From the NCBI GenBank assembly GCA_020060385.1, contig JAGVAH010000078.1:1-36131 (forward strand): a DNA stretch of 36,131 bases, written 5' to 3'. The notes beneath the pieces are model-generated. The model was given only the letters and a program-made list of their open reading frames with translations, was not told the origin of the DNA and made no database searches. The position numbers and the translations under genes were made by a program. Positions 1 to 36,131 of this stretch are shown here, one piece after another; the first letter of the stretch is position 1, and each line of letters starts with the position of its first letter. This stretch comes from Syntrophobacterales bacterium. GTDB taxonomy: Bacteria > Desulfobacterota > Desulfobaccia > Desulfobaccales > 0-14-0-80-60-11.

Positions 1-1
1 A

Positions 2-196
2 ATCGTCCCGGCGATAATCAAAGAACCTGCTCCCTGGAACGATTTACGTGACACCCACTCAACCTCGTTGAGGAAAGAATTTTCGGCAAACGCTATAAAA
101 ACAGAAAGCCGGGAAAAGATTGCCGGGCGCATCAAGCTACTTCATGAAGCAGTATCAAGAGGAATCAAAGCTCTAACTGATGAAGAGAAAGAATGA
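2..196 (+). CDS. C-terminal fragment of an unidentified protein (cut by window edge)
   Basis: An open frame runs from the window edge for 64 codons to a TGA at 194-196, so this is probably the 3' end of a gene that begins outside the window. The visible part is hydrophilic and charged, with a likely helical stretch near the end (REKIAGRIKLLHEAVSRG) and a final acidic-basic tail (LTDEEKE). I do not recognise the family; the length is too short for a safe assignment. It converges on the HicA gene, whose stop lies 47 bases further on. The open frame could also be chance, but 64 codons without a stop in a moderately AT-rich stretch favours a real gene. Confidence 0.45.
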   Translation: MVPAIIKEPAPWNDLRDTHSTSLRKEFSANAIKTESREKIAGRIKLLHEAVSRGIKALTDEEKE

Positions 197-242
197 TAGA
201 TGTTTGGGCATCACCTTGTCGTTCTCTTTGGTTCAGGTGCCA

Positions 243-476
243 TCATATTTCATCCAGGAGACGATGATATTCATCCGTGTGTAAGCCCATGTCCCTTAGA
301 ATTTTGCGGAGAAGCGAGCGGACAATGACTTGTGAGCCATGGTCAGGAATTACTATGATTTGTCCGCTTATGTTTCGGAAGATATTGTGACTTCCCTCAC
401 GTCGTACCCATTGGAAGCCCACTTTCTCAACTAATTTGCGCAAGTCTCGGTAAGGAACCAAGCGTAGTTTCGTCAA
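243..476 (-). CDS. hicA: HicA-type mRNA interferase toxin
   Basis: A 77-residue protein matching the HicA family, double-stranded-RNA-binding-fold toxins that cleave mRNA and stop translation until neutralised by HicB. Family hallmarks visible are the N-terminal helix (YRDLRKLVEKVGF), the segment REGSHNIFRN with the conserved catalytic His at residue 30, and the strand IIVIPDHG. Length is typical (60-90 aa). The start is TTG at 476, overlapping the stop of the upstream HicB gene (TTGA), so translation is coupled; a second TTG at 461 is possible. HicB-first order is seen in many hicBA loci. The family call is firm; activity of this copy is inferred. Confidence 0.85.
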   Translation of the reverse strand: MTKLRLVPYRDLRKLVEKVGFQWVRREGSHNIFRNISGQIIVIPDHGSQVIVRSLLRKILRDMGLHTDEYHRLLDEI

Positions 477-691
477 ATAGCCACCTCAACCTGCCAGGTG
501 CCCACAAAGGCAGCCGTTGGCTCCTTCAATTCGATCGTCTGCAGATAGCCGCGGATTGCTTCTTGCATATTGGCAACCAGCGTGGGCAAATCCGGTGCTT
601 GGGTATAGCAGCCGGGGAGTTCCACTACTTCTCCTACCAGCCAATTACTTTCGGGATCACGTTCTACGACCATAGTAAATGACTTTTTCAT
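473..691 (-). CDS. hicB: HicB-type antitoxin, short form
   Basis: A 72-residue protein with the partial RNase H-like fold typical of HicB antitoxins: VVERDPESNWLVGEVVELPG followed by a cysteine, DLPTLVANMQEAIRGYL and a C-terminal strand. It binds and inhibits HicA. I place the start at ATG 691, which has an AGGTG ribosome site about nine bases upstream; a GTG at 700 would abut that site. The protein ends right after the core fold and has no separate ribbon-helix-helix or helix-turn-helix domain, so self-regulation by DNA binding is not evident from this subunit alone. It overlaps hicA by four bases. The 160 bases upstream are AT-rich and should hold the promoter, but I see no convincing box pair. 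Confidence 0.85.
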   Translation of the reverse strand: MKKSFTMVVERDPESNWLVGEVVELPGCYTQAPDLPTLVANMQEAIRGYLQTIELKEPTAAFVGTWQVEVAI

Positions 692-851
692 TTTTTTCAC
701 ACCTGCTTAGTTAAATCTTTAAGGGCCTGTTATTGATAATTTGAATTATTCTCATAAAAATCGCAATGGAAATGACAATACTTCTAAAAAATGGTTTCAT
801 CCGGGGCTAACGGTTTATGGCCCTTAGCCTCTCCTCCTCAGGAGTTTCTTT

Positions 852-2630
852 CTACACCGAGCACTGCCGGCATTCTTCCGCGAACTCGTGGGCCAGGGTC
901 AGGGCCTCCGCCTGGGGCGGCAGGCTCAGCACCTGGCCGGGCTTGGAGCCGTAGCGGTAGACGGTGATACCTTTCAGACCCATTTGGTGAGCCAGCTTGA
1001 AGGCCCGGGCCACCTCCTGGACGGTGGCCTCCGGGGCCAGATTGATGGTCTTGGACACCGCGTTTTCCACGTGCCGTTGAAACCCGGCCTGCATCTTCAC
1101 CTGGTAGTCCACACTCACCTCAAAGGCGGTGGGAAAGAGGCGGCGCATTTCCTCCGGCAAGTCCGTCAGGGGCCGCACCCGTCCGCTTCCCAGGACCTGG
1201 GGGAGCCATTCTTCTTCCTTGAGACCCAGGGCCCGCAATTTTTCCAGAAATAATGGCTGCACCTCGTCAAATTCCTCCCCCTCCAGGGCCCGGCGGCGGT
1301 AAGCCACCGCGAAGAGGGGCTCGATGCCGCTGCTGGTGCCGGCAATGATGCTGATGGTGCCGGTGGGGGCCACGGTGGTGACCGTGGCGTTGCGCCGGGG
1401 GGGGCGGCCTTCCTGCTGCCAGCGGCTGCCCTGGAAGTTGGGGAAGGGTCCCCGTTCCCGGGCCAGGGCCTCGGTCTGGGACACGGCCGCGGCCTGGATG
1501 CGGGCCATCACCTTTTCTCCCAGCTCCAGGGCCTCCGGGGAGTCGTAGGCCAGCCCCAACTGGATGAACAGGTCCGCCAGGCCCATGACCCCCAGGCCGA
1601 TCTTGCGGTTGCCCCGGGTGATCCCGGTAATCTGGGGCAGGGGATAATGGCTCTGGTCGATGACGTCATCCAGGAAGATGACCCCCAGGCGGGTCAAATG
1701 GTCCAACTCCTCCCAATCCAGGTCCCCATCTTTCACCAGCCGGGCCAGGTTGATGGACCCCAGGTTGCAGGATTCATAGGGAAGCAGGGGCTGTTCGCCG
1801 CAGGGATTGGTGGCCTCCATGGGCCCCAAATCCGGGGTGGGGTTGGCCCGGTTGATGGCGTCCAGAAAAACCAGGCCCGGGTCGCCGGTCTGGAGGGCAT
1901 AGCGGCAGAGGAGATCGAAGACCTCCCGGGCCGGCAGCCGCTTCACCTCTTTGCCCGTGCGGGGGTTGATGAGGGGATAGGTGCCATCCTTCTCCACCTC
2001 CTCCATAAAGGCGTCGGTGACCGCCACCGACAGGTTGAAATTGGTGAGCATGCCCAGGTCGGCCTTGACCCTGATGAACTCCAGGATATCCGGGTGGTCC
2101 ACATTGAGGATGCCCATATTGGCGCCCCGGCGGCGCCCCCCTTGCTTAACCACCTCCGTGGTCACGTCGTAGATGCGCATAAACCCCAGGGGGCCGGAGG
2201 CCACCTGGCCGGTGGTGCGCACCTGGTCTCCCCGGGGCCGCAGGTGAGTGAAGCTGAAGCCGGTGCCGCCGCCCGTCTGGTGGATGAGGGCCATGTCCCG
2301 CACTCCCTCCAGGATGCTGCGCATATCGTCCTGCACCGGGATGACGAAGCAGGCGGCCAGTTGCCCACCGGGGATGTCCGCGTTCATCAGGGTGGGAGTA
2401 TTGGGGAGGAATTTCAGGGAGGTCAGGGCCTCATGGAAGGCTTCGGTCTGCCGGGCCACCGCCTTGGCGCCGCCATAGGGGGCCTCGGCCGCGGCCACCC
2501 CCCGGGCCACGCGGCGGAACAGCTCCTCCGGATTTTCCACCACCCGCCCCCGGGGGTCCCGCCGCAGGTAACGCTCTTCCAGGACTCTCAGGGCAATGGG
2601 GCGAAAGGAGAGGGGGGCCTGCAGGGACAT
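852..2630 (-). CDS. nrdJ: Adenosylcobalamin-dependent (class II) ribonucleoside-diphosphate reductase
   Basis: Converts ribonucleotides to deoxyribonucleotides using a thiyl radical generated from adenosylcobalamin. Visible landmarks: LKFLPNTPTLMNA (73-85), Cys94 in the first redox strand, the glycine-rich GGGTGFSFTHLRPRGD (120-135), NPCGEQPLLPYESCNLGSIN (275-294) holding the radical Cys277, Glu279 and the redox partner Cys288 (spacing of 11, as in Thermotoga NrdJ), and VAPTGTISIIAGTSSG. The C-terminus ends ECRQCSV, a Cys-x-x-Cys that can re-reduce the active site. At 592 residues it is compact: there is no N-terminal ATP-cone and no extended C-terminal zinc ribbon, so allosteric activity control is probably absent. 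The start at ATG 2630 has AAAGGAA upstream. It is the only ribonucleotide reductase in view and implies a B12 supply. Confidence 0.95.
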   Translation of the reverse strand: MSLQAPLSFRPIALRVLEERYLRRDPRGRVVENPEELFRRVARGVAAAEAPYGGAKAVARQTEAFHEALTSLKFLPNTPTLMNADIPGGQLAACFVIPVQDDMRSILEGVRDMALIHQTGGGTGFSFTHLRPRGDQVRTTGQVASGPLGFMRIYDVTTEVVKQGGRRRGANMGILNVDHPDILEFIRVKADLGMLTNFNLSVAVTDAFMEEVEKDGTYPLINPRTGKEVKRLPAREVFDLLCRYALQTGDPGLVFLDAINRANPTPDLGPMEATNPCGEQPLLPYESCNLGSINLARLVKDGDLDWEELDHLTRLGVIFLDDVIDQSHYPLPQITGITRGNRKIGLGVMGLADLFIQLGLAYDSPEALELGEKVMARIQAAAVSQTEALARERGPFPNFQGSRWQQEGRPPRRNATVTTVAPTGTISIIAGTSSGIEPLFAVAYRRRALEGEEFDEVQPLFLEKLRALGLKEEEWLPQVLGSGRVRPLTDLPEEMRRLFPTAFEVSVDYQVKMQAGFQRHVENAVSKTINLAPEATVQEVARAFKLAHQMGLKGITVYRYGSKPGQVLSLPPQAEALTLAHEFAEECRQCSV

Positions 2631-2693
2631 GGCAAGATTCCTTTGGTGGGAGCAAGTATCAAGAATTACAAATTATTTGATAATTTATCGCCC

Positions 2694-3473
2694 TTATATA
2701 ATCCCCCACTTTTTGGCCCGCTCCTCATAGGGGGGAGGGAAGGCCGGGGTAAAATTCTGGTACACGGTGATGGGATAGCGGGCGCCGATCTTGCGGCCGG
2801 CTTCCTGGAGGCCCTCAAGGATGGGCTCCAGATGGGCTGCCGGGAAGCTGGTCACCATTTCATCATCCTGGGTCATGGAAAAGATGCGGTCCCCCATGCC
2901 GGGAATGGACACGGTGACTTTGCCCGTCCGAAAAGGGGCCAGAAGATAAGAGGCGCATTCCACCTTGCCGCTGAAATCGCCTGTGGCTTGCTCTCCCAGG
3001 CCGAAGTTGGCCGCCTGGATCAGGCGCATCATCTGGGCCGGATTGCCCCAGACGGCTATGACCTCCGGGTCCAGGGCCAGGCGCTCCAGGGGTGAGAGAT
3101 AAATGGCGGCGATCTCTTCCGGCGCAAAGCGGGGCAGGGACTCCACCTCTTTCAGGGCCGGCCCCATCTCCCGGTTGAAACCCACCTCGCAGAAGAGTTG
3201 GGCCAATTCCAGAATGGGGTCCGCAGCCGGGGTAAACCCGAAGGCCAGCATGCCGGGGATGCAGATCAGATCCTCCCGGGTCAGGCCCACGGACCAGCCG
3301 TAAATCCGGGCCATGGTGACTCCCTGGCAGATGGTCACCTTTTTCCCGAAGACCTGGGAGGGCCGACGGCTTTTGGGCAACGCCGCCAGGTCCGTCAGAT
3401 AAGCGATCCCCAGGGGTTCAGTGCGCAGGCGCAAGGCCTCCTTCAATTGGGCCGCGGCGGATTTATAGGGCAT
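2694..3473 (-). CDS. DUF169 family protein
   Basis: A 259-residue soluble protein of the DUF169 family, found mainly in anaerobes and archaea; its biochemical role is not established. Family-like features are LKEALRLRTEPLGIAYL near the N-terminus, a Cys-Gln-Gly-Val segment (ICQGVTMARIYG), the motif AVWGNPAQMMRLIQAANFG in the middle, and SIPGMGDRIFSMTQDDEMVT near the end. An upstream in-frame start at 3620 exists, but ATG 3473 is preceded by a strong GGGAGGAG ribosome site, so I use it. It is followed after 63 bases by nrdJ on the same strand; co-transcription is possible, but a functional link is unproven. Confidence 0.85.
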   Translation of the reverse strand: MPYKSAAAQLKEALRLRTEPLGIAYLTDLAALPKSRRPSQVFGKKVTICQGVTMARIYGWSVGLTREDLICIPGMLAFGFTPAADPILELAQLFCEVGFNREMGPALKEVESLPRFAPEEIAAIYLSPLERLALDPEVIAVWGNPAQMMRLIQAANFGLGEQATGDFSGKVECASYLLAPFRTGKVTVSIPGMGDRIFSMTQDDEMVTSFPAAHLEPILEGLQEAGRKIGARYPITVYQNFTPAFPPPYEERAKKWGII

Positions 3474-3770
3474 TTCTTCTCCTCCCTGACCAATGGGGTA
3501 CTCAGGTCCCGGAATTAATCCGGCGATTGACAAGATATTAAGAACTGATCTCCGGAGATGCAAGTTCGGACCCTGGTTTTCCCTTGGCCGTACCGGCCGC
3601 ACCAAGTAAAATAACTGCATCTCCCAGGGTGGTTAGGGGGGCCGATGGGCCAATTGGGGGGGGCGCTGGCACTGCCCCCAGGCAAAATCCTCCGGCCTTG
3701 GTGACGCTGACTGACCAAACGCGACAGCTTACCCTGCCCCGGGGAGGCCTCATTTTAAGGATGGACCGGC
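3474..3770. other. Divergent intergenic region without a gene
   Basis: These 297 bases separate the minus-strand DUF169 gene from the plus-strand SGNH gene and must contain both promoters. On the minus strand a weak pair TTGCAT / TAATAT with 17-base spacing lies close upstream of the DUF169 gene. The middle is G-rich on the plus strand (runs of six and eight G around 3636-3662). I see no convincing small gene, and no plus-strand promoter that I would defend. Confidence 0.4.
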
Positions 3771-4898
3771 ATGCCCAAATTAGTTAAAGGCATTCTCATC
3801 AACCTGGTCATAATTATTCTTTTGTTAGGGCTATTGGAACTGTTTTTCTTTATCACCGTCAAATATCCGGGGGTGCATCAGATATTGCCGGGGATCATCA
3901 CCAAGATATCCCGGAGAATATATTTCAATTTTGATATGAACAGCATTCAATACTTGCCTGCCTGCGCCAGATTTGACCCCCATCTGGGATATACCCTAAG
4001 GCCTGGCACCTGCCTTTTCTCCGACTACGAATTTTCCACCAGATACACCATCAATAGCCTGGGAGTGAGGGATACGGAAGAGGCCCTGAATTCCCCCCAG
4101 GTCGTGGTGGTGGGGGATTCCTATGCCATGGGCTGGGGCGTGCAGCAGAACGAAACTTTTGCCAAGATCGTCGAGGCCAGGACGGGTCTGACCGTTCTTA
4201 ATTGCTCCTGCTCTTCCTATGGTACGGCCCGGGAAATGATGCTGCTTAAGAATGTCAACCGGAAGCGGCTAAAATATCTGGTAATTCAGTACTGCAACAA
4301 TGATTATGAGGAAAATCTGAGCTTCTTAAATAACGGCAATAAACTGGTGACTATGAGCCGGGAGAAGTATGCGGAGCTGGTTAAACAGAATCGGGAGATC
4401 AGACAATACTATCCCGGAAAATATCTCTGGAGCGCGGCCAATGTAATCAGTAGTAATTTTAATTATCTTTTTAAGATAAGGGATTATAAGCAGGTCGAAG
4501 AAGGCCGCTATAAGCTGGAAAAGGGGGAAGTCGAGGCCTTTTTAGACGTGCTGCTCCATTGCGGCCTTGATTTTTCCGGGGTGCAACTTATGGTCTTCAA
4601 GGCCAACTCCTATGATCCCCGGGACAGCAGGTTTGTCAACTCCCTGCGGGAGAAGATCTCCCGCGGCCCCTATCCCCCCTTCATCAAGAAGATGATCATC
4701 ATGGATGCCGGAAAGTATCTCAATGAAAAGACCGACATCTTCCTCCTGAACGGCCACTATAATCTACGGGGCAACCGGGTCATCGCCGGGATGATCATCA
4801 AGCACCTGGGACTGCCAGGAGGTGCCAGGAGAAGCAATCAATCCCCGGGTTCGGCCTCGAGCTCGGGTGCAGCGTCAGGATCGGGTTCAGGTTCATAG
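3771..4898 (+). CDS. Membrane-anchored SGNH-hydrolase-like protein
   Basis: A 375-residue protein with one N-terminal membrane helix (residues 8-30, rich in Leu/Ile/Phe) and an exported domain resembling SGNH/GDSL hydrolases or acetyltransferases. Block I is GDSYAMGWG with candidate nucleophile Ser117; an Asn block is seen in YCNNDYEEN; the C-terminal block is LNGHYNLRGNRVIAG with candidate His329, where the usual Asp is an Asn. This layout occurs in proteins that add or remove acetyl groups on exopolysaccharides, but the substrate here is unknown. The start has AAGGAT upstream. The last 20 residues are Ser/Gly/Ala low complexity and overlap by 61 bases with the opposite-strand L,D-transpeptidase gene. 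It could be an ordinary lipase/esterase-like protein; the fold call is more secure than the activity. Confidence 0.75.
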   Translation: MPKLVKGILINLVIIILLLGLLELFFFITVKYPGVHQILPGIITKISRRIYFNFDMNSIQYLPACARFDPHLGYTLRPGTCLFSDYEFSTRYTINSLGVRDTEEALNSPQVVVVGDSYAMGWGVQQNETFAKIVEARTGLTVLNCSCSSYGTAREMMLLKNVNRKRLKYLVIQYCNNDYEENLSFLNNGNKLVTMSREKYAELVKQNREIRQYYPGKYLWSAANVISSNFNYLFKIRDYKQVEEGRYKLEKGEVEAFLDVLLHCGLDFSGVQLMVFKANSYDPRDSRFVNSLREKISRGPYPPFIKKMIIMDAGKYLNEKTDIFLLNGHYNLRGNRVIAGMIIKHLGLPGGARRSNQSPGSASSSGAASGSGSGS

Positions 4899-5464
4899 GC
4901 GGCTGCGCCTACAGATTCCGGTTCTATACTCTCCTTTCCTGCTTCATAGTCGATTCCCTCTTCCCTCTTGATGCCTGCCTCACTCTCGCGCCCTGCATTT
5001 TTCTTCTCCTCCCAGACTCGCCGCCCCTTAATGACCACCACGGTCTGGCCTTGCTCCGCCCAATTATACAGCCATTTCATATAAGGCTCTTCCACGTGGA
5101 TGCAGCCGTGGGTGGCCCAATCTCCCTTTTCCTCAGGAGGGGGCACGTCCCCTTCGTGAATGGCCCGCATTCCCTTTAAATCGAAGAAGAGGGAGTAGGG
5201 CATGGGCACCTTGTATTTACGGGAATAATAATTCGCAACCTTCCTTTTTATGGGGTAAATTCCCGGAGGCGTTGGGGTTTCATCATCGCCGCTGATGATG
5301 GAAAATTCCAGGAGCTTTCTCCCGTGGCCATAAGCTCCCCCCACCTGCTGTTCCTGATCGATCCAGATTACTTTGGCATATTTCTGGAAAGGGTTTGCCC
5401 AAGAAGGCCCAGGAAAGAGTTGGACAAACAGGAGGACAGTCAGGAAATAAATCAATCTAATCAA
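4838..5464 (-). CDS. Periplasmic L,D-transpeptidase (YkuD domain)
   Basis: A 208-residue exported enzyme expected to form 3-3 peptidoglycan cross-links or attach proteins to the wall. Residues 1-23 look like a Sec signal peptide (hydrophobic core LIYFLTVLLFVQLF, cleavage near SWA-NP). The YkuD catalytic signature is clear: His103 in AIHEGD and THGCIHV with His119 and nucleophile Cys121. The pattern TPTPPGIYPI is also typical of the family. After the domain (about residue 150) comes a charged tail rich in Glu and Pro ending EPEPDPDAAPELEAEPGD, which lies where the gene overlaps the opposite SGNH gene. The start is inferred as TTG at 5464, eight bases inside the upstream M23-like gene, so the two are probably co-translated. 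Confidence 0.88.
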   Translation of the reverse strand: MIRLIYFLTVLLFVQLFPGPSWANPFQKYAKVIWIDQEQQVGGAYGHGRKLLEFSIISGDDETPTPPGIYPIKRKVANYYSRKYKVPMPYSLFFDLKGMRAIHEGDVPPPEEKGDWATHGCIHVEEPYMKWLYNWAEQGQTVVVIKGRRVWEEKKNAGRESEAGIKREEGIDYEAGKESIEPESVGAAAYEPEPDPDAAPELEAEPGD

Positions 5465-6059
5465 TGAGATTCCGCTTTTTTGTAGCTGAAGATAAGATTA
5501 AGAGCGGGTCAATCAGCATTATTTCTGGATTACTGGTTAGAGTCTGCCAGTTAAGATGATCGACATTGATAGAAGCAGGAACCCATGCGAAAGTGATATG
5601 TAAATGCGGATGGATATCAATTCCCTCCCGATGGCATGCCGCTATCGTGGCAATTATTTCCCCGGCTTCAATTTCTTTCATTGCTTTGATTGAATCAAGC
5701 GGTTCAGTGTGACCATAAACAGTATATAGCTGCCTTTGGTACTTTGAAAATACATTATGACCAAGAAATATTGATTTTCCTAAAAAATCGTCATCAATCT
5801 TGACAATGCTGCCAGAAAAAGTGCCAGGTATTTTTATATCTTTATGTAGTCTACTAATTTTACCATTTTTTTCTTTGAAGTAACAAAGGTCTATACCTTC
5901 ATGGGGCGTCTTTCTTTCTTTTTTATCTCCCCACCACTTATCGAGAGAATTAAAAAGCATTCCCGGATAGAAAACCCATCTTTCAAAATTGATCATATAG
6001 GGCTGATTTATTTTGAGTAAAAAGTCGAAGAATCTGCTGTCAGGATTGTTTAGTTCCAT
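5457..6059 (-). CDS. M23/LytM-like metallopeptidase-fold protein without signal peptide
   Basis: A 200-residue protein whose motifs fit the M23 (lysostaphin/LytM) fold: HEGIDL (His53, Asp57) for the HxxxD zinc motif, YGH at 115-117, and PHLHITF (His152, His154) for the HxH motif. M23 enzymes cut peptidoglycan cross-bridges, and the overlap with an L,D-transpeptidase gene supports a wall role. There is no evident signal peptide or membrane helix, which is odd for a wall hydrolase; the true start could differ, or the protein could act on another substrate. The gene is clearly more AT-rich than argJ upstream. The fold call is reasonable; the activity is uncertain because flanking residues diverge from well-known members. 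Confidence 0.68.
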   Translation of the reverse strand: MELNNPDSRFFDFLLKINQPYMINFERWVFYPGMLFNSLDKWWGDKKERKTPHEGIDLCYFKEKNGKISRLHKDIKIPGTFSGSIVKIDDDFLGKSIFLGHNVFSKYQRQLYTVYGHTEPLDSIKAMKEIEAGEIIATIAACHREGIDIHPHLHITFAWVPASINVDHLNWQTLTSNPEIMLIDPLLILSSATKKRNLID

Positions 6060-6088
6060 GATTTTCTGGGAACTTCAACTTATAGCAT

Positions 6089-6174
6089 TTGCCAAAAGTT
6101 CTTTCCACTTATCCCTTCTCCCCCCGCTGGGGGGAGAGGGTTAGGGTGAGGGGGGCGGAAAAAACTTTTGGCAA
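6089..6174. repeat. Nested palindrome: 18-bp inverted repeat around a 12-bp G/C hairpin
   Basis: Outer arms 6089-6106 (TTGCCAAAAGTTCTTTCC) and 6157-6174 are inverted copies with one mismatch in 18. Between them sits an inner hairpin, 6114-6125 paired with 6129-6140, loop GCT, followed by TTAGGGTGAGG. The inner sequence resembles the widespread intergenic repeat that reads CCCTCTCCCCC. It lies between argJ and the M23-like gene. The architecture suggests a small non-autonomous mobile or REP-like element, or a stable RNA hairpin. Confidence 0.75.
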
Positions 6175-6211
6175 CCAGTATATTTTTTGCGAACCTGCGA
6201 AGAACCGCTGA

Positions 6212-7393
6212 TCAACTCCGGTAACTGGCGTTGATGTAAATATAATCCTCGGTATAGTCGCAGGTGTCGTAGTAGTCGGTGAAGGCCCCGGCCTGAAGAT
6301 CGATCATCAGGGTAAAGTCGCCGGACTGGATGACTTTCTGGGCCTTGGCTTCCGCGTCCAGACCCAAGCCTTGGCCATTCTTCACCACCACCTCTGCCCC
6401 GAAGGCAATCTCCACCATCTCCGGGTGGAAGCGAGCCCCGGAGCGCCCCAGCGCGGCCATGATGCGGCCCCAATTGACGTCTTCCCCGGCCATGGCCGTC
6501 TTCACCAGGGGGGAGAGGGCCACGGTGACCGCGGCCTTTTTGGCGTCCCTGGGGGTGGCCGCGCCCCGGACCTCCACCTTAAAGACATGCCGGGCCCCTT
6601 CGCCGTCGGCCACCACCTGCCGGGCCAGGTCGCCCATCACCTGGTGCAGCCCGGCGCCCAGGGCCGCCATCTCCGGACCGGCCCCGGCGATCAGGGGATT
6701 ACCTGCCTTCCCGCTGGCCAGAAGCAGAACGGTGTCGTTGGTGGAGGTGTCCCCATCCACGGTGATGCGGTTGAAGCTTTGGGCATTGGCCTGGCGCAGC
6801 AGGCTTTTCAGGACCGCTGAAGTGGCGGCCGCGTCGGTGAAGATGAAGACCAGCAGGGTGGCCATATCCGGGTGGATCATGCCCGCGCCCTTGGCGATCC
6901 CCGCCAGGGTGAATGCCCGGCCGCCTAATTTTCCTTGAAAGAAAGCGGTCTTGGGCCGGGTGTCGGTGGTCATGATGGCCCGGGCCGCGTCCGGCAAACC
7001 CTCCGCCTTCAGATTGGCCACCAAATCCGGGAGCGCGGCCTTGATCTTCGCCAGCGGCAGACTTTGGCCGATGACTCCGGTGGAGGCCGGCAGGACCAGG
7101 CCTGGGGGGATGCCCAGCAATTCCCCGGCCAGACCGGTGGTCTCCCGGGCCGCGGCCAGTCCCTGGTCCCCGGTGCAGGCGTTGGCGTTGCCCGCGTTCA
7201 CCAAAATGGCCTGGGCCCGGCCGGACCGCAGGCGCTGCCGGGTCAGGAGCACCGGCGCGGCCTTCACCCGGTTCCGGGTATAGACCGCGGCCGCGGCCAC
7301 CGGTTCTTCCGCGGCCATTAAGGACAGATCCCAAACTCCGGCCTTCTTGATGCCGGCCATGGCCGCGGCAAAGCGAAATCCAGGAATGATCAT
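6212..7393 (-). CDS. argJ: Bifunctional glutamate N-acetyltransferase / amino-acid acetyltransferase
   Basis: ArgJ moves the acetyl group from N-acetylornithine to glutamate in the arginine pathway; bifunctional forms also acetylate glutamate with acetyl-CoA. The 393-residue length is normal. The self-cleavage site is visible as KGAGMIHPDMATL, with Thr179 becoming the N-terminal nucleophile of the beta chain. Other family segments are NAGNANACTGDQG, the oxyanion region PASTGVIGQ, RITVDGDTSTNDT and the C-terminal YIYINASYRS. Start ATG 7393 has GAGG upstream. Since a separate N-acetylglutamate synthase is encoded at 13748-14218, this copy may need only the ornithine transferase activity; sequence alone cannot tell. 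Confidence 0.96.
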   Translation of the reverse strand: MIIPGFRFAAAMAGIKKAGVWDLSLMAAEEPVAAAAVYTRNRVKAAPVLLTRQRLRSGRAQAILVNAGNANACTGDQGLAAARETTGLAGELLGIPPGLVLPASTGVIGQSLPLAKIKAALPDLVANLKAEGLPDAARAIMTTDTRPKTAFFQGKLGGRAFTLAGIAKGAGMIHPDMATLLVFIFTDAAATSAVLKSLLRQANAQSFNRITVDGDTSTNDTVLLLASGKAGNPLIAGAGPEMAALGAGLHQVMGDLARQVVADGEGARHVFKVEVRGAATPRDAKKAAVTVALSPLVKTAMAGEDVNWGRIMAALGRSGARFHPEMVEIAFGAEVVVKNGQGLGLDAEAKAQKVIQSGDFTLMIDLQAGAFTDYYDTCDYTEDYIYINASYRS

Positions 7394-7418
7394 GTCAGCC
7401 TCTTAAAAATAAAAATTT

Positions 7419-7516
7419 ACCACAGAGACACGGAGGACACAGAGGGACACAGAGAAAATCTTTTACCTTGGCGGCTCTGCCGCCAAGGTAAACATATATC
7501 TCTGTGCCTCTGTGGT
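7419..7516. repeat. 98-bp nested palindrome between argJ and the GyrI-like gene
   Basis: Outer arms 7419-7435 (ACCACAGAGACACGGAG) and 7500-7516 are inverted copies with two mismatches. Inside is a perfect 11-bp hairpin, ACCTTGGCGGC (7465-7475) with GCCGCCAAGGT (7479-7489) and loop TCT, extendable by A/T pairs. The arms carry short tandem units of GGACACAGAG. A degenerate relative lies at 8201-8270 on the other side of the next gene, so this is a dispersed family. Confidence 0.85.
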
Positions 7517-7561
7517 GAATCTTTTTTCTTGCCGCAACTGCGGCGCTTAATCCCCGTCCTA

Positions 7562-8176
7562 TCACTTCATGGTCTCCAGGGTGACCCCCTGGCGCAGGAT
7601 GGTCTTCAATTTCTCCGGGGGGGTGCGCCGGGGGTCGCTCAGATAGATTTCATGGTGCTTGCCGCAAAAATGATAGCCCTTTTGTCTGATAAAGGAGTGC
7701 AGGCGCTCCATGCTGGCCGCCACCTCGTTATAAGGGCCCACGTGGAGGATCTGCGCGGCCTGCCCTGCATCATAAATCTCCAGGCGTATTCTTTCCAGGG
7801 CAGGCAGGGCCTTCTTCTTTTGGGCCGCGGCCACCGCCCGGGCCAGGAGATCCTTGGTGACCTGTTCCGGCTGGGGGATCATCAGGGTCCAGCGCCACTC
7901 GTCCCGGCGGTCCGGGTCGAAGTCCGCCATCAGCATCCACCAGAGGCTCTCCAGGGGCGGCACCACGTAATCCAGACCCTGACCCTTTAACATGAATTTA
8001 AGGGTGTAGGAGAGGGTATAGAGGGCCTCCAGGCCGGCCTGGAATTCCGGGTTGGTGTCCGGGTCCCCGAAGCCGTTGAACATCAGGTATCTCAGGGGCG
8101 GGGCCGTCACCAGGACAGCCTCTTTAACCGAGGCGGTGTAGAGGGGCTTGAGGTCCTTTTTGAGATCGGTTTTCAT
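7562..8176 (-). CDS. GyrI-like small-molecule-binding domain protein
   Basis: A 204-residue cytoplasmic protein of the stand-alone GyrI-like family, related to the effector-binding half of MerR/AraC-type regulators but lacking a DNA-binding domain. Recognised pieces are PPLRYLMFNGFGDPDT at the N-terminus, VPPLESLWWM, WRWTLMIPQPEQVT, HVGPYNEVAASMERLHSFI and HEIYLSDPRRTPPEKLKTIL at the C-terminus, which match this family's conserved blocks. The ligand is unknown; some stand-alone members bind or hydrolyse hydrophobic small molecules. The gene is isolated between two copies of the same palindromic repeat family. Confidence 0.85.
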   Translation of the reverse strand: MKTDLKKDLKPLYTASVKEAVLVTAPPLRYLMFNGFGDPDTNPEFQAGLEALYTLSYTLKFMLKGQGLDYVVPPLESLWWMLMADFDPDRRDEWRWTLMIPQPEQVTKDLLARAVAAAQKKKALPALERIRLEIYDAGQAAQILHVGPYNEVAASMERLHSFIRQKGYHFCGKHHEIYLSDPRRTPPEKLKTILRQGVTLETMK

Positions 8177-8200
8177 GATGATGGCCTCAAAATAAAATCT

Positions 8201-8270
8201 ACCATAGAGTCATGAAGGACACAAAGGAGCACCAAGAAAAAAGTAGCCTTGGGGGCCAAGCCGCCAAGGC
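8201..8270. repeat. Degenerate second copy of the 7419-7516 repeat
   Basis: Reading TACCATAGAGTCATGAAGGA onward, the sequence follows the left arm and centre of the 7419-7516 element with scattered changes, including the tandem GGACACA unit and the inner hairpin GCCTTGG (8246-8252) / CCAAGGC (8264-8270). The right outer arm is missing. The two copies bracket the GyrI-like gene in the same orientation. Confidence 0.7.
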
Positions 8271-8307
8271 AATTAAGATATCGATTTCCAAGCCACCCAG
8301 AAAGGAA

Positions 8308-8826
8308 TTATTTTAATTTCGCCAAATAAATTAGCTCTTGGCAAACATTGCGGAAATCTGGATTTAATTTGTCAATATCCTCTCTATGTGCATTATATCT
8401 TCGACTATGAGCAGATTGATCTCCAATGGTTTTGAATGAATGTAATGCCCTCTTTGTATTTCGTCCAAGATTCCAGGAAGGTTCTTGTAACATCTTAGAA
8501 ATTAACTCAGAAAGGCGGTAAAAGTCACCAGTTCGTAAATCAATTATTTTTTCAGAGATGTTATGGCCCTCAAAACATTCAATTATTAATGTTTCTATTA
8601 GTCGTCGCATCATAACAGCACATGCATCAAACCACCCTTGTTCGTAAGTTCCATTTATTTGGAAAACTACTCGTTCGATATAACCTCTGGTGCCAATAAT
8701 AATATTATGAGGTATTATATTTTGACTAAGTGGTTTTTTCCCTTGAGATGGAGGCACATAATGTATAGGAGCTTCAGCTTCTATTCCCTTTATAATTTCT
8801 AAAGCTTTGAGCGCAATAGATTTCAT
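8308..8826 (-). CDS. DUF4145-like protein, second gene of an AT-rich two-gene cassette
   Basis: A 172-residue protein of unknown function. The middle (ACAVMMRRLIETLIIECF) and the later block (LHSFKTIGDQSAHSRRYN) resemble the DUF4145 signature, an all-helical domain often attached to restriction endonucleases and other defence proteins. The GDQSAH stretch is where family members carry a conserved Gly-Asn and His. No membrane segment or catalytic nuclease motif is visible. It begins six bases after the DUF5343 gene, with no clear ribosome site of its own, so translation is probably coupled. Base composition is far more AT-rich than argJ or secA, suggesting transfer. The domain match is moderate; the function is not known. 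Confidence 0.6.
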   Translation of the reverse strand: MKSIALKALEIIKGIEAEAPIHYVPPSQGKKPLSQNIIPHNIIIGTRGYIERVVFQINGTYEQGWFDACAVMMRRLIETLIIECFEGHNISEKIIDLRTGDFYRLSELISKMLQEPSWNLGRNTKRALHSFKTIGDQSAHSRRYNAHREDIDKLNPDFRNVCQELIYLAKLK

Positions 8827-8832
8827 TTATTA

Positions 8833-9495
8833 TTATTTCTTATATATATGCTTAGCCATACTTTCAAATATCTTATCTATCTGATCTGGGCTAGCATCAG
8901 AAGATATATGAATTTGTAAGTTTATATTAAGATTAGGAAAATCAGGGCTTATTCTTTGCGTAGAAGGTTCATGCGCCTGTTCGACATGTTGTCTTGGTTG
9001 GTCAGGTTTTGGTTGAGCAATTTTAATTTTTTTAGCAGGCTGCTCTTTCGGTTTTCTTTCTGGTCTTTTCGAAACATCCGCTTCTGATAAGGCAATGTAA
9101 AAAGAAGACATTTTTTTGACGGCACTTTGGCCAAGTCCAGTATGGATACTAAACCATCGCTCGACAGCCCCTCTATCTTCAGAAGGGGAATGAACCGCTT
9201 CAACTAATTCACTCGGATAAATCTGCTCTACTATTTTTTTACATACATCTGTATAATGCCCATCATCTCTCCATGATTTCGCCAATTCCTGGTTTGTCTT
9301 CCCTTCTTCGTCAATTAGGCCGATTAATTTCAGATTGGGAATTATATTATTTTTAGCTGAGGATGGATCAATTGTTAAGGTAGTAGCTAAATAACTATCA
9401 GTCACAATACCTGGAATGCTCTGTTTAAATTTCTCTCTCAATTTCCACCAGGTTGATACAGCGAGCAATGGATATTGCCTCTTTTCGTCTACCAT
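8833..9495 (-). CDS. DUF5343 domain protein, first gene of an AT-rich two-gene cassette
   Basis: A 220-residue protein. The N-terminal two thirds fit DUF5343: YPLLAVSTWWKLREKFKQ, TDSYLATTLTID, NLKLIGLIDEEGK, SWRDDGHYTDVCKKI, DRGAVERWF and KMSSFYIALSEADV, a winged-helix-like layout. A Lys/Pro/Gln-rich linker (about 146-180) leads to a short C-terminal module, LNINLQIHISSDASPDQIDK, then FESMAKHIYKK. Function is not established; it may be a regulator or adaptor. I use ATG 9495 rather than GTG 9504, since an AGGGTG lies upstream at a fair distance. Six bases separate it from the DUF4145-like gene. The AT-rich leader 9505-9620 probably holds the promoter. Confidence 0.75.
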   Translation of the reverse strand: MVDEKRQYPLLAVSTWWKLREKFKQSIPGIVTDSYLATTLTIDPSSAKNNIIPNLKLIGLIDEEGKTNQELAKSWRDDGHYTDVCKKIVEQIYPSELVEAVHSPSEDRGAVERWFSIHTGLGQSAVKKMSSFYIALSEADVSKRPERKPKEQPAKKIKIAQPKPDQPRQHVEQAHEPSTQRISPDFPNLNINLQIHISSDASPDQIDKIFESMAKHIYKK

Positions 9496-9677
9496 AATCT
9501 GCACCCTTTTATATTTTTAAAAATCAATCTAAAAGAAATTTTAAAAAATTTCCAATAAATATTTTTAGGTTAAAAGTTAATCTTTATCGGGCAAGTCTTC
9601 AGGGAGATTTATTAAGCAAATAGGTCCTCGTGCAGACTATGGAAAAAAACCTTATATGGGGGTTGGGAGGGGAGTTT

Positions 9678-9720
9678 GAGGGGAGGGCGGGGGAGCCACT
9701 GCTCCCCCGGCCCTCCCCTC
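9678..9720 (-). terminator. Very stable hairpin just after secA
   Basis: Arms 9678-9696 and 9701-9720 pair over 19 bases with one bulged C and a loop of four, beginning six bases past the secA stop codon. All but a few pairs are G-C. No T-run follows directly on the minus strand; a run of seven T lies about 28 bases beyond the stem. It probably acts as a terminator or as a 3'-end stabiliser. Confidence 0.6.
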
Positions 9721-9725
9721 AAAAA

Positions 9726-12233
<2,508 letters not shown>

Positions 12234-12583
12234 AGTTTAACCAGTTAAAAACCCGATAAAGCGGAGCTTCACCGGGGAAATCTATTTCCTTTATATTTAG
12301 ATAATTATAACATATTACCTGTTAAAGTCGAATTCCCGCAATCGTCGATAGCGTCCTAATTTGCTCTGTGGAGAATTTGCAAGCGATTGCACAAAAGTGG
12401 GAAAGTCATCTTATGAGTTCCTCAAACTGGTTATATTTACAACAGATTTAGAGTGATTCCGCATCAGCTAGTATATCAAAGTTCACAAGAGTTCTTTTTG
12501 TGTAAAGGGGATTTAATACAAACTAGTTTGTGTAAAGCACAAAGCTAATTGCTTTACACAAGCTAGTTTGTCTAGTTTTCACC
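12234..12583. other. 350-base AT-rich intergenic region
   Basis: This gap between the end of the Fic gene and the start of secA contains no supportable gene. It holds the likely secA promoter (12304-12312) and a large nested palindrome (12498-12592). The stretch 12340-12490 between them is unremarkable AT-rich sequence. Confidence 0.6.
12304..12312 (-). promoter_or_regulatory. Extended -10 promoter for secA
   Basis: The minus strand reads TGTTATAAT, a perfect -10 box with the TGn extension. It lies about 70 bases before the secA start codon. No good -35 box is present at 16-18 bases, which is usual for extended -10 promoters. Confidence 0.5.
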
Positions 12584-12592
12584 TTACACAAT
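12498..12592. repeat. Large nested palindrome with four GTGTAA(A)G half-sites
   Basis: Inner arms 12518-12538 and 12551-12571 are inverted copies matching at 20 of 21 bases (ACAAACTAG, then T or C, then TTGTGTAAAGC) around a 12-base spacer. Outer arms TTGTGTAAAGG (12498-12508) and CCTTACACAA (12583-12592) form a second inverted pair, nearly concentric with the first. The right outer arm overlaps the last codons of the Fic gene. It may be a mobile-element relic, a multi-site operator or a large terminator-like hairpin. Confidence 0.8.
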
Positions 12593-13696
12593 TGATTTTC
12601 CTTCCACTAGATTGATTAGTTCTGGAAACACTAATAGAGCAGACCGGCGGCCACTGGCTGGGCGCAAGACCTTGAGAATTCCAACATTTTTGAGTTGGCG
12701 AATTAGCACGGAGGCTGTCATCTTGGTTGGGATACGAGAAATAGCCGCGAAGTCTGATCCCTCAAAAATTGGCCTTGAGAAAATTGCATCCAACGCCTGA
12801 ATAGCAAATTGAGAATGGGTGGTTTCCACAACCTTAGCTTTCATTTCTTCATATAAGTGCAGAATCCCTCGAACCTTATCGATATTGATTGCCGCTTGCT
12901 CAACTACTGCAGTTAGGAAAAATTGAATCCATCCATTCCAATCCTGCAATTGGGATATGGCTTGCAACCGCGTATAATAGGCCTCTCGATTGGCCTCTAA
13001 ATATGCGCTAAGGTAAAACATCGGGCTTGACAGCAATTTCTTTGCGAACAAGAAAAGAGGCACAAGCATACGCCCCATTCTTCCATTACCATCCAAAAAT
13101 GGATGAATAATCTCAAATTGAGCCTTGACGATTGCTAAATGCACTAGGACATCTTTCTCGTCGAAATGCATATACTTTTCCCAGTTATCCAACATATCAT
13201 CAAGCCGATCTGGTGATGGAGGCACAAAAGTGGCCTTTTCGATAGGATATCCCGGAGGGGCAATATAGTTTTGGGTCCTGCGAAACTGTCCCGGTGTTTT
13301 ATCTCGTCCACGCACACTATCTAAAAGGATGCCATGAAGATCTTTAACTAGATTCAGGCAAAGAGGGCGTTCTCGTAAGTATTCTATTGCCTTCCACATG
13401 GCTGCACGGTAGTTGATGATCTCCTGAATATCCTCATGTTTGGATGGCTCTGCATGTTCCCGCGGACTGGCTTCGAATTCCAGAACTTCTTCCATGCTGG
13501 CAAGAGTTCCTTCGATCCTTGACGACAATACTGCTTCCTGAGTGGTAAGTGGCGAAAGAAAAACCCTAGGATTCGGGATACCCTGTAACATACCATCGTA
13601 TCTAGCTAATGCAGCGTTAGCTTGACCGATCAAGGAAACATGAGCTGCCCATTCAATCAAGTTAAGAGGAAGGGTGTCTGGTACAAATGGTTCCAT
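12584..13696 (-). CDS. Fic-domain AMP-transferase with C-terminal winged helix
   Basis: A 370-residue Fic protein that should transfer AMP (or a related group) from a nucleotide to a protein target. The N-terminal Fic_N region carries the inhibitory motif SSRIEG (58-63, matching S/T-x-x-x-E-G), so this is a class II self-inhibited enzyme. The active site is HPFLDGNGRMGR (198-209, catalytic His198). The C-terminal part (after about residue 290) has an HTH-like segment, FAAISRIPTKMTASVLIRQL, suggesting self-regulation or DNA binding. Start ATG 13696 has AAGGA upstream. It follows the acetyltransferase gene by 51 bases and is more AT-rich than that neighbour, which hints at later arrival. Targets are unknown. 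Confidence 0.92.
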   Translation of the reverse strand: MEPFVPDTLPLNLIEWAAHVSLIGQANAALARYDGMLQGIPNPRVFLSPLTTQEAVLSSRIEGTLASMEEVLEFEASPREHAEPSKHEDIQEIINYRAAMWKAIEYLRERPLCLNLVKDLHGILLDSVRGRDKTPGQFRRTQNYIAPPGYPIEKATFVPPSPDRLDDMLDNWEKYMHFDEKDVLVHLAIVKAQFEIIHPFLDGNGRMGRMLVPLFLFAKKLLSSPMFYLSAYLEANREAYYTRLQAISQLQDWNGWIQFFLTAVVEQAAINIDKVRGILHLYEEMKAKVVETTHSQFAIQALDAIFSRPIFEGSDFAAISRIPTKMTASVLIRQLKNVGILKVLRPASGRRSALLVFPELINLVEGKSIV

Positions 13697-13747
13697 TAAG
13701 TAGCTTCCTTCTTATTTCTGGTTTTTTGAAGGAATTACAACAGGACA

Positions 13748-14218
13748 CTACCCATCCCCGCGTTGTTCCAAATTAAGAATCATGGGGATTTCGTTGCATT
13801 TATCCGGGAACTTGAGGCAGTCCTTGCACTCGCTCCAGATGATTTTGGGCAGGTCATCATTGGGAACCTGGCGAAAGCCCAGGCGCTCAAAAAAATGGGG
13901 CCGGGTGGTGAGGGCAAAGACCTTTTTCAACCCCAGGAAGTCTGCTTCCTTAATACACTTTTGCACCAGGCGGGAGCCGATGCCTTTTTGCTGGAAATCC
14001 GGCAACACCGCCACGGAGCGGATTTCCCCCAGATCCTCCCAAAAGACATGGAGCGCGGCCACGCCAATGATGGGGCCCTGGTCTTCCCGGAACACGAAAT
14101 ATTCCCGCACCTGGCTGTATAGGTCCGCCATGGTGCGCGGCAAGACGTCGGCATCCGCGAAATCATGGAGCATCCGCCAGATTTCCGGAACTTCCTTAAT
14201 TAGGGCCTTGCGAATCAT
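13748..14218 (-). CDS. argA: Short GNAT-type N-acetylglutamate synthase
   Basis: A 156-residue GNAT acetyltransferase of the short ArgA type found in deltaproteobacteria and other groups, which acetylates glutamate with acetyl-CoA as the first step of arginine synthesis. Recognisable parts are MIRKALIKEVPEIWRMLHDF, LPRTMADLYSQVREYFVF, AALHVFWEDLGEIRSVAV, the acetyl-CoA loop QQKGIGSRLVQKC, PHFFERLGF and LPKIIWSECKDCLKFPDKC near the end. A longer reading frame starts at 14317, but a good promoter lies inside that extension, so I use ATG 14218. No amino-acid-kinase domain is present, so feedback inhibition by arginine would differ from classical ArgA. argJ is encoded about 6 kb away. Confidence 0.85.
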   Translation of the reverse strand: MIRKALIKEVPEIWRMLHDFADADVLPRTMADLYSQVREYFVFREDQGPIIGVAALHVFWEDLGEIRSVAVLPDFQQKGIGSRLVQKCIKEADFLGLKKVFALTTRPHFFERLGFRQVPNDDLPKIIWSECKDCLKFPDKCNEIPMILNLEQRGDG

Positions 14219-14237
14219 ATCCGTGGGTAAGGGTCCC

Positions 14238-14266
14238 TTGACAGAATGACCCCCTTTAGTGACAAT
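14238..14266 (+). promoter_or_regulatory. Sigma-70-type promoter for the SlyD-like gene
   Basis: TTGACA (14238-14243) and GACAAT (14261-14266) are separated by exactly 17 bases and lie 28 bases before the start codon. It overlaps the divergent argA promoter, so the two genes may compete for polymerase. Confidence 0.6.
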
Positions 14267-14273
14267 TATAACA
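14265..14273 (-). promoter_or_regulatory. Extended -10 promoter for argA
   Basis: The minus strand reads TGTTATAAT, the same nine bases as the proposed secA promoter. It lies 47 bases before ATG 14218 and supports that start over the upstream one. Confidence 0.5.
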
Positions 14274-14293
14274 CACTCTTCAAGGAGATACAG

Positions 14294-14800
14294 ATGGCAA
14301 TCATTGCCCAGGATCAATATGTGGAATTGGAGTATCGGCTGCGCCTGGAGGACGGCGAATGGATCCGGGGTACGGCCCAGGCCCCGGAACTACTCACTTT
14401 CGTGGCCGGCTGCGGGGAGCTGCTACCGGCCCTGGAGCGGCGTCTCTGGGGCTTGCAAGAGAACGACTCCCTGGAGTTTATCATTCCCGCGGCCGAGGCC
14501 TTTGGCGCCTATGACCCCGAAAACGTCCAGGTTTGGAGCCGCAAATCCTTTCCTCCGGAGATGGACCTCAGTCCCGGCCAGAAAGTGGTGCCCGCCAATC
14601 TGCCCTTCCCGCCGGAGTTTCCCCTGACCGTCAAGGAGGTGAATGGCGACCGGATCATCTTGGATATGAACCATCCCCTGGCCGGACATGACCTCCACTA
14701 CGAAGTGAGGACCATTTTAGTGCGGCCGGCCACTCCCGCAGAGCTGGAACCCCTGAAGCAATGCAAATCCTGCCGGGAGGAAATAGAGGGAAGGGCTTAA
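14294..14800 (+). CDS. FKBP-type peptidyl-prolyl isomerase, SlyD-like
   Basis: A 168-residue isomerase/chaperone of the SlyD group, which speeds proline cis-trans changes in folding proteins. Visible parts: ELEYRLRLEDGEWI, CGELLPALERRLWGLQEND (FKBP core), the turn AAEAFGAYDPENVQVW, the insert-in-flap chaperone region with FPPEMDLSPGQKV, and ILDMNHPLAGHDLHYEV (return to the FKBP core). The C-terminus has CKSC rather than a long His-rich metal tail, so nickel storage is unlikely. ATG 14294 has AAGGAG upstream and a good promoter before it; an earlier in-frame ATG at 14246 lies upstream of the -10 box and is rejected. It converges on the ferredoxin gene. Confidence 0.9.
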   Translation: MAIIAQDQYVELEYRLRLEDGEWIRGTAQAPELLTFVAGCGELLPALERRLWGLQENDSLEFIIPAAEAFGAYDPENVQVWSRKSFPPEMDLSPGQKVVPANLPFPPEFPLTVKEVNGDRIILDMNHPLAGHDLHYEVRTILVRPATPAELEPLKQCKSCREEIEGRA

Positions 14801-14822
14801 CCAGGCAGCTAAATTTGGGTTG

Positions 14823-14858
14823 AAAAAAGAAGGGGGCAGGGACCGGAGGTTCCTGCCC
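14823..14858 (-). terminator. Rho-independent terminator after the ferredoxin gene
   Basis: On the minus strand a 9-bp stem (14850-14858 with 14834-14842, one G-U pair, loop of seven) is followed within a few bases by six T (14823-14828). It lies between the convergent ferredoxin and SlyD-like genes. Confidence 0.7.
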
Positions 14859-14878
14859 TCGTCGACTCCAAAAGCCTT

Positions 14879-15067
14879 TTAAGTTTCGGTCACGGTAAGT
14901 GCAGCGGAGGGGCACACCTCTATGCAGCTTTCGCAGCCCAGGCACTCTTCTTCGTTGACCACCTCAGCTTTATCATCCTTCATCTCGAAAACACCCACGG
15001 GGCAGACATTAACACATTCTTCGTCACCGGTGCATTTATCCGTGTCCACTTCCACACGCCAAGCCAT
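14879..15067 (-). CDS. Ferredoxin with one Asp-substituted and one standard [4Fe-4S] site
   Basis: A 62-residue electron carrier. The second cluster motif is standard (CLGCESCIEVCP). The first reads CTGDEECVNVCP: Cys12, Asp15, Cys18, Cys22, so Asp replaces the second cysteine. The same C-x-x-D-x-x-C pattern occurs in Desulfovibrio africanus ferredoxin III and Pyrococcus furiosus ferredoxin, where the site switches between [3Fe-4S] and [4Fe-4S]. It therefore may be a 7Fe/8Fe switchable ferredoxin. It follows dsrN by 263 bases, has its own good promoter and a terminator, and is a plausible electron donor near the sulfite reductase, though that link is inferred. A GGAGG-containing stretch precedes the ATG. 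Confidence 0.93.
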   Translation of the reverse strand: MAWRVEVDTDKCTGDEECVNVCPVGVFEMKDDKAEVVNEEECLGCESCIEVCPSAALTVTET

Positions 15068-15220
15068 TAACCCTTTCCTCCTTTAAGAAATTCATCCAGC
15101 CGGAGTTGGTGAAATTCAGGCCGGCTAGAAAAATCCGGCGGTTGCGCCCCGGGTCCATAGCTGGGGACCTTCCACCGGTTTGATCTCCATGCGGTTTATT
15201 TCCAGGCCGCATATCTAATT

Positions 15221-15249
15221 ATTTTATTCTGCCAGACTATTTCGGTCAA
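15221..15249 (-). promoter_or_regulatory. Sigma-70-type promoter for the ferredoxin gene
   Basis: The minus strand has TTGACC (15249-15244), exactly 17 bases, then TAAAAT (15226-15221), each five of six to consensus. The start codon is about 150 bases downstream, so the leader is long. The remaining sequence of the 15068-15330 gap shows an imperfect hairpin near 15250-15273 and nothing else that I can support. Confidence 0.6.
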
Positions 15250-15330
15250 GTGCCCTTTTAGTTCAAAGGGGCAGGAAAACTATAACCCTGCTGCTGGATC
15301 AATTTGGGGGCCGGAAACCTGGCTGGATGG

Positions 15331-16791
15331 TTAAGAAAAAACCGTCACCAGGTTGGGGTCATGGGCCTCATGCGCGCCTTCCTGGTGATTATCCTCCGGG
15401 AGATGCGTGGTCTGGCGGTATTCCCGGGCCCGGCGCACCAGGGCAGGGGCCCAGCGGGGTGAACCCAGGGCATGGAGATGGGTGTAAGTGGCCAGCACGT
15501 TTTGATAAACCAAACCTTCCCGCTGGCTCCCCAGGCCCGAGCCCCGATTGACCGTAAAAACCAGGTTCTCCTGGAGCCCCGGTTCCGGTTGGATCCGGGA
15601 ATAATGGAATTCATGGCCTTTGAGGACGGTGCCCGGAGGAAAGAAAGGATTGTCCCGGTCCACCTCCAGGATGGTGTAACCGTGCCCCTGGGGCCTTTTG
15701 TCCATAATGAATTCATAGGGAAAGAGCCCCACCATGGGAAATTTCCCCTCCTGGGTGACGATGGCCTCCCCCAGGTACATGAGGCCGCCGCATTCCGCGT
15801 AAATGGGGAGGCCGGCCCGGGCCGCGGCTTTAATGCCGTTCCGGAAACTCAGGTTTTCGGAAAGCTGCCGGGCATGGGTCTCCGGAAAGCCCCCGCCGAT
15901 ATAGAGAGCGTCCAATTGGCGAGGGAGGAGAGGGTCCTCCAGGGCATTGATCTCCACCAACCTGGCCCCCTCCTGCTCCAGGGCCTCCAGGTTCTCCGGA
16001 TAATAGAACTGGAAGGCGGAATCCCGGATGATGCCGATGGTCACTGGTTCTCCGGCCACCGCGGCAGGTTCGGAGACCTTGGCCTCGGGCAGGGGCGGGG
16101 CCTGGCAGGCCACCTGCCAGAGGCCATCCAGGTCCAGATAGCGCTGAGCCAGGTCCCGGGCGGTGTCCACCGCCTTGCGGGCCTTGGCGTGCTCCTGGGG
16201 CGGCACCAGACCCATGTGCCGCTCCGGGAAGACCGCGCACTTCAGCCGGGGCAAGGCCCCCAGCACCGGCAGGCCGCAATAATGTTCGATGGCGTTGCGG
16301 ATTAAGGCTTCGTGGCGGGGGCGGGCGATCTGGTTGAGGATGACGCCCCGGATGGGAGTCAAAGGGTCGAAGTGCTGGCACCCCAGCACCAAAGCGGCGG
16401 TGGTACGGGTGCGCATGGTGCAGTCCACCACCAGCACTACCGGAGTGGCTAGTGCTTTGGCGAGTTCCGCGGTACTGGAGGTGCCTTGTGCGTCCAGGCC
16501 GTCGTACAGCCCCCGGTTGCCTTCAATCAGGATGCCGTCTGCGGCTTGGGCGTGACGGGCCACCAAAGCCAAAATCTGGTCCCCCTCCATGAGGAAGGGG
16601 TCCAGATTATGGCTGGGGCCTCCCGCCGCCAGGGCGTGCCAGGCGGGGTCGATATAGTCCGGTCCCTTTTTAAAAGGCACCAGTCTTCGCCCCTGGGCCC
16701 GCCAGGCGGCCAGGAGCCCCAGGGTCAAGGTGGTCTTGCCGGCCCCGCCCCGGAGCGCTGCCAGCAGCAAGCGGGGACAGGACCGACTCAT
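15331..16791 (-). CDS. dsrN: DsrN: siroheme-amidating CobB/CbiA-family glutamine amidotransferase
   Basis: A 486-residue two-domain enzyme homologous to cobyrinate a,c-diamide synthase. The N-terminal ATP-binding domain has RGGAGKTTLTLG and FKKGPDYIDPAWH; the C-terminal glutaminase domain has GGGFPETHA and YAECGGLMYLG (nucleophile Cys), with the late HEFHYSR block. In sulfur-metabolism loci this protein, DsrN, is thought to amidate siroheme to the siro-amide found in DsrAB. The location directly after dsrABD supports that name over a role in B12 synthesis, although the same cell needs B12 for NrdJ. ATG 16791 shares one base with the dsrD stop (TGATG), indicating coupled translation; an earlier start at 16863 would lie deep inside dsrD. 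Confidence 0.9.
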   Translation of the reverse strand: MSRSCPRLLLAALRGGAGKTTLTLGLLAAWRAQGRRLVPFKKGPDYIDPAWHALAAGGPSHNLDPFLMEGDQILALVARHAQAADGILIEGNRGLYDGLDAQGTSSTAELAKALATPVVLVVDCTMRTRTTAALVLGCQHFDPLTPIRGVILNQIARPRHEALIRNAIEHYCGLPVLGALPRLKCAVFPERHMGLVPPQEHAKARKAVDTARDLAQRYLDLDGLWQVACQAPPLPEAKVSEPAAVAGEPVTIGIIRDSAFQFYYPENLEALEQEGARLVEINALEDPLLPRQLDALYIGGGFPETHARQLSENLSFRNGIKAAARAGLPIYAECGGLMYLGEAIVTQEGKFPMVGLFPYEFIMDKRPQGHGYTILEVDRDNPFFPPGTVLKGHEFHYSRIQPEPGLQENLVFTVNRGSGLGSQREGLVYQNVLATYTHLHALGSPRWAPALVRRAREYRQTTHLPEDNHQEGAHEAHDPNLVTVFS

Positions 16792-17036
16792 CAGACCTTC
16801 TTGGCTGCGCCTTCCTCGTGGGGGATCTCGATGTAGCTCCCGCCGAAGTAGGTATAGACGCACCGGCCGCCGTCAATGAGATCCTTGATGGCGAACTTGA
16901 TGTCGTTCTTGTTCTGGTCAGGATGCTCTTTGAGAACGGCCTTCTGGACGTCCATGGCCTTCAGGTTTTTCTTGCCCTGGGCCTTGGCCACCATGTCGTA
17001 AATGTACTCCGCCAAAGCTTCTTTTGATAGTGCCAT
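16791..17036 (-). CDS. dsrD: DsrD, small winged-helix activator of sulfite reductase
   Basis: An 81-residue protein with the size and sequence of DsrD: EALAEYIYDMVAKAQGKKNL, VQKAVLKEHPDQNKNDIKFA, and DGGRCVYTYFGGSYIEIP. The fold is a winged helix, first thought to bind DNA, and published work reports that DsrD acts as an allosteric activator of DsrAB. Presence of dsrD is characteristic of sulfate- or sulfite-reducing organisms running Dsr in the reductive direction. It starts 13 bases after dsrB ends. Confidence 0.97.
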   Translation of the reverse strand: MALSKEALAEYIYDMVAKAQGKKNLKAMDVQKAVLKEHPDQNKNDIKFAIKDLIDGGRCVYTYFGGSYIEIPHEEGAAKKV

Positions 17037-17049
17037 TTATCTCACCTGC

Positions 17050-18120
17050 TTAGAATTTAAAATGCATCGACGTCCGGTAGGTGTCATAGGCCCACCGGTA
17101 GTCGTCAATGTGCTGGAAGGTGAAGGGAATGTCGCAAACCTCGAAGAACTTTTCCCAACCGATGCGCTCCACCCATTCGCCCACGCGCTCATACTTGTTG
17201 GCGCCTTCCGCGTACTTGGTGAGGATCTTGCGGATGGCTTGGACCGTTTCCGGCCAGCGGGGCGGGTTGTTGGGCAGATAGGGCACCGCCAGCTTGGAGA
17301 AGATGGGCGGGCTCTTGGCGTTGGAAACCTTGCCGCCCACCAGCAGGGCCACGCCGCCTTTCTGGGAGTCGAACACCGGCAGGGCCGGGCACATGGTGTA
17401 GCAGTTGCCGCAGTACATGCACCGGGGTTCATTGATTACCACGCTCTTGATGGCCTTATCCGGATGGGGCCGGATGGCGCCGGTGGGACAGGAGGCGATG
17501 GTGGTGGGGATTTCGCACAGGTGGCGCAGCCTCTCATGGTCCACTTTGGGGGCCGTGCGGTGAATCCCCAGAATGGCGATATCGGAGCAGTGCACCGCGC
17601 CGCACATGTTCAGGCAGCAGGCCAGGGCAATGCGCACCTGGGCCGGGAGCTTGTGGCTGCCAAAGTACTCGAACAGGTCGTCCATCACCGCCTTGACGAT
17701 ACCCGAGGCGTCGATGGCCGGGGTGTGGCAGTGGACCCAGCCCTGGGTGTGGACGATATTGCTCACCGAGTGGCCGGTGGCGCCGATGGGAATCCCCATC
17801 TTTTTGCAGGCGTCCTTGACGTCGGCGATCTTGCCCTGGTCGGTGAGCAGGAATTCGACATTGTTGCGGCTGGTAAAGCGCAGGTAGCCGTCGCAGAATT
17901 TATCGGCAATGTCGCAGACTTCTTTAATGAAGTCGGTGCTCACCAGGCGGCCGGAGCCACCCCGCACGGAAAAGATTTTCGCCCCGGATTCCGAGACATG
18001 CATCAGGACGCCGGGTTCCAGGATTTCGTGGTATTTCCACTTGCCGTAGTTGTCTTTGATGACCGGCGGCAAGAACTTGTCATATTTCGGGGGTCCGATA
18101 TCAGTGATACGCTCAGACAT
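17050..18120 (-). CDS. dsrB: Dissimilatory sulfite reductase beta subunit
   Basis: DsrB holds the catalytic siroheme of the alpha2-beta2 enzyme that reduces sulfite on its way to sulfide. The 356-residue length is normal. Cluster and heme-binding residues are seen in [15 protein letters not shown] (Cys131) and [14 protein letters not shown] (Cys168, 169, 173, 178). The inserted ferredoxin domain has CPTGAI (Cys211) and [14 protein letters not shown] (Cys234, 237, 240, 244). The N-terminal [20 protein letters not shown] is highly typical. It follows dsrA by 74 bases, has its own ribosome site (AAGGAGGAATAAGG upstream region) and precedes dsrD. Confidence 0.98.
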
Positions 18121-18194
18121 TTTCCTTATTCCTCCTTACTTAGTAGGCAATCGGCCCGGGGCCGGATTGTGAAGCTGTGGGAAGCACAGCCTGA

Positions 18195-19433
18195 TTATTT
18201 AATGTATTTGCGGCCCGCAGCCTCGGCCTCGAAGTCTTCCTCATGCCAGAAGAAGAAGGGGTTGGCCCGAGGGGTTTTGACGGTTTGGGGCGGCGGTTCC
18301 AGGCCCACGCCTTTGAAGAAGGCCCGCATGCCCAGGCGTAGCATCAATTCGCCTACCCGCTCCCGGTTTTTGCCGTTTTCTGACCACCACTCGGTGATGT
18401 TGGCTACCAGGTCCATGAACGGCTCGTAAGGAGTTTCCATTTCCATGAAGGGCACGATAACCCAACTCATCTGCGCCCCTTCCAGGATGGGGGCGTGGGA
18501 GCCCAGGAGTAGTGTAGCGCCGGTCTCGGTGCCGGGGCGCAGAGCCTGGGGCATCAGGCTGATGCAGTGCATGCAGTGGTTGCAGTTCTTGTTGTCGATC
18601 TTCAGGGTCTTGCCGTCAAAAGCCATGCAGGCGGTGGGGCACAGGGCCACCACATCGGCCTGGACATCCAACTTGGCGTAAGGAGTGGCGCCGCCCCGGG
18701 GCTTCAACTCGCCCCCGGCATAGGCCTTCACTGCTGCCTGGTCAATGCGGATGTCGTCTTTCCAGACGCCGATGACGCTCATGTCGGCCCTGGCCACCGC
18801 AGCCACGCAGTCATTGGGGCAGCCGGAGCATTTGATCTTGAATTTATAGGGGAAAGACGGACGGTGCATCTCAAACTGGAAGTTCTGGGTGGCCTCATAG
18901 CAGAGGTCCATGGTGTCGTAGCAAGACCATTCGCACCGGGCCATGCCCACGCAGCAGGAGGGGCTGCGCATGGCGGAGCCGGAGCCGCCCAGGTCCCAAC
19001 CCTTGGCCGTCAGCTTGGCGAAGCAGGGTTCCAGCTCAGGGGTGGTGGTGCCCAGGAAGATCATGTCCCCGGTGGAGCCGTGCACGTTCAAAATGCTGCT
19101 GCCGTGCTCATCCCAGATGTCGCATAGTTCCCGCAGGGCCTTGGTGGTGTAAAACCAACCGGAGGGCTGGTTGACGCGCACCGTATGGAAATGCTCCACG
19201 CCGGGGAATTCTTCCGGCAGGTCGGTGTAGCGGCCGATGATGCCGGAGCCGTAACCCAGAACGCCGACGATGCCGCCGTGCTTCCAGTGGGTGATCTTGT
19301 CCTTGTAGGAACGTTCCAGCAACCCTAGCAAATCCGCGGCGGGTTTTTTCCGGGCGGCAACCCGCTTCAGGTCCTTAATGAAGCTGGGCCACGGACCGGA
19401 CTCCAGTTGATCCAACAATGGGGTTTTATGCAT
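18195..19433 (-). CDS. dsrA: Dissimilatory sulfite reductase alpha subunit
   Basis: The 412-residue alpha subunit of dissimilatory sulfite reductase. The siroheme-linked [4Fe-4S] ligands are visible as CVGMARC (Cys161, Cys167) and CSGCPNDC (Cys202, Cys205, Cys209). The ferredoxin insert has CPTAC (265-269) and NCNHCMHC (Cys284, 287, 290). Conserved stretches include WKHGGIVGVLGYGSGIIGRY and LNVHGSTGDMIFLGTTT. It is a canonical reductive-type sequence next to dsrD. GGGAGGAG precedes ATG 19433 and a consensus -35 box lies about 90 bases upstream. dsrC, dsrMKJOP, sat and apr genes are not in this window. Confidence 0.98.
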   Translation of the reverse strand: MHKTPLLDQLESGPWPSFIKDLKRVAARKKPAADLLGLLERSYKDKITHWKHGGIVGVLGYGSGIIGRYTDLPEEFPGVEHFHTVRVNQPSGWFYTTKALRELCDIWDEHGSSILNVHGSTGDMIFLGTTTPELEPCFAKLTAKGWDLGGSGSAMRSPSCCVGMARCEWSCYDTMDLCYEATQNFQFEMHRPSFPYKFKIKCSGCPNDCVAAVARADMSVIGVWKDDIRIDQAAVKAYAGGELKPRGGATPYAKLDVQADVVALCPTACMAFDGKTLKIDNKNCNHCMHCISLMPQALRPGTETGATLLLGSHAPILEGAQMSWVIVPFMEMETPYEPFMDLVANITEWWSENGKNRERVGELMLRLGMRAFFKGVGLEPPPQTVKTPRANPFFFWHEEDFEAEAAGRKYIK

Positions 19434-19501
19434 GAAAACTCTCCTCCCTCGTTAAATGGTCCCCAAAGGGCTTATCCTTTTTTTCACAAAATCTCTCCTA
19501 T

Positions 19502-19528
19502 CTCATAACATCACAAGAGATTTGTCAA
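19502..19528 (-). promoter_or_regulatory. Candidate promoter of the dsrABDN operon
   Basis: The minus strand has a perfect TTGACA (19528-19523), 15 bases, then TATGAG (19507-19502), or TGAGAT at 17 bases. It sits in the 115-base gap between the M16 peptidase gene and dsrA. The -10 box is weak, so an activator may be needed. Confidence 0.45.
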
Positions 19529-19548
19529 CTAAAAAATATAGACTTAAT

Positions 19549-20856
19549 TTAGTCGATGATTTCCATGGCGCCCAAGGCTTCCAGGTCCTTGGCGCATTGG
19601 GCCGCAGGCCCCACCACCAGAGTCACCAGGGCCTCCGGCTGCAGGTGCTTCCGGGCCGCTGCCTGGGCCGCGGTCAAAGTCACTTCCTGGATGCGCTCCC
19701 GGTAGCGCCGCAGATAATCCCACCCCAGATCATAAAGATCCATGGATACCACCCGGCTGCCTAAATGCCGGGGGGTCTCCAGACCCAGGGGGAAGTGTCC
19801 CACAAAGTAACTTTGTGCTTCGGCCAGCTCCTGCTCAGTAATGCCCTTTTCCAGGACTTCTCGCACCACCCCCTTGATTTCTTTGACCACCAGCCCGGTC
19901 TGGGCCGCGGGGGTGAAGGTGGAGATCACAAAGGGACCAGGGGCCCGGCGGAAGTGGAAGGTGCTGCGAATGCCGTAAGTGCACCCCAGGTCCGAGCGGA
20001 TGCGGGTCATCAGCCGGGAGGAAAATCCCCCTTCCCCCAAAATATAATTCACCAGCCTTAAGGGGTAGTAATCCGGATGGGACCGGGGCAGACCCAAATG
20101 CCCCAGGCGGATCTCGCTTTGGGTCAGATCGGGGCGGTCCAGGAGGTAGAGGCCGGAGGAGCAGAGCTTCTCCGGCGCCTGGGTGTAAGGGGCGCTGGCC
20201 GGGCCGCCGCCCTGCCACCCCCCCCAGAGTCTTCCGGCCTCCTCCTGCATCCGGGCAAAGGGCGCCATGCCCACCACCACCAGGGTGGAGTCCCCGGCGG
20301 TATATTCCCGGTGGTAAAAATTCTGCAGGTCTTCCAAGCCGATGGCCTCCAGGGTCTCCAGGTCCCCGGTCACCGGATGGCCATAGGGCGCGTCCTTGAA
20401 AAAGAGACGGGTAAAACGGCGGTTGGCCATTTCCCGGGGGTCATCCAGGAGATGGGCCAGCTCCGCGGCCCGCCGGTCTTTCAACAGGGGAAACTCCTCT
20501 TCCGGAAAAGCAGGGGTTTGCACCACCTCCGCCAGGGTGGCCATCAGTTCCGGGAGGTCCTCGGCCAGCCCTTCCAGGCTCACCAGGGTGGCGTCCCACC
20601 CCCCCCGGGCGGACAGGGCCGCGCCCCGGGCTTCGATGTCCGTGGCCAACTGCAACTGGGTCCGTTTTTGAGTTCCCAGGGTGAGAAACTCCGCGGTCCA
20701 ATCAGCCACCCCCCCTTTGGCCGGAGGATCGGCCTCCGCGCCCCGTTTGGCCATAAAAGTGAGGCTCAGCCAGGGGACCCGGTCGTATTCCACCCCTAAA
20801 AGACGCAACCCTCCAGGCAAGACTGCCTGCTGAATCTCCGGAATATACTCAGCCAT
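19549..20856 (-). CDS. M16-family peptidase partner lacking the zinc motif
   Basis: A 435-residue M16 (insulinase/processing-peptidase) protein. At the site where the active enzyme has HxxEH, this one reads GGVADWTAEFLTLGTQKR, so zinc binding is lost. Other M16 traits remain: TFMAKRGAEADP, LLKDRRAAELAHLLDDP, YGHPVTGDLETLEAIG, YILGEGGFSSRLMTRIRSD and GCTYGIRSTF. Such inactive partners pair with an active subunit to form the clam-shell chamber; the adjacent upstream gene supplies it. No signal peptide is visible, so the complex is probably cytoplasmic or its export is not evident. Confidence 0.9.
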   Translation of the reverse strand: MAEYIPEIQQAVLPGGLRLLGVEYDRVPWLSLTFMAKRGAEADPPAKGGVADWTAEFLTLGTQKRTQLQLATDIEARGAALSARGGWDATLVSLEGLAEDLPELMATLAEVVQTPAFPEEEFPLLKDRRAAELAHLLDDPREMANRRFTRLFFKDAPYGHPVTGDLETLEAIGLEDLQNFYHREYTAGDSTLVVVGMAPFARMQEEAGRLWGGWQGGGPASAPYTQAPEKLCSSGLYLLDRPDLTQSEIRLGHLGLPRSHPDYYPLRLVNYILGEGGFSSRLMTRIRSDLGCTYGIRSTFHFRRAPGPFVISTFTPAAQTGLVVKEIKGVVREVLEKGITEQELAEAQSYFVGHFPLGLETPRHLGSRVVSMDLYDLGWDYLRRYRERIQEVTLTAAQAAARKHLQPEALVTLVVGPAAQCAKDLEALGAMEIID

Positions 20857-20872
20857 AGCGTTAATCCTTTTT

Positions 20873-20946
20873 AAGTTCCAAGTTCCATAGTTCCAGGTTC
20901 GAGTTCGAAGTTTAACTTAGAACTGGGAACCTGGAACTTGGAACTT
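20873..20946. repeat. Imperfect palindrome of GTTCCA units between the two M16 genes
   Basis: AAGTTCCAAGTTCC (20873-20886) pairs perfectly with 20933-20946. Further TTCCAGGTTC and GAACCTGGAA copies lie inside, so several alternative pairings exist. A related hairpin of GGTTCAAGG units occurs at 24168-24208. Confidence 0.7.
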
Positions 20947-20949
20947 GTT

Positions 20950-22278
20950 TTAAACCATCTCCCCCAGGGCCTGGCTTTCTGCCGGGGACACGGGTTTCAA
21001 GGTCACTACCGTGCGGTTGTCTTCCTGGAGATACGTCCGCGCCACCCGGTGCACATCCTCCAGGGTGACCGCCTCATAGAGTTTGAGCAGCTGGTTGACC
21101 CGGCTGGCGTCCCCGGTCTTCATCTGGAAGAGGCCCACCAGCAGGCCCCGGTAGAAATTCTGGGCCAAACCCCGGGCGGCCTGGGCCCGGAGGAGTTTCT
21201 GGGCCCGGGCCAGTTCCCCGGGTTGCACGCCGTCTTTTTGGAGACGGGCCACTGCGGCCCACAGGTCCTCTTCCAGTTGGGGCAGGGGTTGCCCGGGCGC
21301 GGCAATGGCGGTGAGCACCATCAGGTCCGGGTCTTCGCTGGTCCAGGGAGGGGGCGCGATCTCCGCCTCCATCTCCACCGCCCGGCCCGGCCGCACGAAC
21401 TCCTGGTAGAAGCGGGAGGACTTGCCGCCAGAGAGGATGATGGCCAAAAGAGAGAGGGGATAGATGTCCGGGTGGTCCAGACCGACGATATGAAAGCCCG
21501 CGAACAGGGCCTCCACCTGGGCCACTTTTTTCAACACCGCACGGCGCTCTCCCCGCTGGGGCGGCTCCTGGACGATGAGGGGGCGGGGGGGGCCGGGGCT
21601 GGGGATTTTCCCCAGGTGCCGGTCCACCAGGTCCCGGGCCGCGTCCGGCTTCGCATCCCCGGCGATGACCACCGTCAGGTTGCCGGGGTGATAATAGGTC
21701 TGGTAATAGGAGAGGCATTCCCGCAGGCTCATGCGCTTGAGGTCCTGGTCCCAGCCGATCACCGGCCACTGGTAGGGGTGCTGGGTAAAGGCCGCGGCAA
21801 AGAGCTGCTCCAGGACCAAACCGAAGGGGCTGTCCACGGAGCGCAGCTTCCGTTCGCTGATGACCACCTGGCGCTCGGTCTGGAAATTATCTTCGTTCAG
21901 CTTCAAATTGGCCAGGCGGTCGGCCTCCAATTTAAGACCCAGCTCCAGGTGCTCTGTGGGCAGGTTTTCGAAATAGGAGGTGTGGTCCCGGGTGGTGAAG
22001 GCGTTGATCTCCCCGCCCTTGGCCTGGAGGATGCGGGAGAATTCCTCGGGGCCCAGGGTTTCCGATCCCCGGAACATTAGATGCTCGAAGAGGTGGCTGA
22101 TGCCGGTGATGCCCTGGAGCTCGAAGCGGGAGCCCACGTGGTAGTGGAGCTGCAGGGAGACCATGGGCACCCGGTGATCCGGGAGCACAAACAAGTTAAG
22201 GCCGTTATCCAGCCGGTAGGGGACGATCTCCATTTCCGGCTGCCAGGCCCCGGGGTCTAATTGACGGGCAAGGGTCAT
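20950..22278 (-). CDS. Zinc-dependent M16-family peptidase
   Basis: A 442-residue active M16 peptidase. The inverted zinc motif is HLFEH within GISHLFEHLMFRGS, with the downstream acidic ligand in RQVVISERKLRSVDSPFG. The domain ends with conserved GGKSSRFYQEFVR and the second half-barrel. It likely degrades peptides together with the inactive partner encoded 93 bases downstream. ATG 22278 has GGAGG at the right distance, so the longer frame from 22350 is rejected. No signal peptide is apparent. Confidence 0.93.
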   Translation of the reverse strand: MTLARQLDPGAWQPEMEIVPYRLDNGLNLFVLPDHRVPMVSLQLHYHVGSRFELQGITGISHLFEHLMFRGSETLGPEEFSRILQAKGGEINAFTTRDHTSYFENLPTEHLELGLKLEADRLANLKLNEDNFQTERQVVISERKLRSVDSPFGLVLEQLFAAAFTQHPYQWPVIGWDQDLKRMSLRECLSYYQTYYHPGNLTVVIAGDAKPDAARDLVDRHLGKIPSPGPPRPLIVQEPPQRGERRAVLKKVAQVEALFAGFHIVGLDHPDIYPLSLLAIILSGGKSSRFYQEFVRPGRAVEMEAEIAPPPWTSEDPDLMVLTAIAAPGQPLPQLEEDLWAAVARLQKDGVQPGELARAQKLLRAQAARGLAQNFYRGLLVGLFQMKTGDASRVNQLLKLYEAVTLEDVHRVARTYLQEDNRTVVTLKPVSPAESQALGEMV

Positions 22279-22309
22279 GCAAGTCCTCCAGAAGAAGGGT
22301 ACCAAGTTC

Positions 22310-22513
22310 CTATTCTTGAATTTGATTATGGGTAGGTCTCCAACCAGCATTTACCAAGTCTGCTAATATCTTATAATTGACCCACGCCATCCCACACTGT
22401 TTCTTGCAGAACAATTTGTATTCACTAATTAATTGTTCGTAAATCGGCAAAAGATCGGAGGGAATAGTTCTCTTTGATTCTTTCATTTTGGAGGATTCGG
22501 CTGATTTAGGCAT
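22310..22513 (-). CDS. Small protein of unknown function (67 aa)
   Basis: A 67-residue hydrophilic protein with a charged N-terminus (KSAESSKMKESKR), then a compact block LPIYEQLISEYKLFCKKQCG and VNYKILADLVNAGWRPT. The last part resembles small proteins I have seen in related anaerobes, but I cannot name a family. I start at ATG 22513; a longer frame from 22588 would consist of translated REP sequence (PSSAWERV), a common false extension. It lies between a REP pair and the M16 gene. Confidence 0.6.
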   Translation of the reverse strand: MPKSAESSKMKESKRTIPSDLLPIYEQLISEYKLFCKKQCGMAWVNYKILADLVNAGWRPTHNQIQE

Positions 22514-22532
22514 AATTTTATTCCCTTTAACT

Positions 22533-22586
22533 CGTTCCCAAGCTGAGCTTGGGAACGCACTTGGACGCCAAGCTGTGCTTGGCGTC
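22533..22586. repeat. REP pair at the 3' end of the transposase gene
   Basis: Two perfect hairpins in series: CGTTCCCAAGC / GCTTGGGAACG (22533-22543, 22547-22557) and GACGCCAAGC / GCTTGGCGTC (22564-22573, 22577-22586), each with a 3-base loop. The second overlaps the stop codon of the transposase gene. Confidence 0.9.
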
Positions 22587-23118
22587 ATAACTCCATGACA
22601 TCAATTTCCATTACTGCATCAAAACCCAGATAATTCCTGGCACTGGAATAAAGCCAATCTTCCGCTTTTTCTACCATACCGATTCTCACCGGATTATGAT
22701 GAATATATTCTATCTTTTGCCTGAGCATCTCTTCTGTAATAATCTGCTTTGGATGAAACCCTTCCTGCCATACCTGGTAGTCACTATCGGTTTTATGTTT
22801 TAATTTGTAATACTTTAATTGGTTCAGAAGCCATAATTTCTCTTCTTTCTGGGCCAGATTTATGATCTTTCTGGCGGTGTGGCGCTTTAAGTCCTTAATC
22901 GTATTGGCAAGATTATCCCCAGAGACTAATAGATGCAAATGATTATCGAGGATTGCATAGGCAAATATCTTGAATCCTTTATTGGCACGGCAATAATTCA
23001 ATGAGTCTATGAGGACGTCAATATATGCTTTTCTGGTGAAAACCGGAATCCATTCAACAATAGTGCAAGTGATGAAATATATTTGACCTGCATCGTTAAT
23101 CTTATACCGGGTTCTCAT
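22585..23118 (-). CDS. REP-associated tyrosine transposase (RAYT, Y1/HUH family)
   Basis: A 177-residue single-strand transposase of the IS200-like Y1 superfamily, RAYT branch, thought to mobilise REP hairpins. Landmarks: YFITCTIVEWIPVFTRK, the HUH pair in AILDNHLHLLVSG, LKRHTARKIINL, and the C-terminal IEYIHHNPVRIGMVEKAEDW that carries the candidate catalytic Tyr and the family signature. REP pairs lie on both sides. I use ATG 23118; an upstream TTG start at 23139 would be inside the REP. It is more AT-rich than its neighbours and splits the interval between the ABC-type gene and the M16 genes. Confidence 0.9.
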   Translation of the reverse strand: MRTRYKINDAGQIYFITCTIVEWIPVFTRKAYIDVLIDSLNYCRANKGFKIFAYAILDNHLHLLVSGDNLANTIKDLKRHTARKIINLAQKEEKLWLLNQLKYYKLKHKTDSDYQVWQEGFHPKQIITEEMLRQKIEYIHHNPVRIGMVEKAEDWLYSSARNYLGFDAVMEIDVMEL

Positions 23119-23129
23119 TCGGTTATGTT

Positions 23130-23178
23130 CCGAAGCCAAGCTTCGGGTCCAAGTGCGTTCCCAAGCGCAGCTTGGGAA
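23130..23178. repeat. REP pair at the 5' end of the transposase gene
   Basis: CCGAAGC / GCTTCGG (23130-23136, 23140-23146) and TTCCCAAGC / GCTTGGGAA (23158-23166, 23170-23178). The second shares its stem with the first hairpin on the other side of the gene; the first is a variant stem. Confidence 0.85.
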
Positions 23179-23227
23179 GGAGAAGAGGAAACGGGAATCT
23201 CAAACCTTCGCGCCGTTGCGTGAGATA

Positions 23228-24142
23228 TTATTTATTTGCCGGCGGATAGCCGCTCCAGCGCCGCAGCAGCCGCTCGTCCACTTGTACCTTAATCGGGGCC
23301 TTCTCTGCAATGGGAATTTTGGCCGGGGCCTCCCCGTTAAGGACCCGCCGGGCCAGGGCCCCGGCCTCCTCCCCCAACTTGCGGTAGTCCAGGGCCACCC
23401 ACAAGATCGCGCCCTGGTGCCACTCCGGGTGGCTGCTCACCACCATCACCCGTTGCTTCTTGCCCCACTCCAGGAGCAGGGGGGCATAACGGGCCGCGCT
23501 GGGAGCAGGGGGGAGATAGATCACTCTGGCTCCCCGGGCCAGCAGCCCCTCCAGGCCCCGGCGGTCCGTGGCGGCCGCGGCGCTGGCGGCGGTCAGGGGT
23601 TTGAGGCCATTGCCCGGGGCCTCTTCCCGGAAGCGCCTTTGCAGCTCCACCGCCACCCCGTCATTGGGGTCGTAGAGGAGGCCCCAGGCACCGGCGCCCA
23701 GGAGCCCGGCCCCCTGCTCCAAGGCCGCGTCCAGGGGGGGCGGGGAGAAGATGCCGGTGATATTTTCCTGGTGACTCTCCGGATGCGCCGGTGCATAGGC
23801 GGCGCCGGTGAAATAGGGATTGGCCACCAGGGCGAAGACCACAGGCAGCCGTTTTTCCACCGGGGCCACCCTGATTAAAGCCGGAGTGCCCAGAACTAGC
23901 AGAAGCCGGAGGTTGCGGCGCCGCAGGCGGCGCAGCTCCTCGTCTCCCTGGCCCCCTAACTCCGGGACGCAGACCACTTCCAGCTTCCCTTGCCCCAAAG
24001 AGGCTTCCAGGCTGGCGATGGCCTGGCGCATCCGGGGGGAATCCGGGGAACAAAAGACCGCGATACTCCCTTGAGGCCCGCAACCCCCGGGGGCCAGAAG
24101 CAGCAACAACAAAACGGTCACTCCCCACCGTGGCCAGCGCAT
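23228..24142 (-). CDS. ABC-type substrate-binding lipoprotein (PF04392-like)
   Basis: A 304-residue exported protein with a lipobox (LLAPGGC) after a Leu-rich signal, so it is probably a membrane-anchored lipoprotein. The body fits the ABC_sub_bind family related to TrpX/YtgA-type binders: LVLGTPALIRVAPVEKRLPVVFALVANPYF, ENITGIFSPPPLDAAL, GLLYDPNDGVAVELQRRF, RVIYLPPAPSA and VALDYRKLGEEAGALARRVLNGEAP. No permease or ATPase gene is next to it, so its transporter, if any, is elsewhere; the ligand is unknown. In some lineages similar domains serve as sensors. Confidence 0.82.
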   Translation of the reverse strand: MRWPRWGVTVLLLLLLAPGGCGPQGSIAVFCSPDSPRMRQAIASLEASLGQGKLEVVCVPELGGQGDEELRRLRRRNLRLLLVLGTPALIRVAPVEKRLPVVFALVANPYFTGAAYAPAHPESHQENITGIFSPPPLDAALEQGAGLLGAGAWGLLYDPNDGVAVELQRRFREEAPGNGLKPLTAASAAAATDRRGLEGLLARGARVIYLPPAPSAARYAPLLLEWGKKQRVMVVSSHPEWHQGAILWVALDYRKLGEEAGALARRVLNGEAPAKIPIAEKAPIKVQVDERLLRRWSGYPPANK

Positions 24143-24158
24143 GTTTAATTATGGAAGG

Positions 24159-24208
24159 AAAAAGTATAAGGTTCAAGGTGCGTCCGTGGTTTCTTATCCT
24201 TGAACCTT
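24159..24208 (-). terminator. Hairpin of GGTTCAAGG units with short T-run after lepB
   Basis: CCTTGAACCTT (24198-24208) pairs with AAGGTTCAAGG (24168-24178) on the minus strand, followed after four bases by five T (24163-24159). It may end the lepB transcript or be another intergenic repeat related to 20873-20946. Confidence 0.5.
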
Positions 24209-24224
24209 GAACTTGGAACTGCAT

Positions 24225-24956
24225 TTAATGGATGAGTTTGCCGATGCGGCTCCAGCGTACCTTGAAGTAGCCAGCATCCCAGGCCTGGTGGGTGATCAAG
24301 CCCTTGAGGCCGCCCAGGAAGGCCAGGTAGAGGGGTTGGTGGTCTGAACCCTCCCAGGAAAAGTAAATAATCTCAGCCTTGCCCCGCAGATCGTCCATGG
24401 GCACGAAGCCCCAGAACCGGCTGTCATAGCTCTGGTCCCGGTTGTCCCCCATGAAGAAATAAGAGTCTTTGGGCACCACCACCGGGCCGAAGTTGTCCCG
24501 GGGGGATTGGTTGGCGGGAATGATAACTTTATCGGCAAAACGGGCCTGGGGAATGTCATAAGGTTGGCCGTTGACAAAGATTTTCTTGTTGATGACTTGT
24601 ACCCGGTCCCCCGGGAGGCCGATAACCCGCTTGATATAGTCCTTGGAGGGGTCCTGGGGAAAGATGAAGACCGCCACGTCCCCCCGCTGGGGTTTCCAGG
24701 TGGGGATGATGACCTTGTTGGAGAAGGGGTTGCGAACGCCGTAACTGAATTTGTTCACCAACAGGTAATCCCCCACCAGGAGGGTGGGGATCATGGAGCC
24801 GGAGGGAATGGAGAAGGCCTGCACCACAAAGGCCCAGATGACCAGGGCCAGCACTAGGGCGATGAACAGAGCCTCGCCGTATTCCCGCCAAAAGGGTTTT
24901 TTCAGGGCGTTATTGCGCCGGCTATTGTCTTGGTTATTGAGCGCCATAAAGGCCAT
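24225..24956 (-). CDS. lepB: Signal peptidase I
   Basis: Membrane protease that removes signal peptides from exported proteins. One membrane helix (ALFIALVLALVIWAFVVQAF) is followed by box B IPSGSMIPTL with the catalytic Ser before Met, and box D RGDVAVFIFPQDPSKDYIKR with the catalytic Lys; GDNRDQSYDSRFWG is box E. The length (about 240 aa) is normal. ATG 24956 and ATG 24947 are both possible starts; neither has a strong ribosome site. A longer frame from 25148 would overlap the rubredoxin gene and is rejected. Rubredoxin lies immediately upstream on the same strand. Confidence 0.95.
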   Translation of the reverse strand: MAFMALNNQDNSRRNNALKKPFWREYGEALFIALVLALVIWAFVVQAFSIPSGSMIPTLLVGDYLLVNKFSYGVRNPFSNKVIIPTWKPQRGDVAVFIFPQDPSKDYIKRVIGLPGDRVQVINKKIFVNGQPYDIPQARFADKVIIPANQSPRDNFGPVVVPKDSYFFMGDNRDQSYDSRFWGFVPMDDLRGKAEIIYFSWEGSDHQPLYLAFLGGLKGLITHQAWDAGYFKVRWSRIGKLIH

Positions 24957-25000
24957 AGTGTATAGTCTGGTTGGATTTCTGCCAAGAGGGGGCCAGAGTT

Positions 25001-25162
25001 TTAGTCCACCGGGGAAAATTGGTCTTTGGTGGCCCCGCAGATGGGACAGACCCAATCCGCCGGCAGGTTCTCGAAGGGAGTATTGGGAGGGATATTGCTG
25101 TCTGGGTCTCCCAATGCGGGATCGTAAATGTAGCCGCAGATGTTGCATTGATACTTCTTCAT
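25001..25162 (-). CDS. Rubredoxin
   Basis: A 53-residue iron protein, read directly from the minus strand: ATG 25162, TAA at 25001-25003. It begins [15 protein letters not shown] and has the second site [13 protein letters not shown], so the four Cys ligands of a single iron are intact (C-x2-C-G-Y and C-P-x-C-G). GDPDSNIPP and [11 protein letters not shown] are standard. A GGAGGACGG ribosome site precedes the start. It carries low-potential electrons, for example to oxygen-detoxifying enzymes in anaerobes. It is followed 44 bases later by lepB; the link is probably only positional. Confidence 0.97.
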
Positions 25163-25237
25163 AACCGTCCTCCTCTTACGGCTTGCCCGTTATGTAAATG
25201 ATGGTTTTATCCAGATGGACCGCAGACCAAAGACCTA

Positions 25238-25936
25238 TTAACCCTCCGGCAGGCCGATTTTTCCTGAAGCCAGGCCAGTGACCAGGGCCGGCGCGCTGGC
25301 AAAGGAATCCAGGAAAAAGTCGGCTTGCAACTCCGGGTTGCGGTAAGCCACCAGGGGCACCCCGGCATTCTTGGCAAACTCTTCATCCACCCGGGAATCA
25401 CCGATAAAAATGGCTTGCCGGGGTTCCAGGTCAAAATGCTCCAGGATGCGCCAGAAAGACTCCGGGTGCGGTTTGGGATGCGTCACATCCTGGGCCGAGA
25501 CCACCAGGTCGAATTGATCCTCCAAACGGTGGTACTTAAGCACCGCGCGGGTGGTGGTGGTGCGGTTGGTGGCCAGGGCGCTGGCGAAGGTGGGGCGCAG
25601 GAACTGGAGAAACTCCCGTAAGTGGGGCTCTTCCACCATCATGGGGATGAACTGGTGGTAATCCAGGCCCCGGGTATACTCCCAGACCGCATCCAGATGG
25701 GGATAGCCCTGGAAGAGGTATTCCAGGGATTGGCTAACGGTGTGGCTGTGCACGAAATCCGTGGCCTCCGGGGTCAGGCGCGGCTGCTCGAACTGTCCCA
25801 GGATGGCATTATAAAAGGCAATATTGGCCTGCCGGGAGTCGAACAGCACCCCGTCGCAATCAAAGGCTACCAGTTTCAGCAAATTATTAATCCCGGTACT
25901 GGGGCATGATGAAGTGGGCGGAGCCGGAGGGGGCAT
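25238..25936 (-). CDS. HAD-superfamily hydrolase, phosphoglycolate-phosphatase-like
   Basis: A 232-residue phosphatase-like protein. Motif I is FDCDGVLFDS, motif II ALATNRTTTT, motif III KPHPESF, and motif IV GDSRVDEEFAKNAG. The cap region is helical. The substrate is unknown; phosphoglycolate or another small phosphate ester is a family guess. The N-terminal 18 residues (PPPAPPTSSCPSTGINN) do not look like part of the domain; a TTG at residue 19-20 just before LLKLVAFDCDG may be the real start. It is the last minus-strand gene before the chemosensory block ends, separated from cheB by 121 bases. Confidence 0.88.
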   Translation of the reverse strand: MPPPAPPTSSCPSTGINNLLKLVAFDCDGVLFDSRQANIAFYNAILGQFEQPRLTPEATDFVHSHTVSQSLEYLFQGYPHLDAVWEYTRGLDYHQFIPMMVEEPHLREFLQFLRPTFASALATNRTTTTRAVLKYHRLEDQFDLVVSAQDVTHPKPHPESFWRILEHFDLEPRQAIFIGDSRVDEEFAKNAGVPLVAYRNPELQADFFLDSFASAPALVTGLASGKIGLPEG

Positions 25937-26057
25937 TAAACCGCCACCCGTCTCGCCATCCTTAAGTTACTGTCCAATCGCGGTCTTGTCAATAAGGAAT
26001 CTTTCTGGAGAAGGCCGGGCCTGGAGGAAAAAACATTTGCTACTCCCGCAGTTACGC

Positions 26058-27098
<1,041 letters not shown>

Positions 27099-27536
27099 CT
27101 ACCTCTTCTCCACAAATAGTTCCATCACTTCTTCTTCCACTTCAAAGCGCAATCTTTTGTCCGGGTCTTTTTTATTTTTTTCTGGAGCCGCCAGCATCTG
27201 GACCGTTGGTGTTAGCAACTTGAAAGCTGCCGAGGCCTCTAACTTGCTGAGGAAAGAGCCGGCTAGCATGTTGGCGGTCTCCTTGAGGATGTCTTCCATT
27301 TCCGGCTGGGATATTTCCTCTTCGTCGGTGCCGAGAAAATTGGCGGCCATTTTGCGGGCCAAGCTCTGGGGGACCTGCACACTGATGCTAATGGCTTGAG
27401 GCCCGGCTATGGTCACCGAGGAGCGGAGAAACGGTCCCCGGGAGCGTAGAATCTCACCTTCTTCCAAGCTTTCCGGGAAGAGGTAAAACATGGTCTCCAA
27501 TACCTCAAAAGTCGCAGCTTTCAATTTCGCTAGCAT
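27099..27536 (-). CDS. cheX: CheX-like CheY-P phosphatase
   Basis: A 145-residue CheX/CheC-family protein, which dephosphorylates CheY. The catalytic Glu-x-x-Asn motif is visible at Glu86 and Asn89 in MEDILKETANMLAGSF, and the N-terminal FEVLETMFYLFPE is typical of the group. There is no CheZ in the cluster, so this is the likely signal-termination enzyme. It starts at ATG 27536, 32 bases inside the end of cheY, so the two are translationally coupled. Confidence 0.85.
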   Translation of the reverse strand: MLAKLKAATFEVLETMFYLFPESLEEGEILRSRGPFLRSSVTIAGPQAISISVQVPQSLARKMAANFLGTDEEEISQPEMEDILKETANMLAGSFLSKLEASAAFKLLTPTVQMLAAPEKNKKDPDKRLRFEVEEEVMELFVEKR

Positions 27537-27924
27537 CCGTTGTCCGGGCCTCCCCTAATAATCCGGAAAGTTTCTCCCTGATGGTTTCCGGGCGAAAAGG
27601 TTTCTGAATATAATCCTGGACTCCGAGGTTTAAGAAAGGATTGATAACCTCTGGCCGGGCTTCGGTGGTGATGAGGACCACGGGTATGTGGCGCCACATT
27701 TCGTGTTTCTTTAATTCTTGCACCAGGCCGGCGCCATCCATTTCTGGCATGTGCAGGTCGGAAAGAATGATATCCACCCAGTTATGCTCCAGGACTTCCA
27801 GGGCTTCCAGGCCATTGCCCACTTCAAAATATTCCCCGACGTCAAAGCCAGAAATCACCAGCACCTTGCGGATCAAGGCCCGCATGGTGGCGGAATCATC
27901 CACGATTAGCACGTTGTACGCCAT
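27505..27924 (-). CDS. cheY: CheY-type single-domain response regulator
   Basis: A 139-residue receiver domain with no output domain: Asp9/Asp10 (VDDSATMRALI), phospho-acceptor Asp56 (LSDLHMPEMDG), Thr86 (LITTEAR) and Lys108 (QKPF). It is the likely target of CheA. It overlaps the HDOD gene upstream by 29 bases and cheX downstream by 32 bases. The last 15 residues (RTTDASEIESCDF) are beyond the standard domain and correspond to the overlap with cheX. Confidence 0.95.
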   Translation of the reverse strand: MAYNVLIVDDSATMRALIRKVLVISGFDVGEYFEVGNGLEALEVLEHNWVDIILSDLHMPEMDGAGLVQELKKHEMWRHIPVVLITTEARPEVINPFLNLGVQDYIQKPFRPETIREKLSGLLGEARTTDASEIESCDF

Positions 27925-28780
27925 CTTGTTGTCCCATCAGGCCAAAGAGAATTTGCGCTTCATCCCAAGCACTGCCAAATTGCAATAAGATTCTTTGCAA
28001 GTTCCGCTCACGTAAATGAAAGTGGCGCAGTACTTCGGGATAGCCGGTATAAGCCAGACCGTCTGATCCCAGATCCTGGCCGAACATCAAACAGAGTATG
28101 TCGGCCAGGTAAACAAGCAAGATCAAATCGTCGGTATAGGCTTCGGGTTTGTCCAGGTGATGATAGGTGATAGCCAGACGCAGGCGGTCGGGAAAATCCC
28201 AGATACGGGCCATCTCTCCCCCCATTTCTGCGTGGTCCACTCCCAGAATGATCTTTTCCGCGGCCTGGAAGGAAACGCCCTGCTGTTCCACCACCTCCAT
28301 GATTTCATGGAATTTTTGCTCCACAAAGAGACTCAGCACAATTTTGCCGATGTCGTGCATCAGCCCCGCGGTAAATCCCGTGGCTTGATCCGGCAAGGAG
28401 AGCTCCCGGGAAAGCACGTCCACCATCAAGGCACAACTCACGGAGTGCCGCCATAAGCCCTGGCGTTCGGCAAAATAGCCGGGAGTGGGGGCGGAGAAAA
28501 GGCGGGTGGCCCCGCTGGCGATAATGATTTTCAAAAGTTCTTGGGTGCCCAGCAGGAGTAGGGCCTGGTGCAGGGAGTGAATCTCCCGCCGCAGACCGAA
28601 GTAAGCGGAATTGCTGATGCGCAGGATGTTGGCGGTAATGGCGGGGTCGAATTTCACCACCTCCACCAGTTCCTGGATGCTTACTTCTGGTTTATTGAGC
28701 AGAACCAAGGTCCGTTGGGCCACCATCGGGAATGGCGGTAGATTCTTCAATGACCTGAGGACTTGCGGCACTAGACTCAT
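27896..28780 (-). CDS. HDOD-domain signalling protein
   Basis: A 294-residue protein with an HDOD (modified HD) domain: LPPFPMVAQRTLVLL, VEVVKFDPAITANILRISNSAYFGL, and GLMHDIGKIVLSLFV. The His-Asp pair in MHDIGK resembles HD phosphohydrolases, but HDOD proteins usually lack a full metal site. VDHAEMGGEMARIWDFPDRL and a helical C-terminus follow. Such proteins occur in chemosensory and cyclic-di-GMP pathways as poorly defined adaptors. It is translated into cheY with a 29-base overlap, indicating a closely linked role. Confidence 0.9.
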   Translation of the reverse strand: MSLVPQVLRSLKNLPPFPMVAQRTLVLLNKPEVSIQELVEVVKFDPAITANILRISNSAYFGLRREIHSLHQALLLLGTQELLKIIIASGATRLFSAPTPGYFAERQGLWRHSVSCALMVDVLSRELSLPDQATGFTAGLMHDIGKIVLSLFVEQKFHEIMEVVEQQGVSFQAAEKIILGVDHAEMGGEMARIWDFPDRLRLAITYHHLDKPEAYTDDLILLVYLADILCLMFGQDLGSDGLAYTGYPEVLRHFHLRERNLQRILLQFGSAWDEAQILFGLMGQQDGVQRANRG

Positions 28781-28792
28781 GGTCCTGTTCTC

Positions 28793-29278
28793 CTATAACT
28801 CGATAATGGTCTGATTTTGACCGATGACCTTTACCCAGACCTTGCCGGTGGCGATCTCCAGATACATTGTCCTGGCTTTCGAACCCCCCACGTCTTCCCT
28901 GCCAATCAAAACATTATTCTTCAAAAAGATCTTCCGTAAGGCCGCATAATTGCGGCGGCCAATATTGAAATGCTCGGGTCCTCCCAGGACTTGGCTGCCC
29001 CCGGCCACCTTCACCAACATCCGGTGCTTCAATGCGCCCAGGCTGTAGCATTCCCGGAAGAGCCTGGGAATGCCGGTGTCCGCAAACATGCACGGATTTT
29101 CCCGGCCTTTTTCCACATCCAAAGAAGAATCCGGCAGCATATAGTGGAGGAGCCCCCCCACCTTCACCAAAGGGTCATAGATCGCCACACCGATGCATGA
29201 TCCCAGGGCATGGGTGATCACCACATGCTCATGTTGATTACTGACTCGCATCTCGGCGACGCCCACCACAAGTTGCAT
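28793..29278 (-). CDS. cheD: Chemoreceptor glutamine deamidase CheD
   Basis: A 161-residue CheD that deamidates receptor glutamines and, in many bacteria, works with CheC/CheX. The Cys-His-Thr active site is visible in ITHALGSCIGVAIYD and GGLLHYMLPDS. FNIGRRNYAALRKIF and EDVGGSKARTMYLEIATG are conserved. A longer frame from 29344 would run into cheR. ATG 29278 abuts a GGAGG box with no spacer; the GTG three codons later (29269) has an ideal nine-base spacer, so the true start may be there. Confidence 0.93.
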   Translation of the reverse strand: MQLVVGVAEMRVSNQHEHVVITHALGSCIGVAIYDPLVKVGGLLHYMLPDSSLDVEKGRENPCMFADTGIPRLFRECYSLGALKHRMLVKVAGGSQVLGGPEHFNIGRRNYAALRKIFLKNNVLIGREDVGGSKARTMYLEIATGKVWVKVIGQNQTIIEL

Positions 29279-29289
29279 CCTCCGGGCCC

Positions 29290-30189
29290 CTATTTCCGAT
29301 AGATGGTCGGTTTGACGTACGCAAACTGATGGCTTATGTTGCACAAGCTCTCCGAATGTCCAATAAAAAGATAACCGCCCGGTTTCAGGCAGTGATGAAA
29401 TTTTCTGACCAGTTCAGTTTGCGTGCTTTTTTCAAAATAAATCATCACATTGCGGCAAAAGATGACGTCGAAATCCTCTTTAAAGGGGAAAGGTTCCATC
29501 AGGTTCAAGCGGAAGAATTCCACCAATTGTTTCACCACTGGCTTCACCCGGACGTATCCTTCGAACTGATTTACCCCTTTTTGAAAATAACGTCGCCGCC
29601 ATTCCGGGGATAAAGGTTCCACCCGGCTCAAAGGGTAGATGCCCCGCTGGGCCTGGTTCAGCACTTGGGTATTGATATCCGAGGCATAGATCTTGACCCC
29701 GGACATATCCTTGTCAGGTATGGCGTTTAACAGGACCATGGCGATGGTGTAAGGCTCTTCGCCGCTGGAACACCCCGCGCTCCAGAAACGCCACTGGGGC
29801 GTCCGTTTGCACTTCTGCCGCATTACCGGCAGCAGTTCCTGGCCTAAAAACTCGAAGTGCTTGGGTTCCCTCCAAAATGCCGTCATGTTGGTGGAGACGG
29901 CATCCAGGAGACCGACGAGTTCCAGCCCCGTGGTATCCTCCAGCACCATCTGGTAATAATCGTGGAAACTGGTCAGCTTTCTATTCCTGAGGAATTTGGT
30001 CAGGCGAGAGCGCACCAGCTCCTTCTTCTGGGGGGGCAGATGAATGCCGGCATGCTGGTAAACCAGTTGGCTCAACTGGTTAAATTCAGCATCGGTGATT
30101 TCCGGCATGGCCATACCGAGGCCGGAGCCGCCGCCCCCCTGGACCCCTCGGACTTGCCGGGCCTTTTCCTTGGCAAAGGTTGCGACCAT
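29290..30189 (-). CDS. cheR: Chemotaxis protein methyltransferase CheR
   Basis: A 299-residue SAM-dependent methyltransferase that methylates chemoreceptors. The N-terminal helical domain (FNQLSQLVYQHAGIHLPPQK and the following RSRLTKFLRNR) is followed by the SAM site RFWSAGCSSGEEPYTIAM, then VIFCRNVMIYFEKS and HHCLKPGGYLFIGHSESL. A stretch of about 25 residues rich in Gly (VQGGGGSGLG) precedes the domain. GTG 30192 and ATG 30189 are adjacent starts; the latter has better spacing from AAGGA. No C-terminal TPR is present. Confidence 0.95.
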   Translation of the reverse strand: MVATFAKEKARQVRGVQGGGGSGLGMAMPEITDAEFNQLSQLVYQHAGIHLPPQKKELVRSRLTKFLRNRKLTSFHDYYQMVLEDTTGLELVGLLDAVSTNMTAFWREPKHFEFLGQELLPVMRQKCKRTPQWRFWSAGCSSGEEPYTIAMVLLNAIPDKDMSGVKIYASDINTQVLNQAQRGIYPLSRVEPLSPEWRRRYFQKGVNQFEGYVRVKPVVKQLVEFFRLNLMEPFPFKEDFDVIFCRNVMIYFEKSTQTELVRKFHHCLKPGGYLFIGHSESLCNISHQFAYVKPTIYRK

Positions 30190-30207
30190 CACTTCCTTTC
30201 TATCCCT

Positions 30208-30723
30208 TTATCCCCCCAGGGACTCTAGCCCGGCCATTTCCTCGCTGGTCAGCACTCGATCGATATCCAACAGGATCTTGATAGTCCCCTTGGCCTTGGC
30301 GATGCCCAGGATGTACTGGTTCTTCAAGCGGGTGCCGAAAGAGGGCGCGGGTTCGATGTCGTCCCCATTGATGTTTAGCACTTCTGAGACCGAATCCACC
30401 ACTACTCCCATTTGCACCGACCCCATCTCACTTTGCACCTCCACCACGATGATGCAGGTGCGTTCTCCATATTCTGCGGCTTCCAGTCCAAACTTGAGCC
30501 GCAGGTCAATGACCGGAATCACCCGGCCCCGGAGATTGATCACCCCTTTGACGTATTCCGGGGTTTGGGGCACCGCGGTGATATCCATCATGCCGATGAT
30601 TTCCCTGACCTTCAAAATCTCCAGGCCATAATCCTCGTGGGCCAGGGTAAAGGTGAGATATTTTCCCTCCTTGTCTTGGAGGGTATTGGCATCTTGCTGG
30701 ATTTGCCTTGCCGCTTGAGACAC
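30208..30723 (-). CDS. cheW: CheW coupling protein
   Basis: A 171-residue CheW that links receptors to CheA. It has the domain pattern YLTFTLAHEDYGLEILKVRE, VPQTPEYVKGVINLRGRVIP, VVVDSVSEVLNI and ILLDIDRVLT. The GTG start at 30723 is chosen because a perfect AGGAGG box lies nine bases upstream (30733-30738); the 28-residue extension from 30807 has no such support. It lies between the second receptor gene and cheR. Confidence 0.95.
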   Translation of the reverse strand: MSQAARQIQQDANTLQDKEGKYLTFTLAHEDYGLEILKVREIIGMMDITAVPQTPEYVKGVINLRGRVIPVIDLRLKFGLEAAEYGERTCIIVVEVQSEMGSVQMGVVVDSVSEVLNINGDDIEPAPSFGTRLKNQYILGIAKAKGTIKILLDIDRVLTSEEMAGLESLGG

Positions 30724-30841
30724 TGGTTTATACCTCCTGCTTAATCTGCATGATTCATGGGGTTGCCGGCTTTCGGCCCGGTCGTCCCCAGATAGGTTCG
30801 TCCCCATGAAGTGCTATTTACAAACAGTATCGGCGGACGCC

Positions 30842-32479
30842 CTAGAATTCCTTAAAATGCTCATCATTAAAAGGAATCACCTGCTCCGGCGATAGAGCCT
30901 TGCCCTTGGGGGCAGGCAGGGCGCCGGCTTTGGTCCCAGGTTTGAGGGCCTTTTTTTTCTCCGCCCCCTTTACGGCACTCTGGGGAGCCCGTTTCCTGGT
31001 GTAGGCCGAGGGTCCCGCAGACTCTGCATATTTGCTGCCATTTTTCTGGGTGGCCCCCACCAAATCTTCCAATTGTTGCATAATCGTTTGCATGTTACGG
31101 CTCTGGGTGGAGAGCTCCTGGCTGGTGGCTGCGGCTTCCTCGGCGCTGGCCGCGGTGCTCTGCACCACCTGGTCCATATGGGACATGGCCTGGGAGATCT
31201 GATCCAACCCGTGGGCCTGCTCCTGGCTGGCCGCGGTAATCTCGTCCACCAAATGGGCCACTTTTTGCGCGCCCTGGCTCAATTCCTGGAACGCAGCCTC
31301 GGCCTGTTTCACCAAACCTGCGCCCTCGGCAATGCGGGTCACAGTTCCTTCGATCAATTGAGAAGTAGTCTTGGCGGCGGTGGCGGCTCTTTGCGCCAGA
31401 GAGCGGACCTCTTCGGCCACCACGGCAAAACCCTTCCCCGCCTCGCCGGCCCGGGCCGCTTCCACCGCCGCGTTCAGGGACAACAAATTGGTCTGGAAGG
31501 AAATTTCATCGATGGTCTTGATGATCTTGGCGATCTCCGAGCCCGCCTGGGACACCGCGTCCATGGCCTTCTGGGTGGCAGCCATGGTATCATTAGCTTT
31601 CTGCACCACCTGGGTAGTATCCCGCATCATCTGGTTGGCCTCCCGGGCATTATCCGCGTTTTGCCGGGTCATGGCCGTCAGCTCTTCCAGGGATGCGGAG
31701 GTTTCCTCCAGACTGGCGGCCTGCTCTGAAGCTCCCTGGGATAAGGTCTGGGAACTGGCGGCCATCTCTGCCGAGGCGCTGTACACCTCTTCCGAGGCCC
31801 GCTGCATTTGCTGGGTCACTTCCCCCAGGCGCCCCAGGCTGCGCAGGGGCAGGTAGAGCATCATGGTCAGGAGCAAGACCACCGGAATAATGACGATCAA
31901 CAATCTGTTTCTCAAGCCCGCAATCTGCTCGCCCACGTCATTGACATATACTCCGGTGCCCACAATCCAGCCCCAGGGAGTAAAGGCCTTGACGAAGGAA
32001 GTTTTGGGGACGATAAGGTCCTTATTGTCCTTCCATTGCCACATGTAATCCACGAACCCTTGCCCCTTATCTTGGCAGACCTTGACCATTTCCATGAACA
32101 GGTGCTTGCCCGTGGGATCCTTGAAACCGCTGATGTCCGTGCCGTTCAATTTCGTGGCGTATGGATGCATTAACATCTTGGGGCCGAAGTCGTTGACCCA
32201 GAAATAGTCCTTATTCTCCGGGCCATAGCGCATAAGCTTAATTCTCTCCAAACATCTTTTCTGGGCTTCCTGCCGGGTAAACTCACCGGCTTGCTCCCGG
32301 GTGTGATAATTCTCCATCAGGCTGTAAACATTCTGAACCAGATTCTGGATCTGGACTTGCTTTTCCTTGAATATCGCCTTTTTCATGGTGGGCAGCACCC
32401 AGAGGAAAATTAAGCCCATGAACACCAGGATTACCAGGGCGAACTGCCCTAAAATTTTGTAGCGAATGTGTAACCGCAT
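30842..32479 (-). CDS. Methyl-accepting chemotaxis protein with periplasmic sCache_2-type sensor
   Basis: A 545-residue receptor. The first membrane helix is at about 11-30, the sensor domain at 35-190, and the second helix at about 193-212 ([20 protein letters not shown]). Sensor blocks [37 protein letters not shown] and [15 protein letters not shown] are characteristic of the single-Cache 2 family, some of which bind small organic acids. HAMP is reduced to about 20 residues: no GDL or DE-x-G region is seen. The signalling tip is [20 protein letters not shown]. The C-terminus ends [14 protein letters not shown], resembling the next receptor's tail. Confidence 0.93.
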
Positions 32480-32519
32480 GTCCGGCCTCCAAATTTTAAT
32501 GCCTTAGGGACTCGTTCCC

Positions 32520-34115
32520 TTATACTTTCTTGATATGATCCCCTTCCAGGGGGATGACCTCATCCGGCTGCACCTCCCCGGAAGGGGAGTCATGGATCAG
32601 GATATTTTTTCTGCCATAGCCATAGGGGTTACCGGCAGCCGCCCGCATTAAGGGGAGGGACTCCAATAAGGCGTGCCTGCCGGATTTTCCCTGGCCCCCT
32701 CCATTGCTGCCTCCGGCCACCATGGCCATGAGATCATACACAATGCCTTTCATCTGATGGGATTGGGCGGTGAGCTCTTGGGAGGCGCTGGCGCTCTCCT
32801 CGGCGCTGGCCGCATTTTGCTGGACTATCCGGTCCATTTCCCGGGTGGCCCGGTTGATCACCTCGATTTCCTTGGCCTGTTCTAGGCTGGCGCTGGCGAT
32901 TTCCCCCACCAGGCTGTTGACCTTTTTGGCGGATTCGCCCATGTCATAAAACTTGGTCAAGGTTTCCTGGATCTGGCTGTTGCCGATCTCGATGTGCTTG
33001 GCGGTTTCCCCGATCAGGTCGTCGGTGGTCTTGGCTGCCTCCGCGGCCCTTTGGGCCAGGTTGCGCACCTCATCGGCCACCACCGCGAAACCAGCCCCCG
33101 CCTGCCCGGCCCGGGCCGCCTCCACCGCCGCATTGAGGGCCAGCAAATTGGTTTGGAAGGCGATTTCATCAATGTTCTTGATGATCTTCTTAATGCTGTC
33201 TCCGGAATTGGCAATGGTTTCCATGGAGGTCTTGGTGGCCCGGATGGATCTGTGCACCTCCCTGGTCTTTTCGTTGGTCATGACCACCAGACGGTTGCAC
33301 TCTTCGGCATTGAGGGTGTTCTGCTTCACCGTGGCGGCGATCTGTTCCATGGACGCGCTGGTCTCCTCCAGGGAGGCCGCCTGTTCGGAGGCCCCCTGGG
33401 CCAGGGCTTGGCTGGAGGAGGCTACCTGGTCGGAGGCCGAGGCCACTTGTTCCGCAGCTTCCTCCAGCTGCTGGGTTATGGCCGTCAGGGCTTTGGAAAT
33501 ACCCCGGGACATGAAGAAAGCTATGATCAGAGCCAAAACCAGGGAAACCAAGCCGACCACCATAATGTTGCGCCGGGTGTCGATGGCCCTGGCCGCCAAG
33601 GTGTCTTCACCGACGATATGGTCTTTTGCCACCTGGCGGGCTTTCTGGAGCAAGGCCTGCACCTTTTCCAGGTTGGGCCGGGTCTTGCTTTCAAATATAC
33701 TTAAGGGTTGTTCACCTTTTTTGATTTCCAGGGCGGATTGGTGGAGGAGGCGGTGCGGCCCTTCCATTTCTTGCAGCACCGGGGCCAGTGCCGGGATCCT
33801 TCCTTCCGCAGCCTTGCGGCCCTCGCCGTAATACCACTCCCCTAAAGCGCATAGATGGTCATCCGTTTGCAGGTCGAATTTGGTGGTTTTCCCACTGGCC
33901 GCATACATCAGTAGTTTATCCGCCCACTTAAGATGGTCGGCCTCTTTTTGGGCCAACAAGCTGTCCAGCCTGTTGCCCTGAATCACCTGATCGGCATCCT
34001 TGACCAATTGGCCTACGCCCAAGTAACTGATGAGTCCCAACAGCGTTAGCAATATTAAAGTCAGCCCCAGACCCAATCCTATTTTCTTACCAATGGTCAC
34101 CTTCTGCCATCTCAT
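32520..34115 (-). CDS. Methyl-accepting chemotaxis protein with periplasmic CZB zinc-binding sensor
   Basis: A 531-residue receptor. TM1 (GLGLGLTLILLTLLGLISYL) is at about 13-32 and TM2 at about 186-207. The region between them has a CZB (chemoreceptor zinc-binding) pattern: His61 in ADHLKWADKL, Cys89 in HLCALGEWYYGEG, His121 and His125 in PHRLLHQS. CZB domains bind zinc and respond to oxidants such as HOCl in some bacteria; most are cytoplasmic and C-terminal, so this periplasmic position is a variant. HAMP is short. The signalling tip is [20 protein letters not shown]; the tail is QPDEVIPLEGDHIKKV. GGGAGG precedes the start. Confidence 0.92.
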   Translation of the reverse strand: MRWQKVTIGKKIGLGLGLTLILLTLLGLISYLGVGQLVKDADQVIQGNRLDSLLAQKEADHLKWADKLLMYAASGKTTKFDLQTDDHLCALGEWYYGEGRKAAEGRIPALAPVLQEMEGPHRLLHQSALEIKKGEQPLSIFESKTRPNLEKVQALLQKARQVAKDHIVGEDTLAARAIDTRRNIMVVGLVSLVLALIIAFFMSRGISKALTAITQQLEEAAEQVASASDQVASSSQALAQGASEQAASLEETSASMEQIAATVKQNTLNAEECNRLVVMTNEKTREVHRSIRATKTSMETIANSGDSIKKIIKNIDEIAFQTNLLALNAAVEAARAGQAGAGFAVVADEVRNLAQRAAEAAKTTDDLIGETAKHIEIGNSQIQETLTKFYDMGESAKKVNSLVGEIASASLEQAKEIEVINRATREMDRIVQQNAASAEESASASQELTAQSHQMKGIVYDLMAMVAGGSNGGGQGKSGRHALLESLPLMRAAAGNPYGYGRKNILIHDSPSGEVQPDEVIPLEGDHIKKV

Positions 34116-34394
34116 GCTTGCACCTCCCTCAAGCCCCGGAACAACCTGCCGCTGTTCCTCCGTCCATCATTTCGGGGCTTCCCAGTACCCCCTAATCTCT
34201 TAGGTAAGGCCAATCAAAAGCAAAGTCTGGTCCTCAGCGTCGATTGTCTTCTGTCCGTTTTCCAGCAATCTCCTTCCCGTCGGTCACTTCTTAAAGGCAT
34301 AAATGCATGGCCCCCAAAGTCCCGCTCCGGCAAATTTAGCCGCGCATTTCCACATTCTAGTTGCTCAATATTTGCTCTCAAACCTCTTAGTACC
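34116..34394. other. Intergenic region between cheA and the first receptor gene, with a leader hairpin
   Basis: These 279 bases hold no convincing gene. Close to the receptor start is an imperfect hairpin, AAGCCCCG (34131-34138) with CGGGGCTT (34173-34180), enclosing a smaller stem GGAACA / TGTTCC (34138-34143, 34153-34158). It could be a terminator for cheA without a T-run, or a leader structure in the receptor mRNA. I could not match it to a known riboswitch. Confidence 0.45.
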
Positions 34395-36131
34395 TCAGGC
34401 CTGTCCCAGGGCGAAGATGCCGGCCAGATCCAGGATCAGGCCCACCCGGCCGTCTCCCAGGATGGTGCCCCCGGCCAGGCCCTTGATCTTCTGAAAGGTA
34501 TCCCCCAGGGACTTAATCACTACCTCCTGTTTGCCCAGAATGTCATCCACCAGGAGTCCCTGTTGCTTCCCTTCATGCTCCACCACCATCACCAGGGCCT
34601 CGGTGGGAGGCATATCACCGTTGCCAGTCCTGAACAGCCGATGCAGGCGCACTAAGGGGATGAGTTGGCTGCGGACCTTAATGAGCTCCCCCTGCCCCTG
34701 GACCGTAAAGTAGTCTGACGCGGCCGGCCGCAAAGTCTCCCTTACCGCCACCGCCGGCAGGATGTAGCGTTCCTTGCCCACCTTCACCACCAGACCGTCG
34801 ATAATGGCCATGGTCAGGGGCATCCGCAGGGTAAAGCGGGTCCCCTGCTCCGGGCGGGTGTGGATTTCGATCTTGCCCTGGAGTCTTTCGATGGTGAGGC
34901 GCACCACATCCATGCCCACGCCCCGGCCGGAGATATCGGTGATCGTTTCCGCAGTGCTGAATCCGGGTTCAAAGATGAGGTAATCGATCTGCGTGGGGGT
35001 GAGCTGCTCCCCGGGCTGCACCAGTCCCCGCTCCTGGGCCTTGGCGAGAATGCGGTCCCGGTCCAGGCCCCGGCCGTCTTCTTCGATATCGATGACTACG
35101 TTTCCCCCCTTGTGGTAGGCCCGCAACCAGAGATGGCCCTCCTGGGGTTTCCCCGCGGCCTGGCGTTCCTTGGGGGACTCCAAGCCATGATCCAACGCGT
35201 TGCGCACCAGATGCACCAGAGGGTCGTAGATGGCCTCCACCATATTGCGGTCGATCTCGGTATCTTCCCCTTCCAGGTGCAGCTCCACCGATTTCTTGGA
35301 TTTCCGGGACAAATCCCGCACCAGCCGCACCATCTTCCGCAAGGTTTGGCCGATGGGGACCATGCGCATGGACATGGAAATCATCTGCAATTCGGTGGTG
35401 ATCCGGGACATCTGCGCCAGGTCCCGTTCCAGCTTTTGATCGGAAATCCCCAAAAGATGTGGGTTCTGCCGCACCTGGCTCTGGGCAATCACCAGCTCTC
35501 CCATCAGGTTCACCAGGTTGTCCACCTTGGACAGATCGATCTTAATGGTGGCGGGCATTTGGGCGTCCGCGGCCGCCTTGCCTTCCGGGGCCGCGGGCGG
35601 AGCCGCGACCTCGGGAGCCCGCTTTTCTTCCGTCAGCTGGTCCACCAGAGCCCGGGCCACCTTTTTGGGGGAGACCTTGCCTTCCTTGACCAGGATCTCG
35701 CCCAAAGGCGGGGTCTTCTCCTGGGCCTTCTGTTGCTCCAGGGCCTGGTCCAGGTCAGAACCGGTGATCTCCCCTTGGGCCATCAAGATCTCCCCCAACT
35801 GGCGTTTGGGGGCCTCTTCCCCGGGGCCGGGCTGCTGCAGTCGCTGGACCAGGTCCTTAATGTCCTGGAGGTTGAACTTCTGCAGCGGCCGATGGTCTGA
35901 CAGGGCCTCTTGGAGATCGTCCAGCATCTCTTTAAGCCGGTCCACCCCCAACAGAATGAGGTCGATTACCGGCGCCGTGATTTGCAGGCGGCCGCTGCGG
36001 GCTTCATCCAGAAGAGACTCTATTTCATGACTTAGCTCTTGGATCTGGGGAAGATTTAGGAATCCTGCCACCCCTTTGACAGTATGGAAGGGGCGGAAAA
36101 CCGCGTTGATGGCCTGGAGATCCGTGGGAGC
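34395..36131 (-). CDS. cheA: Chemotaxis histidine kinase CheA (N-terminus outside window)
   Basis: 578 residues are visible; the frame is open to the window edge, so the first part of the Hpt domain is missing. The phospho-acceptor His is at nucleotides 36084-36086 in FRPFHTVKGVAGFLNL. Between Hpt and the dimer domain is an uncommon middle section (35631-35804) with two similar units, LGEILMAQGEITGSDLDQAL and LGEILVKEGKVSPKKVARAL, like the N-terminal modules of type II secretion ATPases; no ordinary P2 domain is evident. Then come the dimer/ATPase domains (HLVRNALDHGLE, DGRGLDRD, ISGRGVGMDVV) and the CheW-like domain. CheA phosphorylates CheY and CheB. It is the first gene of the block seen here. 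Confidence 0.95.
   Translation of the reverse strand, partial: APTDLQAINAVFRPFHTVKGVAGFLNLPQIQELSHEIESLLDEARSGRLQITAPVIDLILLGVDRLKEMLDDLQEALSDHRPLQKFNLQDIKDLVQRLQQPGPGEEAPKRQLGEILMAQGEITGSDLDQALEQQKAQEKTPPLGEILVKEGKVSPKKVARALVDQLTEEKRAPEVAAPPAAPEGKAAADAQMPATIKIDLSKVDNLVNLMGELVIAQSQVRQNPHLLGISDQKLERDLAQMSRITTELQMISMSMRMVPIGQTLRKMVRLVRDLSRKSKKSVELHLEGEDTEIDRNMVEAIYDPLVHLVRNALDHGLESPKERQAAGKPQEGHLWLRAYHKGGNVVIDIEEDGRGLDRDRILAKAQERGLVQPGEQLTPTQIDYLIFEPGFSTAETITDISGRGVGMDVVRLTIERLQGKIEIHTRPEQGTRFTLRMPLTMAIIDGLVVKVGKERYILPAVAVRETLRPAASDYFTVQGQGELIKVRSQLIPLVRLHRLFRTGNGDMPPTEALVMVVEHEGKQQGLLVDDILGKQEVVIKSLGDTFQKIKGLAGGTILGDGRVGLILDLAGIFALGQA

What the first reader, a model, noticed from the sequence alone, without database searches (positions are those of the whole stretch)
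8308..9495. AT-rich two-gene cassette of uncharacterised proteins (DUF5343 + DUF4145-like)
Two genes six bases apart, AT-rich against GC-rich neighbours, sit between a degenerate palindromic repeat and the conserved secA gene. The first has a winged-helix-like DUF5343 region and a separate conserved-looking C-terminal module; the second resembles DUF4145, a domain often attached to restriction and other defence proteins. The pairing, composition and placement fit a mobile accessory or defence module with no described function. The domain matches are from memory; the defence role is inference.
Basis: partly seen in the sequence, partly recalled or inferred. Interest (0 to 1): 0.6.

Follow-up and report, generated by a model that had tools for sequence, protein, structure and literature searches.

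The report
Mobile DUF5343–HEPN two-gene defence candidate
Next to secA this bacterium carries a recently inserted pair of genes, a DNA-binding-type protein with a small C-terminal tail module and a HEPN-fold protein, which recurs as a unit across bacteria and phage-like contigs, often inside anti-phage systems, and is probably an infection-triggered growth-arrest system.

Summary
Window 8308-9495 (minus strand) encodes a 220-aa DUF5343 protein and, 6 bp downstream, a 172-aa DUF4145 protein, at 34-37% GC against 60-66% around them. Seven relatives with the same GyrI-like/secA junction lack the pair. In same-genus genomes the gap is a palindromic repeat, of which the window keeps only the left arm. 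DUF4145 belongs to the HEPN superfamily, and the predicted structure best matches HEPN proteins. The pair recurs in four other families of the phylum and three viral contigs. Searching by the DUF5343 protein alone gave 17 intact copies. All 17 are followed, within -17 to +11 bp where measured, by a gene that is HEPN by profile (16) or by motif (1), from at least three families: DUF4145, Ymh and Swt1. What all 17 share is a 35-aa C-terminal strand-helix module; one has an unrelated N-terminus. At least six sit in or beside defence genes (type I and II R-M, type 3 BREX, TIR). PADLOC lists the DUF5343+Swt1 form as untested candidate PDC-M34, so this is a new HEPN-swapped variant of a listed kind. 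Best reading: a winged-helix sensor/inhibitor holding a HEPN effector that stops growth on infection. No function has been tested, and the canonical HEPN Arg is replaced.

The parts
8833..9495 (-). Gene 1: DUF5343 protein, 220 aa (PADLOC PDC-M34A-like)
   Evidence: Pfam E 1e-5; PDC-M34A E 7.5e-12
9070..9468 (-). Predicted winged-helix N-terminal domain of gene 1 (residues ~10-142)
   Evidence: AF2 block pLDDT mostly about 88-94; best Foldseek PDB hits are mostly winged-helix regulators but none significant (E 0.2-1.5)
8938..9069 (-). Disordered, hypervariable linker (residues 143-186)
   Evidence: pLDDT <50 at 148-186; 18-25% identity to the three closest homologues
8836..8937 (-). C-terminal strand-helix module (residues ~187-220), shared by all 17 intact HEPN-paired homologues
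8308..8826 (-). Gene 2: DUF4145 HEPN protein, 172 aa
   Evidence: Pfam E 4.3e-6, above cut-off; predicted fold best matches HEPN structures, 2hsb prob 1.00, TM 0.78 by target length
8407..8433 (-). HEPN motif region K132-x2-G135-D-x2-A139-H140; His, Gly and Ala invariant in 14/14, canonical Arg position is Gly
8827..8832 (-). 6-bp gap; also 6 bp in three other families
9496..9639 (-). AT-rich region upstream of gene 1, probable promoter region (inferred); part of the insertion
   Evidence: homology to a relative's secA terminator region resumes at about 9640
8197..8282 (.). Left arm and central hairpin of a palindromic repeat; right arm missing, marks the insertion edge
   Evidence: comparison with complete repeats in G392, G427, G257

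Best explanation
The pair is a horizontally mobile, two-gene anti-phage (abortive-infection type) module. Gene 1, translated first, works as sensor and inhibitor: its winged-helix domain recognises a nucleic-acid or phage-linked signal, and its C-terminal strand-helix module docks the HEPN protein made from the same mRNA. In uninfected cells the complex is silent; when the sensor is triggered the HEPN protein is released or activated and stops growth, most likely by cutting RNA. Shown: the gene pair, its mobility, the conserved pairing, the exchange of the HEPN partner and the HEPN fold call. Inferred: binding through the module, inhibition, trigger, RNase activity and defence.
For: 17 of 17 intact module-bearing proteins, found by the DUF5343 protein alone, are followed on the same strand by a HEPN or HEPN-motif gene. 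Families: 8 DUF4145, 3 Ymh, 5 Swt1, plus one with only an RNxxxH motif (G215). The module is present in all of them, including G053 whose N-terminus shows no relation to DUF5343 (module E 9e-20; hhalign probability 0.2%). A module-only search of 395 genomes found no other convincing carriers (E <=5e-15, then 0.007). HEPN core (77-78%) and module (85-88%) are the most conserved parts, the winged helix 57-65% and linker 18-25%. Defence neighbours: type I R-M (G075), NgoMIV R-M (G120), Eco57I-type MTase (L045), between pglXI and brxH of type 3 BREX (G215), IIG/MTase with helicase (G237), TIR protein (G405). BxaP, a DUF4145 protein in type-3 BREX and R-M loci, protects E. coli from T4 in an abortive manner (PMC10799925). 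In HEPN toxin-antitoxin dyads the upstream gene is the antitoxin (PMC3710099).
Against: The canonical HEPN R-x4-6-H Arg is replaced: Gly at -5, Lys at -8, so RNase activity is doubtful for this variant. The read-through AF2 model gives no confident interface (pTM 0.41). In the window itself no known defence gene is directly adjacent to the pair. Foldseek support for the winged helix is not significant. Orphan DUF4145 remnants without a partner exist, which is neutral to mildly against strict toxicity.
Confidence: 0.6

Rival explanations
1. A plain type II toxin-antitoxin addiction pair: DUF5343 is a DNA-binding antitoxin that represses the operon and blocks a HEPN RNase toxin, kept by post-segregational killing, with no dedicated phage sensing.
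For: Upstream regulator-like gene, downstream HEPN, close or overlapping genes; HEPN dyads of this layout are known toxin-antitoxin pairs (PMC3710099).
Against: No match on 72,556 plasmids although the positive control worked; frequent insertion in R-M and BREX loci fits defence better; no operator conserved upstream by eye.
Confidence: 0.17
2. The HEPN protein is not an enzyme but an RNA- or nucleotide-binding partner, and the pair is a two-subunit transcription regulator or sensor for neighbouring R-M or BREX genes.
For: Missing canonical Arg; winged-helix-like partner; several copies lie in R-M or BREX loci.
Against: The window copy and others (G386, L043, L044) have no such neighbours to regulate; exchangeable HEPN families with RNxxxH-type motifs (Ymh, Swt1) argue for an enzyme.
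Confidence: 0.13
3. An accessory island gene pair with a housekeeping or metabolic role unrelated to conflict.
For: No functional test exists.
Against: Patchy: 5 of 395 phylum genomes carry this DUF5343+DUF4145 form; absent from all sampled relatives in genus and family; AT-rich insert with an empty site; carried by phage-like contigs.
Confidence: 0.05

Closest known systems
PDC-M34 (PADLOC-DB candidate defence system: PDC-M34A + PDC-M34B)
   Same: Gene 1 matches the PDC-M34A profile (E 7.5e-12), same gene order and coupling; PDC-M34B is also a HEPN protein (Swt1 family).
   Different: The HEPN partner here is DUF4145, not Swt1, and does not match PDC-M34B at all.
BxaP (DUF4145-containing anti-phage protein in type-3 BREX/R-M loci, PMC10799925)
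   Same: DUF4145 HEPN domain; found in type 3 BREX and R-M loci, as relatives of this pair are.
   Different: BxaP acts as a single gene whose C-terminus has only a weak HEAT-like match; here the HEPN is separate and has a winged-helix-like partner.
HEPN-MNT toxin-antitoxin systems
   Same: Two-gene operon with regulator/antitoxin upstream and HEPN downstream; HEPN-MNT toxin structures are among the fold hits.
   Different: The upstream gene is DUF5343, not a minimal nucleotidyltransferase.
PD-Lambda-3 B, Argonaute-associated HEPN and PD-Lambda-5 (PADLOC models)
   Same: Ymh-type partners of related DUF5343 proteins match the PD-Lambda-3_B and Aga_HEPN models; P0002 weakly matches PD-Lambda-5_A (E 0.008).
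   Different: The P0002 match is marginal, and no DUF5343 partner is part of those model names.

Membership tests
PDC-M34 | PDC-M34A protein (DUF5343 plus C-terminal module) | tested here: met
   E 7.5e-12, residues 45-217; other DUF4145-paired homologues E 6e-6 to 3e-14
PDC-M34 | PDC-M34B partner (Swt1-type HEPN) | tested here: not met
   P0002 has no PDC-M34B match at E<=1; true Swt1 partners match at 1e-37 to 1e-70
DUF4145 / HEPN superfamily | Pfam DUF4145 above curated cut-off | tested here: met
   27.1 bits against 23.1
DUF4145 / HEPN superfamily | HEPN helical-bundle fold | tested here: met
   AF2 pLDDT about 95 over most of the core; hits 2hsb prob 1.00 TMt 0.78, 2q00 prob 0.98 TMt 0.71, HEPN-MNT toxins, Csm6; all Foldseek E-values are above 0.1, with a two-protein query
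Active HEPN ribonuclease | R-x4-6-H motif | tested here: not met
   His140 invariant in 14/14, Arg position occupied by Gly135, basic Lys at -8
DUF5343 (PF17278) | Score above curated cut-off | tested here: inconclusive
   26.3 against 27 bits for P0001; homologues L017 and L019 score 42.6 and 129.4 and align over full length
HEPN-MNT toxin-antitoxin | Upstream minimal nucleotidyltransferase | tested here: not met
   Upstream gene is DUF5343
Anti-phage defence system | Protects cells from phage | not testable with these tools
   needs a plaque assay

The most novel reading that the evidence does not exclude
The 35-residue C-terminal strand-helix module is a HEPN-docking tag that defines an undescribed modular class of defence systems: different N-terminal (mostly winged-helix) sensors are joined through it to interchangeable HEPN ribonucleases (DUF4145, Ymh, Swt1 and at least one further type), and the whole plugs into R-M, BREX and prophage loci.
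Probability: 0.35. Interest if true: 0.7.

Novelty: new variant of a known kind. Interest (0 to 1): 0.52.

Why it matters
It turns two domains of unknown function into a concrete, testable hypothesis: a sensor/inhibitor plus a HEPN effector, with partner exchange around one small module. If right, it gives mechanism and a wider definition to the untested PADLOC candidate PDC-M34, and shows how bacteria swap HEPN effectors behind a common adaptor.

Tried and rejected
Plasmid (72,556 records) and phage (50,697 records) tblastn with five and two queries gave no match, while an HsdM positive control found 3,409 plasmids, so close relatives are not common on sequenced plasmids or phages. PDB sequence searches with both alignments found nothing. 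NCBIfam found nothing. Viral-contig scans with the Swt1- and Ymh-type DUF5343 alignments found nothing. The single genome-contig scan returned only one truncated orphan in a cyanobacterium. The 6-bp in-frame gap suggested a read-through fusion; rejected because three consecutive TAA codons separate the genes and spacing varies elsewhere. The in-frame read-through was folded only as a device to look for an interface and gave none with confidence. The module profile built from DUF4145-type proteins alone separates from shuffles below the inclusion threshold for three of nine test sequences (G053_Ymh, G386b_Swt1, G405a_Swt1); the others depend on the joint alignment, so shared ancestry of the module between the sub-types is likely, not proven. 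No Rfam family in the window.

Full report
WHAT IS THERE. On the minus strand of the window two ORFs form one likely transcription unit: gene 1, 8833-9495, 220 aa, then gene 2, 8308-8826, 172 aa, 6 bp apart. They are 37.4% and 34.3% GC, against 60-66% for the GyrI-like gene, the argJ-like gene and secA around them. Pfam gives DUF5343 for gene 1 (E 1e-5, 0.7 bit below the curated cut-off) and DUF4145 for gene 2 (E 4.3e-6, above cut-off). PADLOC-DB gives its candidate family PDC-M34A for gene 1 (E 7.5e-12). Predicted structure of gene 1: a confident, mainly helical winged-helix-like domain (residues 10-140), a disordered linker (148-186) and a C-terminal module ending in a helix (203-217); the strand in that module is inferred from its sequence pattern, as DSSP assigned only the helix. 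Its best, non-significant PDB matches are mostly winged-helix regulators. Gene 2 is predicted as a helical bundle whose best PDB matches are HEPN proteins (2hsb prob 1.00, TM 0.78 over the target; 2q00; HEPN-MNT toxins; Csm6), again with weak E-values. DUF4145 is placed in the HEPN superfamily in the literature (PMC3710099).

IT IS A RECENT INSERTION. Seven genomes of the same family keep the GyrI-like gene next to secA with 124-385 bp between them, against 1552 bp here. In three same-genus genomes the 146-148 bp gap is a complete palindromic repeat (ACCACAGAG...CTCTGTGGT). In the window only its left arm and central hairpin survive (8197-8282); homology to a relative's secA terminator region resumes at about 9640, so the insert is about 1.36 kb. 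No pair was found in the sampled genomes of the genus and family. The nearest relatives are in other families of the phylum (G120, G386, G075). There the HEPN core is 77-78% and the module 85-88% identical, above SecA, which is 66% for G120 and 57-71% in separate segments for G386 and G075. This points to horizontal transfer.

THE PAIR IS CONSERVED. The DUF5343+DUF4145 pair is adjacent, in the same order, in G386, G075, G120, G097 and in three IMG/VR viral contigs. In one viral contig it lies between ssrA (tmRNA) and a tyrosine integrase, in another beside a spanin-like lysis gene (by eye). DUF4145 copies without a partner, in G224 and a cyanobacterium (L002), are 5'-truncated remnants.

THE PARTNER IS EXCHANGEABLE. 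Searching with the DUF5343 proteins gave 17 intact proteins ending in the same module, and one truncated copy (G140). Downstream genes: DUF4145 in 8; Ymh (PF09509) in 3; Swt1-type HEPN (PF18731 or PDC-M34B) in 5; one (G215) has only an RNxxxH motif and no profile match. Not every partner was scanned by Pfam: G075 and G120 are assigned by 72-84% identity to scanned ones, G092 and G386b by PADLOC models, and L043 and L045 fall 1-2.5 bits under the DUF4145 cut-off. The two genes are spaced -17 to +11 bp (not measured for G095). One protein (G053) keeps the module (E 9e-20 to a DUF4145-type module profile) but has an N-terminus with no detectable relation to DUF5343. A module-only search of 395 genomes found no further convincing carriers (the model was built from these same sequences). 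So what is constant is the module together with a HEPN neighbour, not the DUF5343 domain.

DEFENCE CONTEXT. Neighbours include a type I R-M operon around the pair (G075: HsdS, HsdR; HsdM-like, control hits), NgoMIV restriction enzyme and methyltransferase (G120), an Eco57I-type methyltransferase (L045), a type 3 BREX operon with the pair between pglXI and brxH (G215; the type is assigned from its gene content, brxF-brxC-pglXI-brxH-pglZ), type IIG/MTase and helicase genes (G237) and a TIR protein (G405); the truncated G140 copy lies beside a ThaI restriction enzyme. That is at least six of 17 intact copies; several loci were seen over short stretches only, so this is a lower bound. No formal enrichment test was run. 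BxaP, a DUF4145 protein of type-3 BREX and R-M loci, protects E. coli against T4 in an abortive manner (PMC10799925).

HOW IT MOST LIKELY WORKS. Gene 1 is sensor and inhibitor, gene 2 the effector, docked by the module; infection frees or activates the HEPN protein, which arrests growth. Support: order and coupling, the pattern of conservation (effector and module high, sensor lower, linker hypervariable), partner exchange and context. Weak point: this HEPN type lacks the canonical Arg of R-x4-6-H (Gly135 in its place, Lys132 at -8, His140 invariant), so ribonuclease activity is less sure than for the Ymh and Swt1 partners, which keep RNxxxH-type motifs (read by eye). The AF2 read-through model shows no confident contact.

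WHAT IS KNOWN. PADLOC-DB lists DUF5343 + Swt1-HEPN as PDC-M34; no paper in the held library mentions DUF5343 or PDC-M34, which does not exclude subscription papers or preprints. The 2026 BREX survey reports standalone HEPN genes in BREX loci but, in the passages read, no DUF5343 partner (PMC12839542). The window pair fails the PDC-M34B criterion, so it is filed as a new variant of that candidate kind, not a member.

Noticed in passing
window 12584-13696 (-): Fic protein (Fic_N + Fic) in a second AT-rich island (GC 0.40-0.46) on the other side of secA; secA is flanked by accessory genes on both sides.
   Followed up: partly
window 22585-23139 (-): RAYT-like (REP-associated) transposase in an AT-rich stretch (by eye); may move the palindromic repeats at 7416-7530 and 8197-8282.
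   Followed up: no
L028 9784-11077, L029 9044-10307, L050 3099-4414: DUF4145-like HEPN fused to an N-terminal helical/HTH-like part, preceded by a small gene with an N-terminal strand-strand-helix motif (V.VEGS.DEIQKII) that resembles the C-terminal module of gene 1; possibly the same docking principle.
   Followed up: partly
L030 7065-8281, L049 3203-4444: Another DUF4145-like protein coupled to a short upstream gene (wHTH-like by eye; the L030 one has no Pfam match): a further two-gene arrangement.
   Followed up: partly
L088 8022-9189: DUF5343 pair inserted between pglXI and brxH of a type 3 BREX operon; its HEPN-like partner (RNECAH motif) matches no Pfam or PADLOC model.
   Followed up: partly
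window 9492-9504 and 9630-9642: Inverted repeat CCATAATCTGCAC/GTGCAGACTATGG (12 of 13), one arm on the gene 1 start codon, the other at the right edge of the insertion; operator or insertion scar, unexplained.
   Followed up: no
L090 6543-8208 (G140), with L041 1477-1704: Truncated DUF5343 (first ~71 residues, no HEPN partner) beside a ThaI restriction enzyme and a DNA methyltransferase.
   Followed up: partly
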